The notes under the pieces: generated by a model
Database searches by the model: none
The model's input: only the letters and a program-made list of their open reading frames with translations
What the model was told of the DNA's origin: nothing
Assembly: GCF_020171785.1 (NCBI RefSeq)
Contig: NZ_JAIVAE010000008.1
Span: 186,001-250,000, forward strand
Direction: 5' to 3'
DNA length: 64,000 nucleotides
Origin: Guptibacillus hwajinpoensis
GTDB taxonomy: Bacteria; Bacillota; Bacilli; Bacillales; Guptibacillaceae
Program-made: the position numbers and the translations under genes
Shown: positions 1 through 64,000 of the stretch, piece by piece
How positions within the stretch are numbered: position 1 is the stretch's first letter
Layout: every line of letters starts with the position of its first letter

Positions 1-119
1 ATATTCCCTCCAAGCGGACGATAATAACTTCCAAATCCTTTTGAATGCTTTCCATAATAAGATTCAACTAACATCTCTTGTTCTCTAAAAAGGAGCCCAA
101 GTGCTTTTACTTTTATCAT
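1..119 (-). CDS. Nudix hydrolase, N-terminal part (runs off the left edge)
   Basis: Only the first 39 codons are inside the window. They read MIKVKALGLL, then FREQEMLVESYYGK, then YYRPLGGN, which matches the start of small Nudix hydrolases: first strand, then the RPLGG segment that precedes the Nudix box. The Nudix box itself lies outside, so substrate and activity cannot be judged. The ATG at 117-119 has a good AGGAGG site six bases upstream, inside the end of the preceding 63-codon gene, so the two are probably translationally coupled. Confidence 0.7.
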   Translation of the reverse strand, partial: MIKVKALGLLFREQEMLVESYYGKHSKGFGSYYRPLGGN

Positions 120-122
120 TCA

Positions 123-314
123 CTACCTCCTTTTGTGTTTCTTCTTTTTTCGTCTCACCAGTAACAAGACGACCCGCTGAAAAACGACCGCAAGCGCACC
201 GAGTGACATGATCATACCTGGCCGTACTGCACGGTCATCCTCGAAAAGGAAAATGAGAAGAATGGCAATGAGCACAAGAGAAAGTGTAAGAATAAAAAGC
301 ACGCTCTTTTTCAA
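123..314 (-). CDS. small two-helix membrane protein, unknown function
   Basis: A 63-residue protein with two hydrophobic stretches (about residues 4-24 and 33-52) separated by an acidic loop (FEDDR) and ending in a very basic tail (RRKKKKHKRR). This predicts a short hairpin membrane protein with the tail in the cytoplasm. A GGAGG site precedes the ATG. The stop codon is three bases before the start of the Nudix gene, so the two are probably co-transcribed. I do not recognise a named family. Confidence 0.65.
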   Translation of the reverse strand: MKKSVLFILTLSLVLIAILLIFLFEDDRAVRPGMIMSLGALAVVFQRVVLLLVRRKKKKHKRR

Positions 315-384
315 GTGGGAGGCCTCCTTTTATGTATGACTGGACATATCTTCATAATCTTGGACAAAACAGATAGAATTTCCT

Positions 385-418
385 ACAAAAAACCAGAGGA
401 CATAACATCCTCTGGTTT
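385..418 (-). terminator. Rho-independent terminator of the aldo/keto reductase gene
   Basis: On the minus strand an 11-bp stem (AAACCAGAGGA paired with TCCTCTGGTTT, loop of seven) is followed by a T-run, just after the stop codon at 428. Confidence 0.85.
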
Positions 419-427
419 GTACATCTC

Positions 428-1357
428 TTACTTGAAAATCTGATCGATACGCTGGATTTCTTCACTTGTTAACTTCACATCAAGTGTTTTCAAGTTATCA
501 ACAACCTGTTCTTGACGCTTAGCCCCTGGGATAAGCACATCAATGCTGTCACGCGTTAAATACCAAGCAAGGATAAGGTGTGTAACCTCAACGCCTTTTG
601 CGTTAGCAATATTTCGGACCTGATCAACTTTCTTTAGGTTTGCTTTAAAAGCTTCTCCCTGGAAAAGAGGATCCTTCGAGCGAATATCATCGAACGTGGT
701 GTTCTCATCATATTTACCTGCTAGAAGTCCAGAAGCAAGTGGGAAGTATGGGATAAAGGAAATCCCCTGTTCCGCAGTATAAGGAAGAAGATCTTCCTCA
801 GCATCGCGATGAAACAAGTTGTAATGACTTTGAAGCACATCCACATAGCCATCCTTGTTTGCTTCTTTTAACTGCTCTAAATCAAAATTAGAAACACCAA
901 TCGATTTAATTTTCCCTTGATCTTTCAATTCTTTAAGAGCACCTACTGCTTCAGCTTTGTTCGTATGTTCATCTGGAAAATGAATATAGAATAGATCGAT
1001 GTAATCTGTTTGAAGTCGCTTTAAGCTATTCTCCACCGATTGTTTTAGGAACGAAGGTGAATTGTTATAAACAACTTCTTCTCCTTTAAATTCATGAGCG
1101 CCTTTTGTTGCCAGAACGATATCGTCTCGGCTTCCCCGTTCTTTGATCACTTCTCCAACAAGTTCTTCAGAGCGCTCAGGTCCGTATATATAAGCTGTAT
1201 CCAATAAATGAATACCATTATCTATTGCTGCTCTTACAAGATCTTTCCCTGTTTCTTCATTTAAATTCGGATAAATGTTATGTCCACCCACGGCGTTTGT
1301 ACCTAAACCGATTGGGTTTGCCTGTAAACCAGATTTTCCAATTTGTACTTTTGCCAC
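428..1357 (-). CDS. iolS: aldo/keto reductase, IolS/AKR11 type
   Basis: A 309-residue NADP-dependent aldo/keto reductase of the (beta/alpha)8 barrel type. The N-terminal block [11 protein letters not shown] and [10 protein letters not shown], the LLDTAYIYG segment carrying catalytic Asp and Tyr, the Lys in ATKGAH and the His in FYIHFPDEH form the AKR tetrad; SIGVSNF and LIPGAKR are further family signatures. The match to remembered B. subtilis IolS is close along the whole length. IolS sits beside the inositol operon in B. subtilis but its substrate is uncertain; here there are no iol genes nearby. GTG at 1357 is preferred on ribosome-site spacing (AGGA, nine bases); a TTG at 1363 is possible. 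It is monocistronic with its own terminator. Confidence 0.85.
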
Positions 1358-1426
1358 TTTCAATCATCCTTTCTGTTAAAAGCTACACAAAGTACATTAC
1401 CACTTCTTAGTAATTGGAAAACATCG

Positions 1427-2446
1427 TTACGTGCTTTCAATCCACTTCTCTCGATCCTCTAATGCAGGCTCTGCAATTAATTCAGAGTGAATCAATCGTT
1501 CACGGATGGCGTTTAACATGGCTTTCTCTTTTGGATTCATCTTAGTCACATCGTATTTTTTATGAAATACAGTATAGAGTTCAAAATCTCTTAATCGAAT
1601 AAAATAAGGAAGCGTTTTAAGCCACTCATAAGAGACATTTACTTCTTCTCGATACCCTTTCAAAAAGGAACGCAAAAACGCTGTAGCAAAGCTTGAGCGT
1701 TCTGTAAAAGAGGCGGTTCCACATTTTTGCCAAACCGCATAATAGACAGGAATCGCAATATCACTTACATAATAATGATACATCGCATCGTCGAAATCAA
1801 ATAGATGTATCGCATTACCATCATAATGAAAGTTTCCGTGATGGACATCGGAGTGAATGAGACCAAACGTATTTCCTGTTTCATGAAACGTCTGGATTTC
1901 TTCGATCAGTCTTTTCCCTTCAATTATGATTCTTGCATCTTCAGGTTTGGAGAGATACCGGTCGAACTGAAGCAAGTCACCTTCATCCCATCTCGCTCGC
2001 ATGAATGAAACCTTGTTCTTCATCGAAAAACGGTGCATCTTCCCAATCTCTTTTCCCCATGCTTCGAATAAAGCAGGTCCAAACAAGTCGTCATTTACTT
2101 TAATCGCATTTCCAGGCACCCTTTCAAATAAACAAGCATAAAACGTCCCCTTCTCTGTTAAAAGTAGTTCTACCATTTCATTCTTTATAGAAGGATAGGC
2201 GCGTGCCACATGAACGCCTTCACCGCTTAATTGATTGACCCACAGGAGTTCGGATTTTATTTCTTCAAGAGCACGGTGAGAGCTATGTGTGAAACGAAGG
2301 ATCCATGTCCTTTCATTTTCTTTAACTTCATAAACATAGTTTTCAAAGTCGCCTAGCTTTCTTATATTCGATACTTGAATACCAAATCGATCAATCGCTT
2401 CATCCACATACGTTTCGGAGAACATTGCTTCAATCCAGGGTTCCAT
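1427..2446 (-). CDS. aminoglycoside-phosphotransferase-fold kinase (homoserine kinase/APH superfamily)
   Basis: A 339-residue protein with the APH/choline-kinase fold (PF01636). The catalytic loop HSDVHHGNF (about residue 195) holds the catalytic Asp and Asn, and LFDFDDA holds the metal-binding Asp. The N-terminal lobe has WILRFTHSSHR, where the nucleotide-binding Lys is replaced by Arg in ILR. This type is common in Bacillaceae as a putative small-molecule kinase, and the substrate cannot be predicted; it need not be a drug-resistance gene. ATG 2446 is chosen because AGGAGG lies eight bases upstream; a GTG at 2452 is too close. Confidence 0.75.
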   Translation of the reverse strand: MEPWIEAMFSETYVDEAIDRFGIQVSNIRKLGDFENYVYEVKENERTWILRFTHSSHRALEEIKSELLWVNQLSGEGVHVARAYPSIKNEMVELLLTEKGTFYACLFERVPGNAIKVNDDLFGPALFEAWGKEIGKMHRFSMKNKVSFMRARWDEGDLLQFDRYLSKPEDARIIIEGKRLIEEIQTFHETGNTFGLIHSDVHHGNFHYDGNAIHLFDFDDAMYHYYVSDIAIPVYYAVWQKCGTASFTERSSFATAFLRSFLKGYREEVNVSYEWLKTLPYFIRLRDFELYTVFHKKYDVTKMNPKEKAMLNAIRERLIHSELIAEPALEDREKWIEST

Positions 2447-2518
2447 CTCCACATCCTCCTTCTTCCTTCTTTTCTACTACCATTAAATTCGACTTATCTC
2501 TTTCATTTCCTTTTAAAC

Positions 2519-2547
2519 GAAAAAACACTCCCAGAAGTGGGAGCGTT
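2519..2547 (-). terminator. terminator of the rbs operon
   Basis: On the minus strand, just after the rbsB stop, an ACGCTCCCA/TGGGAGTGT stem with a four-base loop is followed by six Ts. Confidence 0.9.
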
Positions 2548-2552
2548 TTATC

Positions 2553-3476
2553 TTACTTTGTTTCTTCTGTGACTAGCTTTAATGGAACCGGAATTGTTTC
2601 ATCAACTTCGTTTCCTTTTAATACATCAACACCTGCCTGAACAGCGAGTGAACCGATTTGTTCAGGTTGCTGTGCAACAGTCGCTGATAGCTTTCCATCT
2701 TGAATACTATTAATCGCATCTTCATTTCCATCGAATCCAACAACGAGAATGTCTTTCCCCGAACTTTGAATAGCCTGGAGAGCTCCAAGCGCCATCTCGT
2801 CATTGTGGGCAAATACCGCTTCGATATCCGGATTACCTTGAAGCAAGTTTTCCATCGTGTTTAAGCCTTCTGTACGATCGAAATTCGCCGTCTGTTTTGC
2901 AACAACATCGAGCTTTTCATCGGCAATGTTGTGGAACCCTTTCCCGCGTTCACGAGTAGCCGATGCACCTGGTACTCCTTCAAGCTCAGCTATTTTTGCC
3001 CCTTCTCCTAACTGCTCAACTAAAAACTCGCCAGCCATTTCTCCGCCTTTTTCATTATCCGAAGAAACAAGAGTGGCTACATCACCTTTCTCTGCAGAGC
3101 GGTCAAGCGTAACGACTGGAATACCCAGGCTATTCGCTGATTGAACCGCCGTCGAAATCGCTGCTGAATCAGTTGGATTGATCAATAATACATCAACACC
3201 CTGCTGAATCAGGTCTTCAACATCGCTAATTTGTTTTGCCGCATCATTTTGCGCATCTACGACAACAATGTCCATGCCTTTTTCTTTCGCTTCAGCTTCT
3301 ACCCCATCTTTCATCGATACGAAAAAGGGATTATTTAACGTTGAAACGGATAAACCAATTTTAATATCCTCTATATCTGTCTCCTGACTCGGCTTTGCCC
3401 ATTCAGGCGGCTGAAGCGAACACGCTCCAAGCACAAGCAGTGACAAACTGAGCAGGAATGGCAATAACTTTTTCAT
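2553..3476 (-). CDS. rbsB: D-ribose ABC transporter, substrate-binding lipoprotein
   Basis: A 307-residue periplasmic-binding-protein family 1 sugar binder, the last gene of the rbs operon. The signal peptide ends in a lipobox LVLGAC with Cys19 as the lipidated residue, so it is membrane-anchored outside the cell. Recognisable segments are KIGLSVSTLNNPFF, INPTDSAAISTAVQSA, VVTLDRSAEKGDV and AVFAHNDEMALGALQAI. It delivers ribose to RbsC/RbsA. Start at 3476 fits AGGAGG and the signal peptide; an upstream in-frame start would add 11 residues inside rbsC. Ten bases separate it from rbsC. Confidence 0.95.
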   Translation of the reverse strand: MKKLLPFLLSLSLLVLGACSLQPPEWAKPSQETDIEDIKIGLSVSTLNNPFFVSMKDGVEAEAKEKGMDIVVVDAQNDAAKQISDVEDLIQQGVDVLLINPTDSAAISTAVQSANSLGIPVVTLDRSAEKGDVATLVSSDNEKGGEMAGEFLVEQLGEGAKIAELEGVPGASATRERGKGFHNIADEKLDVVAKQTANFDRTEGLNTMENLLQGNPDIEAVFAHNDEMALGALQAIQSSGKDILVVGFDGNEDAINSIQDGKLSATVAQQPEQIGSLAVQAGVDVLKGNEVDETIPVPLKLVTEETK

Positions 3477-3486
3477 AGAAATCCTC

Positions 3487-4440
3487 CTAAGCTGCTTTTT
3501 TACGGTCAATCAACACGGCAATGATAATAACAACACCTTTGACGACCATCTGGAAGAAAGAAGATACGCCGAGCAGATTTAAACCGTTATTTAACGTACC
3601 AATAATCAGTGCACCGATTAATGTTCCAATAATTAAACCTCGACCTCCGGAAAGGCTTGTTCCGCCAAGAACAACTGCCGCGATTGCATCTAGCTCGTAC
3701 GATGTTCCTGCAGTGGGTTGTGCTGAATTCAATCTTGACGTTAGAATTGCTCCTGCTAAAGCTGAAAGTAGTCCAGCTAGCGAATAAATCATCACTTTCA
3801 TGCGATTCACTTTAATACCAGAAATAAGTGCCGCTTTCTCATTTCCACCGATGGCATACGTTTTACGACCGAACGGTGTTTTATGCAGAATCACCCAGAG
3901 AACAGCGAATGATAGTAACATCGTGATCGCCGGAACTGGAATACCAAGGAAATAGCCTCTTCCGAAAAGCTGAAAAGCATAGCTATCGCCAAGCCCTGTA
4001 ATCGGATTCCCATCTGTATAGACGAGCGTTAACCCTCGGAATAACGTCATCGTTGCAAGCGTTGCGATAAACGGAGCCATTTTTCCTTTCGTAATCAACA
4101 GGCCATTCACCATACCCATGACAGCTCCTAGCAAAGAACCTATGAGTATCGCTAGAATCGGGTCAATTCCTGAAACCATCATGCCAGCCATTAATGCACT
4201 TGAGAGTGCTAAAATCGAACCAACCGATAAATCAATTCCGCCTGTTAAAATAACAAATGTCATTCCGTAAGCAATAAGCGCATTAATTGCCACTTGTCGA
4301 AGTAAATTCAATAAATTAAGTGGTTCTAAAAAACTTGGATTTAAAATGGAAACGGTTGCAACAAGAACGAGTAAACCTAATAGTGGCCCTAGCTTTTGCA
4401 TCACATTCCCAACATGATTTGTTTTCATCGCATTATTCAT
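3487..4440 (-). CDS. rbsC: D-ribose ABC transporter, permease
   Basis: A 317-residue inner-membrane permease (BPD_transp_2 family) with about ten hydrophobic segments. Conserved blocks: GMTFVILTGGIDLSVGSILALS near the N-terminus and AAVVLGGTSLSGGRGLIIGTLIGAL in the C-terminal half, which are typical of RbsC. It is the membrane channel of the ribose importer with RbsA (ATPase) and RbsB (binder). Its ATG overlaps the rbsA stop by eight bases, indicating coupled translation. Confidence 0.95.
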   Translation of the reverse strand: MNNAMKTNHVGNVMQKLGPLLGLLVLVATVSILNPSFLEPLNLLNLLRQVAINALIAYGMTFVILTGGIDLSVGSILALSSALMAGMMVSGIDPILAILIGSLLGAVMGMVNGLLITKGKMAPFIATLATMTLFRGLTLVYTDGNPITGLGDSYAFQLFGRGYFLGIPVPAITMLLSFAVLWVILHKTPFGRKTYAIGGNEKAALISGIKVNRMKVMIYSLAGLLSALAGAILTSRLNSAQPTAGTSYELDAIAAVVLGGTSLSGGRGLIIGTLIGALIIGTLNNGLNLLGVSSFFQMVVKGVVIIIAVLIDRKKAA

Positions 4441-5923
4441 CTTCTTGACCTCCTGTTGCCAGCGTCATTATTTTCTCTTGCGTTGCTTCCTTCTTGGATA
4501 CCTCACCGGTCAAATGACCTTCACGGAAAACTAGAATTCGATCACTCATGCCAAGTACTTCCGGTAGCTCTGAGGAAACCATGATAATTGCAACCCCGCG
4601 ATCCGTTAACTCATTCATTAATTGATAAATTTCACGTTTCGCCCCCACGTCAACACCGCGTGTAGGTTCATCTAAAATCAAGACTTTCGGTCCAATCCCA
4701 ATCCATTTAGCGATAACCACCTTTTGTTGATTACCTCCAGAAAGGTTTTTAGCACTTGTTCGAGCAGACTCGGTTTTAATCGTTAGCCGTTTTATGAGGA
4801 GCTCAACAAAGTCCATCTCGCTTTTTTCATTGATTAAGCCTTTCGGAGCAAAGCTATAAAGACTCGGTAACGCGATATTATCTTTCAGTGAGAAATCGAG
4901 CACAAGTCCCTCTTCTTTTCGATCTTCTGTAATAAAACCAAGCCCTAGTTGGACAGCCTGAGAAGGATTTTTAATGACTACTTTTTTGCCATTAATAAAT
5001 ATATCGCCTGTATATTTTCCATCCAGCCCAAAAATCGTCCGCATGACTTCTGTTCGACCAGCGCCCATTAACCCTGAAACCCCAACGACTTCACCGGACC
5101 TTACTGAGAAATTGACATTCTCAAACACGCCTTTTCTAGCGAGGCCTTTGACTTCTAACATCGTTTCACCAGGCTTTGGAGAACGTTCAGGAAAGCGATC
5201 AGTTAATTCTCGACCAACCATTTTTCGAACAACTTCATCAAAATCCGTCTCTGGAATCGCCTTTGTATCAACTGTTTTTCCATCTCGCATGACGGTAATG
5301 CTGTCACAGATCGTGAAGATCTCTTCCATACGATGCGAAATGTAGACAATGGAAACGCCGCTTTTCTTTAACGAGCGAATCACCTGGAACAGAGTTTGAA
5401 TCTCACGTTCCGTCAGCGCTGCCGTGGGCTCATCCATAATAATCACTTTCGCATCAGTCATTAATGCCTTTGCAATTTCAATCATCTGCTGCTGTCCAAC
5501 GGAGCATTTTCCTGCTTCCTGATGAAGAGGAATGGAGATGGCTAGTTTCTTAAACTGCTCATTCGCAATCGCTTTCATTTTTTTCGTATGAATAAGACCA
5601 AAAGATGTAACCGGTTCCTTATTGATGAATAAATTCTCTAATACCGTTAACTCAGGCCAGATATTTAGCTCTTGATGAATAAAAGCGACACCATTTTCTT
5701 CGGCTTCTTTCGGATTATCAAAAACCCGTTCCTTTCCATCAATCACAATTGTGCCATTATCTTTCTTATGAAGACCAGTTAGAATGTTCATGAGCGTTGA
5801 CTTTCCCGCCCCATTTTCTCCCATAAGGGCATGAACTTCGGCATCTTGAATGTCGATGTTCACGCCTTCAAGCACTTTGTTCGCTCCAAATGCTTTATGA
5901 ATGTCTCTCATGCTAATTTGCAT
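4433..5923 (-). CDS. rbsA: D-ribose ABC transporter, ATP-binding protein
   Basis: A 496-residue duplicated ABC ATPase of the sugar-importer class. The first half has Walker A GENGAGKST (35-43), signature SVGQQQM and Walker B VIIMDEPTAAL. The second half has the degenerate P-loop GLMGAGRTEV typical of RbsA/MglA, LSGGNQQK and VLILDEPTRGVD. It energises ribose uptake at the inner face of the membrane. Start 5923 is preferred (GAGGTG upstream, alignment MQISMRDIHKAFG); the longer frame would run into rbsD. Confidence 0.95.
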   Translation of the reverse strand: MQISMRDIHKAFGANKVLEGVNIDIQDAEVHALMGENGAGKSTLMNILTGLHKKDNGTIVIDGKERVFDNPKEAEENGVAFIHQELNIWPELTVLENLFINKEPVTSFGLIHTKKMKAIANEQFKKLAISIPLHQEAGKCSVGQQQMIEIAKALMTDAKVIIMDEPTAALTEREIQTLFQVIRSLKKSGVSIVYISHRMEEIFTICDSITVMRDGKTVDTKAIPETDFDEVVRKMVGRELTDRFPERSPKPGETMLEVKGLARKGVFENVNFSVRSGEVVGVSGLMGAGRTEVMRTIFGLDGKYTGDIFINGKKVVIKNPSQAVQLGLGFITEDRKEEGLVLDFSLKDNIALPSLYSFAPKGLINEKSEMDFVELLIKRLTIKTESARTSAKNLSGGNQQKVVIAKWIGIGPKVLILDEPTRGVDVGAKREIYQLMNELTDRGVAIIMVSSELPEVLGMSDRILVFREGHLTGEVSKKEATQEKIMTLATGGQEDE

Positions 5924-5937
5924 GCTGTTCACCTCGT

Positions 5938-6330
5938 TTAAAAGATTACTCCTGAATGAAGAATGCAATTGGCATAGGGCGTCGTTTCACCTGTACGGAT
6001 GACAACTTTCGCCTGCCTCGTTTGCTCTTTAAATGCTTCATGGTCGACATAATTCCGTTCCGTTTCTTGAAGCTCCTGCTTTAGCCAATCATGCACCTTT
6101 TGGTTACCTTCAATTTCATACGCAAGCGTCACACGCTCAACAACCATCTCTTGAAGAAGTTCACTCACCACATCACGAAATGCTGGTAGCCCCGGACGTA
6201 AAGCGAGATCAATTTTCGGGACACCAGCTGGAACGGGGAGACCAGCATCTGCGATAACAATCTGATCGGTGTGCCCGAGATCTGCAAGAACTTTAGAAAT
6301 ATGGCTATTTAACATTCCTCTTCTTTTCAT
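5938..6330 (-). CDS. rbsD: D-ribose pyranase
   Basis: A 130-residue RbsD/FucU family protein that interconverts the pyranose and furanose forms of ribose so that RbsK receives usable substrate. MKRRGMLN at the N-terminus, catalytic His20 in DLGHTDQI, the ADAGLPVP segment and the C-terminal [13 protein letters not shown] are family hallmarks. The length is normal. The start overlaps the rbsK stop by four bases (ATGA), which implies translational coupling. Confidence 0.95.
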
Positions 6331-7217
6331 TCTGCTAGCATCCTTTCCACTTCTTCACGAGTCGGCATGCCACCCTGTGCCCCAAAACCAGTAACAGAAA
6401 GCGAAGCAGCGCGATTACCAAAAGTTATGCTATCCGCTAGCGTTTTTCCTTCGGCAATTGCTGTACCAAATGCAGCATTAAACGTATCTCCTGCCCCGGT
6501 TGTATCAATGGCTTCTACTTTAAATGAGGGAATCAACACTTCCTCCTGCCCATTGAAATAACGTACACCTGCTGCGCCTTCCGTAATAAATACCTTTTCA
6601 GGATACATTCTTAATGACTCAGCCATTGATTGCCCATTAAATAAAACGTCTGCCTCATGTTCATTAGGGGTCATATACGTAGCGAAATCAATCACCTGTT
6701 GTGAGATGGGTCTTGCCGGCGCCGGGTTAAGTAACAATGGCACATTCACTTTCTGACATAACTCAGCTACAAACGCTACCGTTTCTTCCGGTATTTCTTG
6801 CTGAATCATGACTAGGTCGCAACTTTCAATGAGTTCAGCCTTCTTTTTAATATAAGAAGGCGTGATGTAATCATTCGCTCCTTTAACAACCACAATACTG
6901 TTATCGCCCTCTGCAAGAATGATGTGAGCTGTTCCGCTTTCAACTCCTGTAACCGGTTCCACATGGTCGGTTTTAACACCATTGTTTTTAAAGTTTCGTA
7001 GGATCGCCTCGCCGTAATGATCGTCACCGACACAGCCAATCATATGCACTTCTGCACCAAGCCTTGCCGCTGCAACTGCTTGATTTGCCCCTTTGCCGCC
7101 AGGGACGGTTTTAAATGATTCTCCTAGTACCGTTTCTCCAGCTCCTGGACGTTTCTTGGAAGTTACTACAAGGTCCATTGAGGAGCTTCCGATAACAGCT
7201 ATTTTCGCTTTACGCAT
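6327..7217 (-). CDS. rbsK: ribokinase
   Basis: A 296-residue PfkB-family kinase that phosphorylates ribose to ribose 5-phosphate. PfkB signature 1 is seen as [15 protein letters not shown] and signature 2 as [13 protein letters not shown] near residue 245, with the anion-hole GAGD and catalytic Asp. Start 7217 overlaps the rbsR stop; the weak upstream AAAGG and alignment with other ribokinases ([14 protein letters not shown]) support it over a frame 11 codons longer. Confidence 0.95.
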
Positions 7218-8199
7218 TAGGATCAACCTTTCTTGTCGTATTTCGTTCAATTAGCGTAACTGGCAATTGAATCGTCTGATCAATTTCTTTTTCTTTTCGA
7301 ATCATTCGAATGAGTAACTTTGCTGCTTCCTTCCCCATTTCATAAGCAGGTTGCCTGATCGTTGATAAAGAAGGATAGGACAAACTACTAAACGGGATAT
7401 CATCGTAACCAATCAGCTGTAAGTCCTCCGGAATCCTTCTTCCCAGACGAAGTGCCTCATGTAAAATGGCGATTGCTACAATATCGTTACTTGCAATCAC
7501 TCCATCCGTATCAGAATGCTTTTCAAAAAGCTCTTCAGCCCTTTTGCGTGCATCATCAAATGCATAAGAGGAAGTGGAGAGAACCGAAAAATCAACTTCC
7601 GCTGCACTTAATTCAGCGAGTGCTCCTTGGAATCGATCCATCGCTGGCTTTACATGTCCAGGTCCTTTAATCAGTGTAATTCTTTTTGACCCTCTCTCAA
7701 CTAACGCTTTCGCTGCCAGTCGTCCGCCTTCAATTCCATCAGCATAAACAGAAGGATGTTGTTTTGACACACGATCTAGAAAGACAACGGGCAAATCAAG
7801 ATTTGTATAATTCTCGTTATCTGTATTATTTGTTGCTGAAATAAGGCCAACAACTTGATTTTGTAAAAAGGTTTGAATGTACTCTAATTCTTTCGTTGCC
7901 TCTTCATCACTGTTCCCAAGTAACAACCTGAATCCAGCACGGTTAACCTCATCCTCAATACCACGAGCTAACTGAGGAAAAAAAGGATTCGTGATATCAG
8001 GAAGAAGAAGTCCGATTAACCTTGATTCTCGCTTATAGAGTGAGCGCGCTACTTCATTTGGACTGTAGTTCAAACTTTTGATCGCACCCATCACGCGTTT
8101 TCTCGTTTCGACACCTACATAACCATTATCATTTAGAACACGAGAAACGGTCGCAACAGATACTCCCGCTTGTTCTGCTACGTCTCGAATTGTAGCCAT
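7210..8199 (-). CDS. rbsR: LacI-family repressor of the ribose operon
   Basis: A 329-residue LacI/GalR regulator. The N-terminal helix-turn-helix ATIRDVAEQAGVSVATVSRVLN is followed by the hinge NYSPNEVARSLYKRES and a periplasmic-binding-like ligand domain (IGLLLPDITNPFF, VIASNDIVAIAILHEAL, IGYDDIPFSS). It is first in the operon, so it is probably autoregulated through the palindrome at 8222-8235, with ribose or a derivative as inducer. ATG 8199 is preferred: an in-frame GTG at 8208 lies within the ribosome site GGAGTG. Confidence 0.93.
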   Translation of the reverse strand: MATIRDVAEQAGVSVATVSRVLNDNGYVGVETRKRVMGAIKSLNYSPNEVARSLYKRESRLIGLLLPDITNPFFPQLARGIEDEVNRAGFRLLLGNSDEEATKELEYIQTFLQNQVVGLISATNNTDNENYTNLDLPVVFLDRVSKQHPSVYADGIEGGRLAAKALVERGSKRITLIKGPGHVKPAMDRFQGALAELSAAEVDFSVLSTSSYAFDDARKRAEELFEKHSDTDGVIASNDIVAIAILHEALRLGRRIPEDLQLIGYDDIPFSSLSYPSLSTIRQPAYEMGKEAAKLLIRMIRKEKEIDQTIQLPVTLIERNTTRKVDPNA

Positions 8200-8221
8200 G
8201 TGCTTCACTCCTTCGCCTTTG

Positions 8222-8235
8222 TGTAACCGGTTACA
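8222..8235. promoter_or_regulatory. 14-bp palindromic operator (RbsR and/or CcpA cre site)
   Basis: TGTAACCGGTTACA is a perfect palindrome between the candidate promoter and rbsR. It has the central CG typical of LacI-family operators and fits the cre pattern TGWAANCGNTNWCA, so RbsR, CcpA or both could bind. Its position just downstream of the predicted -10 would block transcription. Confidence 0.75.
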
Positions 8236-8238
8236 GAT

Positions 8239-8268
8239 AACTTACCACACCTTTGAATGCGTTTTCAA
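8239..8268 (-). promoter_or_regulatory. candidate SigA promoter of rbsRKDACB
   Basis: On the minus strand TTGAAA (8263-8268), an 18-base spacer and TAAGTT (8239-8244) precede the palindromic operator. The -10 is weak, so the call is tentative. Confidence 0.45.
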
Positions 8269-8277
8269 GTTTTTTTC

Positions 8278-9099
8278 TTACCTCGCCTGACACGTTGGAC
8301 AAAAATACAACCTTCTTGATCCAGCTTTCATTTTTTGAATTTCTGTCCCATCGATTCGGCACGCTTCCCCTTCTCGGTTAAAAACCCAATGTCTATATTG
8401 AGGGCGTTTTTGTCCTTTCTCCTTAAGCTTCATCGCTAACTCAAGATCATTTGTAATTCCGTTATGTTCATAGGATTGATGAACGAGTTTCACGGTAGCT
8501 TCAGCCGCTTTCGTTAACTGCCGCTCTGAGCAATCAATTGGACGTAAATCCGGATGAATACCTGCTAGAAAGAGAATTTCACTTCTTAAATAGTTACCAA
8601 TACCACCAATAAAAGACTGATCTAGCAAAAGGGACGTCCACTTTTTCTTATGGAAAGCTTTTGATTCAAAGCGCTCCTTCAATTGTTCCGCACTTACTTC
8701 TTCACTCAGTAAATCAGGTCCCACTTTCGCAATAAAAGGGTGGAGAGGCACTTCTTCATCGCGAAGCACTTCAATATCAGAGGCGCTATATAAAAGGGCA
8801 GACTTCTTCTCATTATGAAGGGCTAGACGTAGCTGACGATTTGTTTTTGGATAATTGTATGCGTTCCGTATCACCCATTTCCCATAGAGCTGATTATGCG
8901 AGTAGATCGTATACCCATTATCAAATCGAATCAGCATCGCCTTTCCTTTCGTATCTACCCTTGTTACCTCTGCCCCGCTTAAGAGAGATTCATATCCTTT
9001 TAGCTGTTCAAAAGCAAAGAAAACGTCCATCACGCGTCCTTTTTGTAATGCTTTTTCTACATTGTCTGCAGCTCTTCTAATTTCAGGACCTTCAGGCAT
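8278..9099 (-). CDS. nei: endonuclease VIII-type DNA glycosylase/AP lyase
   Basis: A 273-residue Fpg/Nei-family enzyme that removes oxidised bases and cuts the abasic site. Pro2 (Schiff-base nucleophile) and Glu3 are present in MPEGPEIRRAAD, and the Nei-specific blocks YSHNQLYGKW, LLYSASDIE, LLLDQSFIGGIGNYLRSEIL are clear, so it resembles E. coli Nei more than MutM. The C-terminal zinc finger has ACRID where E. coli has CERC: the second Cys is Asp here, while the second pair CPTC is intact. The gene stands alone, immediately upstream of rbsR; its 3' end overlaps the rbs promoter region. Confidence 0.88.
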   Translation of the reverse strand: MPEGPEIRRAADNVEKALQKGRVMDVFFAFEQLKGYESLLSGAEVTRVDTKGKAMLIRFDNGYTIYSHNQLYGKWVIRNAYNYPKTNRQLRLALHNEKKSALLYSASDIEVLRDEEVPLHPFIAKVGPDLLSEEVSAEQLKERFESKAFHKKKWTSLLLDQSFIGGIGNYLRSEILFLAGIHPDLRPIDCSERQLTKAAEATVKLVHQSYEHNGITNDLELAMKLKEKGQKRPQYRHWVFNREGEACRIDGTEIQKMKAGSRRLYFCPTCQAR

Positions 9100-9215
9100 G
9101 ATTGATGACCTTCTTTCTTCATTGTTAGATAATCGTTTAGTTGCATAAATGATACTAATGATTTAGGGGGATTTTCCCTAACTTCATGTGAATGAAACAA
9201 ACGAAGACAAACGAA

Positions 9216-9238
9216 GGGGCTCTGCAGTGCAGAGCCCC
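9216..9238 (-). terminator. strong hairpin, probable terminator after the antiporter gene
   Basis: A perfect 10-bp stem (GGGGCTCTGC/GCAGAGCCCC) with a three-base loop lies 18 bases after the antiporter stop. The following T-tract is broken (TTCGTTTG), so it may terminate imperfectly. Confidence 0.65.
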
Positions 9239-9256
9239 TCTTTCAAAACTTTTTGG

Positions 9257-10729
9257 TTATCCACCGATTGTCTTTCGGATCCCGAGTACCTTTTCAAGCT
9301 CTGATTTCTTTTGATTTTCAACAAGAATATAGAGTACATCATGCACTTTTATTTTCGTATCTCCAGAAGGTGCGATCAATTCATCTCGACGAATAATTGC
9401 ACTAACGAGCACTTTATCTGGAAATGATATATCGGATAACTCTTTGCCAATTAATTTAGAAGATGGCCTAATGGTGTAAGGAATCATCTCGGCGTTAACC
9501 GTAGTGGATGATACGAGTTCTAATGAATGAGAAGGCACATGAACTTCAGGGCCAGTTAGCCCTAATTTTTTCCCTATAAAAGGAATAGTAGCTCCTTGTA
9601 CAAGGGCAGAAGTGAGAACAATAAAGAAAATGAGGTTAAAGAAAAGCTGGCTATTTTCTAGTCCTTCTAACAGCGGGAAAGTCGCTAACACAATTGGCAC
9701 CGCCCCTCGTAATCCGGCCCAAGAAAGAAAAGTTTTTTCTTTAAGTGTGAACTTAAACGGGATACTTGAGAGAAAAACAGCAATTGGACGTGCGATCACA
9801 ATCAAAATAAACGAGAGAGCTAGCCCTTTTAAGACAATCCAGGTTGAGAATAGTTCAGAAGGATTAACAAGGAGACCTAGCATAATAAACATTAAGATTT
9901 GCATCATCCAGGCGATCCCATCATGGAAGCGAAAAATCGTTTGACCATATGGAAGACTTTTCGTATTACCAAGTACAAGGGCAGCAGCATACACAGCAAG
10001 CAGTCCGCTTGCATTGACTAAATCTGTTGCGCTATATGTAATTAAGGCAATCGCAATGGAAAAGACAGGGTATAACCCGTTTGAACCTAACTCGATATTC
10101 TTCATCGCCCATGAGGCCGCGTAGCCAAACAAGACACCTAGCAACAGTCCAGCGCCCATTTGCCAGAAGAACGACAGGATGACGGATGCACCAAAGGCAG
10201 TCTCGCCAATAGCAAGCTGTAATAACGTAAGCGTTAAAAACATAGCCATCGGATCATTCGAGCCTGACTCTGCTTCAAGAGTCGATTGCAACTTCCGCTT
10301 AATGTTCTTCCCTTTCAAAACTGCAAAGACCGCCGCTGCATCTGTTGAACCTACAATCGCACCTAAGAGTAGCGCTTCATTCCAATTCACATCCAAAATC
10401 ATTTTGGCAGCAACACCAAATAACCCTGAAGTAATAAGAACGCCTACTGTTGCGAGAGATAATGAAATAGGAAGAACGGCTTTCGTACGACGCCATTCTG
10501 TTTGTAAGCCACCATCAAACAAGATCAGCACGAGAGCTAATATACCAAGTGACTGTGTAAGTGAAGCATTATCAAAATAAATATATCCGAGTCCATCGCT
10601 TCCTGTAATCATTCCCACGATAATAAACAAGACAAGTGCGGGGACACCTAACCGGGAAGAAAATTTGGCCATCAGGACTCCACCAATTAAAAAGATGGCG
10701 CTAAATAAGATTACTGCATTCGTATCCAT
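9257..10729 (-). CDS. K+/H+ antiporter, CPA1/NhaP2 (CvrA) type
   Basis: A 490-residue membrane antiporter with about 12-13 hydrophobic segments. The ILFDGGLQTEW, GAIVGSTDAAAVFAVL (catalytic Asp region) and ESGSNDPMAMFL motifs are those of NhaP2/CvrA potassium/proton antiporters. The last ~80 residues (PYTIRPSSKLIGKELSDISFP onwards) form a cytoplasmic RCK_C/TrkA_C domain that usually senses nucleotides or ions. The likely role is K+ extrusion and pH or turgor control in an alkaline or salty habitat. GGGAGG precedes the ATG. Confidence 0.88.
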   Translation of the reverse strand: MDTNAVILFSAIFLIGGVLMAKFSSRLGVPALVLFIIVGMITGSDGLGYIYFDNASLTQSLGILALVLILFDGGLQTEWRRTKAVLPISLSLATVGVLITSGLFGVAAKMILDVNWNEALLLGAIVGSTDAAAVFAVLKGKNIKRKLQSTLEAESGSNDPMAMFLTLTLLQLAIGETAFGASVILSFFWQMGAGLLLGVLFGYAASWAMKNIELGSNGLYPVFSIAIALITYSATDLVNASGLLAVYAAALVLGNTKSLPYGQTIFRFHDGIAWMMQILMFIMLGLLVNPSELFSTWIVLKGLALSFILIVIARPIAVFLSSIPFKFTLKEKTFLSWAGLRGAVPIVLATFPLLEGLENSQLFFNLIFFIVLTSALVQGATIPFIGKKLGLTGPEVHVPSHSLELVSSTTVNAEMIPYTIRPSSKLIGKELSDISFPDKVLVSAIIRRDELIAPSGDTKIKVHDVLYILVENQKKSELEKVLGIRKTIGG

Positions 10730-10744
10730 TGATCTTCCTCCCTT

Positions 10745-11302
10745 CTATAAATGTACATCAATCTTCAGTTTCGGAATTTGCTCAGAATTTATACCGATAT
10801 ATTTTAGTGTTTCACTTCTCGTCGCATGTCCATAAATTTTCTGTATGAGAGACACAGCTACTCCCTGTTGAAACGCATGATAACCAAACGTTTTTCTTAA
10901 ACTATGAAAGCTGATTGGATGCTCAAGTCCGACATCTTTTCCCGCTTGAGATAAAATGCGATGAACCTGCTGTCTTGTAATTGGATGAGAAGGATCTTTT
11001 TTCGTATGAAAAAGGTAGAAGTTATCATTTGAAGAATGCTCATTCACATAAAGCTTAAGAGCGCGTTTCACTTCTGAATTGAGGTAGATATCTGTTGTTT
11101 CGGTAATAGAAGATTCTAAGAATTCATTGTACGATCCATCCTTCATCACATGATTGAGAGTGAGGTGCAACAGTGGGGTTAAACGAAGTCCCGTATTAAT
11201 ACTGAAAATAAACAGTAAATAATCGCGCTTTGATCGCTTTATTAAGGCTTTCTTTAATATCTCAATCTGTTTTGTACTTTGAATCGCTCCAACAGAATTC
11301 AC
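10745..11302 (-). CDS. stand-alone tyrosine recombinase (YoeC-like)
   Basis: A 185-residue protein that is almost only the catalytic domain of a phage-integrase-type recombinase. The catalytic residues are visible: Arg in NTGLRLTPLL, HSLRKT (His-x-x-Arg), the His in YGHAT and the Tyr in LKYIGI. The usual N-terminal core-binding domain is missing; B. subtilis YoeC has the same short form. The codons before the GTG at 11302 overlap a good -10 box, so the longer TTG frame (11329) is unlikely. No prophage or att-like repeats were seen around it, so its target is unknown. Confidence 0.82.
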   Translation of the reverse strand: MNSVGAIQSTKQIEILKKALIKRSKRDYLLFIFSINTGLRLTPLLHLTLNHVMKDGSYNEFLESSITETTDIYLNSEVKRALKLYVNEHSSNDNFYLFHTKKDPSHPITRQQVHRILSQAGKDVGLEHPISFHSLRKTFGYHAFQQGVAVSLIQKIYGHATRSETLKYIGINSEQIPKLKIDVHL

Positions 11303-11328
11303 TCTTATCACGTCCTTTATGTGACTCA

Positions 11329-11334
11329 ATTATA
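11329..11334 (-). promoter_or_regulatory. -10 box of the recombinase promoter
   Basis: TATAAT on the minus strand, about 27 bases before the GTG start; an imperfect -35 (GTGACA at 15 bases or TAGTGA at 17) lies upstream. Confidence 0.5.
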
Positions 11335-11462
11335 TCATAGACTAGGTTATGTCACTATTGTTATGCATTCACACGTAAAGGCTATTCTATGATAAAAAGG
11401 ATTTCCAGGCTTTTTCGTAGTATAATTAATTATGGAAGAATTCGAATAAAGGAGGGCCATTA

Positions 11463-12035
11463 ATGGAACTAACAAATTGGTTTGATAGGGGCATGTCCAT
11501 GCAACAATACATTCATAGTATGGACGAACATCGAGAAGATTTATTAACCATTTATAATCATGTTACTCTCGAAAAAGATGACCTTGAATTTCTTCATTCT
11601 CTTCAATCTGAAAAGCTCCGTGCTCTTGTCCTAACAGCAGACTGGTGCGGTGATGCAATGGTTAACCTCCCTATTTTTATGCGTATGGCTAATGAAGCCT
11701 TAATTGAAAGTGCCTATTTTATTCGTGACAATCACCTTGAACTGATGGATCAATATTTAACAAATGGAACAGCGAGATCGATTCCGATTATTGTATTGGT
11801 TGATTCAGAAGGACGCGAAGTTGGAAAGTGGGGGCCTCGTGCTCCAGAAGTACAAGCGTATGTGGATCGCGCAAAACAATCTCTTCCACCAAAGGGCGAT
11901 CCAAATTTTAAGAAGGCATTCCTCTCATTTATTAGTGAAACCACTGAACGATTTACAACGGATCATGACATGTGGAAGCACATCAAGGACGACATGCTAG
12001 CTATGCTAAGTCAATCGGTTACCGTTACTAAATAA
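11463..12035 (+). CDS. thioredoxin-like protein with a single-Cys WCGDA site
   Basis: A 190-residue cytoplasmic protein of the Thioredoxin_9-like group. The region LVLTADWCGDAMVNLP (about 57-70) matches the thioredoxin active site in place and context, but the second cysteine is Ala (WCGDA, 61-65), and RSIPIIVLVDSEG supplies the cis-Pro segment. It may act by a monothiol mechanism or as a binding protein. AGGAGG is eight bases upstream of the ATG. A strong terminator follows, so it is monocistronic. Confidence 0.75.
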   Translation: MELTNWFDRGMSMQQYIHSMDEHREDLLTIYNHVTLEKDDLEFLHSLQSEKLRALVLTADWCGDAMVNLPIFMRMANEALIESAYFIRDNHLELMDQYLTNGTARSIPIIVLVDSEGREVGKWGPRAPEVQAYVDRAKQSLPPKGDPNFKKAFLSFISETTERFTTDHDMWKHIKDDMLAMLSQSVTVTK

Positions 12036-12040
12036 TGTAC

Positions 12041-12068
12041 AAAGCCCGGCACATTTGCCGGGCTTTTT
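12041..12068 (+). terminator. terminator of the thioredoxin-like gene
   Basis: AAAGCCCGGC/GCCGGGCTTT stem with a six-base loop followed by Ts, six bases after the stop. Confidence 0.92.
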
Positions 12069-12105
12069 AAATTGATTATAAAACACTTCCTATGATTCAC
12101 GAATG

Positions 12106-12134
12106 TTGACAGTTACCAACAGTCGGATTAGACT
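12106..12134 (+). promoter_or_regulatory. SigA promoter of the ZIP transporter gene
   Basis: TTGACA (12106-12111), a 17-base spacer and TAGACT (12129-12134). Transcription would start near 12141, directly before the MntR-like box. Confidence 0.65.
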
Positions 12135-12146
12135 TGAGTGTATAGA

Positions 12147-12166
12147 TTTTTCCTAAAGGCAAAAAA
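12147..12166 (+). promoter_or_regulatory. MntR-like operator before the ZIP gene
   Basis: Read on the minus strand the site contains TTTGCCTTTAGGAAA, one base different from the remembered MntR consensus TTTGCCTTAAGGAAA. It lies a few bases after the predicted start of transcription, a position that fits repression by metal-loaded MntR. Binding is inferred only. Confidence 0.45.
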
Positions 12167-12214
12167 TATGATGATAGGAAAGTATAGATGGATTCTTAGA
12201 AGGAGAGTTTACTC

Positions 12215-13024
12215 ATGGGTGATTGGATTGTTGGATTAAGCCCTGTCTCACAGGCATTCCTTTTTACGATGTTTACATGGGGCGCCACTGCACTTGGGGC
12301 ATCATTTGTATTTTTCACAAGAACTGTTAATCAAAAAGTCTTTGATGGCATGCTTGCATTTGCGGGAGGCGTTATGATCGCAGCAAGCTTTTGGTCCCTG
12401 CTTAGCCCTGGGATAGAGATGGCTGAACAACAGGGAGTACCGGGGTATATTCCGGCAGTTGTTGGTTTTCTATTAGGAGGGTTTTTCCTTCTTCTCGTTG
12501 ATCGTATCTTGCCACATATTAATGAAGATTTGTATTTTAAAGACATTAAAGATAAAAAAGCAAAACACCGTACCGCCATGCTTGTTTTCTCCATTACGAT
12601 GCACAACATTCCTGAAGGTCTTGCAATTGGTGTCGCATTCGGTGCCGTAGCTGCAGAGTTTTCGAGCTCAACACTTGCCGGTGCAATTGCACTTGCGATC
12701 GGAATTGGAATTCAAAACATTCCTGAAGGTACCGCCGTCTCTGTACCACTTCGAGGTGACGGTATGTCTAAAGCGAAAAGCTTTTTCTACGGACAGCTAT
12801 CAGGAGTGGTTGAGCCTATTTCAGCTGTTGTTGGGGCACTTGCTGTCATTTACATTCAACCCCTCTTACCGTATGCGCTGAGCTTTGCAGCTGGTGCGAT
12901 GATTTTTGTAGTAGCAAAAGAAATCATTCCTGGTTCTCAAGAGAAAGGGAATGTTCAAATTGCTTCCATGTCACTTATGATCGGTTTTTCCGTCATGATG
13001 GTTCTCGATGTAGCACTTGGCTAG
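12215..13024 (+). CDS. ZIP-family divalent metal transporter (GufA/ZupT-like)
   Basis: A 269-residue membrane protein with eight predicted helices. The metal-binding helices are clear: HNIPEGLAIG (His130, Asn131, Glu134) and QNIPEGTAVSVPL (Gln167, Asn168, Glu171). The first ~100 residues contain GATALGAS and FAGGVMIAASFWSLLSP, as in the GufA branch. It probably moves Zn2+, Mn2+ or a related ion; the upstream MntR-like box favours manganese. AGAAGGAGAG precedes the ATG, and it stands alone between two terminators. Confidence 0.88.
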   Translation: MGDWIVGLSPVSQAFLFTMFTWGATALGASFVFFTRTVNQKVFDGMLAFAGGVMIAASFWSLLSPGIEMAEQQGVPGYIPAVVGFLLGGFFLLLVDRILPHINEDLYFKDIKDKKAKHRTAMLVFSITMHNIPEGLAIGVAFGAVAAEFSSSTLAGAIALAIGIGIQNIPEGTAVSVPLRGDGMSKAKSFFYGQLSGVVEPISAVVGALAVIYIQPLLPYALSFAAGAMIFVVAKEIIPGSQEKGNVQIASMSLMIGFSVMMVLDVALG

Positions 13025-13034
13025 CCCGCATACG

Positions 13035-13065
13035 AAAGGCGCGTTCCCAGCGGGACGCGCCTTTT
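13035..13065 (+). terminator. terminator of the ZIP gene
   Basis: A GC-rich stem AAAGGCGCG...CGCGCCTTT (one bulged T) followed by TTTTT, ten bases after the stop. Confidence 0.9.
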
Positions 13066-13092
13066 TCATTCTACACACAATTAAGATTCGTT

Positions 13093-13446
13093 TTAAAAAG
13101 CATAGCGAAAGAGCCCGTAATATAGTGGTAGGAGCATCAAAATCGAGAATACAACTGTTGTCGCTTTCACTGTTTTCTCACTCAATCCCTCAATTGCTTC
13201 ATCACTTTGGTCGATATAAATCACAAATAGGAGATCCCACACGATTCCGACGACGAAAACAATTTTCCATAGTAGAGTTGGTCCGATGCTTATACTCGTT
13301 ACATATCCAAATAAACCAGTCCATGTCATACATGAGACGACAAAATCAACTTTCATCGCTATTGTTTTATATTTCCCTTTTAATAAAAACCCTATCGCTG
13401 GGGCTCCTAGTATTCCAAGATACGTAATCCATAATATGTCTGACAT
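13093..13446 (-). CDS. four-helix membrane protein, unknown function
   Basis: A 117-residue protein with four hydrophobic segments (approximately 3-22, 33-52, 57-77, 95-113) and little else. The ATG at 13446 has AGAGG seven bases upstream and is preferred to a start seven codons earlier. No motif is recognised. It is convergent with the ZIP gene and divergent from nothing close; opuD lies upstream in the same direction with its own signals. Confidence 0.6.
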   Translation of the reverse strand: MSDILWITYLGILGAPAIGFLLKGKYKTIAMKVDFVVSCMTWTGLFGYVTSISIGPTLLWKIVFVVGIVWDLLFVIYIDQSDEAIEGLSEKTVKATTVVFSILMLLPLYYGLFRYAF

Positions 13447-13580
13447 TCTCAATCCTCTTTCTTTCACAACTTCGTGAAATTAACTCTATCTCACTATTTT
13501 CAAGCATACCCTTACTACTAGTCTACAAGAATAAGAGACAAGATAGATACATGAAAAAAACTTTTCTATTGAATAACTTG

Positions 13581-15170
13581 TTAAGAAGATTGTTTTTTTC
13601 GATGTTCTTTCTTCTCTTTCGTTGCTTCAGCTACTTTTTTCAATAATGTTTGCTCTCGCTTCCTATTTGCTACTCTTACTTCTTTTCGTAGCGATTTAAA
13701 AAGGTTCACGCACATGATGAGTAAGATCACCGTAAATGGTAAAGCTGCCACAAGGGAAGCCGTCTGAAGCCCCTGTAGACCGCTACTAATAATTAAGACC
13801 GCGGTAATGGCGGCAATCAACGTGCCCCATACAAGCTTTGAGAAAAGAGAAGGATTTAAGTCACCATCTGAGGTCATCATCCCGAGAACAAACGTAGCTG
13901 AATCAGCGGAAGTAACAAGAAAAACACAGATTAGAAACAGTGACAAGATGGATAGCACTTGAGTGAGTGGAAATTGCTCTAATGTCACAAATAAAGCACT
14001 GGTTACATCATTATTTACAGCGTCTGCAATGGCTGTCCCTTGAAACAAGTCCAAATGAAAAGCCGCTCCACCAAATACGGCTATCCATACCATCGCAATG
14101 AATGGAGGAACAATCAATACGCCAAAAATCATCTCACGAATGGTTCGTCCTTTTGAAACGCGAGCAACGAAAGCGCCAATAAAAGGTGACCACGCAATGA
14201 CCCACGCCCAATAGAAAACGGTCCATTCCTTTACCCATGACCCTCCTTGATATGGCGTCATAAAGAAGCTCATCTCAATAAACTTCTGAATGTATCCTCC
14301 TAGCGCAAGCGTAAAGCTTTCAAGAATAAATACCGTTGGCCCAAGAAATAGAATAAACAGCATCAGTAGAAGGGCAAGTGCCAGGTTTAAATTACTCAAA
14401 TACTTGATGCCTTTGTTTAATCCCGTTGTCGAAGAAGCCATATATAAGAGAAAAAGAATGGCAGTAATAGCGATTTGAACCATACCATTTTGAGGAAGTC
14501 CATACATATAATCTAATCCGCCGTTAATCTGCAAGATGCCAAAGCCAAGCGATGTGGCTACACCCATTACGGTTGCAATAACAGCAAGGATATTGATCAC
14601 TTTTTTCCATGATGATTTTTTATTCGCATTCGAGCCACTTGAAATTGTTTCACTGATCAAACTTCTGCGACCTTTTCGATACTGGAAATAAGCCATCACA
14701 AGACCGACAACTGTAAATACAGACCACTGGTGAATGCCCCAATGGAAAAATGAATACCGCATCGCAAGCTTTGCTGCTTGCTCCGTCTCACCTTCTACCC
14801 CAAAACCAGTTGGAGGGTTTGCGAAATGCGTCATCGGTTCTGCGATACCCCAGAAGACAAGACCAACCCCAAAACCTGCACTAAACAACATACCAACCCA
14901 CGTAAAAAAGGGATATTCTGGTTTCTCCCCATCATCACCTAAGCGAATTTTTCCATACTTACTAATCGCAAGATAGAAACAAAACAGCACAAAGAAAATA
15001 ACGGCCAATAAATAAAACCAGCCAAATGCATTTGTTGTAAATGAATAGACTGAACTTGCGACAGATGAGAAGGATTGAGGAACAAGAGCTCCCCATATGA
15101 CGAGCACGAATATGACTAAGCCCGATATCCAAAATACTGAATTTCCTTTTTGATGTTTCTTTTCTTTCAT
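13581..15170 (-). CDS. opuD: BCCT-family glycine betaine transporter
   Basis: A 529-residue, 12-helix secondary transporter that imports glycine betaine or related osmolytes with Na+. GMLFSAGFGVGLVFWGIAEPMTHF, RYSFFHWGIHQWSVF (aromatic substrate box) and WAWVIAWSPFIGAFVARVSKGRTIRE are BCCT signatures, and the length and N-terminus fit OpuD. The charged C-terminal tail (KREQTLLKKVAEATKEKKEHRKK) could be the osmosensing extension. A candidate SigB-like element (GGTTAG, 14 bases, GGGTAC; 15248-15273 on the minus strand) lies about 80 bases upstream, which would fit osmotic stress control but is weak. Confidence 0.92.
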   Translation of the reverse strand: MKEKKHQKGNSVFWISGLVIFVLVIWGALVPQSFSSVASSVYSFTTNAFGWFYLLAVIFFVLFCFYLAISKYGKIRLGDDGEKPEYPFFTWVGMLFSAGFGVGLVFWGIAEPMTHFANPPTGFGVEGETEQAAKLAMRYSFFHWGIHQWSVFTVVGLVMAYFQYRKGRRSLISETISSGSNANKKSSWKKVINILAVIATVMGVATSLGFGILQINGGLDYMYGLPQNGMVQIAITAILFLLYMASSTTGLNKGIKYLSNLNLALALLLMLFILFLGPTVFILESFTLALGGYIQKFIEMSFFMTPYQGGSWVKEWTVFYWAWVIAWSPFIGAFVARVSKGRTIREMIFGVLIVPPFIAMVWIAVFGGAAFHLDLFQGTAIADAVNNDVTSALFVTLEQFPLTQVLSILSLFLICVFLVTSADSATFVLGMMTSDGDLNPSLFSKLVWGTLIAAITAVLIISSGLQGLQTASLVAALPFTVILLIMCVNLFKSLRKEVRVANRKREQTLLKKVAEATKEKKEHRKKQSS

Positions 15171-15298
15171 ACACCTCTCCTTTCAGATTGAAAGTCATAT
15201 TTCATCAACTCTCAATCAAGAATAATTCATTTTTCTATGTCTATCTTGTACCCAACTAGCTACGAAACTAACCAACTTTTCCCTTTTATTAGGCATCA

Positions 15299-15325
15299 CA
15301 AAAAAAAGCCTGCTTTAAGCAGGCT
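15299..15325 (-). terminator. terminator of the 77-codon gene
   Basis: A perfect AGCCTGCTT/AAGCAGGCT hairpin on the minus strand followed by seven Ts. Confidence 0.92.
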
Positions 15326-15348
15326 CACTCATTTGCTGGACGTTTACA

Positions 15349-15582
15349 TTATATGTCCAGATGGATATGTTGTTTTGGAAGCGTAAGACGTTCAACTTTA
15401 AAATTGGGATCACCAAATTCCATCGATTCAAGAATTTGTTCTTCTGAAAATCCAGTCATTTGAGATATTCTCCGAACATCCACTTTCTTTTTAGACAAGC
15501 GCTTGGAATGTTCAATCGCCATTTTTGTTTGGTGTTGCACCACTGAGTATCGGTGGGTACAACTTCCGATCGATTGTTTCAA
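15349..15582 (-). CDS. small protein with possible helix-turn-helix, unknown function
   Basis: A 77-residue protein. The middle part (KMAIEHSKRLSKKKVDV, then RRISQMTGFSEEQILESME) looks like a helix-turn-helix of the sigma-factor region-3 kind, followed by a short tail. It uses a TTG start with AAGGGG nine bases upstream and has an excellent terminator, which supports a real gene. I do not recognise a named family; DNA binding is inferred. Confidence 0.55.
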   Translation of the reverse strand: MKQSIGSCTHRYSVVQHQTKMAIEHSKRLSKKKVDVRRISQMTGFSEEQILESMEFGDPNFKVERLTLPKQHIHLDI

Positions 15583-15856
15583 AGCCTCATACCCCTTCCA
15601 TTATTGTATAACCCACAGAAATCTCAGGGGGTTCGATATGGTCCTGTTACCCTCTCATTCATAAACTAAACTAGGTCTTATGGCCGTTGCTTGCACATTT
15701 TTTATCTAGTCTATTTATCATTATTAGTTTGTGCTAGGACGCGTACGAATCGACACTCGCCTCCAATCTCCTTAACAAAATTTAGTCTAAATGGTTTGCT
15801 AGAATACGGGAAGATTTGCTATGGTAAAGTTCTGACTAAAAAGGGGGAAATACTAG
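15583..15856. other. 274-base intergenic region between divergent genes
   Basis: No gene was found. The right end holds a weak promoter for the lipoprotein gene (TTGCTA about 15800, 18 bases, TATGGT) and its AAGGGGG ribosome site. No riboswitch or T-box motif was recognised. Confidence 0.4.
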
Positions 15857-16690
15857 ATGAAATTAAAGCAAATGCTTTTATTGCTAGCCTTACTTGGAGT
15901 ACTAGCAGCATGTGGCAACAATAATGCGAAAGAAGAGGAACAAACGACATGGGGAGAAATTCAGGATAAGGGAACAATTGAAGTGGCGACATCTGGCACC
16001 CTTTACCCTACTTCATATCACGAGCAAGAAACAAATGACTTAACCGGGTTCGACGTTGAAATCGTGAAAGAAATGGCAAACCGTCTGGATTTAGAAGTTG
16101 AATTTGTTGAAATGGGCTTTGATGGAATGTTGACGGCTGTACAAACGGGAAAAGTTGACTTGGCCGCTAACGATATTGGCATTACAGAAGAACGTAAAGA
16201 GAAATTCGCCCTGTCTACCCCATACAAACATTCTTACGGAACAGCGATCGTAAGGGCTGATGACCTTTCTGGGATTGACTCCATTAACGATTTGGAAGGC
16301 AAAAAAGCAGCTGGGGCTGCGACAACAAACTTTATGAAGCTTGCAAAAGAAAAAGGCGCTGAAGAAGTCATCTACGATAACGCTACAAATGAACAGTACC
16401 TTCGTGACGTTGATAACGGCAGAACGGATGTTATTTTAAATGATGTCTACTTGCAGCGATTGGCTTTAGCAGCCTTTCCTGAACTTGACCTTACCATTCA
16501 CCCTGATATTCAGTACATGCCGAGTGAAGGTGGACTATTGATGAATAAAGAAAACGAAGAACTCATTTCAAAGGTGAATGGCGTTATTGAAGAAATGCTC
16601 GAAGACGGCACAATCCGCGACCTCTCAAAGAAATTCTTTAACGATGCAGATGTAACAGAACTTCCGGAAGATATTGAATTCGAGAAATAA
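15857..16690 (+). CDS. orphan amino-acid ABC transporter substrate-binding lipoprotein
   Basis: A 277-residue family-3 solute-binding lipoprotein with lipobox LAACG (Cys19). The segments GTLYPTSYHE, DLTGFDVEIVKEMANRLDLEVEFVEMGFDGMLTAV and GKVDLAANDIGITEERKEKF are typical of binders for cystine and other polar amino acids (TcyA/TcyK-like). No permease or ATPase gene lies beside it on either strand, so it must work with a transporter encoded elsewhere or act as a sensor. AAGGGGG precedes the ATG. Confidence 0.88.
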   Translation: MKLKQMLLLLALLGVLAACGNNNAKEEEQTTWGEIQDKGTIEVATSGTLYPTSYHEQETNDLTGFDVEIVKEMANRLDLEVEFVEMGFDGMLTAVQTGKVDLAANDIGITEERKEKFALSTPYKHSYGTAIVRADDLSGIDSINDLEGKKAAGAATTNFMKLAKEKGAEEVIYDNATNEQYLRDVDNGRTDVILNDVYLQRLALAAFPELDLTIHPDIQYMPSEGGLLMNKENEELISKVNGVIEEMLEDGTIRDLSKKFFNDADVTELPEDIEFEK

Positions 16691-16740
16691 CTTAACCGCT
16701 CCTTTCTTAGATATTGTTGCTTTTAGATAAGTGGTTAATT

Positions 16741-16858
16741 TCCGCTCCAGGATGCTCGCTTTCCGCGGGGCGGGCGGTGAGCCTCCTCGTCGCTTTCGCT
16801 CCTGTGGGGTCTCACCTGTCCCGCTAGTCCCGCAGGAGTCGAGCATCCTTCCGCTACA
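16741..16858. repeat. GC-rich palindromic intergenic repeat
   Basis: About 118 bases of clearly higher GC than the surroundings. Arms AGGATGCTCG (16749-16758) and CGAGCATCCT (16840-16849) pair perfectly and an inner GGTGAG/CTCACC pair continues the fold. The style (TCCGC, TTTCCGCGGG, CCTCCTCGTCGCTTTCGCTCCTG) matches repeat units I recall from other Bacillaceae intergenic regions. A long minus-strand open frame across it is an artefact of composition. Confidence 0.75.
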
Positions 16859-16927
16859 ATTAGCGAAGTGTGGTTTTTTATTCAATAATTGATTCAAAAG
16901 CCACTATCTATTAGAAAAGAGCCTAAT

Positions 16928-16967
16928 GAAAAAAGCCGTTCTCCAACTAGTTGGAGAACGGCTTTTA
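16928..16967 (-). terminator. terminator of the ohr gene
   Basis: A long perfect stem (AAAGCCGTTCTCCAACT and its complement) on the minus strand followed by TTTTTT. Confidence 0.93.
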
Positions 16968-16971
16968 GCTA

Positions 16972-17391
16972 TTAAACAGCTTTTGCGTTAATTTCTACGT
17001 CAATATTGCCTCGTGTTGCCTTAGAGTAAGGACATACTTTGTGAGCTTCTTCTGCTAACATTTCTGCGTCTTCCTGGCTAACACCTTTAATTTCTACAGT
17101 AAGGGCTGCGCCAATTTTGAAGCCATTATCTGCTTCATCTTTCAACAAGCTAACGTCTGCTGTGATTTTTGAATCAATGTCCATTTTTTTCTTCGATGCC
17201 ACAAGGTTTAATGCACCATCATAGCAAGCGGCATAAGCAGCAGCAAACAGTTGCTCAGGGTTTGAGCCTGTTTCGCTTGATTTCTCTGTTGGCATAACAA
17301 GATTTAAATCAATTAAACCGTCGGAAGATTTAACTTGTCCATTACGTCCGCCTTCTGCAGTTGCTTGTGAAGTAAACATTACATTACTCAT
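16972..17391 (-). CDS. ohr: organic hydroperoxide resistance protein (Ohr)
   Basis: A 139-residue OsmC/Ohr thiol peroxidase that reduces organic hydroperoxides. The reactive cysteines are Cys56 (AYAACYDGAL) and Cys120 (HKVCPYSKAT), and the catalytic Arg16 (GGRNG) and Glu46 (NPEQLFA) positions are conserved. It acts in the cytoplasm with lipoyl or bacillithiol reductants. No ohrR repressor gene lies beside it, so it may be an OhrB-like stress gene or be controlled from a distance. It has its own terminator. Confidence 0.93.
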   Translation of the reverse strand: MSNVMFTSQATAEGGRNGQVKSSDGLIDLNLVMPTEKSSETGSNPEQLFAAAYAACYDGALNLVASKKKMDIDSKITADVSLLKDEADNGFKIGAALTVEIKGVSQEDAEMLAEEAHKVCPYSKATRGNIDVEINAKAV

Positions 17392-17491
17392 TGAATATCA
17401 GCTCCTTCTAATTTGCATACAACTGAAATGTCCCCTTTTTTTACCTGTTTTAAACATTCATAGTGCCAATGAATGTTTTTTCAAATACAGA

Positions 17492-17520
17492 TTGAATTTT
17501 TCTTTTGATAAGTGTATTAT
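17492..17520 (+). promoter_or_regulatory. SigA promoter of the cysteine hydrolase gene
   Basis: TTGAAT (17492-17497), 17 bases, TATTAT (17515-17520), about 44 bases before the TTG start. Confidence 0.55.
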
Positions 17521-17563
17521 TTATAATAGAACATTTGTTCTTATTTTGGAGGGGGAGATATTT

Positions 17564-18091
17564 TTGCAAGCAACTGCACTTCTCATTATCGATGTTCAAA
17601 ACCGTATGTTTCAACGCGGATCATCCGTTTATAATGATGCAAAACTTCTTTATAATTTAAAAAAACTCATTGCTTCTGCGAAATCAGAACGCATGCCCAT
17701 TTTCTATATACAACATGAAACAATCGGAAAACATTTACAACGTCATAGTGACGCCTGGGAGTTACACCCTTTTCTAACCGTTGAAAAAGATGATATCGTC
17801 ATTCAGAAAACAACCCCTGATTCTTTTTACGAAACGCCGCTTGAAGAACAGCTATATTGTAAAGGAATCCAACACTTACTGCTCGCCGGCATTCAAACAG
17901 AAGTCTGCATCGATACTACGTGTCGCAGTGCTCAAAGCAGAGGTTTTTCTACTAGTCTAATTGGAGATGCACACAGTACTTGGGATACGCCTATTTTAAA
18001 GGCTTCACAAATTATTCAACATCATAATCAAACGCTTCAATGGTTTGCCAACACAATCTCAACTGATCAATTTGTAGAAAGAATACGCTAA
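17564..18091 (+). CDS. isochorismatase-family cysteine hydrolase
   Basis: A 175-residue protein of the isochorismatase/nicotinamidase superfamily. The catalytic triad is visible: Asp10 (LLIIDVQN), Lys82 (VIQKTTPDSF) and Cys115 (TEVCIDTTCR); LLLAGIQTEVC carries the cis-peptide before the Cys. Members hydrolyse nicotinamide, isochorismate, N-carbamoylsarcosine and others; the substrate here cannot be told. TTG 17564 is chosen because GGAGGGGGAG lies six bases before it and alignment starts there; the longer frame would overlap the promoter. Confidence 0.85.
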   Translation: MQATALLIIDVQNRMFQRGSSVYNDAKLLYNLKKLIASAKSERMPIFYIQHETIGKHLQRHSDAWELHPFLTVEKDDIVIQKTTPDSFYETPLEEQLYCKGIQHLLLAGIQTEVCIDTTCRSAQSRGFSTSLIGDAHSTWDTPILKASQIIQHHNQTLQWFANTISTDQFVERIR

Positions 18092-18094
18092 GAT

Positions 18095-18778
18095 TTAATA
18101 TCGGGTTATGTTTGTTTTTTCGGTCCACTCCTCTACAACTGATAAGAGGTCAAGCAACGAATAGATGGAGACTTCCTCTGTCTCTTCGGTTTCTTCTTCA
18201 CGTTTTTTCCATACTGCTCTCATTCCTACTTCCTTTGCACCTTTCACATCATTGATGAGATGATCACCAACAAAAATCGCTTCATGAGCTTTTATATTCA
18301 TGCGCTCAAGTGCACGTTGAAAGATTGTACTCTCCGGTTTTTTCACTTCTTCTTCCTCTGAAATAACAATGGTATCAAAATACGCTTCAATTCCAAGAGC
18401 TCGAATATTGCTTAATTGAAATTCCGTTCTTCCATTTGTAATGATGCCAAGTTTGTAGCCCCGTTTTTTCAACGCCTCAAGCATTTCAAACATGCCTGGA
18501 AAAGGGTGACAATGCTGTTTAAAATAAAGAAGATAATCATCTAAAAGCTCTGCAGAAGATAACGGGAATTGATATTCATCTACTAACCTCTCATAGACGC
18601 GATCTTTCCACGTGTATCCGTTGTTATCAAGTTCAATGAAGCGAGAGCAATAAGTATCTCCTTCTACTCTTGCCAAATAAGGTTCGTAGCGATTATATTG
18701 GTCGCGAATAAAAGATTCTACTGATTTTTTTCGATTTAAAAGTGTTTCATCTAGGTCAAAGAGAATTCCTTTTATCAT
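18095..18778 (-). CDS. HAD-family hydrolase (phosphatase)
   Basis: A 227-residue haloacid-dehalogenase-fold phosphatase. Motif I is FDLDETLLN (nucleophile Asp8, acid Asp10), motif II IITNGR, motif III Lys in VKKPES and motif IV FVGDHLINDVKGA. A helical cap of the C1 type lies between motif I and II (FPLSSAELLDDYL and neighbours). The substrate is unknown; B. subtilis paralogues YsaA and YfnB are similar in size. Its stop is only four bases from that of the convergent hydrolase gene. Confidence 0.85.
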   Translation of the reverse strand: MIKGILFDLDETLLNRKKSVESFIRDQYNRYEPYLARVEGDTYCSRFIELDNNGYTWKDRVYERLVDEYQFPLSSAELLDDYLLYFKQHCHPFPGMFEMLEALKKRGYKLGIITNGRTEFQLSNIRALGIEAYFDTIVISEEEEVKKPESTIFQRALERMNIKAHEAIFVGDHLINDVKGAKEVGMRAVWKKREEETEETEEVSIYSLLDLLSVVEEWTEKTNITRY

Positions 18779-18854
18779 CCTTCTTAATTCCTTTCATTGT
18801 TTGCTCACACTTCTCTCTTCACTTCTGTTATAGAGCGTGTATTTCCTTCCAAAA

Positions 18855-18885
18855 CAAAGAGATCGTGAGTCAGACTCACGATCTC
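18855..18885 (-). terminator. terminator of the large secreted protein gene
   Basis: A perfect 13-bp inverted repeat (GAGATCGTGAGTC and its complement) around one base, followed on the minus strand by TTTGTTTT, eight bases after the stop codon. Confidence 0.85.
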
Positions 18886-18892
18886 CATAAAA

Positions 18893-21800
18893 TTATTTAT
18901 TCTCAGCATCTTCTTCGTTTACTTGCTCACTGCTTGAATTCTCTTCATCTACAAGCTCATCGTTCGGTTTAGGTTTTTGTTCATCCTTGGTTTGAACTTT
19001 CTTAATCCCATTCTCCTCTTTTTTATCTTCTTTTACTTCATTATCCTCTTTTTGAGCAGGTTCTTTTTCTTTCTCTTTTTCCACTCTCTCATTTTTTGAC
19101 CCCTTCATTGTAAAGTGCCAAATGTCAGACGTTGTTTTCCCCCCAAACTGATCAGATGCAGTGGCATACCAGTAATACGTTTCACCTTTAGCAAGTTTCT
19201 TCCATTTTGCTTCAGCAATGCCTCCACTCCTTACCCTTTGATCTGAACCGATTTTTTCTTCCGTATAAACATTTACTTCAAAATAATCAGTCGCTACACG
19301 TTTCACTTGTGGCTCTAGATTAAGATCAATCGTAAATTCATCTTTTCCTGGGTATTGCTCATTATCATAGAAGTTATAATCATCTAAGTAAGGAGAATAC
19401 GTGTTCATATAGATTCGATTATTCGCAACATCGACGTGTAACAAACGTAAATAACCCTGCCCGCCTTCTGGTCCTCCCTGGTAGTCTGCAAGAATTTGAT
19501 ACACGTTTCGATCTGCTGTCCCATCACCATCGTCGTCAATTTCATCTACTAATAACTCACTGTCATGGTAATGGCCTGATAACGTTGCAACAACGTTCTT
19601 ATTTGGCACAACGACCTTTTCATAGATTTTATCCGCAAGAGGGCTTCGGTTTCCTGAAACAAGCAAATATTCATGGAAAGAAAGAATGGCCATTCGATCA
19701 GGATACTGATCTAAAACAGCATTCATCCAATCAATTTCTTCCTGCTCAATTCCCCAGCCCATATAAAGCATCAGATAGTCATTGCCATTTTCAGAGATAA
19801 GATCATAGTGTCCTTTGTTATCTTGATAAGACTCTCCATAATAATCTCGACCGTTAAAGCGCGACTCTCCAAAATACTTCGAAAAGGCTGTATAGTCACC
19901 GGTTTTATTATCAACATCATGATTACCTGCTAAAACCCCGTAACGAATGCCGGCATCATCAAGCACTTTCATACTTGCATCTGCATTGTTCCACTGGTAG
20001 ACTTTATCCGCTTCATCCACTAAATCTCCCGTATGGAAAACATATTTAATTTTCATTTCTTCTTGCTGATCTTTAATCCACTCGGTTTGCTTTTGATAAA
20101 TATACGGATAGCTTTCAGAATAATATTGCGTATCGCTCATCCAAACAAACGTATAATCATACTGATCACGATTTTCTGGAATTTCATCTTGAACAAGGAC
20201 CGTCACTTTTTGGTCTTTTACATAATCTTTAGCTGTGACAGACCCTTCAAGCGTGAAATCTCCTTCTGGAGCGATCTGTTGCACTATCGGCTCCCAGTTT
20301 TCTTGATTATGGTTCCAGGCATACATCGATACTTTTCTTCCTTCTAATGACTTCCCTTTCCAATGAAGAGCAATACGATCACGATCCTGAACCGACTCTT
20401 CTACCTCAACATCAAAACGGTGATAAGGGAATTGAGTCGTCGAATCAGTGGTCATATACTGTTGATCTTCTTTCGTAATAAGCTGAACCTCGTTGTCAGT
20501 GATTGCTTTCTCCCCTTCAGGTTTAAAAACGCCAGGTGGTTCTGTATCCACTGTGTTCGCATGGACGCTAATATTATTATCTCCAGCGGAATATTGATAG
20601 CCTTTATAAAAATCAACGTCTAACTCGTCATTAGTAGGATCTTCCACAAGCACTTTTAGCTTAGGATTTCCAGTTACATTTCCTTCCCCATTCTCTGGCG
20701 AAATGACTTCAGGTTTTTCAGGCTGTTCTTCTACTACTGTAAATGGAACCTTTTCTTCTGCTTTGTTTCCAGCTACATCATATCCTGTAAACACAGCAAC
20801 GTGCTCACCAGCCTCAAGGTCAACAGAAGATGTCTCATAAGGCAATTCGACTGTTTCTCCATCAAGTGTGGCAGTTAGCTTTTCCATCCCAGATGTTTTA
20901 TCAACAAGCTCTGCATCAATCGTAAACTTCCCTTTATATTCTTTTGTTTTAATCGTCGGAAGGATCGTTGGAGCTGTATTATCGACAAGAACTGTTTTTT
21001 CTACGCTCCCTTTCTTTGGACCGTAAACCTGAATGGTATGCAAACCGTCCCTAGACTTCCTTGTATCCCACTGGTAAGCAAGAGAAGAAAAGAGGTCTTC
21101 AGAAAGAGTAAAGTTAAAATCAACTACAGGAGTAGCTCCGCCCCCATCTCCAATTGTAAGTTCCTGTTCTAAGTTCATATAAGCCTCGTCTTGAATTATT
21201 GTGCCATCACTCATGACAAGTCGAATATTCTTCACATAGAAATCATCACGGTTTTCTTCTGAATTGTCGTCAAATGGTGATACTTTCGTTCCAGAACGTA
21301 TGCTAATCGTATTTTGGTTCCCTATTTCAAGCTGACTGGATTGGATCGGAACCGATACCGTCATGTAGCGATTGATTGTATCATCAAAAATAAGAAGCGC
21401 TTCTTCTCCCATCGTTACACCATTTTGGAAAAAGAGATTTGTTTTCTTCACATCAAATGCAAAATACGCTTCGTTTTCTAGTGCTTTAAACGTGTTTGTT
21501 GGCTCTTCCCCATCGATTTTTAGAAGGAGATCATCTGGTGTTGCTCCATCTGCCGCGCCTTTTAAGATTTCCTTTCCAGAGAGAATATCACCATCTTCTA
21601 CATTTAATCGAACGGCCTCCTTCACTGGCTGTTCAATCTCAATCTTTTTTACCTCACTTTTGATACGGTTCGTTCCATCAGATACTTCCGTATAATACTC
21701 AATTCCATTTCTACCAATTAAATCAGGTGAATAAATGGTGTGATGATAGAATGTATCGTCAAAGTCTTCTTTTAAATACACTTTTCGGAAGTTCTCTTCA

Positions 21801-23791
21801 CTCTCATGCTTATAGAAAAGTACTACTGTCTTCACAAGGTGATTATCCTTTGCATCAAAGATTAGTTCGATATTTTCCGTTTGCTTCACTTTCTCAAAAT
21901 CATGTAGCGCTTCAATAGAAGGCGGTTCGCTATCTTCTTCTACCTTAATTAAATCAGTTGGTACCTGACCTGGTAACACATTTCCTGGAGAAGCTGGCTC
22001 AGTAGCACTGCTGATTTTCCTTAGAATTTGTGTACCATCTGTTGGATACGTGTAAAGTATCCCTTTATTTGCAGCGGTATCATCTATGCCAACCTGATCG
22101 TTATAATTACCAATCGAAATCTCTTTACCCGTATTCGTTGCAACAAGAATTCCTCGGGCACTGCTATTGGACATGCCATTTGACTCTATCTTTACAATAG
22201 ATTCATTTTCAACTAGCTCTGATCCGTAATTCTTGTTAAAATCAACAACCGTTTCATTTTGATTAGCTGAATTGATAATCCAAAAAACCATTGATTCACC
22301 TGAAGGAATGGTGACATCTTCTTTTTGAGGTGACCAAATCAAATCTGCTTCTGGACCATCCATCGGATACCGATACTGGATTTTATAATCCTGGAAGTTA
22401 ATTGCTTGATCTGTCGTATTGTATACTTCAATGAATTCATAACCATCCGCACCATTGACATTCGTTGAATCAGGAACTACTTCAGTAATGAATAACTCTG
22501 GTAATTTCGTTTGATCAATTTCTGGACGATCAACATGTACGTTATGCTCTTCCGATGTAACCTCATGCTTTCCATCATTTGCTTTAATTGTATAGTAAAG
22601 TGTGTCGGACCAAAGCTTATTAGAAGGAATAACAGCCGAGTAAATATCACCTTCTCCCAGCTCCATAGGAATGGTGACAGGCTCCATTTTTTCATCTAAA
22701 CGATAGGATAAAACAGCCGATTGAACACCGGTATCATCTTTTATTTCCGCGGAAATTGTCAGATCTTGATTTTCAATCGGTACTGGAACTTCATGCGTGA
22801 TTACCGGCGGCTCATTTTTTAACGCTTCTTCTATTTTTACTGTAAACGGCTCACCGGCATGAGCAGGATGGTTCTTTGTATATTGAGCTGTTTCTACTTT
22901 TATGTAATAAGTCATTTCCTTTGAAAAAGCAAAATTTTCTTTGGATATAACGGCTTCGTATACCCCTCCATAAGGTTCTGAAGAATCTTCTACTTTCTTC
23001 ATTTGAACTTCAACAGGTTCTTCTAATTGAGATGGCTGATAAACAAGCGAAACGTGTTGCAATTCAGTTTCCGCTGTAATTCCAGCCCTAATTGTCATAT
23101 CTTCATTAGCACTTTGCGTTGTCAGTGCATCATGAGTGATAGCAACATTCGATAACGGTTGCGGACTAAGTGGAACCTGGGACTCCTCAACACTTCCTGG
23201 TGTTGGCGCTTGTTTTGCTTGATAAATCATCATCTCTTTATCCCTAATAGGATATTGATAATGGACGCTCAAATCCTCAGCTGCCTGATCACCAGCATAA
23301 GAAGCACGAAGCATTTCATTTCCTTGGCGATCAAGGAGAACAACCCCTCGATTTCCGCCGTTTGAAAAACCACTAAATTCTTCTCCGCCAAGACTAATCA
23401 CTTGATCTTGAAGCTTCGTCACTCCATAGTGATTTTCAAAATCAACAATGGTTTTTCCACTTTTGTTATACCATAATACCTTCGTTTCACCTGGATCGAT
23501 GACAGCTGGTTCTACAGTAAATTTTTTATCTTCAGCGCTCCCATCTGTATACCGGTAAAGGAATTCATAATCATTTAAATAGAGCGGCTGATTTGTATTG
23601 TTGTAGACCTCGACATACTCATAATCTTCCGCTCCTTTAATATTGGGTGATATTTCTGTAATAAGAAGCGGATAAAACCCAACTTCCTCCGCTTGTGCTG
23701 AGTTTTCTAGATTTGTTGAAAACAGCATCGAACATAACAGGCATGCAATCATTCCTACACTGACTAATTTAAAACCTTTATTCCTTTTCAT
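18893..23791 (-). CDS. large secreted protein: two lamin-tail domains plus metallophosphoesterase
   Basis: A 1632-residue exported protein. It has a signal peptide with likely cleavage after NSAQA (residue 34). Lamin-tail-type (LTD) domains begin near residue 40 (LLITEISPN, YEYVEVYNNT) and near 429 (LFITEVVPD, YEFIEVYNTT). Bacterial Ig-like or FN3-like segments lie between and after them. A calcineurin-like phosphoesterase spans about 1210-1470 with WMSDTQYY (Asp1220), HTGDLVDEAD, GNHDVDN near 1290 and SGHYHDSE. A Lys/Glu-rich tail (about 1561-1632) ends the protein; no LPXTG sorting motif is seen, so it is probably released or held by charge. Likely an extracellular nucleotidase, phosphodiesterase or nuclease-associated enzyme. 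It is monocistronic. Confidence 0.85.
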   Translation of the reverse strand: MKRNKGFKLVSVGMIACLLCSMLFSTNLENSAQAEEVGFYPLLITEISPNIKGAEDYEYVEVYNNTNQPLYLNDYEFLYRYTDGSAEDKKFTVEPAVIDPGETKVLWYNKSGKTIVDFENHYGVTKLQDQVISLGGEEFSGFSNGGNRGVVLLDRQGNEMLRASYAGDQAAEDLSVHYQYPIRDKEMMIYQAKQAPTPGSVEESQVPLSPQPLSNVAITHDALTTQSANEDMTIRAGITAETELQHVSLVYQPSQLEEPVEVQMKKVEDSSEPYGGVYEAVISKENFAFSKEMTYYIKVETAQYTKNHPAHAGEPFTVKIEEALKNEPPVITHEVPVPIENQDLTISAEIKDDTGVQSAVLSYRLDEKMEPVTIPMELGEGDIYSAVIPSNKLWSDTLYYTIKANDGKHEVTSEEHNVHVDRPEIDQTKLPELFITEVVPDSTNVNGADGYEFIEVYNTTDQAINFQDYKIQYRYPMDGPEADLIWSPQKEDVTIPSGESMVFWIINSANQNETVVDFNKNYGSELVENESIVKIESNGMSNSSARGILVATNTGKEISIGNYNDQVGIDDTAANKGILYTYPTDGTQILRKISSATEPASPGNVLPGQVPTDLIKVEEDSEPPSIEALHDFEKVKQTENIELIFDAKDNHLVKTVVLFYKHESEENFRKVYLKEDFDDTFYHHTIYSPDLIGRNGIEYYTEVSDGTNRIKSEVKKIEIEQPVKEAVRLNVEDGDILSGKEILKGAADGATPDDLLLKIDGEEPTNTFKALENEAYFAFDVKKTNLFFQNGVTMGEEALLIFDDTINRYMTVSVPIQSSQLEIGNQNTISIRSGTKVSPFDDNSEENRDDFYVKNIRLVMSDGTIIQDEAYMNLEQELTIGDGGGATPVVDFNFTLSEDLFSSLAYQWDTRKSRDGLHTIQVYGPKKGSVEKTVLVDNTAPTILPTIKTKEYKGKFTIDAELVDKTSGMEKLTATLDGETVELPYETSSVDLEAGEHVAVFTGYDVAGNKAEEKVPFTVVEEQPEKPEVISPENGEGNVTGNPKLKVLVEDPTNDELDVDFYKGYQYSAGDNNISVHANTVDTEPPGVFKPEGEKAITDNEVQLITKEDQQYMTTDSTTQFPYHRFDVEVEESVQDRDRIALHWKGKSLEGRKVSMYAWNHNQENWEPIVQQIAPEGDFTLEGSVTAKDYVKDQKVTVLVQDEIPENRDQYDYTFVWMSDTQYYSESYPYIYQKQTEWIKDQQEEMKIKYVFHTGDLVDEADKVYQWNNADASMKVLDDAGIRYGVLAGNHDVDNKTGDYTAFSKYFGESRFNGRDYYGESYQDNKGHYDLISENGNDYLMLYMGWGIEQEEIDWMNAVLDQYPDRMAILSFHEYLLVSGNRSPLADKIYEKVVVPNKNVVATLSGHYHDSELLVDEIDDDGDGTADRNVYQILADYQGGPEGGQGYLRLLHVDVANNRIYMNTYSPYLDDYNFYDNEQYPGKDEFTIDLNLEPQVKRVATDYFEVNVYTEEKIGSDQRVRSGGIAEAKWKKLAKGETYYWYATASDQFGGKTTSDIWHFTMKGSKNERVEKEKEKEPAQKEDNEVKEDKKEENGIKKVQTKDEQKPKPNDELVDEENSSSEQVNEEDAENK

Positions 23792-23960
23792 TTCATCCCC
23801 CTCATTCGTTCATTGTGGACCCCCTCTCTTATAGTAGAGTTAAACTATTAATGGCTTGTTTTTAAATTGTAAAATTAGGATAAATTTTCCGAATCTATTT
23901 ACTTTTTGAATTCCTTATGTAAAATTGAAAGTTAGCATCCAAAAAGGGGGGAAAAACCAA

Positions 23961-24767
23961 TTGATTAGACGATTAACAGAAAAAGACCATCACCAATGCC
24001 TTTCCTTGCTAACGCCGCATGCAGCTGAAAATTTGTTTATACTAGGTGACATTGAAGCCTTCGGTTATGATCAACCATTCCAAAAGCTTTGGGGAGATTT
24101 CTCTGAAGACGGAACATTACGAGCTGTTCTATTAAAATATGAAAGAAACTATATCCCCTTTGCTCCTGCCGAATTTGATGCGGAAGGGTTTGCAAAGGTG
24201 ATTTCAAATGATACAAACTTCCTAATGATGTCGGGTTTGAAGAGAGTAACCAATCAAATTCAGCCAAACATCTCCCATCCCCCTCATTCAAGTCGGGAAC
24301 TGTTCTATGCAAAGTGTGAAAGCGTGGAGCAGCTTTCCCTAAAGAACATAGAAGAAGTGAAAAAAGCAGATTTAAATGATCTGAGTAAAATTCATTCTCT
24401 ACATAATAAGATTGATGAGTTTGATGCCACCGAAACCGTAGAGGAAAAACAACGTAATCAAGAGAAAGGCGTATCGAGAACCTACTATATTGAAAGGGAC
24501 AGCCAGCCTGTATCAGCCGCCTCTACAGCAGCAGAAAACTCTCAATCCGCCATGGTTGTGGGCGTGTGCACTTTACCAGACTATAAACGAAACGGTTATG
24601 CTACAACATGTACGAGTAAATTATGCTTCGACGTTCTCCAAGAAGGGAAAGTGCTTTGTCTTTTCTATGATAATCCTGATGCAGGTGCGATATATAAGCG
24701 GATCGGATTTCAGGATATTGAAAAATGGATGATGATCCGTTTTGAAACAGAAACACCTATGACGTGA
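23961..24767 (+). CDS. GNAT-family N-acetyltransferase
   Basis: A 268-residue protein. The C-terminal half holds the GNAT core: VVGVCTLPDYKRNGYATTCTSKLCFDVL is motif A, and YDNPDAGAIYKRIGFQDIEKW is motif B. The N-terminal half (LLTPHAAENLFILGDIEAFGY) is typical of two-domain GNAT proteins with unknown substrate. The TTG at 23961 is preferred, with AAGGGGGG nine bases upstream; an earlier TTG in frame overlaps that site. The stop codon lies in the left arm of its terminator. Confidence 0.78.
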   Translation: MIRRLTEKDHHQCLSLLTPHAAENLFILGDIEAFGYDQPFQKLWGDFSEDGTLRAVLLKYERNYIPFAPAEFDAEGFAKVISNDTNFLMMSGLKRVTNQIQPNISHPPHSSRELFYAKCESVEQLSLKNIEEVKKADLNDLSKIHSLHNKIDEFDATETVEEKQRNQEKGVSRTYYIERDSQPVSAASTAAENSQSAMVVGVCTLPDYKRNGYATTCTSKLCFDVLQEGKVLCLFYDNPDAGAIYKRIGFQDIEKWMMIRFETETPMT

Positions 24768-24808
24768 AGGAAACGATCCCTCTCTTTACGGATCGTTTTC
24801 TTCACGTC
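24761..24808 (+). terminator. terminator hairpin overlapping the GNAT stop codon
   Basis: A 19-bp arm pair (24761-24779 with 24790-24808) of almost perfect complementarity that includes the TGA stop. The T-run after it is poor. Confidence 0.7.
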
Positions 24809-25027
24809 TGGAATTAATTCAACATCTCTTCAACTACTTTATTCCTTTAGACAAGTTAGGAGTTATACGATTTTGTCATGAGCTAGTCACATGTCAATCT
24901 AATATCCACTTGAGATCACAGCTTAACTTTCTTACTATTAAAGTGTTGCTCAAGTTTACAAGATTCGATTTTTGGTCATACTGTAAACTTAGTAAATCGT
25001 TTATTGGATAATGGAAGGAAGAATGAA

Positions 25028-25786
25028 ATGAAAAAATTAGGATCGTTAGTTTCTATTCTTAGTATGGCGATTGTTCTCGCGGCATGCGGACAGGATAATG
25101 CAAATGAATCTGATAATAATTCAACAGCTGAAGAGACGCAAGTTGAGACGCTTGAAGTTGCTCTAGATACTCCTGAAAAAGTAGAAAAAGGTGAAAAGGT
25201 TACATTCTCTGTCACGGTTACACAAGGAGAAGAAAAGGTAGACGATGCAGATGAAGTGATGTTCGAAGTGTGGAAAGAGGGCGCTAAAGAAGAGAGTGAA
25301 ATGATCGAAGCTTCTCACGATGGCGATGGCGTGTATTCGGCTGAACAGCAACTTGATGAAGCCGGAAAATATTTTGTTCAATCTCATGTAACGGCTCGAG
25401 ATCTACATACGATGCCGAAAAATGAAATCATGGTAGGTTCTGAAGAAGAAGCCGCTTCTGAAAGTCATGAACACGAGCATGAACATGAAAGCGCCGTATC
25501 CATTCATCTCATGAAGCCTGAAGAAATGAAAGCCAATGAAGAGGTTATGTTAATGGCACACCTCCAAAAAGACGATGCCGCTTTAACAGGTGCTGACGTT
25601 CGTTATGAAATTTCGAAAGTGGATGAAGAAAAAGCTGAGTGGGTTGACGCTGAAGAAAAGAAAGACGGCGAATACGAAGCCACCACTTCATTTAAAGATG
25701 CTGGTGATTACACCGTTACCATTCATGTCGAGAATGACGAAGGGCTTCATGAACATACAGAAGAAAACCTAACAATCACAGAATAA
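25028..25786 (+). CDS. lipoprotein with two YtkA-like domains and a His-rich linker
   Basis: A 252-residue lipoprotein (lipobox VLAACG). Two Ig-like YtkA/FixH-type domains (about 35-135 and 150-250; EVALDTPEKVEKGEKVTFSV, HLMKPEEMKANEEVMLMAHL) flank the linker SHEHEHEHES. Family members sit outside the membrane and are thought to take part in copper handling or oxidase assembly; the HEHEHEHE stretch is a plausible Cu or Zn ligand. ATG 25028 gives the lipoprotein signal; an upstream in-frame start would add eight non-signal residues. The gene is monocistronic. Confidence 0.8.
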   Translation: MKKLGSLVSILSMAIVLAACGQDNANESDNNSTAEETQVETLEVALDTPEKVEKGEKVTFSVTVTQGEEKVDDADEVMFEVWKEGAKEESEMIEASHDGDGVYSAEQQLDEAGKYFVQSHVTARDLHTMPKNEIMVGSEEEAASESHEHEHEHESAVSIHLMKPEEMKANEEVMLMAHLQKDDAALTGADVRYEISKVDEEKAEWVDAEEKKDGEYEATTSFKDAGDYTVTIHVENDEGLHEHTEENLTITE

Positions 25787-25789
25787 CGC

Positions 25790-25828
25790 AAAGGCTCTCC
25801 CTTTCACTTTGAAGGGAGAGCCTTTTAT
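25790..25828. terminator. bidirectional terminator between lipoprotein gene and tyrS
   Basis: Stem AAGGCTCTCCCTTTC / GAAGGGAGAGCCTT with T-rich flanks on the plus strand; it touches the tyrS stop on the other strand, so it probably serves both convergent genes. Confidence 0.88.
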
Positions 25829-27075
25829 TAGTTTAATTTGATCTTCTTAAATTTTCGTTTCCCTACTTGAACCACGAGTCCATCTTCTACTGCCACTTCT
25901 TCGTTTACATTGGTGACTTTCGTCTCATTCAGTTTTATGCCACCATTTTTCACCATTCGTCTTGCTTCACTCGTTGACGGTAACATGTCGAGAGAAACGA
26001 CTAGATTCGGCACTGAGATCGAGCGCTCACCTTCCCATAGAACTTCTTCAATATCGGTTGGAAGCTGCTTTTGTTGAAACACTTGCTGAAATTGCGCTTC
26101 CGCATCTTGAGAAGCTGCTACACCATGAAACATGCGTACAATGGTTTTGGCGAGATTCATTTTAGCCGTTCTTGGGTGAATGCGTCCTTGTTCGATTTCC
26201 TGTCGAACCGCTAGCTTTTCATCAAGCGATAAATCGGTAATGAGTTCCGTGTATTTTATGACCAGCTCATCCGGAATCGACATCGCTTTGCCATACATTT
26301 CGGATGGCTTCTCAGTTATTCCGATGTAGTTCCCTTTTGATTTAGACATTTTCTCAATTCCATCTAACCCTTCAAGCAGCGGCATCATTAACACGACTTG
26401 CTTCTCTTTCCCAAACTGTTCCTGTAGGTGACGCCCCATGAGAACGTTGAAATATTGATCGTTCCCACCAAGTTCAATATCACTTTCTAAATGAACAGAG
26501 TCATAGCCCTGCATGAGTGGGTAAAAGAATTCATGAAGAGAAACAGGTTTATTCGCCTTCATTCGATTTTCAAAGTCGTCACGTTCAAGTAGACGAGCAA
26601 CTGTAATTTTTCCGGCGAGTTCAATGACATCTTCAAATTTTAATTCAGAAAGCCACTTTGAATTATAGTGAAGCTCTACCTTGCTTTGATCCAGAACTTT
26701 TCCAAACTGCTCAAGGTAAGTCTTTGCATTTCGTTCCACTTCTTCGTCAGTAAGCTGCACTCTTGCTGTAGACTTTCCTGTCGGGTCACCAATTTTTCCG
26801 GTGAAATCTCCAATAATCAGTTGAATCATGTGACCATTTTCTTGAAACTGTCTTAATTTATTTAACACAACGGTGTGTCCAATATGAACATCGGGTGCTG
26901 AAGGATCAAGACCCAATTTAACTTTAAGCGGCTTATTTTTCAGAAGTGAAGTAGCGATTTTCTCCTTAAGCTCCTCTCCAGGAATGACTTGACTCGTTCC
27001 ATGGGTATAGACCGCATATTGCCTTTCCATTTCCTTTCTTTGTTCTGCTGATAACTGATCCATGCTCCTGTTCAT
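25828..27075 (-). CDS. tyrS: tyrosyl-tRNA synthetase, TyrZ type
   Basis: A 415-residue class I aminoacyl-tRNA synthetase. HIGH motif HIGH (64-67) in [20 protein letters not shown] in [11 protein letters not shown], and a C-terminal S4 RNA-binding domain ([19 protein letters not shown]). The SAPDVHIGH form places it with the TyrZ branch of B. subtilis rather than the TyrS branch. ATG 27075 follows AGGAGG by nine bases; a longer open frame upstream is translated T-box leader and should be ignored. It is controlled by the T-box element at 27116-27385. Confidence 0.93.
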
Positions 27076-27115
27076 TCCTGTCGACCTCCTAATAAGTAAA
27101 ATTTGATCATATAAA

Positions 27116-27385
27116 AAGCCACGCCCCTCTAATAAATAGGGACGTGGCTTAACACGCGATACCACCCTGATTGAAGAAATAAATTCTTCCGGCTCGATTT
27201 GGATAACGGTTCTCCCGTTCCTGACTAGTAGGATCACTCCGTTCGTCAAGAAAGCTCTGAGGGGTAATTCACGGCTATGCTGTACCAGTTCACACCACCC
27301 ACTGGTTCTCTGCCACTACTGATCATAACGCGCTACTGCTTCCTCTTCACAGCTTTTGATTATTCCGATACATGAATTTCTCATT
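27116..27385 (-). promoter_or_regulatory. T-box riboswitch of tyrS
   Basis: The minus strand carries the T-box core AGGGTGGTATCGCG (about 27157-27170) followed by a terminator stem GCCACGTCCC...GGGGCGTGGC with TTTTT (27116-27150). A Stem I region upstream contains a UAC specifier in GAATTACC (27264-27266), the tyrosine codon. Uncharged tRNA-Tyr would pair with the T-box and favour the antiterminator, increasing tyrS transcription. Confidence 0.92.
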
Positions 27386-27414
27386 ACTTTATCTTTTTTT
27401 ACTTTGGTTGTCAA
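27386..27414 (-). promoter_or_regulatory. SigA promoter of the tyrS T-box leader
   Basis: TTGACA (27409-27414), a 17-base spacer and TAAAGT (27386-27391) on the minus strand. Confidence 0.75.
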
Positions 27415-27444
27415 TTGATCTTTCATACTTCAATCTGCCAGTAA

Positions 27445-27483
27445 TAAAAAAGCAGCCTGCGAAAAAGACAGGCTGCTTTTTTA
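27445..27483. terminator. terminator of the ferrochelatase gene
   Basis: AAAAAAGCAGCCTG paired with CAGGCTGCTTTTTT, A-rich and T-rich on both sides, adjacent to the stop codon. Confidence 0.92.
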
Positions 27484-28419
27484 TTACTTATGATTCAGTT
27501 CCTTCAAAACGACTGTTGAAAGAATCTCAATAAATTCATCCTGGGCATTTGGCATTTCTGGTCGATAATAGTTTGCGCCAATTTCATCGGTCACAACTTT
27601 ACATTCGTAGTCATTATCGAATAAGACTTCTAGATGATCAGCGACAAAACCAACTGGCGCATAAACGAACGAAGTAAAACCTTGCTTTTCGTGAAGATCT
27701 CTCGTTAAGTCCTGTACGTCAGGACCGATCCATGGATCAGGTGTGTTTCCTTCACTTTGCCAACCGATTGCCACATTTTTCACGCCAGACTCTTCAACAA
27801 TGAGGTTGGCTGTTTCTTTCAATTGATCAGGATAAGGGTCTCCATTTGCAATGATTTTCTCAGGTAAACTATGGGCTGAAACAATTAGTACTGCTTTTTC
27901 ACGCTCTTGGTCAGACATGTCGTCAAAGATCGCTTTTATTCGCTTTGCCCAGTAGGAGATAAACTTAGGCTCATCATACCAGCTTTCTACAGAATGAATA
28001 ACTGGCCCTCCGATTTTCTCCGCTTCTTGTTTAGCTCGTCCATTGTATGATTTGATGCTAAATGTGGAGAAATGAGGAGCAAGGACGATGCTAACCGCTT
28101 CTTCAATTCCATCATTATGCATCTCTTGAACAGCATCTTCAACGAAAGGTTCAATATGCTTTAATCCGATATATAGCTTGAATTCAATTTCGTCTTGAAC
28201 CTTATTAAGATGAGCTTCTAGCCCTTTCGCCTGGTCTTCTGTTATTTTCGCAAGTGGCGAAATACCACCAATGGCTTTGTAACGATCTTGGAGGTCTTTT
28301 AATTGTTCATCAGACGGCTTACGACCACGTCGTATATGTGTGTAATACCTTTCAATGTCCTCTTCTTTATACGGCGTTCCATACGCCATTACGAGTAATC
28401 CCATTGTTTTTTTAGCCAT
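27484..28419 (-). CDS. hemH: ferrochelatase (coproporphyrin III type)
   Basis: A 311-residue enzyme that inserts Fe2+ into the porphyrin near the end of heme synthesis; Firmicutes use coproporphyrin III (CpfC). [10 protein letters not shown] at the N-terminus, the His in SAHSLPEKI and the Glu in [12 protein letters not shown] match the B. subtilis active-site residues, and the length matches HemH (310). The gene is monocistronic here, without hemE or hemY beside it. GAGGGG lies upstream of the ATG. Confidence 0.94.
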
Positions 28420-28516
28420 GAATGTGTTCCCCTCTCGTCCAATAATTAATTAAACAAACTATCTTTTTGTAATTATTATCATCTAGCTATCAGTATACCT
28501 TTTTTTCTCTCCTGAA

Positions 28517-28675
28517 TCAAAGGAAACCGAACTTAAATTCGCAACGTTTTGTGTCATACTCATTGAACCAAATCTTTATGTAGATTGCCACATCCGATGC
28601 GCTTCCTTCACTAGTATAGCGGACATCTTGCGTTCTGTCTTTTTCTTCTTCTACTTCAATCTCAAGCCTGCCCAC
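28517..28675 (-). other. open frame of about 50 codons, possible gene remnant
   Basis: In the 376-base gap after hemH, a minus-strand frame reads VGRLEIEVEEEKDRTQDVRYT and so on, ending in EFKFGFL. It looks protein-like, but has no ribosome site and starts just after an in-frame stop. It may be a decayed gene or chance. The rest of this gap holds the palindrome at 28708-28752 and a terminator. Confidence 0.25.
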
Positions 28676-28707
28676 CAACGATTGTTTTCATACTGCTGTG
28701 AAGTAGC

Positions 28708-28752
28708 GCGGTAGTGAAGCGGGGGTCAGGTACGTACCTGACCCCCTACCGC
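28708..28752. repeat. 26-bp perfect palindrome with outer GCGGTA/TACCGC arms
   Basis: The core 28721-28746 is a perfect palindrome (arm GGGGGTCAGGTAC), framed by GCGGTA and TACCGC. It is GC-rich in an AT-rich gap, has no T-run and is not associated with a promoter. It resembles short mobile palindromic repeats of Bacillaceae. Confidence 0.6.
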
Positions 28753-28761
28753 CACTCATAA

Positions 28762-28788
28762 GAAAAAGCTGCGCACATTCGCGCAGCT
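28762..28788 (-). terminator. terminator of the gene at 28796
   Basis: AGCTGCGC/GCGCAGCT stem with a six-base loop followed by TTTTTC on the minus strand, eight bases after the stop. Confidence 0.9.
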
Positions 28789-28795
28789 CTTGTCC

Positions 28796-29146
28796 TTATT
28801 TCTCCATAGCACCATTATGTTTTGAAACCACTTCACGTAAATCCGTATCATCTGATTCATCTGTTTCAAATGCTAACAAATAGCGAAACTCTCGATCTGC
28901 CTTTCCAGAAGGATCTGCATTTTCTTCTTGTTTTCCTGTAGGCGTTTCGTTCGAGAAGAACAAATCGTTGTTCGCTCCAGCCGGTGTAGCTGTTCCTTGT
29001 CCTGGAATAGGTGCATCAATGTTAAGCTTTTTATCTTCAGGTATATGTTCAACTGACAATTGACTTACCGAATAAGTCTGCAAATCAGCTTTTGCACTTT
29101 CTGCATCGTTCTCTGTTGTAAAATAGGCTTGTAATGATTTACTCAT
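28796..29146 (-). CDS. small hydrophilic protein, possible stress protein
   Basis: A 116-residue soluble protein. The start SLQAYFTTENDAESAKADLQTY and the end EFRYLLAFETDESDDTDLREVVSKHNG form an N- and C-terminal pair of ferredoxin-like half-motifs; the middle is Pro/Asn/Gly-rich and likely flexible. Bacillaceae general-stress proteins of the YflT/heat-induced type have a similar start, but I cannot assign a family. AAGGAG lies upstream of the ATG. Confidence 0.6.
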   Translation of the reverse strand: MSKSLQAYFTTENDAESAKADLQTYSVSQLSVEHIPEDKKLNIDAPIPGQGTATPAGANNDLFFSNETPTGKQEENADPSGKADREFRYLLAFETDESDDTDLREVVSKHNGAMEK

Positions 29147-29223
29147 GTCAATCCAACTCCTTTTTGATGATCTCATAAAAAGGGTTTCCCGAATCTCATC
29201 CGTTCTAATCATCGTGATGGCAT

Positions 29224-29598
29224 TTAATGCTGCTTAGCGACGATCACCATTGAAACAAAAACGGTACTAATCAGCATGGCAGCTAACACACTCAGCACCG
29301 TTACTGCACTGATCTCTACAATGTTGAATTGAAGAAGAGAAAGAAATACCACGATGTACCCAAGCACAGCAAAATAGGAATAAAACATCCCTTTCTCTCG
29401 AATCATGCGACTTCGCTCATCTTTCGCCTTAAATTGCGGCTGAAGGTAACTTAAGCAAAAACCCATAATGGACATCGATATCAGCATATAACTCGCAGGA
29501 ATCGGTTCATTACCTGTACCAATCCCAACGCTCAGTAATAACAAAGCATTTAAAGCAAAAAAGACGCCAAAAACAACATACGCTTTATTAATTCCCAC
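29224..29598 (-). CDS. four-helix membrane protein paired with an XRE regulator
   Basis: A 124-residue protein with four hydrophobic segments (about 7-26, 38-55, 71-89, 95-118) and a charged loop FKAKDERSRMIREKG, a feature of small membrane proteins that accompany HTH regulators in Firmicutes. GTG start with GGGGGAG upstream. It follows the XRE gene by two bases and is co-transcribed with it. It may transmit a membrane signal, but no role is known. Confidence 0.7.
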   Translation of the reverse strand: MGINKAYVVFGVFFALNALLLLSVGIGTGNEPIPASYMLISMSIMGFCLSYLQPQFKAKDERSRMIREKGMFYSYFAVLGYIVVFLSLLQFNIVEISAVTVLSVLAAMLISTVFVSMVIVAKQH

Positions 29599-29600
29599 AC

Positions 29601-29804
29601 CTACTCCCCCTCTGAATCTAAATAAAAAATCTCCTCGACAATCGTTCCAAACAATTTCGCCATTTCGAGTGCTAGCGGTAAAGACGGATTGTATTTTCCT
29701 TTTTCTATTGAAATAATCGTTTGTCTTGATACGCCCAGTATTTCTGCTAGACGATCTTGTGAAAAGCCTTTTTCTCTTCTTTTTTCACGTAGTACATTTT
29801 TCAA
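29601..29804 (-). CDS. small XRE-family transcriptional regulator
   Basis: A 67-residue protein that is almost only a Cro/CI helix-turn-helix: LREKRREKGFSQDRLAEILGVSRQTIISIEKGKYNPSLPLALEMAKLF. The C-terminal VEEIFYLDSEGE completes the YgzD/YozG-type fold. TTG start with AGGAGG eight bases before. It heads a two-gene operon with a membrane protein, and the four GTAAAG half-sites at 29842-29873 are probably its autoregulatory operator. Confidence 0.88.
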   Translation of the reverse strand: MKNVLREKRREKGFSQDRLAEILGVSRQTIISIEKGKYNPSLPLALEMAKLFGTIVEEIFYLDSEGE

Positions 29805-29839
29805 TTAAAAGGCCTCCTAACTTCTTCACCATCATTTTA

Positions 29840-29873
29840 ACGTAAAGCACACTTTACGTAAAGTTAACTTTAC
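29840..29873. promoter_or_regulatory. double inverted repeat, probable XRE operator
   Basis: Four half-sites: GTAAAG 29842, CTTTAC 29852, GTAAAG 29858, CTTTAC 29868. They form two identical inverted repeats (GTAAAG-N4-CTTTAC) spaced 16 bases apart, between the divergent XRE gene and the 65-codon gene. The arrangement fits cooperative binding of two dimers. Confidence 0.7.
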
Positions 29874-29937
29874 AAAACATGATCTCCCACTAAACTACAC
29901 ATGCTAAATAGGTACAGACGAAATAAGGAGGTCGAAT

Positions 29938-30135
29938 ATGAAACAAGATCCGAGCGAATCCGTGCGCGCCAACAAAAAGATCAACGATTCCTTTTACAAA
30001 GGGAAAGCTCCTGTAAATGTTGACGAAAAAATCAATGAAGATTTCTATGGCGAGGAACCAACTCACCCTACTAGCTATCTCGGCAACAATACGCCCGCTA
30101 TCGATGTAACAGGAAATAAAGATCAAAATCGATAA
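29938..30135 (+). CDS. 65-residue hydrophilic protein with an internal repeat
   Basis: Short, charged and without a signal or membrane segment. Two related units are seen: KKINDSFYKGKAPVNV and EKINEDFYGEEPTHPT. AGGAGG is exactly placed before the ATG and a terminator follows, which supports a real gene. No family was recognised. It is divergent from the XRE operon, so it might share its operator. Confidence 0.65.
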   Translation: MKQDPSESVRANKKINDSFYKGKAPVNVDEKINEDFYGEEPTHPTSYLGNNTPAIDVTGNKDQNR

Positions 30136-30140
30136 ACACA

Positions 30141-30185
30141 AGAAACAGCCCCTTGCTAGGCTAGCATGAGGGCTGTTTCTTATTA
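30141..30185. terminator. bidirectional terminator
   Basis: AGAAACAGCCC/GGGCTGTTTCT stem with a nested TGCTAG/CTAGCA, T-rich on the right. It lies between the 65-codon gene and the convergent MFS gene. Confidence 0.85.
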
Positions 30186-31364
30186 TTCATTAAAGACGTG
30201 AATGTTCTTTCGTAAATAAAGTGCTGATCCTAACAATAAGACTCCTGATAAACCAAAAACAAATGGCACATTAACAAGCTCAGCAAGAAAGCCATAAAAC
30301 AAAGATCCAAGACCAAACGTAATTGAGATCAGAGCACTCTGTGCACTAAATACCTCAGGAAGAGACTCATTCGGACATCTTTTTTGAATCATCGTTACCA
30401 TCGCGATGGATTTGATTTGTTCAACTACTCCAGAAAGTACAGTTAACAGAAGAGCTACAACAGGGACACTTGTTATGCCAAAGATAAACGTGAGAATACT
30501 AATCGAAAAGCACGTCATGAGTAGCGTTTCCTTCATATACTGTTCAAACCAACGCGTATACCTCGATACTGCCATACCACCAACAATCAAACCGATGAAA
30601 AAGCTTGCATTTAAATATCCCCACCATGCTTCTGACTTCATAAGCACTTCTTCCACAAAGATATAAAGAATCGCAGCAATCCAGACGACATTTGCGATAG
30701 CTTCAATAACGACCATCATATGAACAACACGTAGAACTGGATGTTTCCAAATGATTTTCCAACCGCTCATCATTTGAATTTTCGTTTGCCGATCTTGATA
30801 ACCTTTTACGACGATGAAACCCATCATGAACGTAGAAATGACATACATCAAAAAAGTAATCCAAATCACAATAAAGCCAGACGTAGCCGCAACCATTATA
30901 CCGCCAATCGCCCAACCTCCAAATTGAATCGATTGATCAACGACCGCTACGAAACTATTCGCTTTCGCAAGTTCATTTTCCGTAACGAGTTGAGGCAGCA
31001 TGGCATTCCGAGCAGGCGCGGCCCACCCATCCAAAAATGCAATTAGAAAAGCAATCATTACTATGAACAGCACAGAAGGAGTGAAAATCCATAAAGACAG
31101 ACCAAGCCATCCTAGCAACACCGTCTTTAAACTTTGTGAACCGACGAGCAATCCTTTTAACGACACACGGTTTAATACGAGCGGTGCAAACATGCCGCTC
31201 ACAAAACGAGCCATTGTAATCGTGAACGGTAACAACGAAAGATAAAGTGCAGAACCCGTTGCCTGGTAAAGAACGGCAATAAGCGCCACAATATAGAGAA
31301 CGTCCCCTATGTTGGCAAACCCCTGCCCAACCCATAGAAAACGAAATGAACGAAATCTCATCAT
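30183..31364 (-). CDS. MFS transporter, drug-efflux-like
   Basis: A 393-residue, roughly 11-12-helix member of the major facilitator superfamily (MFS_3/enterobactin-exporter-like group). FRFLWVGQGFANIGDVLY at the N-terminus, DGWAAPARNAMLPQLVTENELAKANSF (the conserved PARNA-LPQLV motif) and QIKSIAMVTMIQKRCPN are typical. The substrate is unknown. AAGGGG lies before two consecutive ATGs. Confidence 0.82.
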   Translation of the reverse strand: MMRFRSFRFLWVGQGFANIGDVLYIVALIAVLYQATGSALYLSLLPFTITMARFVSGMFAPLVLNRVSLKGLLVGSQSLKTVLLGWLGLSLWIFTPSVLFIVMIAFLIAFLDGWAAPARNAMLPQLVTENELAKANSFVAVVDQSIQFGGWAIGGIMVAATSGFIVIWITFLMYVISTFMMGFIVVKGYQDRQTKIQMMSGWKIIWKHPVLRVVHMMVVIEAIANVVWIAAILYIFVEEVLMKSEAWWGYLNASFFIGLIVGGMAVSRYTRWFEQYMKETLLMTCFSISILTFIFGITSVPVVALLLTVLSGVVEQIKSIAMVTMIQKRCPNESLPEVFSAQSALISITFGLGSLFYGFLAELVNVPFVFGLSGVLLLGSALYLRKNIHVFNE

Positions 31365-32948
<1,584 letters not shown>

Positions 32949-32979
32949 GGGGATGCAAATTACTAATTGAGGTGTTCTT

Positions 32980-34122
32980 ATGAAAATATCCATCGTAACC
33001 GAGACATTCCTACCTTCAACAGATGGTGTCGTGACGAGACTTCGTGCATCGATTGATTATTTAATTGATCAAGGACACGAAATCCAAGTCATTGCGCCAG
33101 ATTTAGGAGTGCGTAGCTATCGGAATATTCGCTTTGATGGAGTTCAGCCTCGTACATTCTTTCTCTATAAACATCGGAAATTTGGCATGCCTACTCGTAC
33201 GATTAAAACGTATCTAGAAGAGTTTGATCCTGATCTCGTTCACGTCGTTAACCCCGCTTTTATGGGATATTCAGGTATTAAGTATGGTAAGAAACTTGGC
33301 GTCCCCCTTATCGCCTCTTACCATACTCACGTGCCAAAATACGCCGATTACTACAATATGTCATGGTCGGAACCTCTCCTCTGGTGGCACTTCAGAAGAA
33401 TGCACAATAAAGCGGATATTAACCTTTGTACATCACAAGCTATCTTAGAAGAGTTAAATGATCAAAATTTCTATAATATGCATTTATGGAAGCGTGGCGT
33501 AGATACCGAGCGATTTAATCCTGAACTGCGTGACAGCGACATGCGACGCCGTTTATCAAATGATCATCCAGATAAAACCCTTCTTCTTTTTGTCGGAAGA
33601 TTAGCGTTCGAAAAAGAAATCGATTCACTTGTACCGATGCTTGAGCAAAAGCCAGATGCTCATCTCGCGATTGTTGGGGATGGACCTTATCGAAGTGAAC
33701 TTGAAAAGAATTTTGGTCATCTAGATAACGTGACCTTCACTGGTTTTCTACACGGAGAAGAGCTTGCAAAGGCTTATGCTTCTGCAGACGCCTTTATGTT
33801 TCCTTCAACAACGGAAACATTAGGACTTGTTATTCTTGAAGCGATGGCAAGCGGTCTTCCCGTCATAGCCGCAGAATCAGGTCCTACGAACGAACAAGTT
33901 GAAGATGGTTCAACTGGTCTGCTCTATCGTTCCGGTGCTAACGGTAACCTGACTGAAGTCATTAATCGCCTTCAAGAGTCAGGGTTATTAGAAAAAATGT
34001 CGAAAGAAGCGTACGAGCATTCTAGAGATTACGGATGGCGTGGGCCTGCCCAGCAGCTACTTGATTTCTATGAGTCTGCTATTGAACTGAAACAAGAAAA
34101 GCAGCAACAAGCGATCCAATAG
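32980..34122 (+). CDS. sqdX: GT4 glycosyltransferase, SqdX/SQD2-like (sulfoquinovosyl transferase)
   Basis: A 380-residue GT-B glycosyltransferase. In the N-terminal domain, VTETFLPSTDGVVTRL and the conserved IASYHTHVPKYADYY; in the C-terminal domain, LLFVGRLAFEKEIDSL, AIVGDGPYRSELE, FMFPSTTETLGLVILEAMASGLPVIA, the E-x7-E donor site of GT4. LWKRGVDTERFNP is shared with plant SQD2. Placed directly after sqdB (31 bases) it most likely transfers sulfoquinovose to diacylglycerol, giving SQDG, at the membrane. A glucosyl- or mannosyl-DAG transferase is the alternative. Confidence 0.85.
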   Translation: MKISIVTETFLPSTDGVVTRLRASIDYLIDQGHEIQVIAPDLGVRSYRNIRFDGVQPRTFFLYKHRKFGMPTRTIKTYLEEFDPDLVHVVNPAFMGYSGIKYGKKLGVPLIASYHTHVPKYADYYNMSWSEPLLWWHFRRMHNKADINLCTSQAILEELNDQNFYNMHLWKRGVDTERFNPELRDSDMRRRLSNDHPDKTLLLFVGRLAFEKEIDSLVPMLEQKPDAHLAIVGDGPYRSELEKNFGHLDNVTFTGFLHGEELAKAYASADAFMFPSTTETLGLVILEAMASGLPVIAAESGPTNEQVEDGSTGLLYRSGANGNLTEVINRLQESGLLEKMSKEAYEHSRDYGWRGPAQQLLDFYESAIELKQEKQQQAIQ

Positions 34123-34143
34123 AAATGATAGAAGGTTGAGTCT

Positions 34144-34599
34144 ATGAAGCAGAGGCGAATTGGAAGGGGTTCAAAACAGGTAATGAGCTTTAGTGCAATT
34201 GGTGTTATGAATGCACTTGTTGACATTGGGGCTTTAAATCTGCTCATGCTGTTCTTTCCTACAGATGATCGAATCCAACTGATTATGTATAACACAATTT
34301 CATATGTCCTTGCGATCATCAACAGCTATTTTTGGAATGCGAAGCTAACGTTTCCCTCCAAAGCAATTCATGATCGGAAACAAGTGCTTCTGTTTCTCGC
34401 CCAGGCCGTGATCGCTCTTGGGATTAGTAACCTGGTCTTTTATGGAGCGCTTCTCATTTTTGAATGGATTTCACTTCCCCGCTACATTGAACGCAACATT
34501 TCAAAGGGACTCGCTATGCTGCTCTCTTCTGCTTCAAGCTTCTTTATGATGAAACATCTCGTGTTTCCACGTACAAAGCCAAAGCAAGAGAAACAATGA
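34144..34599 (+). CDS. GtrA-family membrane protein
   Basis: A 151-residue protein with four transmembrane helices of the GtrA family (PF04138). SFSAIGVMNALVDIGALNLLM is the first helix, NSYFWNAKLTFP lies in the loop after the second helix, and a basic C-terminus follows. GtrA proteins are linked with flipping or modifying prenyl-linked sugars and lipid-linked glycans. Here it closes the sqd operon (21 bases after the transferase), so a role in moving the new glycolipid, or a linked sugar carrier, across the membrane is plausible but inferred. Confidence 0.8.
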   Translation: MKQRRIGRGSKQVMSFSAIGVMNALVDIGALNLLMLFFPTDDRIQLIMYNTISYVLAIINSYFWNAKLTFPSKAIHDRKQVLLFLAQAVIALGISNLVFYGALLIFEWISLPRYIERNISKGLAMLLSSASSFFMMKHLVFPRTKPKQEKQ

Positions 34600-34606
34600 G
34601 CTTCAC

Positions 34607-34636
34607 AAAAAACCGCAGGAAACTCCTGCGGTTTTT
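34607..34636. terminator. bidirectional terminator of the sqd operon and the DUF368 gene
   Basis: AAAACCGCAGGA/TCCTGCGGTTTT stem with a short AAC loop, with A-run and T-run flanks on both strands. Confidence 0.92.
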
Positions 34637-34637
34637 A

Positions 34638-35468
34638 TTATGCTTCCTTATGCTCAATTTTTCCAAGAGCCATAGCTGCCCCTAATCCTAGGAGTAACGT
34701 TGCTATACTTACCATGGCAAGTCCTACATCAGACTGAAAACCTGGGTATAAGACGACAACCGATCCGATGACTAATCCAATCATAACCGCATAAGTGGAG
34801 ACGGTATATTTGGAGAGTAAATGAGCAATTACTTTCCCCGTTAAGCTCAATCCAATAATGATTCCAGCACCCACTGTTAATAGAAGAGGAATATTGAACG
34901 AAGAAAGACCATGTATAACGGTTTGATACGATCCTAATAATAAAAGAACAAAAGAGCCGCTTACTCCAGGGAGAATCATCGCTGTACTAGCTAACCATCC
35001 TGAGAAGAACAGAATGATATAATCGACCATGTCTAATGATTTCATTATCTCTCCTGATCCATCGCCCTTTAGAAAGAGCGTGGAAGCAATTAGAATTGCC
35101 GCCACAAGTAACAATCCATAATGGAAAGACTCGAAATTTTTCTTATAATCCACTTTTCTTAATAGAAAAGGCACTACCCCAATAATTAGGCCGATAAAGA
35201 AAAAGAACGTTGGCTGAGGATAATGTTCAAGAAGCTTTTCCATAAGCTGGCTTACGAGCAGTAACGCGAGTCCTACTCCTAATAGAAGGGGAATAAAAAA
35301 GCCGAGTTCTTTTTTCCAATTCTTACTCATTAACCCATTGATCCCACTAATTAACCTACGATAAATGCCAAGCACCATCGCGATCGTTCCACCACTAACA
35401 CCAGGGATCAGATCACTAACACCCATTAATAAACCTCGATAAATATTTCGCCAAACAAACATGTTCAC
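34638..35468 (-). CDS. DUF368 membrane protein (PopT-type polyprenyl-phosphate translocase family)
   Basis: A 276-residue, multi-helix membrane protein of DUF368 (PF04018). The repeated motif DLIPGVSGGTIAMVLG (near 20) and MILPGVSGSFVLLLLG (about 165) marks an inverted duplication. Family members have been shown to return undecaprenyl phosphate to the inner leaflet (PopT); function here is by family. A GTG at 35468 is used, with an ATG two codons later also possible. It converges with the sqd operon on a shared terminator. Confidence 0.85.
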   Translation of the reverse strand: MNMFVWRNIYRGLLMGVSDLIPGVSGGTIAMVLGIYRRLISGINGLMSKNWKKELGFFIPLLLGVGLALLLVSQLMEKLLEHYPQPTFFFFIGLIIGVVPFLLRKVDYKKNFESFHYGLLLVAAILIASTLFLKGDGSGEIMKSLDMVDYIILFFSGWLASTAMILPGVSGSFVLLLLGSYQTVIHGLSSFNIPLLLTVGAGIIIGLSLTGKVIAHLLSKYTVSTYAVMIGLVIGSVVVLYPGFQSDVGLAMVSIATLLLGLGAAMALGKIEHKEA

Positions 35469-35701
35469 GTTTCTCCTTTTGCTATCTGTCTCGTTCCTAC
35501 TTTACCCAAATCTCACCTTTTGTTAACCGAACGTTCTTCTATTTCGCAGAAAAATGTTCGCTATCATTTACTATGCCACATCTCCTTCCGAAAAGGATGA
35601 ATCAATTTTGTGACATTTCTTAATTAAAGCCTGGCAGTTGAAATAGACGATTGGTTTGCAGTAAAGTGATAGAAGTGATTTACACACACTGGAGGAATTA
35701 G

Positions 35702-36589
35702 ATGAGTGATCGAAATAAAGGAATTATCCTATTACTAATATCATCTTTTGGTTTTGCCATGATGGCTGCGTTTGTAAAGCTATCAGGTGACGTACCAACG
35801 ATTCAAAAAACGATGTTTCGAAATGGTGTCTCTGCCATCATTTCATTTGGTTTTGTGATGTACTACAAAGAAAGGCTATTCGGTAAAAAAGAAAACCAGA
35901 AGTTTCTTTTACTGCGCTCCGCTCTTGGAACGCTAGGAATCATCTTCTATTTTTACGCGATCGATCATCTCGTTCTATCTGATGCCGACATGCTCAATAA
36001 GCTAAGTCCTTTCTTATTAATTATCTTCTCTGCTCTTTTCTTAAAAGAAAAAGCGAGACGTTTCCAGATCGTTGCCATCATCATTGCTTTCATCGGTACG
36101 CTATTGATTATCAAGCCTCAATTCTCGGTGGAAACGATCCCGTATATTTCTGGACTACTTTCTGCTATTTTCGCTGCCGGCGCCTATACCGTTCTAAGGG
36201 TGCTTGGACAACGTGAGAAATTCTATACGGTTGTCTTCTATTTCTCATTCTTCTCAACCGTTGTTTTGTTACCTTTCGTGATTATGTTCTATGAACCAAT
36301 GGAAACGAAGCAGCTGATCTATCTTCTACTAGCAGGTGTGTTCGCTACGCTTGGCCAATTCGGCCTTACCGTTGCCTATAAGTTTGCGCCAGCTCGTGAG
36401 ATTTCGATTTTCTTCTACTCAACAGTCGTTTACTCTGCTTTAATCAGTATCGTTCTATTCGGACAAATTCCTGATGCATGGAGTATTATTGGCTATATCA
36501 TTATTTTCTCAGCCTCATTTTATATGTTTCTACGTAACAACCATGAGGCAAAAAAGCTTAAAAAGAGAGACCTGCAAACATCTCATTAA
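35702..36589 (+). CDS. DMT-family (EamA) transporter
   Basis: A 295-residue membrane protein with ten predicted helices forming two EamA repeats: the first up to FIGTLLIIKP and the second from ISGLLSAIFAAGAYTVLRVLG. KLSPFLLIIFSALFLKEK and SALISIVLFGQIPDAWSIIGYIIIF are typical motifs at the repeat ends. It exports or imports an unknown metabolite. GGAGGAATTAG precedes the ATG; a strong terminator follows. Confidence 0.85.
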   Translation: MSDRNKGIILLLISSFGFAMMAAFVKLSGDVPTIQKTMFRNGVSAIISFGFVMYYKERLFGKKENQKFLLLRSALGTLGIIFYFYAIDHLVLSDADMLNKLSPFLLIIFSALFLKEKARRFQIVAIIIAFIGTLLIIKPQFSVETIPYISGLLSAIFAAGAYTVLRVLGQREKFYTVVFYFSFFSTVVLLPFVIMFYEPMETKQLIYLLLAGVFATLGQFGLTVAYKFAPAREISIFFYSTVVYSALISIVLFGQIPDAWSIIGYIIIFSASFYMFLRNNHEAKKLKKRDLQTSH

Positions 36590-36599
36590 TGAAGTCATT

Positions 36600-36641
36600 A
36601 AAAAGAGCGCTAAACGTCTCCATGTGTTTAGCGCTCTTTTT
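36600..36641 (+). terminator. terminator of the DMT gene
   Basis: AAAAAGAGCGCTAAAC paired with GTTTAGCGCTCTTTTT, ten bases after the stop. Confidence 0.93.
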
Positions 36642-36883
36642 GCAATTCTTCACCTATTAACAAATAGACGCACGATCTACTAGTGGGAAACTCGTATAAG
36701 ATTGGAGCTGATGATGCTTATATACGAATTTGTGTTCAAGATAGTAAGCCTCCTCCTACTATACGATATTTCTCAATTTATATGGATGAACCCTCCCATT
36801 TATTGTTACAATGAGCAAGTCGTCATTGAAGCGACAAAGTGTTCTCATCGATTAGCTATTTGATATCATGGAGGAAAATGAAT
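36642..36883. other. gap between the DMT terminator and the two-helix protein gene
   Basis: About 240 AT-rich bases without a supported gene; only the GGAGG ribosome site of the next gene is identifiable. Confidence 0.4.
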
Positions 36884-37483
36884 ATGCCTACGATCAACCA
36901 AGTCATTGAAAAATACAACGAAGTCGAAAAATTATCAGATGCACCCCTCACGATCATATCTGATGTATTGTGGATCATTGTGGGGTTAATATTCATGGTT
37001 CATCTTATACAAAATCAAAAATCACTATCGCGTTTAAATGCTATCTATCAAGGAGCCTCACTTGCCCTTATTTTGATCATCATAGGCTACTTATCTTTTA
37101 CCATCAACAGCTATGATTTTTCAGCGGATAAAGCTCATTGGAAAGAAAACACCCTATCCCCTTATCTGAATTCCCTCGAAGAGCATAACGAAAAGGTAGA
37201 AGACTTTTCACAGCTTTTGCAAACACCTGAGGAAAAAGAAGGCATTGAATCTCACTATGTAAGCGATGATCATCATTCTATTTGGATAAAGCTAGATACG
37301 ATTACAGATACAGGCGAAAAACAGCAAAAAATCGTCGAATCAACGATTGTGAAAGAACCAATTCAACAAGCCTACCTTACCTACAAAATGATCGAAAAAC
37401 CGATTTCAGAACGTTATTCTGATCAGTTCTATTATGAAACAACGCTTCACATTCCAGAAGAATATATGATATTGACCGATTAA
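36884..37483 (+). CDS. two-helix membrane protein with C-terminal soluble domain, unknown
   Basis: A 199-residue protein. Two hydrophobic helices (about 24-44, LTIISDVLWIIVGLIFMVHLI, and 54-74, GASLALILIIIGYLSF) are followed by a soluble domain of about 120 residues, probably extracellular, with charged and aromatic residues and no cysteines. It is not assigned to a family. The second of two close ATGs (36884) has GGAGG nine bases upstream; 36878 is too close. Confidence 0.6.
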   Translation: MPTINQVIEKYNEVEKLSDAPLTIISDVLWIIVGLIFMVHLIQNQKSLSRLNAIYQGASLALILIIIGYLSFTINSYDFSADKAHWKENTLSPYLNSLEEHNEKVEDFSQLLQTPEEKEGIESHYVSDDHHSIWIKLDTITDTGEKQQKIVESTIVKEPIQQAYLTYKMIEKPISERYSDQFYYETTLHIPEEYMILTD

Positions 37484-37491
37484 CTCTTTCG

Positions 37492-37529
37492 AAAGCATAC
37501 GCTCCAGTTTTGGAGGTGTGCTTTTTTTG
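37492..37529 (+). terminator. terminator of the two-helix protein gene
   Basis: Stem AAAGCATACGCTCCA/TGGAGGTGTGCTTT followed by a run of Ts. Confidence 0.85.
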
Positions 37530-37540
37530 GTTGCAAGAGA

Positions 37541-37930
37541 TCACCCTTTCCTATTGCGATACGTTACCCAGTCCCCACCTGGGATTTCCATAAATCGCCT
37601 CTCAGGCTTCCTCATCATATACGTAATCGCCTCATAACTTCCCTGATTACTTTCAATTATCTGCATCACCTGCTCATACAAATTGTAATCTCGCCCTTCC
37701 TGATAACCTTCAAGTAGATTGATTTTCTCTAGTAACTGATCATCCACTTCATAGACTTCTCCATATACAGTACCATCCTCGTTCTGTATCAAAGCAGGAT
37801 AACCATCCCTTGTGTCATACAGTTGTCCATTTGTCCAGCTGAAACTTTCTATTAAAGTCGCCTCTTTTATAACCGCATGATTGCTTTCGCCTGATCGTAA
37901 GGTTCCATAGCAAAAGACGAGATACATCAT
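37541..37930 (-). CDS. gamma-glutamylcyclotransferase-like (AIG2/YtfP family)
   Basis: A 129-residue protein of the GGCT-like fold. YGTLRSGESNH is the substrate-binding loop, YPALI and VYGEVYEVDDQLLEKINLLEGY are conserved, and the acidic catalytic position lies in the YGEVYE segment. Members act on gamma-glutamyl or other amine-linked small molecules; the substrate is unknown. ATG 37930 has AAGGAG five bases before it. It shares no operon. Confidence 0.82.
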   Translation of the reverse strand: MMYLVFCYGTLRSGESNHAVIKEATLIESFSWTNGQLYDTRDGYPALIQNEDGTVYGEVYEVDDQLLEKINLLEGYQEGRDYNLYEQVMQIIESNQGSYEAITYMMRKPERRFMEIPGGDWVTYRNRKG

Positions 37931-37952
37931 TCTCACTCCTTTTATCTATCAC

Positions 37953-37980
37953 AAAAAGCCCGCCAATCAGCGGGCTTTCT
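37953..37980 (-). terminator. terminator of the ydaP homologue
   Basis: AAAGCCCGC/GCGGGCTTT stem with a six-base loop and TTTTTG on the minus strand, between two genes on that strand. Confidence 0.88.
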
Positions 37981-37992
37981 AGTATTTTCTCA

Positions 37993-39717
37993 TTAAAAAA
38001 TTCGCTTTAATGCTTTTTTCAACGGTGGCATATCAATTTCCTGTTCTTCAAATGCTTTTTTCAACATGTATTTTGAATAACTTGCTGCTTGTTCGTAAGT
38101 AATTTTACCAGGAAGTGGCGGCTGCTCTTCAATCACCACATCCACAATAACTGGCTTTGTCGATTTTGCCGCTCGTTCAAAGGCAGGCAATAATTCTTCA
38201 TACTTCTCAACACGATAACCTTCACCACCAGCCGTTTCAGCAAATGCGGCAAAGTTAAAGTCTTTCAATTCCGTTTCATAATCAATGTTTCCAATTTCCT
38301 GCTGTTCATACTTAATCATACCTAGACGCTCATTGTTTAAAACGACAACAATCATCGGTAGCTTATACTTTACAGCGGTTAAGAAATCTTGCATCACCAT
38401 TGTAAATCCGCCGTCCCCACAAATCGCAACGGCTTGACGATCTGGATGAGCAAGTTTACCAGCAATCGCTCCTGGGAGTCCGCACCCCATCGTTGCCATC
38501 CATGAGGAAATGATAAACTTCTGATTCGTCACGCGTAAATGCCTTGCTGACCATACCGTCACGTTCCCTACGTCAATAGAAAGAACGGCATCATCATCCA
38601 ATACTTTTTGTAGCTGAGGCATCACTTGTTGTGGCTTAATCGGTGTGGACTGCTCACCTTCAATTTTTTCAAGATGAGACCACCAGTTTTTCATATTTTC
38701 CTGGCATTTCTCAATAAAATCACGGTCATCCTGGTAGCTTGTATGCTGCGTTAAATAGGATAGCGTCCATTTCGCATCACCAATTAACCCGACTGTAACA
38801 GGGTAGCGTTTCCCGATTTGCGTCGGATCAATATCAATTTGAATGGCTTTCGCTTTATCTGGTAGATAATCACGATATGGGAATGACGTTCCCACCATAA
38901 TAAGCAAATCGGTTTCTTCCATTGCTTCATATGCAGGCTTCGTACCAATCTGGCCAAGCTGCCCCAGGTTATACGGATGAACATCCGGAATAGCACCTTT
39001 ACCAGGCAAACTTAAAATAACCGGAGCGCCTGCTTTTTCGGCAAAACCTAGCAGTTCTTCCCTTGCATGCTTCGAACCTTTTCCGGCTAGAATGACCGGT
39101 CTCTTTGCTTCGTTTAAAAGAGCAACAGCTTCATTTAAATTGGAGTCATGAGGATGAACGACAGCTTTTGAACGAATGAGAGACGTATTCTCTACTTTTT
39201 GTTTCACCTTTTCAGCAGCAAGATCATCTGGGATTGTAAGGATGGCTACACCTTTTTTCTCAACTGCTGTTCGTATCGCTTGATGCGTAAGGTCAGGTAG
39301 TGATGCTGCTGTTTCTACCCGTCTATTAAACACCGATACATCATCAAACATGCGTTCAAGGTTAATTTCCTGGAATTGATCCATTCCAAGCTGATCGCTT
39401 GCAACCTGTCCAGCAATCACAAGCACAGGAGCACCGTCAGCTTTTGCATCATAAAGACCATTCATCAAATGAACAGCTCCTGGTCCTGCAATGGAAAGAC
39501 AGACACCAATTTTACCAGTTATTTTCGCATACGACGCTGCTGCAAGTGCACCTACCTCTTCATGACGCACCTGAATGAACTTCATACGATCTTGAGCATT
39601 ACGTAAATTCTCTACAAAATGGTTAATGGAATCTCCCGGCAAACCATACACATGGTCTACTCCCCATTCAGATAGTGTATTTAATAGTATCTCACCAGCA
39701 TTTTTATCAAACATCAT
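37993..39717 (-). CDS. ydaP: thiamine-diphosphate pyruvate oxidase-like enzyme
   Basis: A 574-residue TPP enzyme of the POX/ALS family. N-terminal PYR domain YGLPGDSINHF with the catalytic Glu in VRHEEVGALAAA, central FAD-type domain AKRPVILAGKGSKHAREEL, and C-terminal PP domain with the metal-binding motif GDGGFTMVMQDFLTAVKYKLPMIVVVLNN. Strong match to B. subtilis YdaP. It likely makes acetyl-phosphate or acetate from pyruvate with O2 or quinone. A SigB-type promoter upstream fits the stress role of the B. subtilis gene. GGAGG precedes two adjacent ATGs. Confidence 0.9.
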   Translation of the reverse strand: MMFDKNAGEILLNTLSEWGVDHVYGLPGDSINHFVENLRNAQDRMKFIQVRHEEVGALAAASYAKITGKIGVCLSIAGPGAVHLMNGLYDAKADGAPVLVIAGQVASDQLGMDQFQEINLERMFDDVSVFNRRVETAASLPDLTHQAIRTAVEKKGVAILTIPDDLAAEKVKQKVENTSLIRSKAVVHPHDSNLNEAVALLNEAKRPVILAGKGSKHAREELLGFAEKAGAPVILSLPGKGAIPDVHPYNLGQLGQIGTKPAYEAMEETDLLIMVGTSFPYRDYLPDKAKAIQIDIDPTQIGKRYPVTVGLIGDAKWTLSYLTQHTSYQDDRDFIEKCQENMKNWWSHLEKIEGEQSTPIKPQQVMPQLQKVLDDDAVLSIDVGNVTVWSARHLRVTNQKFIISSWMATMGCGLPGAIAGKLAHPDRQAVAICGDGGFTMVMQDFLTAVKYKLPMIVVVLNNERLGMIKYEQQEIGNIDYETELKDFNFAAFAETAGGEGYRVEKYEELLPAFERAAKSTKPVIVDVVIEEQPPLPGKITYEQAASYSKYMLKKAFEEQEIDMPPLKKALKRIF

Positions 39718-39752
39718 GACTCCTCCTCTGTTTCCTTATCCATAATGGGAAA

Positions 39753-39778
39753 GTACCCCTCTATAGAATCGGTGAAAC
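39753..39778 (-). promoter_or_regulatory. SigB-type general stress promoter before ydaP
   Basis: On the minus strand GTTTCA (39773-39778), 14 bases, GGGTAC (39753-39758), close to the SigB pattern GTTTAA-N12-15-GGGTAT. The B. subtilis homologue is also SigB-dependent. Confidence 0.75.
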
Positions 39779-39815
39779 GTCAGCAGGAAAAAATAAAGCG
39801 GTAGATTAGGTTGTG

Positions 39816-40580
39816 CTATGCTCTTGGTCCACCCGCTACGTAAAGAACCTGTCCACTAACAAAGGACGAGTTCTCATCTGCAAAAAAGAGGGCAGCATTC
39901 GCAATATCTTCAGGCCTTCCCGTTCTAGCTACCGGAATCTGCTTTTTGTTGTATTCAATAAACTGGTCAAACTCAACCCCGAGACGCTCGGCCGTTGCTT
40001 TTGTCATATCAGTTTCAATGAACCCTGGTGCAATGGCATTAGCCGTAATGCCATATTTACCGAGCTCAAGTGAGAGCGTTTTGGTTAACCCCTGAATACC
40101 TGCCTTAGCGGCTGCATAATTTGTTTGACCCCGATTTCCGAGCGCCGACGTTGAGGAAAGACTAATAATCCGCCCATATCCTTGATCGACCATATATTTT
40201 TGGGCAGCCCTAGATGCATAGAAACTTCCAGTAAGGTGTACCTGCATGACCGTCATCCAGTCTTCATCGGTCATCTTAAATAATAAATTATCGCGAATAA
40301 CTCCGGCGTTATTTACAAGAATATCAATTGAGCCATAAGCTTCCGCCGCTTCTTTCATGCTAGTTTCTACCTGGTCCCGGTCCGTAACGTCAACAATGCC
40401 TGTCATGACTGAATAACCTTTCTCTTCTAAATCCTTACCCGTTATGGATAACGCTTCTTCATTTACATCGGCAAGGTAAACCTTTGCCCCTTCACTTGCG
40501 AATGTTTCTGCGATACTTGCACCAATCCCCTTACTTCCACCTGTTATGTATGCCACTCTTCCTTCAAGTCTTTTCACCAA
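39816..40580 (-). CDS. short-chain dehydrogenase/reductase, FabG-like
   Basis: A 254-residue Rossmann-fold SDR. TGGSKGIG is the NAD(P)-binding motif, NNAG follows, Ser in SLSSTSALG, and YAAAKAG is the catalytic Tyr-x3-Lys. C-terminal FVSGQVLYVAGGPRA is as in 3-oxoacyl-ACP reductases. It stands alone with its own promoter and palindrome, not in a fab operon, so it is more likely a catabolic or detoxification reductase than the essential FabG. Confidence 0.82.
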   Translation of the reverse strand: MVKRLEGRVAYITGGSKGIGASIAETFASEGAKVYLADVNEEALSITGKDLEEKGYSVMTGIVDVTDRDQVETSMKEAAEAYGSIDILVNNAGVIRDNLLFKMTDEDWMTVMQVHLTGSFYASRAAQKYMVDQGYGRIISLSSTSALGNRGQTNYAAAKAGIQGLTKTLSLELGKYGITANAIAPGFIETDMTKATAERLGVEFDQFIEYNKKQIPVARTGRPEDIANAALFFADENSSFVSGQVLYVAGGPRA

Positions 40581-40610
40581 TCACCACTCCCGTAAGCGTT
40601 TTCTTTTTAA

Positions 40611-40648
40611 TCTAATTAGACTATAATAATATTAAAATTTTCTGTCAA
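40611..40648 (-). promoter_or_regulatory. strong SigA promoter with an overlapping palindrome before the SDR gene
   Basis: TTGACA (40643-40648), 17 bases, TATAGT (40620-40625) on the minus strand. The palindrome TCTAATTAGA (40611-40620) overlaps the -10 end and could bind a repressor, for example of the TetR type, which is not encoded nearby. Confidence 0.7.
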
Positions 40649-40726
40649 CTGTTTCCATCCTGTTTAAAACAGTGATAATAAGTGAAAAGAATAGAAGAAT
40701 GAATTTTTATATTGGAGGCTATCGCG

Positions 40727-41104
40727 ATGAAACATCTCGTTTTTTATGATGCTGAATGTCCATTTTGTTTTTACGTCAAAAAATCACTTCGTAAATTAGA
40801 CTGGTTTAATAAGATTGATTGGATACCGGTTCAGGAAATTGAAAAACATCCAGGAGACTATCCGTATATGCAATTTCGTCATAAACGGATGTATGATGAG
40901 ATTCATATGTTAACATCATCTGGAAACCTTCATGCCGGATTTTATAGCGTAAGACGCCTGTTAATGGCGCTTCCTGTTACAGCACCGCTTGCCCTACTAC
41001 TTTATTTACCTTTTATTGATAAGCTTGGCTCACCTTTCTACATTTGGTTTTCAAAAAACCGCTATGAATGGTTCGGCCGCTATCCAGAGCCACGTTTTGA
41101 ATAA
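40727..41104 (+). CDS. thiol-disulfide oxidoreductase, DCC family (DUF393)
   Basis: A 125-residue protein of DUF393. The CxxC of the DCC family is seen as DAECPFCFYVKKSLRKLDW at the N-terminus, and LHAGFYSVRRLL with LPFIDKLGSPFYIWFSKNRYEWFGRYPE completes the family pattern. It is probably an oxidoreductase at the membrane face. ATG 40727 has GGAGG eight bases upstream; a TTG five codons earlier is inside that site. Confidence 0.85.
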   Translation: MKHLVFYDAECPFCFYVKKSLRKLDWFNKIDWIPVQEIEKHPGDYPYMQFRHKRMYDEIHMLTSSGNLHAGFYSVRRLLMALPVTAPLALLLYLPFIDKLGSPFYIWFSKNRYEWFGRYPEPRFE

Positions 41105-41173
41105 TTTTTCTGACAGTCCGTTCTACCATTTGATAGAATGAACTGAGGTTATGGTTGAAAGGATGTAAAGTAT

Positions 41174-41791
41174 ATGGAAGAGAAATGGCTTACTTGGGCG
41201 AAGCAAATACAATCCATCGCTCAAGCTGGATTAACTTATACGCAGGATCACTATGATTATGAACGCTACCTTGAGCTTCGGCAGCTAAGTGCTGAAATGA
41301 TGGAAACATATACAGAATACGATATGAAAACCATTCAGCAGCTTTTCACAAATGAGACGGGCTATCAAACGCCTAAAGTAGACGTGCGAGCGGTCGTTTT
41401 TCATGAAGGAAAACTGCTGTTTGTAAAGGAGAAAGCTGATGGTAAGTGGTCTCTTCCAGGCGGGTGGGGTGACGTCGGCTTCACACCTGGCGAAGTAGCG
41501 GTGAAAGAAGTTCAGGAAGAGTCAGGTTATGAAGTAGAAGCTAGAAGGCTTCTAGCTGTCCTTGACCATAAGCAACACCCTCATCCCCCATCGCCTTATC
41601 ATATTTATAAGGTGATGATTGCGTGTGACCTGATCGGTGGAAGCGCAGCTGAAAGCAACGAAACAAGTGATTGTGGTTTTTTTGCTCAACATGAACTTCC
41701 TCCTTTATCAACAGGGAGAATCACAGAATCACAAATCGAAATGCTTTTTGCGTTACATAACGATCCAGCGCACGGTCCTGTTTTTGATTAA
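41174..41791 (+). CDS. Nudix hydrolase with N-terminal Nudix_N domain (YjhB-like)
   Basis: A 205-residue protein. The first ~65 residues (WLTWAKQIQSIAQAGLTYTQDHYDYERY) form the helical Nudix_N extension found in ADP-sugar and nucleotide-sugar pyrophosphatases, and the Nudix box is GGWGDVGFTPGEVAVKEVQEESGYEV. It likely hydrolyses ADP-ribose or a related nucleotide. The length and layout fit B. subtilis YjhB. The gene is monocistronic with its own terminator. Confidence 0.85.
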   Translation: MEEKWLTWAKQIQSIAQAGLTYTQDHYDYERYLELRQLSAEMMETYTEYDMKTIQQLFTNETGYQTPKVDVRAVVFHEGKLLFVKEKADGKWSLPGGWGDVGFTPGEVAVKEVQEESGYEVEARRLLAVLDHKQHPHPPSPYHIYKVMIACDLIGGSAAESNETSDCGFFAQHELPPLSTGRITESQIEMLFALHNDPAHGPVFD

Positions 41792-41807
41792 CTTTATGAT
41801 TTTTCTC

Positions 41808-41842
41808 AAAAAGGCTCTGTTCATTTTAAACAGAGCCTTTTG
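41808..41842. terminator. bidirectional terminator between Nudix and GDSL genes
   Basis: AAAAGGCTCTGTT/AACAGAGCCTTTT stem with a seven-base loop between convergent genes. Confidence 0.9.
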
Positions 41843-41868
41843 AAATTCCTGGAATTTTAATTTAGCTG

Positions 41869-42474
41869 TTAAAGCAACCTATCTACACACGTATCTAGCC
41901 AGGTTTTCGCCATTAGCTGATTGCCCGCCTCAGTCATATGCACACCATCCGTTGTGAATGTCTTCTTCCCTTTTTGGAGTGCTTCTAAAAAAGCAGTATG
42001 AGTTGGCACCAATACCGCATCATATTTTTCAGCTAACTGACGAACGATCTTTACATATGGGAGAAGTTTCTGATTGCCGATCGAATCAATTCTTTCTTCT
42101 ATAATTGTTGGCTCCATTAGAATACATTTTGCTCCTAATGAGTTAACTTTCTCTACTAACTCATCATAGATCTTTTTAAAATCCTCTGGCGTCACCTGAT
42201 CCATTTCAGGGTGATCAAGCTGTCTCCATACATCATTGATGCCAATTGAAATCGACACAACATTAGGTTGAAGCGCGAGAACATCTTGATTCCATCTTTC
42301 TTCAAGATCTGTAATGCGATCACCGCTCACCCCTTTATTTATCATTTCAACATCGTATTTTTTTATCATCCCATCTCGAATCATTCTCACATATCCATAC
42401 CCAAGTCCTTCTGAGTCCTGGTTTCTACCTGAATCGGTGATGCTATCTCCTACGAACAACCACTTTTGTTTCAT
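41869..42474 (-). CDS. SGNH/GDSL-family hydrolase
   Basis: A 201-residue esterase- or lipase-like protein. Block I is FVGDSITDSGR with nucleophile Ser, block II GVSGDRI, block III SIGINDVW, and block V TDGVHMTEAGN gives the catalytic Asp and His. No signal peptide, so it acts in the cytoplasm, perhaps on acetylated sugars or lipids. ATG 42474 with GGAGGG eight bases upstream; the preceding gene ends one base earlier, so the two are coupled. Confidence 0.85.
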   Translation of the reverse strand: MKQKWLFVGDSITDSGRNQDSEGLGYGYVRMIRDGMIKKYDVEMINKGVSGDRITDLEERWNQDVLALQPNVVSISIGINDVWRQLDHPEMDQVTPEDFKKIYDELVEKVNSLGAKCILMEPTIIEERIDSIGNQKLLPYVKIVRQLAEKYDAVLVPTHTAFLEALQKGKKTFTTDGVHMTEAGNQLMAKTWLDTCVDRLL

Positions 42475-42475
42475 T

Positions 42476-42850
42476 CTACGAGCCCTCCAGGCTATCCGTT
42501 GTAATCGTCCATTTTCTATGGATGGCACTATTTTGCTCATTTAGCCACTTAGTCGCATAGTTATTGATATCTCTTACATCAATCTCCTCGACCTGAACCT
42601 CAATTGATTTGATACAATCTCGTTGATTTGTTTTTATATAGATCGCGTCATGCTCTTCACTCATAAACCGAGCATACAATTGAGGATCTTTCCAAAAGCC
42701 AATAATCATCGCAACATTTTTGTCTGACCAGCCACCAAATTGAGCTAAAAATCCTTTACAATCACACACTCCATACCAGCGCTCTTGTCCAGATGAAAAC
42801 GTTTCTCTCATCTCTTCCTTTACATGACAGATCATTTTTTTAATCAACAT
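42476..42850 (-). CDS. ydbC: YdbC-like protein (DUF4937)
   Basis: A 124-residue protein that starts MLIKKMICHVKEEMRETFSSGQ and contains GFLAQFGGW, matching the start of B. subtilis YdbC. The fold resembles dimeric alpha-beta barrel proteins (ABM-type); the function is unknown. It overlaps the end of tag by 11 bases and is followed at once by the GDSL gene, so the three form an operon. Confidence 0.78.
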   Translation of the reverse strand: MLIKKMICHVKEEMRETFSSGQERWYGVCDCKGFLAQFGGWSDKNVAMIIGFWKDPQLYARFMSEEHDAIYIKTNQRDCIKSIEVQVEEIDVRDINNYATKWLNEQNSAIHRKWTITTDSLEGS

Positions 42851-43427
42851 CGTGTTCAGCCTTTTCCATCGCATTGTGATGCCTGAAGCAGTCCGTCGTA
42901 TGATCATTCACAATCCCAACCGCTTGCATGAAACTATAAAGAATAACAGGACCAACAAACGTAAAACCGCGCTTTTTCAAGTCTTTACTTATCCTCTTGC
43001 TTAGTTCGGTTTCAGCAGGAACCTCTTCGATTCTTTTCCAATTATTAAGGATTGGAGTGTTTTCTGTAAACGCCCATATGTACGATGAAAAACTTCCAAA
43101 CTCCTCTTGAATATTTAGAAAGGCTTTCGCATTCTTTACAGTTCCACGCACTTTCAGCTTATTACGAATGATCCCTTCATTCATGAGCAATTCTTGTATT
43201 TTATCCTCACCATAAGCTGCTACTTTCTGTACATTAAATTGATCAAATGCCTCTCGATAATTCTCTCTTCTTTTCAAGATCGTAATCCAGCTTAATCCTG
43301 CCTGCGCTCCTTCTAAAATCAGCATTTCAAAAAGTTTCTGATCATCATGAACAGGCACACCCCATTCGTGATCATGATACGCTTTATAAATCTCTTCTTC
43401 ACTAACCCACGCGCATCGGTTTATCAT
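42840..43427 (-). CDS. tag: DNA-3-methyladenine glycosylase I
   Basis: A 195-residue base-excision repair enzyme removing 3-methyladenine from alkylated DNA. RCAWVSEEEIYKAYHDHEWGVP holds the first zinc ligands (Cys5, His18), and the C-terminal NDHTTDCFRH the second pair (His-x3-Cys). KLFEMLILEGAQAGLSWITILKRRENYR matches the family helix-hairpin region and substrate pocket. It is the first gene of tag-ydbC-GDSL on the minus strand. Confidence 0.93.
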   Translation of the reverse strand: MINRCAWVSEEEIYKAYHDHEWGVPVHDDQKLFEMLILEGAQAGLSWITILKRRENYREAFDQFNVQKVAAYGEDKIQELLMNEGIIRNKLKVRGTVKNAKAFLNIQEEFGSFSSYIWAFTENTPILNNWKRIEEVPAETELSKRISKDLKKRGFTFVGPVILYSFMQAVGIVNDHTTDCFRHHNAMEKAEHDVD

Positions 43428-43518
43428 TTTTCCACCTCCAGTTAATGAACCTCATCGCTTTGAATACTTTTTCTTTCGGAAGCCATACTAAGTGGCGAAA
43501 ACAAAGGAGATGAGCGTT

Positions 43519-44154
43519 ATGGCCAAAGTACTTTATATTACTGTAAATCCGAAACCAGTAAAAGAATCCTTTAGTTTAAGTATAGGGGAAGTTTTCCTTG
43601 AAGCCTACCAAGAAAAAAATCCGAATGATGATGTTCTAAAGCTAGATCTCTATAACATTGATCTCCCTTATATTGATACGGACGTTTTTAACGGTTGGGG
43701 CAAGCTCCAGCAGGGAAATGGTTTTGATCAGCTATCGGGCGACGAACAGTTAAAAGTGAGTAAAATCAACGACCTTACAAATCAATTTATCGCAGCAGAT
43801 AAATATGTCTTTGTAACGCCATTCTGGAATTTTAGCTTTCCGCCTAAATTAAAAGCCTATATTGATACCGTAGCCATTGCTGGAAAGACATTCAAGTATA
43901 CAGATGAAGGACCAGTCGGCTTATTAACGGACAAGAAAGCCTTACACATCCAAGCGCGAGGCGGCATCTATTCAGAAGGTCCAGCAAAAGAGATGGAATT
44001 TGGAGATCGGTATTTACATGCCGTCCTTGGATTCCTTGGTATCCCGTCTGTGGAATCTGTGATTGCAGAAGGAATGGCGCAAATGCCCGAGAAAGCGGAA
44101 GAAATTAAGAAAAAAGCAATGGATGAAGCTCGTCAGGCTGCCGAAAATTTTTAA
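43519..44154 (+). CDS. azoR: FMN-dependent NADH-azoreductase
   Basis: A 211-residue flavodoxin-like quinone/azo reductase of the AzoR family. [27 protein letters not shown] is the FMN phosphate-binding loop, [32 protein letters not shown] and [11 protein letters not shown] are conserved around FMN. It reduces quinones and electrophiles and often answers thiol stress. ATG 43519 with GGAGATGAG upstream; the longer GTG frame covers the ribosome site. Confidence 0.9.
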
Positions 44155-44160
44155 CCAACA

Positions 44161-44184
44161 AAAAAAGCGCAAATGCGCTTTTTT
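44161..44184. terminator. terminator of azoR, shared with the 51-codon gene
   Basis: Perfect AAAAAAGCGC/GCGCTTTTTT stem with AAAT loop; on the opposite strand it overlaps the stop of the small gene at 44183. Confidence 0.93.
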
Positions 44185-44338
44185 ACTCTTTCCTTATCGT
44201 ATGATCGAGCGGAATCATCAAGCTGTAATCAAAGGGAAAACTCATCTCAGCCACTTCTTCATTTTGTTGAGATTCATCGCTCATCGTAAATTCCCCCGGA
44301 ATGCCTTCAAGCGGAATATGCTTTGTATGATCAAACAT
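44183..44338 (-). CDS. 51-residue small protein, unknown
   Basis: A short gene with a strong ribosome site (AGGAGG, seven bases before the ATG). The protein begins MFDHTKHIPLEGIPGEFTM, has an acidic middle (SDESQQNEEVAEM) and ends FDYSLMIPLDHTIRKE. No signal or membrane helix. IPLEGIPG and MIPLDHT recur as similar units at both ends. It ends in the azoR terminator. Function unknown. Confidence 0.65.
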   Translation of the reverse strand: MFDHTKHIPLEGIPGEFTMSDESQQNEEVAEMSFPFDYSLMIPLDHTIRKE

Positions 44339-44379
44339 ATCATCGCCTCCTTCCATTTGTAGTATGGATGAAGAACGAT

Positions 44380-44886
44380 TTAATTATGAGCTAATAGCTT
44401 TGACATATAATATTCATCAACATACTCGTCATCAATGACCAATGAATGACGCTTCAAACCCTCTACTTCAAATCCAGCTTTTCGATAAAGAGCTAAGCCG
44501 GCTTCATTTCGCGTCACAACATTTAATTCGAGACGATGAATTTTCTGTTCATTCGCCCATTTTTCTAGCTCATTAAATAAAGCGGAACCAACTCCCTGCC
44601 CCTGATCCTTTTTTCGGATTCCAATCACCAGGTAAACCGAATGGTTGTTTCGCTTCGCCTGTCCACCAATCGCGATTAAGTAACCAATTAATTCACCAGA
44701 ACGTTCAGCTACAAAAATTCTCGAATGACGGTCTCGCTCCATTTTTATAATGCGCTCCCGCTGTTCTTCTATCGTCGTCTTTCTTTCGCCACTTTCAAAA
44801 AGCATAAACGACGCATCCTGTTCAACTTCTCGCAACAGCTCTACAAACGCTGCCGCATCATCAGGACTTATTTGTCTAATGTACAT
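44380..44886 (-). CDS. GNAT-family acetyltransferase (RimI/SpeG-like)
   Basis: A 168-residue acetyltransferase. Motif A is YLVIGIRKKDQGQGVGSALFNELEKWA with the acetyl-CoA loop QGQGVGSA, and motif B LELNVVTRNEAGLALYRKAGFEVEG. Substrate unknown; similarity is to protein and polyamine acetyltransferases. ATG 44886 with GAGG eight bases upstream is chosen over ATGs closer to that site. Confidence 0.83.
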   Translation of the reverse strand: MYIRQISPDDAAAFVELLREVEQDASFMLFESGERKTTIEEQRERIIKMERDRHSRIFVAERSGELIGYLIAIGGQAKRNNHSVYLVIGIRKKDQGQGVGSALFNELEKWANEQKIHRLELNVVTRNEAGLALYRKAGFEVEGLKRHSLVIDDEYVDEYYMSKLLAHN

Positions 44887-44940
44887 ATGCATTTCCTCAT
44901 TTCTTGTAAAATCCATTCATCTTCTAAAGCTTATCATAAG

Positions 44941-44972
44941 AAAAACGTGTATGAGCGCTCATACACGTTTTT
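44941..44972. terminator. perfect palindromic terminator
   Basis: A 32-bp perfect palindrome with A-run and T-run ends (arm AAAAACGTGTATGAGC). It lies just after the stop of the minus-strand coiled-coil protein gene at 44975. Confidence 0.88.
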
Positions 44973-44974
44973 GC

Positions 44975-45757
44975 TTACTGTTCTACTACTTGTCTCGTTT
45001 TCTTTTCGAGCTTTCTTACTTCTTTCATGAGCTCTTTATACCCTAATCGTGTTAACTCAAAGTCTTCGTTCACCATTTCATATTCGATTAGAATCGTGCG
45101 TTTCGCTTCTGGAATCTCATTATAAATGAGACGAAGTTCTTCATTTAATTCCACAAAAGAACTTGATTCAACTGACTCTAAACCTATTAATTCAGCAACT
45201 AATTTCATATCAGGTGTTTCCTTAATGAAAAGCCCCTTCTTATCAATGACAGCTTTCTGGATTTTATCTTTAAAGAGTAACACCTCTTGCACAATACGGT
45301 GACTTTCTGATTCCTTTTGCTGCATGCGATTTCGGTACGATTCTTTCTCTATTTCATCGAGATCTGCTTTTGATAACAGTTCTTCAAATAGCATCGTCTT
45401 ATCACTATTGATCTGTTCAAGCTCACGTTCCTTTTCTGCTTCCTCGCTGGAATCTGCCTCCGGCTGTTCAAGGGAAAACGAAAGCTGATTAGCCTCGTTA
45501 GATGAAGGAGCAGGCTGTTCTGCTTTTTCACCTTTTAGGACTCGATCAAAATCATGAATTTTTTTTATCACATATAACGATACGCCAACGCTAAGACACG
45601 TGATAAATAGTCTGAACATAAACGGAGAGAAAGCTACAAGATATAATAATAAGATAAATCCAATAATGGAAAGGACGGTTAAAGCTTTTTCTTTCCCCGT
45701 TTTCGCTTGCATTGGCTGATCTAATGTCGCTAGAAATTTCTTCATGGATGTTAACAT
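44975..45757 (-). CDS. membrane-anchored coiled-coil protein, unknown
   Basis: A 260-residue protein. Two hydrophobic helices near the N-terminus (about 26-46 and 48-66) are followed by a long charged cytoplasmic part: an acidic linker (QPEADSSEEAEKERELEQINSD), then helical and coiled-coil segments to the end. No catalytic motif. It has its own terminator. I do not recognise a family; it may be a scaffold or a regulator of the cell envelope. Confidence 0.6.
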   Translation of the reverse strand: MLTSMKKFLATLDQPMQAKTGKEKALTVLSIIGFILLLYLVAFSPFMFRLFITCLSVGVSLYVIKKIHDFDRVLKGEKAEQPAPSSNEANQLSFSLEQPEADSSEEAEKERELEQINSDKTMLFEELLSKADLDEIEKESYRNRMQQKESESHRIVQEVLLFKDKIQKAVIDKKGLFIKETPDMKLVAELIGLESVESSSFVELNEELRLIYNEIPEAKRTILIEYEMVNEDFELTRLGYKELMKEVRKLEKKTRQVVEQ

Positions 45758-45953
45758 CCTTACCTTTCACCTCTCTAATCGATTGTCATTCTTTCATAAG
45801 AACGAACTTTACCCGGAGTGCTTACATTCCGGGTTCTATATTTATTCGGAACCAACCTTTATTATACGACGGTAACTAGTTTTCAGGTCTAACTTCTCAT
45901 CATAAAAAATAAGCTTAAGGTGAACAGTTTGTCCATGAAAGGAGTTTTGGGTT

Positions 45954-46544
45954 ATGACAGCGTTTATTTATCACTGTTTAGACTGGCTACTCCAGCTTGG
46001 TTATCTTGGAATAGCGCTAGCACTTATGGTCGAAATTATTCCAAGTGAGCTTGTGCTTGCGTATGGTGGGTATATGGTTTCTGAAGGAACCATCCACTTC
46101 ATCGGTGCCGTTATAGCGGGAACGGTTGGTGGTACAATCGCACAACTTTTTTTATACTGGCTCGGGCGCTATGGTGGGCGGTCATTCTTAGAGCGCTACG
46201 GGAAGTTTCTATTCATATCTCAAAAACACCTTACGCTCGCCGAAACCTGGTTTGAAAGGAATGGCGTCGGTGTCATTTTTACAGCCCGATTTATTCCCGT
46301 TGTTCGCCACGCGATTTCGATTCCTGCAGGTATTGCCAAAATGTCACTACTGCGATTCTCGATTTATACGATTTTAGCCATGATTCCCTGGTCCGTTCTA
46401 TTTATCTATATGGGCTTGCAACTCGGTGAAAATTGGATACATATCCATTCTGTTGCAAGAACCTATACGCTTCCTGTCAGCATTGGTGCAGGATTCTTTC
46501 TCGTAAGCTATTGCTGCCTCCTCCTTTTGAAAAGGCGCCGCTAA
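45954..46544 (+). CDS. DedA-family membrane protein
   Basis: A 196-residue DedA/SNARE-associated (VTT) protein with about five helices. MVEIIPSELVLAYGG carries the conserved acidic residue, GGTIAQLFLYWLGRYGG and ARFIPVVRHAISIPAGIAKMSLLRFSIYT the conserved Arg and helix-breaking Pro. Members (UptA) flip undecaprenyl phosphate and related lipids. In the same window a DUF368 protein could serve the same job. AAAGGAG precedes the ATG. Confidence 0.88.
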   Translation: MTAFIYHCLDWLLQLGYLGIALALMVEIIPSELVLAYGGYMVSEGTIHFIGAVIAGTVGGTIAQLFLYWLGRYGGRSFLERYGKFLFISQKHLTLAETWFERNGVGVIFTARFIPVVRHAISIPAGIAKMSLLRFSIYTILAMIPWSVLFIYMGLQLGENWIHIHSVARTYTLPVSIGAGFFLVSYCCLLLLKRRR

Positions 46545-46570
46545 GTGTTCACTTCTTAATCCATCTGTAC

Positions 46571-46975
46571 TCAACGAAGTCTTTTTTGTAAAAAATACTG
46601 GGTATGTCCTTCAGGGTGATTTTCAACTTTCCCGCAAATTTCATATCCTTCTTTTAAATAAAAACCTGGTGCCTGAAAACTAAAAGAATCGAGTAAAATC
46701 AGTCTGCAGCCCTTTTCTTCTGCTAGGCTTTCAAATTGTTGAAGTAGTTTCCTACCGTAACCAAATCCTCTCATTTTCTCTTCCACCCATAAGAAATCGA
46801 TATGAAGATGTTGCCAGAACAGTGTTCCAGAGATGCCGCCAATTACTTCACGCTCTTCTATTACATAGGCTACTTTTTCAAGAGGAGATTTCACACTTTC
46901 AGAAAGTCTTTCTCCGTTATATTCAACCACTTTATTTTGAATGAACTCTCTTGCTTTATCATTTCTTTGAATCAC
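46571..46975 (-). CDS. GNAT-family acetyltransferase
   Basis: A 134-residue small GNAT protein. HIDFLWVEEKMRGFGYGRKLLQQFESLAEEKG is motif A with RGFGYGRK as the acetyl-CoA loop, and LDSFSFQAPGFYLKEGYEICG is motif B. Substrate unknown. GTG start with AAGGAGGAG seven bases upstream. It follows the Nudix gene by 12 bases and is probably co-transcribed. Confidence 0.82.
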   Translation of the reverse strand: MIQRNDKAREFIQNKVVEYNGERLSESVKSPLEKVAYVIEEREVIGGISGTLFWQHLHIDFLWVEEKMRGFGYGRKLLQQFESLAEEKGCRLILLDSFSFQAPGFYLKEGYEICGKVENHPEGHTQYFLQKRLR

Positions 46976-46987
46976 TTGTGCTCCTCC

Positions 46988-47476
46988 TTATCCAAGCGTT
47001 CTTCTCGTTAGCTTTACTGGTATTTCACTATGTTTCTCATATTCTATCGAAACTTCAAAAGTCCCCTCTTCAAAGAACTTCGGAAATCTTTCCTGAAACC
47101 AATTTTGCATTGGAAGTTCGGTAGCAGCGCTTCTCTTTACCCAGTGTAATTTCCCTTCAGGAGGCCTTTCATGAGGAGAGCCAGAGAAAGAATGGGCGAC
47201 ATAATTGAAGACAATATAGCGGTAGTTCTCTTCTGGAATGATAAATTCATCAATCCCTTTAAAAATAAGGTCGATTGGATGAACAATGAAACCCGTTTCT
47301 TCATAAAGCTCTCTCACAGCGCCTTCAGTAAAACTTTCTGTAAGCTCTATTTTACCACCAGGTCCAATATAACCTGGAAACCCGGCTTCAGGAGGACGAT
47401 CTAACAAAAGAACCTCATCTGTTTCTTCATTATGTAAAATAACCATGGATAGTAATGTTGCATTGATTGTTGTCAT
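46988..47476 (-). CDS. Nudix hydrolase, MutT-like
   Basis: A 162-residue Nudix protein. The box is GPGGKIELTESFTEGAVRELYEETGFIV. The early strand LLSMVILHNEETDEVLLLDRP and FNYVAHSFSG are typical of 8-oxo-dGTP diphosphatase-like enzymes (COG1051/MutT), though the substrate is open. GAGGGGGAGAAA precedes the ATG. It heads an operon with a GNAT gene. Confidence 0.85.
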   Translation of the reverse strand: MTTINATLLSMVILHNEETDEVLLLDRPPEAGFPGYIGPGGKIELTESFTEGAVRELYEETGFIVHPIDLIFKGIDEFIIPEENYRYIVFNYVAHSFSGSPHERPPEGKLHWVKRSAATELPMQNWFQERFPKFFEEGTFEVSIEYEKHSEIPVKLTRRTLG

Positions 47477-47649
47477 TTTCTCCCCCTCTATGAAGGTTAA
47501 GTTTGTTCTATGATGACAGTATATACCATTCTCTTATATGAGCCTATGATCCTTTGAGGAATTTTTTTTGCAAAAGCGGGTAACATCATTAAGAGAAGGA
47601 TGGAGTATGTGTAGTTCGTAAAGGAGGAAGAGCGCAAAATGGACTGAAC

Positions 47650-47690
47650 AAAAAAGCGCAGCAGCACCCGGGGCAAGAATGCTCTGCGTT
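47650..47690 (-). terminator. terminator of the gene at 47699
   Basis: On the minus strand CGCAGAGCA...TGCTGCTGCG with a bulge, followed by six Ts, nine bases after the stop. Confidence 0.75.
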
Positions 47691-47698
47691 AGAAACAA

Positions 47699-48361
47699 TT
47701 ATTCTTCTTCAAGAATGGTTCGATACTGACTAAATAGATCGGAAGGTTTTATCGTGCCTTCTTCTTTATTAGAAAGACCCGTATATGGTGTTTCCACACG
47801 AGACCATTCGACATCTTCTTCGATTCTTTTAATCAAGAGATCATATCCATCACCTTCTGAAGAACTTGTCACATGTCGATACTCACCGTTTTGCAGAGCG
47901 ACATCAATCGCTTCGCGAAGCTGAAGCAATCCCTCCCGATTCGCTAACAAAAACGCGGGAGAATGCCATAGTTCCTGTCCATAGAGTTGCATGTAGGGGA
48001 ACGTTTCACATTTTCCTTTTTCATTTATGATCCGTTTTTCCATTCGGATAAGGCTGCTTTCTTGCTTTGATTCTTCCAAATAAATCTCCATTCCAGTGAT
48101 GCCTTCAATCACAGAGTCCAGCGCAATAACAAATAAGGAATAGAGTTCACTTGCCTGAACAAACATTACTTCGTGGTTGGCAAAATAGTAAGAGGTAAGG
48201 ATGGATTTCCCTTTTCGAAACGTGTTCTTGTACGTGTAATCTGTCAGCCGAGTACGCTCTTCTTGAACAATGTTGTGCTGAGCGAGCACCTTTTGAAAGA
48301 TGTCGCTAAAATACAGCGACTCTGAGAGGACAACTGCATTGTAAAGCTCTTTTTCTGACAA
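47699..48361 (-). CDS. uncharacterised 220-residue soluble protein
   Basis: A soluble protein with no signal peptide. It opens SEKELYNAVVLSESLYFSDIFQKVLAQHN and includes LYSLFVIALDSVIEGITGMEIYLEES and a run SSSEGDGYDLLIKRIEEDVEWSRV. No catalytic motif was found and I do not recognise a family. TTG start with AGGAGG seven bases upstream, and a terminator after it, support a real gene. Confidence 0.6.
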   Translation of the reverse strand: MSEKELYNAVVLSESLYFSDIFQKVLAQHNIVQEERTRLTDYTYKNTFRKGKSILTSYYFANHEVMFVQASELYSLFVIALDSVIEGITGMEIYLEESKQESSLIRMEKRIINEKGKCETFPYMQLYGQELWHSPAFLLANREGLLQLREAIDVALQNGEYRHVTSSSEGDGYDLLIKRIEEDVEWSRVETPYTGLSNKEEGTIKPSDLFSQYRTILEEE

Positions 48362-48520
48362 GTGTATCCCTCCTTAAGTGGATATCAGTTTTAACGGACT
48401 AGGAAAAGGATGCTCCATGTCAATTTCGAACATGCAGAATAGTGAAAAATGTTATTTCCATCATAGGCTATTTCGCTAATGAGGTAAAGAACCTGACTTT
48501 ACAGTAGAAGGAGTGATTTA

Positions 48521-48802
48521 ATGTTAACCCGCACCCATTATAAAGAACGCCGTCCAACTGATCAGAGATTAATTAACTGGTCCGTTGAAAATACAAAAGA
48601 ACAAGACTATCAAGATTCTAACCTCGCGATCGTAGAATGTACCTGTACAAATAGCGATGGAGATGAGTTGCAAACCGTTAAAACGCTAGAAATGTCTCCA
48701 GAGCATGACTCGTGGGAAGAGTGGATGGATGAACTTAAAAAAGATCGATTTGAGATCATTCAGTGCCCTAGCTGTAAAGTATGGACAATTAATGACAATT
48801 AG
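48521..48802 (+). CDS. small protein with CxC and CxxC motifs, possible zinc binder
   Basis: A 93-residue protein with VECTCTNSDGD in the middle and QCPSCKVWTI near the end, which together give four cysteines for a zinc knuckle. The rest is hydrophilic (EMSPEHDSWEEWMDELKKDRFEI). AGAAGGAG precedes the ATG; a terminator follows. The role is unknown. Confidence 0.65.
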   Translation: MLTRTHYKERRPTDQRLINWSVENTKEQDYQDSNLAIVECTCTNSDGDELQTVKTLEMSPEHDSWEEWMDELKKDRFEIIQCPSCKVWTINDN

Positions 48803-48836
48803 TTAGAAAGCCTCATTTCAGGTTAATATAACCATC

Positions 48837-48875
48837 AAAAAGCCTCCCTCCTATTATTTTAAGAGAGAGGCTTTC
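48837..48875. terminator. terminator between the Cys-rich protein gene and pepF
   Basis: AAAAGCCTCCCTC/GAGAGAGGCTTT stem with A- and T-rich flanks between convergent genes. Confidence 0.85.
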
Positions 48876-48880
48876 CTGTT

Positions 48881-50575
48881 TTATTCAGCTAATGAATCGA
48901 GCTCGATCAAAATAAAGTCCATTAACCCTTTGATCATTGTTTCGGAAAAGTCAAAGTGAATCCCAGCTGCTGCATATACTTCAGTTAATGAAACAGAGCT
49001 TCCAAGTGATAAGGCACGGTTGTAATTCTCAAGTGTTTGCTCAGGATTTTCACGATACTGACGATACATCTGAATAGCGCCAAGTTGTGCGATGACATAT
49101 TCAATATAATAGAAAGGCACTTCAAAGATATGGAGAATTAACTGCCAATTATTTTGAATCCATTCTTCTTGCCCTGTCCAATCGACATAGGAAGAATCAT
49201 ACGTGCGTGAGAGCTCCATGTATTTTTCACTTCGTTCTTTGCTCGTATGATTCGGATTCTCATACATCCAATGTTGGAACTGATCCACCACAATTCCACT
49301 TGGTAGAAAGAGAATTAAGCCTTCAAGCTGGTCTTTTTTAGCTCGAAGCAGTTCTTTTTCATCCGTATACATCAGATTCCAGTAGTCCATCGTAAGAAGT
49401 TCCATTGTCATACTTGCAAGTTCAGCAGACTCCATCGGCGTCTCTTGATAAGCAGATAGCATTTGATTTCGCTTAAAATCATTATGAATGCAGTGACCCA
49501 TCTCATGAAGAAGCGTTATGAAGTCATCCTGTGATTTTGTACTGTTCATAAAAATAAACGAAAGCTCCGAAACTGGTAAGTACTCACAAAAACCGCCTTG
49601 AGCCTTTCCTTTACGGCTTTCAAGATCAAGAGCTCCCTTCCCATTCATCTCGTTTAAAAGATAAGAGAAGCGTGGGGATAGCTGATCAAAAATAGTAGAT
49701 GTTCCTTCAATCAGCTCCTCAATTTGATTAAAAGGGCGAAGCGGCAACTTCTCTTTTGGAACAGCTCTCGTATCCCACGGTTTATATGTCTCAATACCAA
49801 GCTCTTGCTGGTGCTTTTTCTGCAACTTTTCCTTTAAAGGCACAACATGCTTTCGCACAGCTTCTGCAAGAGCCTTACAATCTTCTGGTGTATAATCAAA
49901 ACGCTCATATTTCTTAAACATATAATCTCGGTAATTATCAAGATTTACATTTTCTGCTTTTTTCTGGCGCAGCTGAATCAGCTCATCCATAATTCCTTGT
50001 AAATCTTCCTTTTTGGTTAATAACGTTTGAAAGATTTTTTCCATTGCGCTTTTTCGAATGGAGCGATCTCCGTCTTGCATCATGAGAAACATTTCGCTTA
50101 ACGTTTTCTCTTCACCGTTCCAGTTAAACGAAAGAGAACCGGTATGTTCAAAATAACGATTGACGATGCGATCTTCTTCAACTTCTAAATCAATATTTTC
50201 TTCATTAAAAAGCGCCATCGCGTTTTCTTTTCGAAGTAGAAATTGCTTGTAATAGTTCTGGTTTAACTCTAGTCTATGGGGTGAGCTTTGAAACTTCTTA
50301 TCAAATTCACCTTCATACCGCTTTATCATCGGTTCAATGTATTCTTGATCGTGCTCGATCGCTTTTTTTGCTTCTTCACTGTTACTGTGGCACTGGAAAT
50401 CAATATAATGGCCAGCAAGTCCTTCTGCGACGCCATCCATTAATTCAGATATACGCAAGATCCACTTCTCTAATTCATCAGCAGAATGAAGTGGCTGATC
50501 GAGAAGAGATTTAAACTCCTCTTCAAGTTTAGATGGATTTGTAAAATCATACTTTTCAACGTAAAACGTACTCAT
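48881..50575 (-). CDS. pepF: M3-family oligoendopeptidase
   Basis: A 564-residue zinc metallopeptidase of family M3. The zinc motif HEMGH is seen in ITLLHEMGHCIHNDF (about 355), with the second-shell ETPMESAELASMTMELL supplying the third ligand. N-terminal region SADELEKWILRISELMDGVAEGLAG belongs to the usual helical domain. It cleaves oligopeptides in the cytoplasm. The subtype is PepF-like. GGGGGAAGCTG precedes the ATG. Confidence 0.88.
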   Translation of the reverse strand: MSTFYVEKYDFTNPSKLEEEFKSLLDQPLHSADELEKWILRISELMDGVAEGLAGHYIDFQCHSNSEEAKKAIEHDQEYIEPMIKRYEGEFDKKFQSSPHRLELNQNYYKQFLLRKENAMALFNEENIDLEVEEDRIVNRYFEHTGSLSFNWNGEEKTLSEMFLMMQDGDRSIRKSAMEKIFQTLLTKKEDLQGIMDELIQLRQKKAENVNLDNYRDYMFKKYERFDYTPEDCKALAEAVRKHVVPLKEKLQKKHQQELGIETYKPWDTRAVPKEKLPLRPFNQIEELIEGTSTIFDQLSPRFSYLLNEMNGKGALDLESRKGKAQGGFCEYLPVSELSFIFMNSTKSQDDFITLLHEMGHCIHNDFKRNQMLSAYQETPMESAELASMTMELLTMDYWNLMYTDEKELLRAKKDQLEGLILFLPSGIVVDQFQHWMYENPNHTSKERSEKYMELSRTYDSSYVDWTGQEEWIQNNWQLILHIFEVPFYYIEYVIAQLGAIQMYRQYRENPEQTLENYNRALSLGSSVSLTEVYAAAGIHFDFSETMIKGLMDFILIELDSLAE

Positions 50576-50703
50576 CAGCTTCCCCCTTAAGATGCTTTAT
50601 GTACCATTCCATAGTTTACCACAGAATTTTCAGACAGCCCATGCCTCGAGATCATTCTCAAAGGACGACCGCTTTTAAATATGTATAAAATCAAAACACA
50701 AAA

Positions 50704-50777
50704 ATGGGACCCCACCCCGTGGATGGGACCCCTCCTGTGTGGAAATCGAAGCATCCCATCCAAAGACGGGGCTCCAT
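50704..50777. repeat. imperfect inverted repeat with an internal direct repeat
   Basis: Arms 50704-50730 and 50751-50777 are largely complementary and can form a long hairpin. ATGGGACCCC occurs twice in direct orientation (50704-50713 and 50723-50732). On the minus strand it lies after the MOSC gene and ends in a short T-run, so it may also end that transcript. GC-rich compared with its flanks. Confidence 0.55.
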
Positions 50778-50855
50778 CCTTGCTTGTACCCTGCTCAGCA
50801 TTATTTCTAACATAAAAACCCAAAAATGTTTTTAAGAATATTTACCAGATATTTT

Positions 50856-51587
50856 TCATACTTCATCTAGGAGCAACACTTTGTCATTCGTGCTAATATT
50901 TCCAGCTTGAATGACTCGAGCATACATTCCAAAAAAATTCTCGTGTTCTTGCGCAATTTTCTTCAATAATTCAGGCTGTTTTTCTCCTGTTTTAGGGTCA
51001 ACCGTGATGATCATACACCGTTCACAGGGCTTTGTGAATTGAATGAGTACCTCTTTCCCAATTCTCAAATATTTCCCTTCCCACGCTTGTTCTACAAATG
51101 GCGTTTTCTCAAATAAGTTAAGTTTCAAGTTTGGTCGAAATCGCCGTTGATCCGTTTGTTTTCCCCATGACTCCTCTAATGCCTGAAGAGAAGCGTCAGT
51201 TAGAATCAGTAGATGTTCTTCCTCAATCGGTCCGATCGGAACGTGTTCAGGATGGTAAACTTTTTTTGTTAACTGTTTCGACGTTTTTGTTTCTAGTTCT
51301 TTTAGCCAGGTTGAGTCCGACCATTTAACTGTTACTCCCTCTGGTGTCACAATAACTGGTTCAGGATACCCATCTAGTGATTCATGTGCACTGAACGATG
51401 CTTGATAGCGCACGAGTGATGGAAACTGTGTAATTGTTAAAAACGATTGCTTCTCATCTAAAATGACGTGACTTCGATCACCATAAAGTCCATAGTTCAT
51501 GACCATTGTCTCTGTAACGGCTTCACCTGTCATTGATTTCACAGGATGACGCATGATTTCACTTAGTGTGCCAATTTGAATTGTCAT
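50856..51587 (-). CDS. MOSC-domain protein with N-terminal beta-barrel
   Basis: A 243-residue protein with an N-terminal MOSC_N beta barrel (GTLSEIMRHPVKSMTGEAVTETMV) and a MOSC domain (about 110-243). The conserved Cys-containing block TKPCERCMIITVDPKTGE is the place where molybdenum cofactor or sulfur is handled. Family members take part in Moco-dependent N-oxide or hydroxylamine reduction (mARC-like) or sulfur carriage. No Moco genes lie nearby. GGAG precedes the ATG closely. Confidence 0.85.
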   Translation of the reverse strand: MTIQIGTLSEIMRHPVKSMTGEAVTETMVMNYGLYGDRSHVILDEKQSFLTITQFPSLVRYQASFSAHESLDGYPEPVIVTPEGVTVKWSDSTWLKELETKTSKQLTKKVYHPEHVPIGPIEEEHLLILTDASLQALEESWGKQTDQRRFRPNLKLNLFEKTPFVEQAWEGKYLRIGKEVLIQFTKPCERCMIITVDPKTGEKQPELLKKIAQEHENFFGMYARVIQAGNISTNDKVLLLDEV

Positions 51588-51709
51588 CAGCTCCTATCTC
51601 TCCTTAGTATAACCCAAAAGAATAAAATGCATTTTTTCTATAAGTCTAGTATAAACAACAAGAGATTTGCATAGAACTAGTAGAAACAAAGGAAAAAGGA
51701 GAGAGATAA

Positions 51710-51892
51710 ATGGAAATTAAAGAATACTACTCCATTACCCTCTATAACGAAAGACGGCGAGCAATCTTTCATTCAGAAGATGAGTACGATAATTTTGAAG
51801 AAGCACAGCGTGAAGGCTATGTCTTACTTCGTAATCATCCAAAAGCAGATTTGTATTCAGTGGAACGCTTCTTTGCAGTAGAAGACGTCTAA
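51710..51892 (+). CDS. 60-residue hydrophilic protein, unknown
   Basis: A small protein beginning MEIKEYYSITLYNERRRAIFHSEDEYDNF and ending YSVERFFAVEDV. It has no signal or membrane helix and no motif. AAAGGAGAG lies before the ATG. Its stop overlaps the end of the convergent ABC-F gene by four bases. Confidence 0.6.
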   Translation: MEIKEYYSITLYNERRRAIFHSEDEYDNFEEAQREGYVLLRNHPKADLYSVERFFAVEDV

Positions 51893-53559
51893 AGTAATCT
51901 CTTTTTCTCAACTAATATCTTAAGTCTACTATCGAGATCAGCTAACTTCTCATCACCAGGAAGAAGTAAACTAATCTCACTAATTAGCGCAGAAATTTCG
52001 TTATCTAAAAGCATCTTTTGTTCTTCGTCTTTTTTTGAAGAAGCTAAAGAGCTTTTTTCTTTCATTCGACTTCGAAAATCAGATAAGTTCATTTCAACCC
52101 TTTTCACTCTTTGATCTTCAAACACTAACAACCGATCACACATCTTTTCCATAAAGTACACATCATGTGACACAATAAGTAAACTCCCTTTAAAGGATTG
52201 AAGGGTAGACTCCAACTGCTCTCGTGAAGGCAAATCCAAATGATTTGTCGGCTCATCAAGGATTAATAGATCATATTTGTTCATCAGCATACGCGTTAGC
52301 TTAAGTTTTGTCCGTTCTCCAAGACTAAGTTGGTTAATTGTGGCGTTTACTCTCTCCATTCCCATCGAAGCCAAAATCGATTTTACCTGAAAGATTTCTT
52401 CCTTGGTAACTACATTTAATACGTTAAGAGGAGTCTTATCTCCCGGAAGATCATGGACATCTTGAGAAAGATAGCCGATCTTAAGTGAAGGACTTTTCCA
52501 CACTTCTCCTTCGCTCGGTCGTTCCAATCCAAGCAATATACGTAGCAATGTTGTTTTCCCACATCCATTTTCTCCAACAATCCCAATTCGTTCCCCATAC
52601 TTCATATAGAAAGAACTTTTTCGAAATAACCATCGTTCCTCATAGCATTTGCCCGCATCCATCGCTTCTAACACTCGTTTTCCACGTGAATGGTTTTCCT
52701 GAAATTGAAATCGAATCTCTTTCTCCTGATCAGGTTGTTCTAATTTATTTTTCTGTAGTTCCTTCTCAAGTCGTTTTTGCTTTGACTTTACCTGGCGATC
52801 CATCTTCTTTGCCTTCATTCGGTAATATTCCTTATACCCATTTTGTTTGGTTGATTCCCGATGTGCTTTTTCTGACCAGTTCGTTAATCCAGCAAGCTGC
52901 TCTTCTATTCGCTTTACTTCTCTTTGTTGTACGGAATAGTGATGAAGCTGTTCTTCATATCGATTTTGCTTTTCAATTCGATACGCGGAATAGTTCCCTT
53001 GATAATCATTGATCTTACCCCCTTCAACTTCAAGGATTCGACTAGTGGTTTCGTCGAGAAAATAACGATCGTGTGAAATAACAAGAACCGCTCCTTGAAA
53101 AGAATGAAGCTCCCGAATCAACCAATTAACACCTTTTTCATCTAAATGATTTGTCGGTTCATCGAGAATCAACAAATCCGGATTCGTAGACCAAACTTTT
53201 GTGAGCGCAAGTTTTAACTTTTCACCACCGCTTAGATTCTCCGCCTCTCCATTAAGTGAACGAACCCCTAATTCCTTTTCTCTTTTGAAATCAAATGAAT
53301 CCTTATCCACTCTATGGTTCTCAATCATCCCCTCTTGATCAATCGATTGCTTTAAGTAACCAACTATTCCTTTACATGAAATAGTCCCTTCATCTGGCTC
53401 AATCTCTTTTACAATCATTCTTGCCAAAGTTGTTTTGCCAGCACCGTTAGGCCCAACGATACCAACCCGCTCACCTTGATGGATATCGATATTGACATGC
53501 TGAAATAGCCGATTTTCATTAAAATTTTTCTTCAACCCTTTGATGGACATAACGTTCAT
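51889..53559 (-). CDS. ABC-F ribosome-protection protein, VmlR-like
   Basis: A 556-residue ABC-F ATPase without membrane domains. First nucleotide domain: Walker A GPNGAGKTT (36-44), signature LSGGEKLKLAL, Walker B LLILDEPTNHLDEKG. The linker has GLTNWSEKAHRESTKQNGYKEYYRMKAKKMDRQ, very close to B. subtilis VmlR (GLASWSEKAH...). Second domain: GENGCGKTT, LSLGERTKLKLTR, LLILDEPTNHLDLPSRE. VmlR frees ribosomes from virginiamycin M, lincosamides and pleuromutilins. The linker and the long inducible leader support a resistance role. GGGGAG lies five bases before the ATG. Confidence 0.87.
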   Translation of the reverse strand: MNVMSIKGLKKNFNENRLFQHVNIDIHQGERVGIVGPNGAGKTTLARMIVKEIEPDEGTISCKGIVGYLKQSIDQEGMIENHRVDKDSFDFKREKELGVRSLNGEAENLSGGEKLKLALTKVWSTNPDLLILDEPTNHLDEKGVNWLIRELHSFQGAVLVISHDRYFLDETTSRILEVEGGKINDYQGNYSAYRIEKQNRYEEQLHHYSVQQREVKRIEEQLAGLTNWSEKAHRESTKQNGYKEYYRMKAKKMDRQVKSKQKRLEKELQKNKLEQPDQEKEIRFQFQENHSRGKRVLEAMDAGKCYEERWLFRKSSFYMKYGERIGIVGENGCGKTTLLRILLGLERPSEGEVWKSPSLKIGYLSQDVHDLPGDKTPLNVLNVVTKEEIFQVKSILASMGMERVNATINQLSLGERTKLKLTRMLMNKYDLLILDEPTNHLDLPSREQLESTLQSFKGSLLIVSHDVYFMEKMCDRLLVFEDQRVKRVEMNLSDFRSRMKEKSSLASSKKDEEQKMLLDNEISALISEISLLLPGDEKLADLDSRLKILVEKKRLL

Positions 53560-53564
53560 CGAAT

Positions 53565-53815
53565 CTCCCCATTCTCCATTTCATTTATGGGGGGAGTAAA
53601 AAACCTCCCCATTGTCTGGAGAGGTCCGTCAATCCATGTACCTACGCACGCTAAAAAGAATGCATCTAAAAGTAGCACATTTCAGCAAGCATGGAAGGCT
53701 AAAAAAGACAGACTAATCCTATTCTCCAGAATCTCAATTTCATTTATTGAAAGTTGATCTGAAAAAATAAGATTAGTTTTCCATCGCTTCTTAACCATTC
53801 CCTTCGTCTTTTGTT
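53565..53815 (-). promoter_or_regulatory. attenuator leader of the VmlR-like ABC-F gene
   Basis: About 250 bases between promoter and start. Hairpin 1 pairs 53712-53729 with 53759-53777 and is followed by TTTTTT (53701-53706). Hairpin 2 pairs 53618-53625 with 53603-53610 and is followed by TTTTTT (53598-53603). The next element CTCCCCCCAT (53587-53596) can pair either with the right arm of hairpin 2 or with the ribosome site AATGGGGAG (53565-53573). This gives two terminators and a translation block, a pattern of drug-induced attenuation. Short ORFs (53699-53743, 53666-53692) lie in it without clear ribosome sites. Confidence 0.75.
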
Positions 53816-53821
53816 GTCATT

Positions 53822-53850
53822 ATTTTAAAGAAAACTCAAAATAATGTCAA
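53822..53850 (-). promoter_or_regulatory. SigA promoter of the ABC-F leader
   Basis: TTGACA (53845-53850), a 17-base spacer and TAAAAT (53822-53827) on the minus strand, near consensus. Confidence 0.85.
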
Positions 53851-53949
53851 TATTTATGGTGATGCTGTTAAATTCCACTAATTTGAATGTATAAGGGAAG
53901 TTTTATCAAATCCCGTCGATTTTTATCTGTTTTTAGTACAAAAGGACCC

Positions 53950-53977
53950 TATAATCTCTCGTATTTGAGGCCGATAT
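53950..53977 (+). promoter_or_regulatory. candidate SigD promoter of the amidase gene
   Basis: GCCGATAT (53970-53977) is the exact SigD -10 and is preceded 14-15 bases upstream by an A/T-rich ATAAT. A SigA-like TATAAT (53950-53955) is embedded in the same stretch. In B. subtilis the lytC amidase operon is also read by SigD. Confidence 0.6.
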
Positions 53978-54100
53978 TAAAAATAGTTAAGAAATACTTT
54001 TCATTTGATACTAATTTTGAAGGGAGGATATGGGAGTCGTTGATGTGAGGTCACTGTGTACATAAAAAATAGACAAACAAAATATGGGGGAATACACATC

Positions 54101-55852
54101 GTGCGCAATAAGCTTTTTACGTTAATAATGGCCATAATTCTAATTTTTACAGGAATAAGTTTTCCAGAAAAAACATCAGCAAGCAATGATGTTGAACGTA
54201 TTAGTGGAGCAAATCGAATTGAAACGGCAATTGAAATTTCTAAGAAAGTTTCACCTGGAAAGCTAACAACGGCAGAAAAAGCCGTTATCCTAACTCGTGC
54301 TGATATGCCTTTCGATGCACTAGCAAGTTCTGGTTTAGCCGGTGTGAAACAAGCTCCTATCCTATTAACTGGATCCACAAAACTTGATTCTAACGTTGCA
54401 AAAGAGCTAGAACGACTTGGAGCCAGAAAAATTTACATTCTAGGTGGTATGGGAGCAATCAGTCAAGATGTTGAGAATCAATTAAAACAAAAATACACCG
54501 TGTCCCGATTAAAAGGGTCAGATCGTTTTGAAACGGCCAACGCTATCAATCAAGCCGCTGAACTTGATCAAACTTCGACAGCTATTATCGTTAATGGCAT
54601 GCAAGTAGCGGACTCTCTTTCAGCATCAAGCGTAGCAGCTATTAAACATTATCCTATTTATTTATCGACTGTTTCAAAAGCACCTAAGCTTCCTTCGAGC
54701 ATTAAGACAGTCTATTTAATTGGTGGGTCTTCTGTAGTCTCTGAAGATGTACGTACTCAATTAGAACAACAAGGCAAGAAAGTTGTCCGTCTTTCGGGAA
54801 AAGATCGTTTTCAAACAAACATTGCTGTTAATGAAGCTTTCTTCGCCTCTAGCTCATCTTACATTCTAGCAAGAGGAACTTCCGTACTAGCCGATCAGGA
54901 AGATTACCCTGATGCTGTAGCAGCTGCTTCTTTAGCAGAGAAATTTGATGCACCTGTTGTTTTGGCTCACGACGTCAAACCTATTACAGATGTTCAAACG
55001 TATCTCTTTCAAAATGCTTCTTCATTAATGGTACTAGGTGGTGAAGGTGCTCTTTCTTCTAATATTGTCAATTCTTACAAAATGAAAGAACAAGTAGAAG
55101 AAGTTGTTTTAGAAACAGGTATTGTTACAGCTTCGAGCCTAAATGTGCGTACAAGTCCTGAAATGAATGGCACAAAAATCGGAGCATTGCCACGTAATGC
55201 TGAAGTTGCAATCTACGGTTATGCTGGAGATTGGGCAAAAATTAAGTATCAGGGTCAAGTAGCTTATGTTCACAGTGGTTACCTACTCCTTCAAAGCAGT
55301 GACTCATTAAACAACTTAACCATTGTTGTCGATGCTGGCCATGGAGATCATGATCCTGGTGCAAGCAATGGCAAACTATTAGAAAAAGACATCAACCTTG
55401 ATGTTTCGCTTTATCTCGAGAAAAAACTTAAGTCAGCTGGAGCGAACGTTGTTATGACGAGAAGAGATGATACGTTCTTAGAGCTAAGAGAGCGTTCAAC
55501 TATCGCCAATAACTTAAATGCCGATGCGTTTATTAGCGTGCATACAAATGCAGCGAGTGAAGCAGCTCATGGAATTGAAACGTATTGGTACGATAAATAT
55601 AGCTCAGCGGAAAGTAAAGCTCTTGCAGAAAGCATTCAAAAACGATTAATTGAAGTAACAGAAGCAAATAATCGTGGCGTAAAGAACCAGAGCTTCTCCG
55701 TAATTCGAGAATCAAAGATGGCAAGTGTTCTTGTCGAAGTCGGTTTCTTAACGAATAATGAAGAATACAAGCTTCTTCTTACACAAGAGTATAGAGAAGA
55801 ACTTGCTGAAGGCATTTATCAAGGGGTATTAGATTATTATAAAACGAAATAA
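54101..55852 (+). CDS. N-acetylmuramoyl-L-alanine amidase with three CWB_2 repeats and SH3b
   Basis: A 583-residue secreted cell-wall hydrolase. The signal peptide ends near residue 28 (KTSASN). Three cell-wall-binding type 2 repeats begin near residues 30, 135 and 229 (RISGANRIETA, RLKGSDRFETA, RLSGKDRFQTN). An SH3b domain (about 341-400) follows. Amidase_3 (about 406-583) has zinc ligands His in DAGHGDHDPGA, Glu in LLEKDINL, His in SVHTNAA, and the catalytic Glu in VEVGFLTN. Order and repeat type resemble LytC. It cuts the amide bond between MurNAc and the stem peptide during wall turnover or separation. GTG 54101 follows GGGGGAA by eight bases. Confidence 0.92.
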   Translation: MRNKLFTLIMAIILIFTGISFPEKTSASNDVERISGANRIETAIEISKKVSPGKLTTAEKAVILTRADMPFDALASSGLAGVKQAPILLTGSTKLDSNVAKELERLGARKIYILGGMGAISQDVENQLKQKYTVSRLKGSDRFETANAINQAAELDQTSTAIIVNGMQVADSLSASSVAAIKHYPIYLSTVSKAPKLPSSIKTVYLIGGSSVVSEDVRTQLEQQGKKVVRLSGKDRFQTNIAVNEAFFASSSSYILARGTSVLADQEDYPDAVAAASLAEKFDAPVVLAHDVKPITDVQTYLFQNASSLMVLGGEGALSSNIVNSYKMKEQVEEVVLETGIVTASSLNVRTSPEMNGTKIGALPRNAEVAIYGYAGDWAKIKYQGQVAYVHSGYLLLQSSDSLNNLTIVVDAGHGDHDPGASNGKLLEKDINLDVSLYLEKKLKSAGANVVMTRRDDTFLELRERSTIANNLNADAFISVHTNAASEAAHGIETYWYDKYSSAESKALAESIQKRLIEVTEANNRGVKNQSFSVIRESKMASVLVEVGFLTNNEEYKLLLTQEYREELAEGIYQGVLDYYKTK

Positions 55853-55859
55853 CGGTTTG

Positions 55860-55894
55860 AAAAGGACCCTCCAATTATTTAGGAAGGTCCTTTT
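55860..55894 (+). terminator. terminator of the amidase gene
   Basis: AAAAGGACCCTCC/GGAAGGTCCTTTT hairpin followed by T, eight bases after the stop. Confidence 0.88.
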
Positions 55895-55940
55895 TCGTTT
55901 TTAAATCACATCTGGTGTTATCCGTCAGTGAAATTATCAT

Positions 55941-56441
55941 TTATAACCCAAGACCAATCGACGTTTGATTTGTATACGATGTATAGGCAATCAGTTGATT
56001 AATTTCAACGATTTCCTTTTCACTATAGCCGTGCTCTTTTAGTTTCTCTAGATCCGCTTTCTCCAAGCTCTTTGGATTCGCAACAAGTTTCTCTGCATAG
56101 CTTAGAATACTTTTCAAATGACGCTCAAAGGCATTAGAGCTTTTATAGTTATGAAGCTCTTCGAGAATTGACTCATCACCACTAATTTCTTTTAACAAAT
56201 TTCCATGTCCGGTATAACAAAATTCACACCCATTTAAATGAGATACAAAAACCACAACGGCTTCTGTTTCAAATTCATTTAAAACACCTGCTTTAACAGC
56301 TGCAGCTAAAGGCATAAACGCTGAAAAAACATCAGGACTTTTCGCAATCAGTCGATTAAATACAGGAACGGGGTGTTCAAGGTCTTCGTAGATATCAAGC
56401 TCCTTTATATCTGATTGTTTGGCAGGTTTAATCCAGGGCAT
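55941..56441 (-). CDS. AhpD-like carboxymuconolactone decarboxylase-family protein
   Basis: A 166-residue alpha-helical protein of the CMD/AhpD superfamily. The catalytic CxxC is HLNGCEFCYTGHGNLL, followed by the proton-relay His (TGH), as in peroxidase-related alkylhydroperoxidases. Helices PDVFSAFMPLAAAVKAGVLNEFE and ENEIVEINQLIAYTSY-like segments complete the fold. It likely reduces peroxides or alkyl hydroperoxides with a thiol partner. ATG 56441 is preferred with AAAGG nine bases before; a start three codons earlier abuts the site. Confidence 0.83.
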   Translation of the reverse strand: MPWIKPAKQSDIKELDIYEDLEHPVPVFNRLIAKSPDVFSAFMPLAAAVKAGVLNEFETEAVVVFVSHLNGCEFCYTGHGNLLKEISGDESILEELHNYKSSNAFERHLKSILSYAEKLVANPKSLEKADLEKLKEHGYSEKEIVEINQLIAYTSYTNQTSIGLGL

Positions 56442-56650
56442 TTCGATCATCCTTTCTTTACTTTACCTAACCATATCATATCAACTTGTTCTTTCACTCT
56501 TATTCCTTCTTCAAAATGGTAAAGTTCTATACTGAAATCTATGTATCGTTTAAATTCCATCTAGAAAAGAAAAATTAATAACCCACGATATTTAGCGATA
56601 ATGGTAAAATAAAGTCGAAAAGATCACCACAGAATTCGAGGTGTAGACGC

Positions 56651-57757
56651 ATGCAGTTAATGCACGACTTTTTCGTAAATATGATGATTATGCTAGCGCT
56701 ACTCTTTATTTATTATCAGTTTTATAGAGACGAGAACCTGGCGCCAACTTCTTCAATAAAAAGAAAAATTTTTAGTGGATTATATGCAGGATTGATTGGG
56801 ATCTTCCTTATGATCTATAGCATCCAAGTGGATGCAACAACAATCGTTGATTTAAGACACATCCCCCTTCTACTTGTAACACTTTACGGAGGCGCTTTGC
56901 CTGGATTTATCGCTCTTGTTGTGATTCAAGTGACACGGTTTTTGATTGGTATTAACCTTTCTTCCTTTGTATCGCTTAGTTTGTTAACGTCACTTTACTT
57001 AGGTTATCTTTTATTTAGAAAATGGGAAATTCCGATTCTAATCAAAGCGATTTGGATGCTCATTTACTCAAACGTTATCTTCAGTCTGATGATTGTATAC
57101 TTTTTACTTGATATAAAAAGCTTATTCAGTGAAATCAATGTTCTTTATTGGGTTACCTCAATCGTAACAGGATTGATGGCGATCTATACAACAGAGCACT
57201 TACGAAAAATAAATTATCTCTTTAGAGAATACAAAAAAAGTGCCACCATCGATCCTTTGACTGGATTAAATAATGTTAGAAGCTTTGATGAAGCGTTAAA
57301 TCGCGCGGTACAAGCTGCAGCTACGGACGAGAACAAGCCATTATCACTTCTAGTCATTGATATCGATCATTTTAAGAAAGTGAATGATACATATGGCCAC
57401 GCAGCTGGAGATATCGTGTTAAAACAGTTTGGTAAGACGCTAAGAAGTGCTGCCAGATTGAACGATGTTGTATCTCGAAATGGTGGAGAAGAATTCACCA
57501 TCTTACTAGGTGATTGTTCCAATAGAGAGGCATTAGAGATTGGAGAACGTGTGCGAGCCATAATCGAGGAAAATTCGTTTATGATTACGAAGGATATAAG
57601 CATTCATATCACAGCTTCAATCGGTGCTAGTACTTTTCCAGAAACGGTTCCAACTCCTTCCCAGCTTTATCGTGAAGCCGATGAAGCCCTTTATCAAGCC
57701 AAACGAAGTGGACGGAATCGCATCTATTCGAATGAACAAACAGTAAAAGTTTATTAA
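56651..57757 (+). CDS. membrane diguanylate cyclase, 5TMR-LYT plus GGDEF (DgcK-like)
   Basis: A 368-residue enzyme. Residues 1-190 hold about six hydrophobic segments, including the 5TMR-LYT block GLYAGLIGIFLMIYSIQVDATTIVDLRHIPLLLVTLYGGALPG. The GGDEF domain starts near 200 (DPLTGLNNVRSFDE), with DIDHFKKVNDTYGHAAGD and the active-site form GGEEF at 278-282; an RxxD inhibitory site (RLND) lies just before it. It makes c-di-GMP. The layout matches B. subtilis DgcK (YhcK). Confidence 0.9.
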   Translation: MQLMHDFFVNMMIMLALLFIYYQFYRDENLAPTSSIKRKIFSGLYAGLIGIFLMIYSIQVDATTIVDLRHIPLLLVTLYGGALPGFIALVVIQVTRFLIGINLSSFVSLSLLTSLYLGYLLFRKWEIPILIKAIWMLIYSNVIFSLMIVYFLLDIKSLFSEINVLYWVTSIVTGLMAIYTTEHLRKINYLFREYKKSATIDPLTGLNNVRSFDEALNRAVQAAATDENKPLSLLVIDIDHFKKVNDTYGHAAGDIVLKQFGKTLRSAARLNDVVSRNGGEEFTILLGDCSNREALEIGERVRAIIEENSFMITKDISIHITASIGASTFPETVPTPSQLYREADEALYQAKRSGRNRIYSNEQTVKVY

Positions 57758-57762
57758 TATCT

Positions 57763-57788
57763 AAAAAAGGGGCCTACTGCCCCTTTTT
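57763..57788 (+). terminator. terminator of the cyclase gene
   Basis: AAAAAGGGGC/GCCCCTTTTT stem with a five-base loop, seven bases after the stop. Confidence 0.92.
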
Positions 57789-57877
57789 CATTTTCTTTGA
57801 TTCTTAATAATTCATCAAAGCATTAACGTGCTGTCTAACAAATGGATTGGGTAGTAATACCAATTCTAAATAAGAGT

Positions 57878-59725
57878 TCACTCCGCATTCCTTGGAAGCT
57901 GAATATAAACCCGCGTCCCTTCTCCAGGTTCACTCTCCACTCGAAGACTACCTTTATGCTCGGTAATGATTTTGTTACTCACAGTCATACCAAGGCCTAT
58001 GCCTTTTTCTTTATTTGTATAAAACGGCACACCGATTCGCTCAAGTCTTTCTTCTTCAATTCCAACGCCATTGTCATGGATCTCAATGGAAACGTTATTT
58101 TGATTTTCTTCTAGAATGACATCGATTTTTCCATTTTCCTCAATCGCTTCAACTGCATTTTTTAGAATATTAATAAACACTTGCTTCATCTGATTTTTTT
58201 TACAACTAATGACGATTGTTTTTAACTGACTGCTAATATTGATCCTAATGTTTTTGGAAGCAGCCTGCGGTGTTAATATGTTAATCGCATTTTTAATTAG
58301 TTTTAATAAGCTTACCTCAGCAACTTCACCTGCCTCTGGTTTTGCAAGGGAAATAAAGCCATTGATTACCTCTTCTATTTTGGTAAGCTCTCCTTCAATA
58401 ATTTGATGATACATCCTATCATGTTCTGCTTCTTTCTTCGCTAAAAGTTTTAAGAAGCCTTTAATTGATGTAAGTGGATTTCGAATTTCATGTGCAAAAC
58501 CAGCCGCCACGTCACCAATGATTGCTAACTTTTCAATATTTTCTCTATATTGCTCTAGTTGTATTTTTTCAGTGATATCTCTTGATATAAATACAAAATG
58601 ATTAACTTGCTCATCCCCCTCGCTTACAGCCATCCCTTTTGCTTCGAGAATAACGCTGTGCCCAGAAGCATGCCGTTTTCGATAAACGGTTGTAATTGAT
58701 TGTTTCGTTTCCGTTAAGCTTCGAATAGCTTTCTGACATTTTTCATAATCTTCAGGATGGATAAACCTTAGAATATCCTTCCCGATAACCTCGCTTTGCT
58801 CATAACCTAATACTTCTTTATAGGAGGGGGAGGCGTAGACAGTAATCCCTTCATGATTCATCATACATATTAAGTCATTGCTGTGTTCAAGGATCATGCG
58901 ATGCTTTTTCTCATTTAATTGCAATTTCATCTCAGCCTCGTGTTTTTCAGTCACATCTCTTGAAACGACCACATAAGAACATTCTTCTTCGTTTAAGATG
59001 CACGTCCCCTGGGATTCAATATAACGAAAAACCCCATCTTTTCGCTGCATACGATACTTAATCATTAAAGGCTTGCGGAATTTAACCAGCTTATAAAACT
59101 CTGTTCTCACATGTTCCCTGTCTTCCATATGAATATATCGAATCGAACTGCGCCCAATTTCTTCATCTATGCTTGCTCGAGCATAATCTCGATAGGAAGG
59201 CGAGACATAAAGTAGTCTTCCGTTCGCATCAAGTAAACTAATAATCTCATTCATATTCTCAGTAATGAGCTCATAGTTTGCGTACATTTCTTGTATTTTT
59301 TTGGTCTCATGATCAACCTCTTTTATAATCGCTGACGTTTGACCAAGAAAATTCTCCACTGGAATCGCCAAAACCTCTACAGAAACACTGGACCCATCTT
59401 TCCTTAGCCAACGTTGAATGAAAGCGCCAGGATTCACTCCATTGATCGAAGCCTCGATTCGCTTTAAAACAGTTTGTCTCTCTGATGCATGAATCGTCTC
59501 CCAAATCGACTTTCCTTCTAGTTCACTAAAATCGTTATAGCCAAGAAGATAAACAGCTGCAGCGTTTATATAAAGCCATTTCTCATTTTTTTGAACGACA
59601 AGAGCTGTTGTAGAGTCTTCATAGTACTTCACTAAACTCGTTACCTTATCCCTCTCTTCTTGTAAAACATTGTCAGGAGGAGGGCTCGAGCTTTTATAGG
59701 TCATATTCTCTTTGTTATAAGTCAT
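57878..59725 (-). CDS. PAS-domain sensor histidine kinase (KinA/KinE-like)
   Basis: A 615-residue soluble kinase. Three PAS domains follow one another (about 27-140, 150-265, 275-395), with PAC tails (RKDGSSVSVEVLAIPV, RKDGVFRYIESQGT, RHASGHSVILEAKGM). HisKA holds the phospho-acceptor His in AGFAHEIRNPLTSIKGFL (about 412) and HATPase_c has N, G1 and G2 boxes (ILKNAVEAIEENG, HDNGVGIEEERLERIG, KGIGLGMTVSNKI). No membrane segment. No response regulator is nearby, and the N-box form matches sporulation kinases that feed Spo0F, which is inferred only. ATG 59725 has GGAG five bases before it. Confidence 0.9.
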   Translation of the reverse strand: MTYNKENMTYKSSSPPPDNVLQEERDKVTSLVKYYEDSTTALVVQKNEKWLYINAAAVYLLGYNDFSELEGKSIWETIHASERQTVLKRIEASINGVNPGAFIQRWLRKDGSSVSVEVLAIPVENFLGQTSAIIKEVDHETKKIQEMYANYELITENMNEIISLLDANGRLLYVSPSYRDYARASIDEEIGRSSIRYIHMEDREHVRTEFYKLVKFRKPLMIKYRMQRKDGVFRYIESQGTCILNEEECSYVVVSRDVTEKHEAEMKLQLNEKKHRMILEHSNDLICMMNHEGITVYASPSYKEVLGYEQSEVIGKDILRFIHPEDYEKCQKAIRSLTETKQSITTVYRKRHASGHSVILEAKGMAVSEGDEQVNHFVFISRDITEKIQLEQYRENIEKLAIIGDVAAGFAHEIRNPLTSIKGFLKLLAKKEAEHDRMYHQIIEGELTKIEEVINGFISLAKPEAGEVAEVSLLKLIKNAINILTPQAASKNIRINISSQLKTIVISCKKNQMKQVFINILKNAVEAIEENGKIDVILEENQNNVSIEIHDNGVGIEEERLERIGVPFYTNKEKGIGLGMTVSNKIITEHKGSLRVESEPGEGTRVYIQLPRNAE

Positions 59726-59835
59726 AGCTACTCCTTCTAAACATGATAGTTGAATAAATAGGTCTTTGGAGGGAGAATAATGTTTCAATCATATCTTCTT
59801 GTAAGGGGGCTTATTTTCCTGCATAATTGCCTGAT

Positions 59836-59866
59836 AATAAAAAAGAACCTCTCGAAAGAAGTTCTT
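59836..59866 (-). terminator. terminator of the ABC-F/AAC(3) operon
   Basis: AAGAACTTCT/AGAGGTTCTT stem with a TTCG loop and TTTTTTATT on the minus strand. It lies about 120 bases after the AAC(3) stop; no other gene occupies the space. Confidence 0.8.
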
Positions 59867-59988
59867 TACATTAAATCGGTTACAGCACCTGTATCATTTT
59901 AGCTCCTAAAGTACCATTTACTTTATGAGGCATTTGTACGAATGGAGAAAAGGTATATAGCTAAACTGTTAACTTATTATAACGGCTA

Positions 59989-60792
59989 TTAAAAACGTTC
60001 TGCATACCATTCCCGTCCAAATTCGACTACCTTTCTCTGATCAAACAACTTGCATACAGCACCTCCAATTTTCATTGTTTGATAGTTTTCCATTCTCTCA
60101 AATTCATAGCCGATCTTCTCGAAACATTCTGAATCGTAGTCCATTTCGCTGTAGGTTTTCCAAACCCTCTCACCATTCTCCATCAACGCCGCTGATTTTG
60201 TAACGTATACTTGATTTTTTTTCGCATGCTCAGATAAATGAAGTGAGGTATTGCTCTCATGGCCAACACCTATGAAAAGAATTTTTCCATTTAGCTCGTA
60301 AATTTTAGCTAGAGGCGATGTCTCTCCAAATCCTGCTTGGAGCGGTTGATGCTCCGTCACGTACTCTTTGTTCTTCCCCCAAGCTGTAAAAGAGTACATT
60401 GGATGATGACTTCTTACGACCCCTGGAAATCGTCTGAAAAGCTCAGCAATCGCGCCCATACCTCTTGTTGCTGTTGTTTCGCATGAGAAGGCCGGCATAT
60501 TTTCACGAATAACTGGCCACCATGATTCAGGAACAGGGGGTGCCATCCAATCTGCCGGATCTGAATTACCGGCAGATTGAGCAGGCATGACGAGCGTCCC
60601 ATCTTCTCCAACCGCTTCCATAAGCGCTTGAATAACGGCTTCAGCACCTCCGCATACCCACCCAAGTGAACTAAGTGAAGTATGCACAATTAAAGTCATC
60701 CCTTCCTTTATCCCTAACTCGCGAAAGTCCGCTACAAGACTACTGACTGTGTGTGGCATACAAACCGTATGAATCGCTTTTTTTTCTGTCAT
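59989..60792 (-). CDS. aminoglycoside 3-N-acetyltransferase-family protein (YokD-like)
   Basis: A 267-residue member of the AAC(3) family (Antibiotic_NAT). HTSLSSLGWVCGGAEAVIQALMEAVGEDGTLVMPAQS, TRGMGAIAELFRRFPGVVRSHHP and TSLHLSEHAKK match the family's acetyl-CoA and substrate sites, and the whole length resembles B. subtilis YokD. It may acetylate aminoglycosides or another amine. Its start overlaps the ABC-F stop by four bases (ATGA), so both depend on the same inducible leader. This link to an ABC-F gene is the main hint for a drug-response role. Confidence 0.85.
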   Translation of the reverse strand: MTEKKAIHTVCMPHTVSSLVADFRELGIKEGMTLIVHTSLSSLGWVCGGAEAVIQALMEAVGEDGTLVMPAQSAGNSDPADWMAPPVPESWWPVIRENMPAFSCETTATRGMGAIAELFRRFPGVVRSHHPMYSFTAWGKNKEYVTEHQPLQAGFGETSPLAKIYELNGKILFIGVGHESNTSLHLSEHAKKNQVYVTKSAALMENGERVWKTYSEMDYDSECFEKIGYEFERMENYQTMKIGGAVCKLFDQRKVVEFGREWYAERF

Positions 60793-62642
60793 CTCTCTTC
60801 CCCCATTAACATTTCATATAATTGTTCTCGTTTTAAACTTAGCTGTTCTTTCTCAACAAATAAATCCTGATATTCTCTTCTGCAATTCGTCACGCTTATT
60901 AGCTGATCAATTTCAAAAAGACGTCCCTCGAGTTTTTCGACTTCTGCTTCTGCATCAAGCCCTACCTCCGCTTCCACCGGATCCGTTTTAGTCTTCTTCT
61001 TTTTAACCGTAGATTCTTTTTCCTGCTCAAAGGTTTGAAGGTGCTTTTGTTTTGCCTCACTGTAAGGATAAATATAGTGGTGGAGATGAATATTTTCTAT
61101 CCAGTACGTTACCGGAAAACATTTATTTAAAAAATAGCGATCATGAGAGACACAAATAATGGTACCTGTAAATTTATCGAGTGCATCTTCTACTATTTCT
61201 CTCGAGTCAATATCGAGATGATTTGTTGGCTCATCAAGTACTAATAAGTTCAGCTTCTGACTCATTAACTGGGCCAATCCCAGTCGCATTTTCTCCCCAC
61301 CGCTTAATGATGATACTTTCGAAAAAACGCTGTAACCATAGAAAAGAAAGCTGGCTAACTCATGCCTTGCATCTGATTCAGAAACCTTTGCAATATCCCG
61401 ATACGCATCAATAACTCTCTTCTGTCCACTTTCTTTCAAAACATGTTGAGACAGATAACCGACTTTTACGCTTCCACTTATGCTCACCTTTCCGTACTGA
61501 GGCGGAATTGAGCCAAGTAGCGCTTTCAAAAGCGTTGTTTTCCCACTTCCATTTTTCCCTACTATCGCCACACGTTCCCCGTAACGAATGTGCAAGTTAC
61601 TACTCTTTACTAATGATCGTCCTTGATAACCAATTGAAACATCTTCAAAACGAACGACATCTTTTCCGCTTCTCTCATTCAAATCGAATTGCAATCCCAT
61701 TTTTCTTCTTTCTAGAAGAGGTCGCTTGATTTTATCGATGCGTTCAAGCGCTCTTTCCATATTCCTCGCCCGTTTGTGAAGCGCAGCATTCGGTGGATTC
61801 GCTTGATTTGCCCATTCTTTTAATCGTTTAATGGCTTCTCTCATTTTCTTTATTTTCTTTTGTTGCTCTTGATAAGCTTCAAATTCAGCTAGCAACAATT
61901 TTTCTTTCTTTTCTACAAAACCACTGTAGTTTCCTTGATAAACATGTAATTCACCATCTTCCAGGTCCATTATTTTCGTCACAACTTCATCAAGAAAATA
62001 GCGATCATGTGAAACAATGACAATCGTACCCTTATATTGCTGCATAAACGTCTCCAGCCATTCCACTGCTTCCACGTCCAAATGGTTAGTTGGCTCATCT
62101 AGTAACAATAATTCAGGTTCTTGAAGCAATAACATACCAAGACTGACTTTCGTCTTCTCCCCACCGCTCAGTCGATCAAAGGATGTAGAAAGAAGGTCCT
62201 TGATCCCAAGTCCATTTGCGACATAATTTATAGACGAATCAATTTCATATCCACCTTTTCTCGTAAAAACCTCAAGCAGTTGTCCATATTCCTTTAACGT
62301 GCGATCATTCTCATCCCCTCTCCCCATTTCCGATTCGAGTTCGCTCATTCGCTCTTGCATTGTAATAAGGTTAGTGAAAGCTTTTCTAAGAACTTCTTTA
62401 ACTGCTAAATCAGAATCACTCGCACTTTGCGCTAAATAACCAACTTTTGTTCCCTTCTTATAATGGATCACACCATGATCAATTGATTCAATTCCCGCTA
62501 TAAGTTTTAAAAGAGTCGTTTTTCCACTTCCGTTCCTACCTACGATTCCAACTCTGTCATTCTCCATTACTTCAAATGAAAGATCCTCAAATAAGCTATT
62601 TCCACCAAGCATTTTACTAATTCTTTGTGCAGTACATATCAT
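60789..62642 (-). CDS. ABC-F ATPase (duplicated, soluble)
   Basis: A 617-residue ABC-F protein without membrane domains. First half: GRNGSGKTT, LSGGEKTKVSLGM, LLLLDEPTNHLDVEAVEW; second half: GKNGSGKTT, LSGGEKMRLGLAQ, LLVLDEPTNHLDIDSRE. The long charged linker with KKIKKMREAIKRLKEWANQANPPNAALHKRARNMERALERI is similar to YdiF-type proteins, and a coiled-coil C-terminal domain (about 520-617) follows. It acts on the ribosome; whether it protects from a drug or aids translation is unclear, but the attenuator leader and the AAC(3) partner point to resistance. ATG 62642 with AAAGG nine bases before is preferred over an upstream start. Confidence 0.87.
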   Translation of the reverse strand: MICTAQRISKMLGGNSLFEDLSFEVMENDRVGIVGRNGSGKTTLLKLIAGIESIDHGVIHYKKGTKVGYLAQSASDSDLAVKEVLRKAFTNLITMQERMSELESEMGRGDENDRTLKEYGQLLEVFTRKGGYEIDSSINYVANGLGIKDLLSTSFDRLSGGEKTKVSLGMLLLQEPELLLLDEPTNHLDVEAVEWLETFMQQYKGTIVIVSHDRYFLDEVVTKIMDLEDGELHVYQGNYSGFVEKKEKLLLAEFEAYQEQQKKIKKMREAIKRLKEWANQANPPNAALHKRARNMERALERIDKIKRPLLERRKMGLQFDLNERSGKDVVRFEDVSIGYQGRSLVKSSNLHIRYGERVAIVGKNGSGKTTLLKALLGSIPPQYGKVSISGSVKVGYLSQHVLKESGQKRVIDAYRDIAKVSESDARHELASFLFYGYSVFSKVSSLSGGEKMRLGLAQLMSQKLNLLVLDEPTNHLDIDSREIVEDALDKFTGTIICVSHDRYFLNKCFPVTYWIENIHLHHYIYPYSEAKQKHLQTFEQEKESTVKKKKTKTDPVEAEVGLDAEAEVEKLEGRLFEIDQLISVTNCRREYQDLFVEKEQLSLKREQLYEMLMGEER

Positions 62643-62664
62643 GTTTATCATCCTTTCTACAAAC

Positions 62665-62781
62665 AAAAAAACCACAAATAAGGTTACCCCTTACCTGTGG
62701 TTTAATCTGGAATACATCATCTTTAAGCCACTATGAAGCCTCGTACTTAAAGAAAAAAGAGAACGGCAAATTACCGCTCCC
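62665..62781 (-). promoter_or_regulatory. tandem attenuators before the ABC-F/AAC(3) operon
   Basis: T1: GGGAGCGG paired with CCGTTCTC (62759-62781) followed by TTTTTT. T2: AAACCACAGGTAAGG (62689-62703) paired with CCTTATTTGTGGTTT (62669-62683), with two G-U pairs, followed by TTTTTTT. T2 ends only 22 bases before the ABC-F start, so it must be read through for expression. A nine-codon ORF (MMYSRLNHR) ends inside the left arm of T2. Confidence 0.8.
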
Positions 62782-62827
62782 TTAACTGTTCATTTATCGA
62801 TTCCGCCTGAAGCAGGGTAAGAGAGCC

Positions 62828-62956
62828 TTACGCTTTTATTTCTATGAAGTTGCTGAATTTGGACACACTTGTCCCCTCATTAGCAACTTCATGAAAAATC
62901 GCACGGCAAATCGATACATAATCCATAAATTCCGTACGAACAAAAGCGTTAGACAT
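62828..62956 (-). CDS. 42-codon leader ORF of the ABC-F/AAC(3) operon
   Basis: It begins MSNAFVRTEFMDYVSICRAI and ends SNFIEIKA. GGAGGTG stands eight bases before the ATG. It lies between the promoter at 62988-63016 and the two attenuators and covers an inverted repeat (ATGAAGTTGCT 62882-62892, AGCAACTTCAT complement 62844-62854). It resembles leader peptides that sense ribosome stalling, but could also be a small gene of its own. Confidence 0.6.
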   Translation of the reverse strand: MSNAFVRTEFMDYVSICRAIFHEVANEGTSVSKFSNFIEIKA

Positions 62957-62987
62957 CTCTTCCACACCTCCTCTAATTAATAATTCT

Positions 62988-63016
62988 ATTCTATCTGAAT
63001 GATCTGACAAAATCAA
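62988..63016 (-). promoter_or_regulatory. SigA promoter of the ABC-F leader
   Basis: TTGATT (63011-63016, overlapping the SMR stop codon), 17 bases, TAGAAT (62988-62993) on the minus strand. Confidence 0.7.
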
Positions 63017-63330
63017 CCCTCTGCTACGCGAAGCCCCACAACGGATATGACGACACAGGATATTAACACTAATTGCATTCGGTTTCTTGGTTCCTTAAAC
63101 CAGTACATCCCAATTAAAACACTCCCCGCTGAACCAATTCCCGTCCAAATGGCATAAGCCGTACCTACTGGCAATGCCTTTAAAGATAAGGACAGCATAA
63201 AAAAGCTCACCGAACCGAATAGGATCGTAAAAATAGACGGTTTTAATTTAGTAAACCCTTCAGATAACTTTAAACTAATTACACCGCCAACTTCACCAAG
63301 CCCAGCGATTAATAATGCAATCCATGCCAT
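63013..63330 (-). CDS. small multidrug resistance (SMR) exporter, second subunit
   Basis: A 105-residue four-helix SMR protein. The essential Glu in the first helix is in LIAGLGEVGGVISLKLSEGF, and LPVGTAYAIWTGIGSAGSVLIGMYWFKEP is the family signature. Paired with the gene above it, it probably forms a heterodimer like YkkCD or YvdRS; several such pairs export guanidinium or quaternary amines. The stop overlaps the promoter of the next operon. GGAGTTTACA precedes the ATG. Confidence 0.88.
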   Translation of the reverse strand: MAWIALLIAGLGEVGGVISLKLSEGFTKLKPSIFTILFGSVSFFMLSLSLKALPVGTAYAIWTGIGSAGSVLIGMYWFKEPRNRMQLVLISCVVISVVGLRVAEG

Positions 63331-63342
63331 TGTAAACTCCTC

Positions 63343-63666
63343 CTATGCTTCCTTCGCATTCAGCTTTAAGCCAATAATGGAAGAAATGAGCAATATGATA
63401 AAAAAGATTTTCATTAAACTAATTGATTCATTTAAAAACATCATGCCAATGACCGCTGTTCCTGCGGCTCCAAGTCCAGTAAAAATGGCATAGGCCGTAC
63501 CAACAGGTAAATACTTTAACGCTCTCGCAAAAAAGTAAAAACTTGTTACAATTCCTACAATCGTTAACAAACTAATTATTGGATTCGTAAATCCATCAGA
63601 ATATTTTAAGCCAATTGCCCATAAAACTTCCATCAGACCACCTATTACAAGATAAATCCATGCCAT
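63343..63666 (-). CDS. small multidrug resistance (SMR) exporter, first subunit
   Basis: A 107-residue SMR protein with four helices. Glu in VIGGLMEVLWAIGLKYSDGF is the proton and substrate site; KYLPVGTAYAIFTGLGAAGTAVIGMMFLNES is the signature. It lies 12 bases upstream of the second subunit. ATG 63666 is chosen with GGAGGAG upstream; an open frame running further back overlaps tetR and is not credible. One base separates it from the tetR stop. Confidence 0.9.
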   Translation of the reverse strand: MAWIYLVIGGLMEVLWAIGLKYSDGFTNPIISLLTIVGIVTSFYFFARALKYLPVGTAYAIFTGLGAAGTAVIGMMFLNESISLMKIFFIILLISSIIGLKLNAKEA

Positions 63667-63667
63667 G

Positions 63668-64000
63668 CTACTTCTCCTCCCTACTATAAACACCTTTAAT
63701 AAAAGCCGACCACGAATTTTCCAAACGTTTTTTATGCTCTTCAGGTGAATAATAGAAAACCTGTTCAAACACCCCGTCAAGTAGACATAAATAAGCATCA
63801 AAAACCTGTTCCCACTCCTCTTCGCGGACCATCTGTACAAGGATTGATTGAATCACCTGTCTCATCACATCTTCTGTTTTTTCAAACATAGCGTATATGT
63901 CTGATCTTAGCGATTCAGGTGGAAACAGCATCATTCGTTTAAAGATCAGACCTAACTCATCATTTCTTAAATAACCTGTGTTTTTGTGAAGCAGATAATA
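63668..64000 (-). CDS. TetR-family regulator, C-terminal part (runs off the right edge)
   Basis: The frame is open to the window end and reads HKNTGYLRNDELGLIFKRMM, then ends SAFIKGVYSREEK. The visible part is the ligand-binding helical domain typical of TetR proteins; the DNA-binding part lies outside. It is directly followed by the two SMR genes (one base gap), so it most likely represses them and responds to their substrate. Confidence 0.75.
   Translation of the reverse strand, partial: YYLLHKNTGYLRNDELGLIFKRMMLFPPESLRSDIYAMFEKTEDVMRQVIQSILVQMVREEEWEQVFDAYLCLLDGVFEQVFYYSPEEHKKRLENSWSAFIKGVYSREEK

What the first reader, a model, noticed from the sequence alone, without database searches (positions are those of the whole stretch)
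60789..63016. ABC-F and AAC(3) operon behind a 42-codon leader ORF and two attenuators
A SigA promoter, a well-placed ribosome site, a leader ORF with an internal inverted repeat, two tandem Rho-independent terminators (the last 22 bases before the gene), then an ABC-F gene overlapped by an AAC(3)-type gene. This is the pattern of stalling-controlled resistance operons. I know of no described case in which an ABC-F and an AAC(3) enzyme share one attenuator.
Basis: partly seen in the sequence, partly recalled or inferred. Interest (0 to 1): 0.75.

Follow-up and report, generated by a model that had tools for sequence, protein, structure and literature searches.

The report
Leader-controlled ABC-F and AAC(3)-like operon
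A Bacillus relative appears to keep two antibiotic-defence-type genes switched off behind a short leader gene and two transcription stops that probably open when a drug stalls the ribosome; the same leader precedes similar genes in many related bacteria.

Summary
On the minus strand: promoter-like site, 42-codon leader ORF with a strong ribosome site, two terminators, an ABC-F gene overlapped by an AAC(3)-type gene. The leader belongs to NCBIfam RAxF-45 (E=1e-17), for which my paper search found nothing. Of 99 leader loci from relatives with enough flank, 98 have an ABC-F next; one has an AAC(3)-type gene directly behind the leader. Codons 2-23, up to the RAxF motif, show protein-level selection; the rest behaves as RNA. 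The leader's start region covaries with the stretch after the ORF (z about 11, one locus per genus), forming a helix that closes over the whole ORF. The leader also resembles Rfam rliI (below gathering score), a Listeria 'sRNA' that a review calls a putative conditional terminator of an ABC-F gene. Best reading: a ribosome-stall transcription attenuator, a new variant of the vmlR/Rli53 kind, with a long arrest-like peptide and, in this genus and three other sampled genomes, an AAC(3)-type gene under it (probably recruited more than once). Inducing drug, stall site, antiterminator and the enzyme's substrate are inferred, not shown.

The parts
62983..63016 (-). promoter-like sites: TTGATT-17-TAGAAT (63016 to 62988) and overlapping TTGTCA-16-TAGAAT (63010 to 62983)
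   Evidence: not above chance as a scan; TTGATT in 14 of 14 same-genus loci
62966..62972 (-). leader ribosome site AGGAGGT
   Evidence: an SD core in 97 of 99 related loci, (starts there were chosen with the help of the SD)
62828..62956 (-). leader ORF, 42 codons, RAxF-45 family (stop included)
   Evidence: NF041642 E=1.1e-17; frame-specific selection on codons 2-23
62944..62970 (-). 5' arm of the closing helix (SD, start codon, first codons)
   Evidence: covariation over 49 genera
62809..62835 (-). 3' arm of the closing helix and candidate antiterminator strand (end of ORF and CTCTCTTACC)
   Evidence: antiterminator role weakly supported
62899..62939 (-). in-ORF hairpin A (arms 62939-62932 and 62906-62899)
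   Evidence: nearly invariant inside the genus, so little covariation
62757..62783 (-). terminator 1
   Evidence: conserved in the genus
62669..62703 (-). terminator 2
   Evidence: conserved in the genus
62753..62982 (-). match to Rfam RF01487 rliI (32.3 bits, gathering score 45)
60789..62642 (-). ABC-F ATPase, 617 aa
   Evidence: NF000355 473.9 bits (cut-off 380); model pLDDT 82
59989..60792 (-). AAC(3)-type (Antibiotic_NAT) acetyltransferase, 267 aa
   Evidence: PF02522 E=6e-90; nearest solved structures 3ijw, 2nyg, 3sma
59842..59867 (-). terminator-like hairpin after the operon

Best explanation
This is a ribosome-stall-controlled transcription attenuator. Normally ribosomes translate and leave the RAxF-45 leader ORF; its start region then pairs with the end of the ORF and the CTCTCTTACC stretch behind it, terminator 1 forms, and terminator 2 catches what escapes. 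When a ribosome-acting drug stalls translation in the leader and ribosomes occupy the start region, the CTCTCTTACC stretch is freed to pair with the 5' arm of terminator 1 (AAGGGAG), and RNA polymerase reads on into the ABC-F gene and the overlapping AAC(3)-type gene. The ABC-F would clear the drug from the ribosome; the acetyltransferase would modify a ribosome inhibitor. Supported by sequence analysis: the leader family, its coding constraint, the covarying closing helix, terminators, gene order. Inferred: drug stalling at or near RAxF, the antiterminator, resistance function, and the acetyl acceptor.
For: Leader family hit. ABC-F next in 98 of 99 fetched loci, in 79 of 79 pattern-scan loci with room (partly the same genomes) and in 16 of 16 class-level loci examined (three repeat genomes). 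Frame-specific selection: pN/pS 0.18 in codons 2-23 against 1.26 and 1.63 in the other frames, 66 within-genus pairs, not independent. Start-region/post-ORF complementarity 7.18 against 5.52 bp in shuffles, mean z=10.7, 0 of 10,000 shuffles, control region -40..-24 null (z=0.9). Terminators far above shuffles. Fold model: a ribosome at the start codon raises upstream pairing of the terminator-1 5' arm by more than 0.2 in 38 of 46 loci, more than with shuffled arms (mean 0.372 against 0.242, real larger in 31 of 46, p=1.4e-4). The leader matches rliI below threshold; a review reports rliI as putative conditional terminator of lmo2760 (PMC8079631 passages). The mechanism class is experimental for vmlR and cplR (PMC9226507, PMC10201436, passages).
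Against: No expression or drug data. The antiterminator pairing has only weak covariation (WC+GU z=2.7, 86 of 10,000 shuffles as good; WC only z=2.0, 379 of 10,000), and pairing of terminator 2's arm with the same strand none (7081 and 1261 of 10,000). At equilibrium terminator 1 still forms at 0.83-0.96 whatever the ribosome position in the four loci scanned, so the switch would have to be kinetic. A single ribosome stalled at RAxF changes nothing in the fold model (0.29 with and without); the effect needs a ribosome near the start (codons 0-4), so a queue or initiation-type stalling must be added. RNAalifold on 32 divergent leaders found 3 pairs, none covarying; MAFFT does not align the post-ORF parts. 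Inside the genus only 4 of 73 pairs have a kept double change. rliI was found in only 3 of 8 sources.
Confidence: 0.75

Rival explanations
1. The leader RNA is mainly a trans-acting small RNA (as RliI is described in Listeria) and control of the ABC-F gene downstream is incidental.
For: RliI is reported to bind lmo1035-1036 mRNA and Rli51 (PMC8079631 and PMC11394854 passages). Terminator 1 would release a short RNA.
Against: An ABC-F follows in 98 of 99 loci; the leader's first 23 codons are under protein-level selection, which a trans RNA does not need. Both roles can coexist.
Confidence: 0.07
2. RAxF-45 is a small protein with its own function (for example a partner of the ABC-F), and the terminators only set a basal level.
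For: Strong selection on codons 2-23; NCBI files it as a protein family.
Against: The constraint ends after RAxF and codons 24 to the end show no frame-specific signal (0.80 against 0.73 and 0.65). Two related leaders have an in-frame stop five codons after RAxF (L322, L323). The covarying helix covers the ribosome site and start.
Confidence: 0.08
3. The operon is ordinary constitutive resistance; the terminators serve upstream transcription from the SMR genes and the leader is a relic.
For: The leader starts directly behind an SMR gene on the same strand; the promoter scan is not above chance.
Against: An SMR gene lies within 1.5 kb upstream in 14 of 14 same-genus loci but in 0 of 42 others, while leader, helix and terminators are kept there with selection still acting.
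Confidence: 0.1

Closest known systems
RliI (Rfam RF01487), Listeria monocytogenes
   Same: In the Listeria record an RAxF-type leader ORF lies inside the rliI match and ahead of an ABC-F 50% identical to the window's over 86% of it; the window matches the rliI model over its whole length; a review reports RliI as putative conditional terminator of lmo2760 (passages).
   Different: Window scores 32.3 bits, below the gathering score of 45; the Listeria gene after the ABC-F is annotated ADP-ribose-binding, not AAC(3); RliI is filed as an sRNA. That the record's ABC-F is lmo2760 is my recall of the gene order near guaB and recQ.
vmlR attenuator, Bacillus subtilis (PMC9226507, passages)
   Same: uORF inside an anti-antiterminator hairpin, terminator before an ABC-F gene.
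   Different: uORF is three codons (MIN); here 42 codons with a conserved peptide, two terminators and a second gene. The window's ABC-F is closer to EttA than to VmlR by sequence (307.5 against 255.9 bits).
Rli53-lmo0919 (VgaL) and cplR attenuators (PMC8079631, PMC10201436, passages)
   Same: Ribosome stalling on a uORF relieves premature termination ahead of an ABC-F gene.
   Different: Three-codon uORFs; no AAC(3)-type gene is mentioned in the passages seen.
NCBIfam NF041642 RAxF-45
   Same: The leader peptide is a member (63.4 bits, cut-off 27).
   Different: The name carries no function; the link to an attenuator is made here.

Membership tests
NCBIfam RAxF-45 (NF041642) | score over the curated cut-off of 27 bits | tested here: met
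   63.4 bits
Rfam rliI (RF01487) | score over the gathering score of 45 bits | tested here: not met
   32.3 bits, E=8.8e-7, whole model 1-239; found in 3 of 8 sources (L275, L057, L085)
uORF-controlled ABC-F attenuator (vmlR/Rli53 kind) | short coding ORF with ribosome site ahead of the ABC-F | tested here: met
   translation itself not measured
uORF-controlled ABC-F attenuator (vmlR/Rli53 kind) | intrinsic terminator between uORF and gene | tested here: met
   (by sequence; termination not measured)
uORF-controlled ABC-F attenuator (vmlR/Rli53 kind) | hairpin containing the uORF start (anti-antiterminator) | tested here: met
   helix with covariation z=10.7; its regulatory role is inferred
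uORF-controlled ABC-F attenuator (vmlR/Rli53 kind) | antiterminator excluding the terminator | tested here: inconclusive
   z=2.7 for terminator 1, none for terminator 2; fold model
uORF-controlled ABC-F attenuator (vmlR/Rli53 kind) | induction by a ribosome drug | not testable with these tools
   needs RNA-seq or reporters
Ribosomal-protection-like ABC-F | NF000355 over cut-off | tested here: met
   473.9 of 380 bits; resistance not tested
Aminoglycoside 3-N-acetyltransferase (equivalog NF033082) | score over cut-off 270 | tested here: not met
   192.5 bits; Pfam PF02522 met (301 bits)

The most novel reading that the evidence does not exclude
RAxF-45 is a widespread, so far unrecognised drug-dependent arrest peptide of Bacilli. 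Its near-invariant alanine would stand at the penultimate position of the stalled chain, the context reported to favour chloramphenicol and linezolid, so the leader would sense drugs of that kind; the roughly 20-codon distance from start to stall equals about two ribosome footprints, so that queued ribosomes plug the leader's own start region and release the antiterminator. Lineages then swap or add cargo genes, such as AAC(3)-type enzymes, under this sensor.
Probability: 0.2. Interest if true: 0.8.

Novelty: new variant of a known kind. Interest (0 to 1): 0.6.

Why it matters
It joins three separate labels (an NCBI small-protein family, a Listeria small RNA and an ABC-F family) into one testable regulator spread over Bacilli, gives a conserved peptide motif that points to a stall site, and shows the same leader carrying different resistance-type genes. 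It also suggests what to look for when asking which natural ribosome inhibitors these bacteria meet.

Tried and rejected
Filing the ABC-F as VmlR: rejected, it is nearer EttA in sequence. Reading the drug class from the fold: not possible, Foldseek's top hit PoxtA is hardly ahead of EttA and VmlR2. Calling the enzyme a proven aminoglycoside acetyltransferase: rejected. One clade of all leader-controlled AAC(3)-type genes: rejected at p_AU 0.0105, with the caveats that two rows have long branches, that I had seen the tree before testing (the group itself comes from gene context), and that one gain with repeated loss of linkage is not excluded. In one search I had mislabelled two rows as operon members; corrected.

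Covariation of terminator 2 with the candidate antiterminator strand: looked for, not found. My first control (codons 2-7) was not null (z=12.0); I read it afterwards as part of the same helix, which the genus fold shows. The second control (-40 to -24) is null. In one search the antiterminator strand was placed automatically and visibly misplaced in some loci, so that test is weak either way. In one search the codon columns were shifted by trimming and were redone for the RA motif. In one search pairs of unequal ORF length, under 65% identity or identical were dropped. In one search the start codon was chosen partly by its SD score, which favours finding an SD.

A consensus fold over divergent leaders failed (alignment A3 holds 32 of the 39 loci listed, seven left out by hand). 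The structure job used 26 of the 79 pattern-scan ABC-Fs besides the window's. Staphylococcus plasmid ABC-F leaders are not detected by the leader profile.
Full report
What is there. The finding lies on the minus strand. In order of transcription: a gene with a weak TetR-like C-terminal match (20.0 bits, cut-off 27), two SMR genes, a promoter-like site, the 42-codon leader ORF (62956-62828), terminator 1 (62783-62757), terminator 2 (62703-62669), an ABC-F gene (62642-60789) and an AAC(3)-type gene (60792-59989) that overlaps the ABC-F stop, then a terminator-like hairpin (59867-59842).

The leader is a known family with no known role. The peptide scores 63.4 bits against NCBIfam RAxF-45 (cut-off 27). 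A full-text search for 'RAxF-45' gave no paper. The family has a match in 37 of 61 genomes (own and relatives), 122 of 249 of the order (115 over the cut-off) and 66 of 250 of the class (35 over the cut-off), and in 0 of 14 control genomes each time. From the lists I picked 100 places by hand to cover genera. For all 100 a start codon near a ribosome-site-like stretch was found, the start being chosen partly by that stretch; of the 99 counted later, 93 start with ATG and 97 have an SD core.

What follows the leader. Of 99 loci with enough DNA (L112 ends at a contig edge), 98 have an ABC-F (45-100% identity; broken in L104) next on the same strand, and one, L117 of G219, has an AAC(3)-type gene starting at base 114 after the leader's stop. 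G219 has no close ABC-F of this kind (best 40%, a level at which the window's own genome also has a paralogue). Of 118 pattern-scan loci, 84 have a leader by profile; 79 of these have the ABC-F and the other five end within 360 bases. Sixteen of the class-level loci were examined and 16 have it (three repeat genomes).

The acetyltransferase. It sits right behind the ABC-F in 14 of 14 genomes of the genus and in two genomes of another family, L085 and L119; a third genome of that family, L147, lacks it there. At E up to 1e-40, AAC(3)-type relatives occur in 87 of 249 genomes of the order. Of the 30 best-scoring loci, the 8 same-genus ones have the ABC-F within 1.5 kb upstream and the other 22 have neither that nor a leader there. 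A tree rejects one clade for the 15 leader-controlled copies (p_AU 0.0105), which argues for more than one recruitment unless linkage was lost repeatedly. The closest solved structures are 3ijw/3kzl (recalled to be a Bacillus enzyme), YokD and FrbF, ahead of the AAC(3)-III group (312.7, 281.3 and 227.5 against 120.9 bits). I recall that FrbF acts on a phosphonate precursor; hence the aminoglycoside label is open.

Selection in the leader. Within-genus pairs of equal length give, for codons 2-23, pN/pS 0.18 in frame against 1.26 and 1.63 in shifted frames (66 pairs), with 211 of 334 differences at third positions; for codons 24 to the end 0.80 against 0.73 and 0.65 (71 pairs). The pairs overlap and are not independent, but the contrast is large, also in the genus alone (codons 2-23: 42 of 46 differences at third positions). 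So the peptide matters up to RAxF and the rest looks like RNA. The alanine of RA is the most conserved residue (47 of 49 genera weighted; 96 of 99 loci), with all four alanine codons in use among the 90 loci with RA. The residue before it lies at codon 18-20 in 91 of 99.

Structure. In the genus the leader folds into one long helix (62970-62944 with 62835-62809) that closes over two hairpins inside the ORF. Inside the genus most pairs do not vary; 4 of 73 have a kept double change. Over one locus per genus (49), the start region and the post-ORF region are complementary within a locus far beyond shuffled pairings (z=10.7, 0 of 10,000), codons 2-7 likewise (z=12.0; meant as a control, but part of the same helix), and the control region -40..-24 is null (z=0.9). 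For example L117 has GGAGCGAGA and L086 TGGAATCTGAGA with exact complements behind the ORF. The helix hides the leader's ribosome site and start.

Switch. In the window CTCTCTT after the ORF can pair with AAGGGAG of terminator 1's 5' arm. Over genera this pairing is only weakly supported (z=2.7) and that with terminator 2 is not. In a fold of the nascent RNA a ribosome at codons 0-4 raises upstream pairing of the arm, by more than 0.2 in 38 of 46 loci at the start codon; from codon 9 on it has no effect over the codons scanned. Shuffled arms give a smaller rise. One ribosome at RAxF has no effect; adding one at the start, or a queue of three, has (0.29 to 0.68-0.69). With the terminator complete, terminator 1 still dominates at equilibrium. 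The stall at RAxF is thus an inference from selection, and the queue an inference from spacing.

RliI. The window's leader matches Rfam rliI over the whole model at 32.3 bits, E=8.8e-7, below the gathering score. The Listeria locus L275 matches at 282.6 bits and has an RAxF-type ORF (weak profile score, 16.7 bits, E=4e-6) ahead of an ABC-F, with guaB and recQ near; that this is lmo2760 is recalled gene order. A review says that term-seq found RliI to be a putative conditional terminator of lmo2760 (PMC8079631, passages); the term-seq paper itself is not held. The passages read do not mention an ORF in RliI; three other papers listed for RliI or lmo2760 (PMC5623016, PMC4959528, PMC8407217) were not opened, so I do not claim that the ORF is undescribed.

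Drug class. Chloramphenicol stalls best with alanine at the penultimate position, and a similar rule is postulated for oxazolidinones (PMC11832420, passages). The RAxF alanine fits; the three exceptions carry glycine twice and leucine once, which do not. The predicted ABC-F model (pLDDT 82, pTM 0.66) has PoxtA as top Foldseek hit, but EttA and VmlR2 are equal for practical purposes. This remains a hint.

Judgement. It is a new variant of uORF-controlled ABC-F attenuation: long conserved arrest-like peptide, tandem terminators, and an acetyltransferase as added or replacing cargo.

Noticed in passing
window 51889-53559 (-), with 53597-53816 (-): A second ABC-F gene (556 aa) about 9 kb away lies directly behind a match to Rfam ncr1575 (66.6 bits, gathering 60), which suggests another leader-controlled ABC-F.
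   Followed up: partly
window 27135-27359 (-): T-box leader (127.9 bits).
   Followed up: no
window 63013-64000 (-): Two SMR-type genes and a weakly TetR-like gene directly upstream on the same strand; an SMR gene precedes the leader in 14 of 14 same-genus loci and in 0 of 42 others.
   Followed up: partly
L276 2590-3010 and L277 1080-1490: Staphylococcus plasmid ABC-F genes (48% and 43% identity) have a short ORF with a ribosome site upstream whose IIRNKF stretch recalls RAxF; the leader profile does not detect it.
   Followed up: partly
L117 1043-1305 (-): Match to Rfam BsrG (104.9 bits), a toxin-antitoxin RNA as I recall, in the leader-AAC(3) locus.
   Followed up: no
L322, L323: RAxF leaders with an in-frame stop five codons after the motif, in line with the C-terminal half not being needed as peptide.
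   Followed up: no
leader hairpin B in relatives, e.g. L111 and L121: In 71 of 99 leaders the in-ORF hairpin reads G(G/T)G, nine bases, (C/T)CC and then a T run of five or more, itself terminator- or pause-like; the window's leader has AAATTC there instead.
   Followed up: partly
L104: The ABC-F behind this leader is broken into several frames.
   Followed up: no
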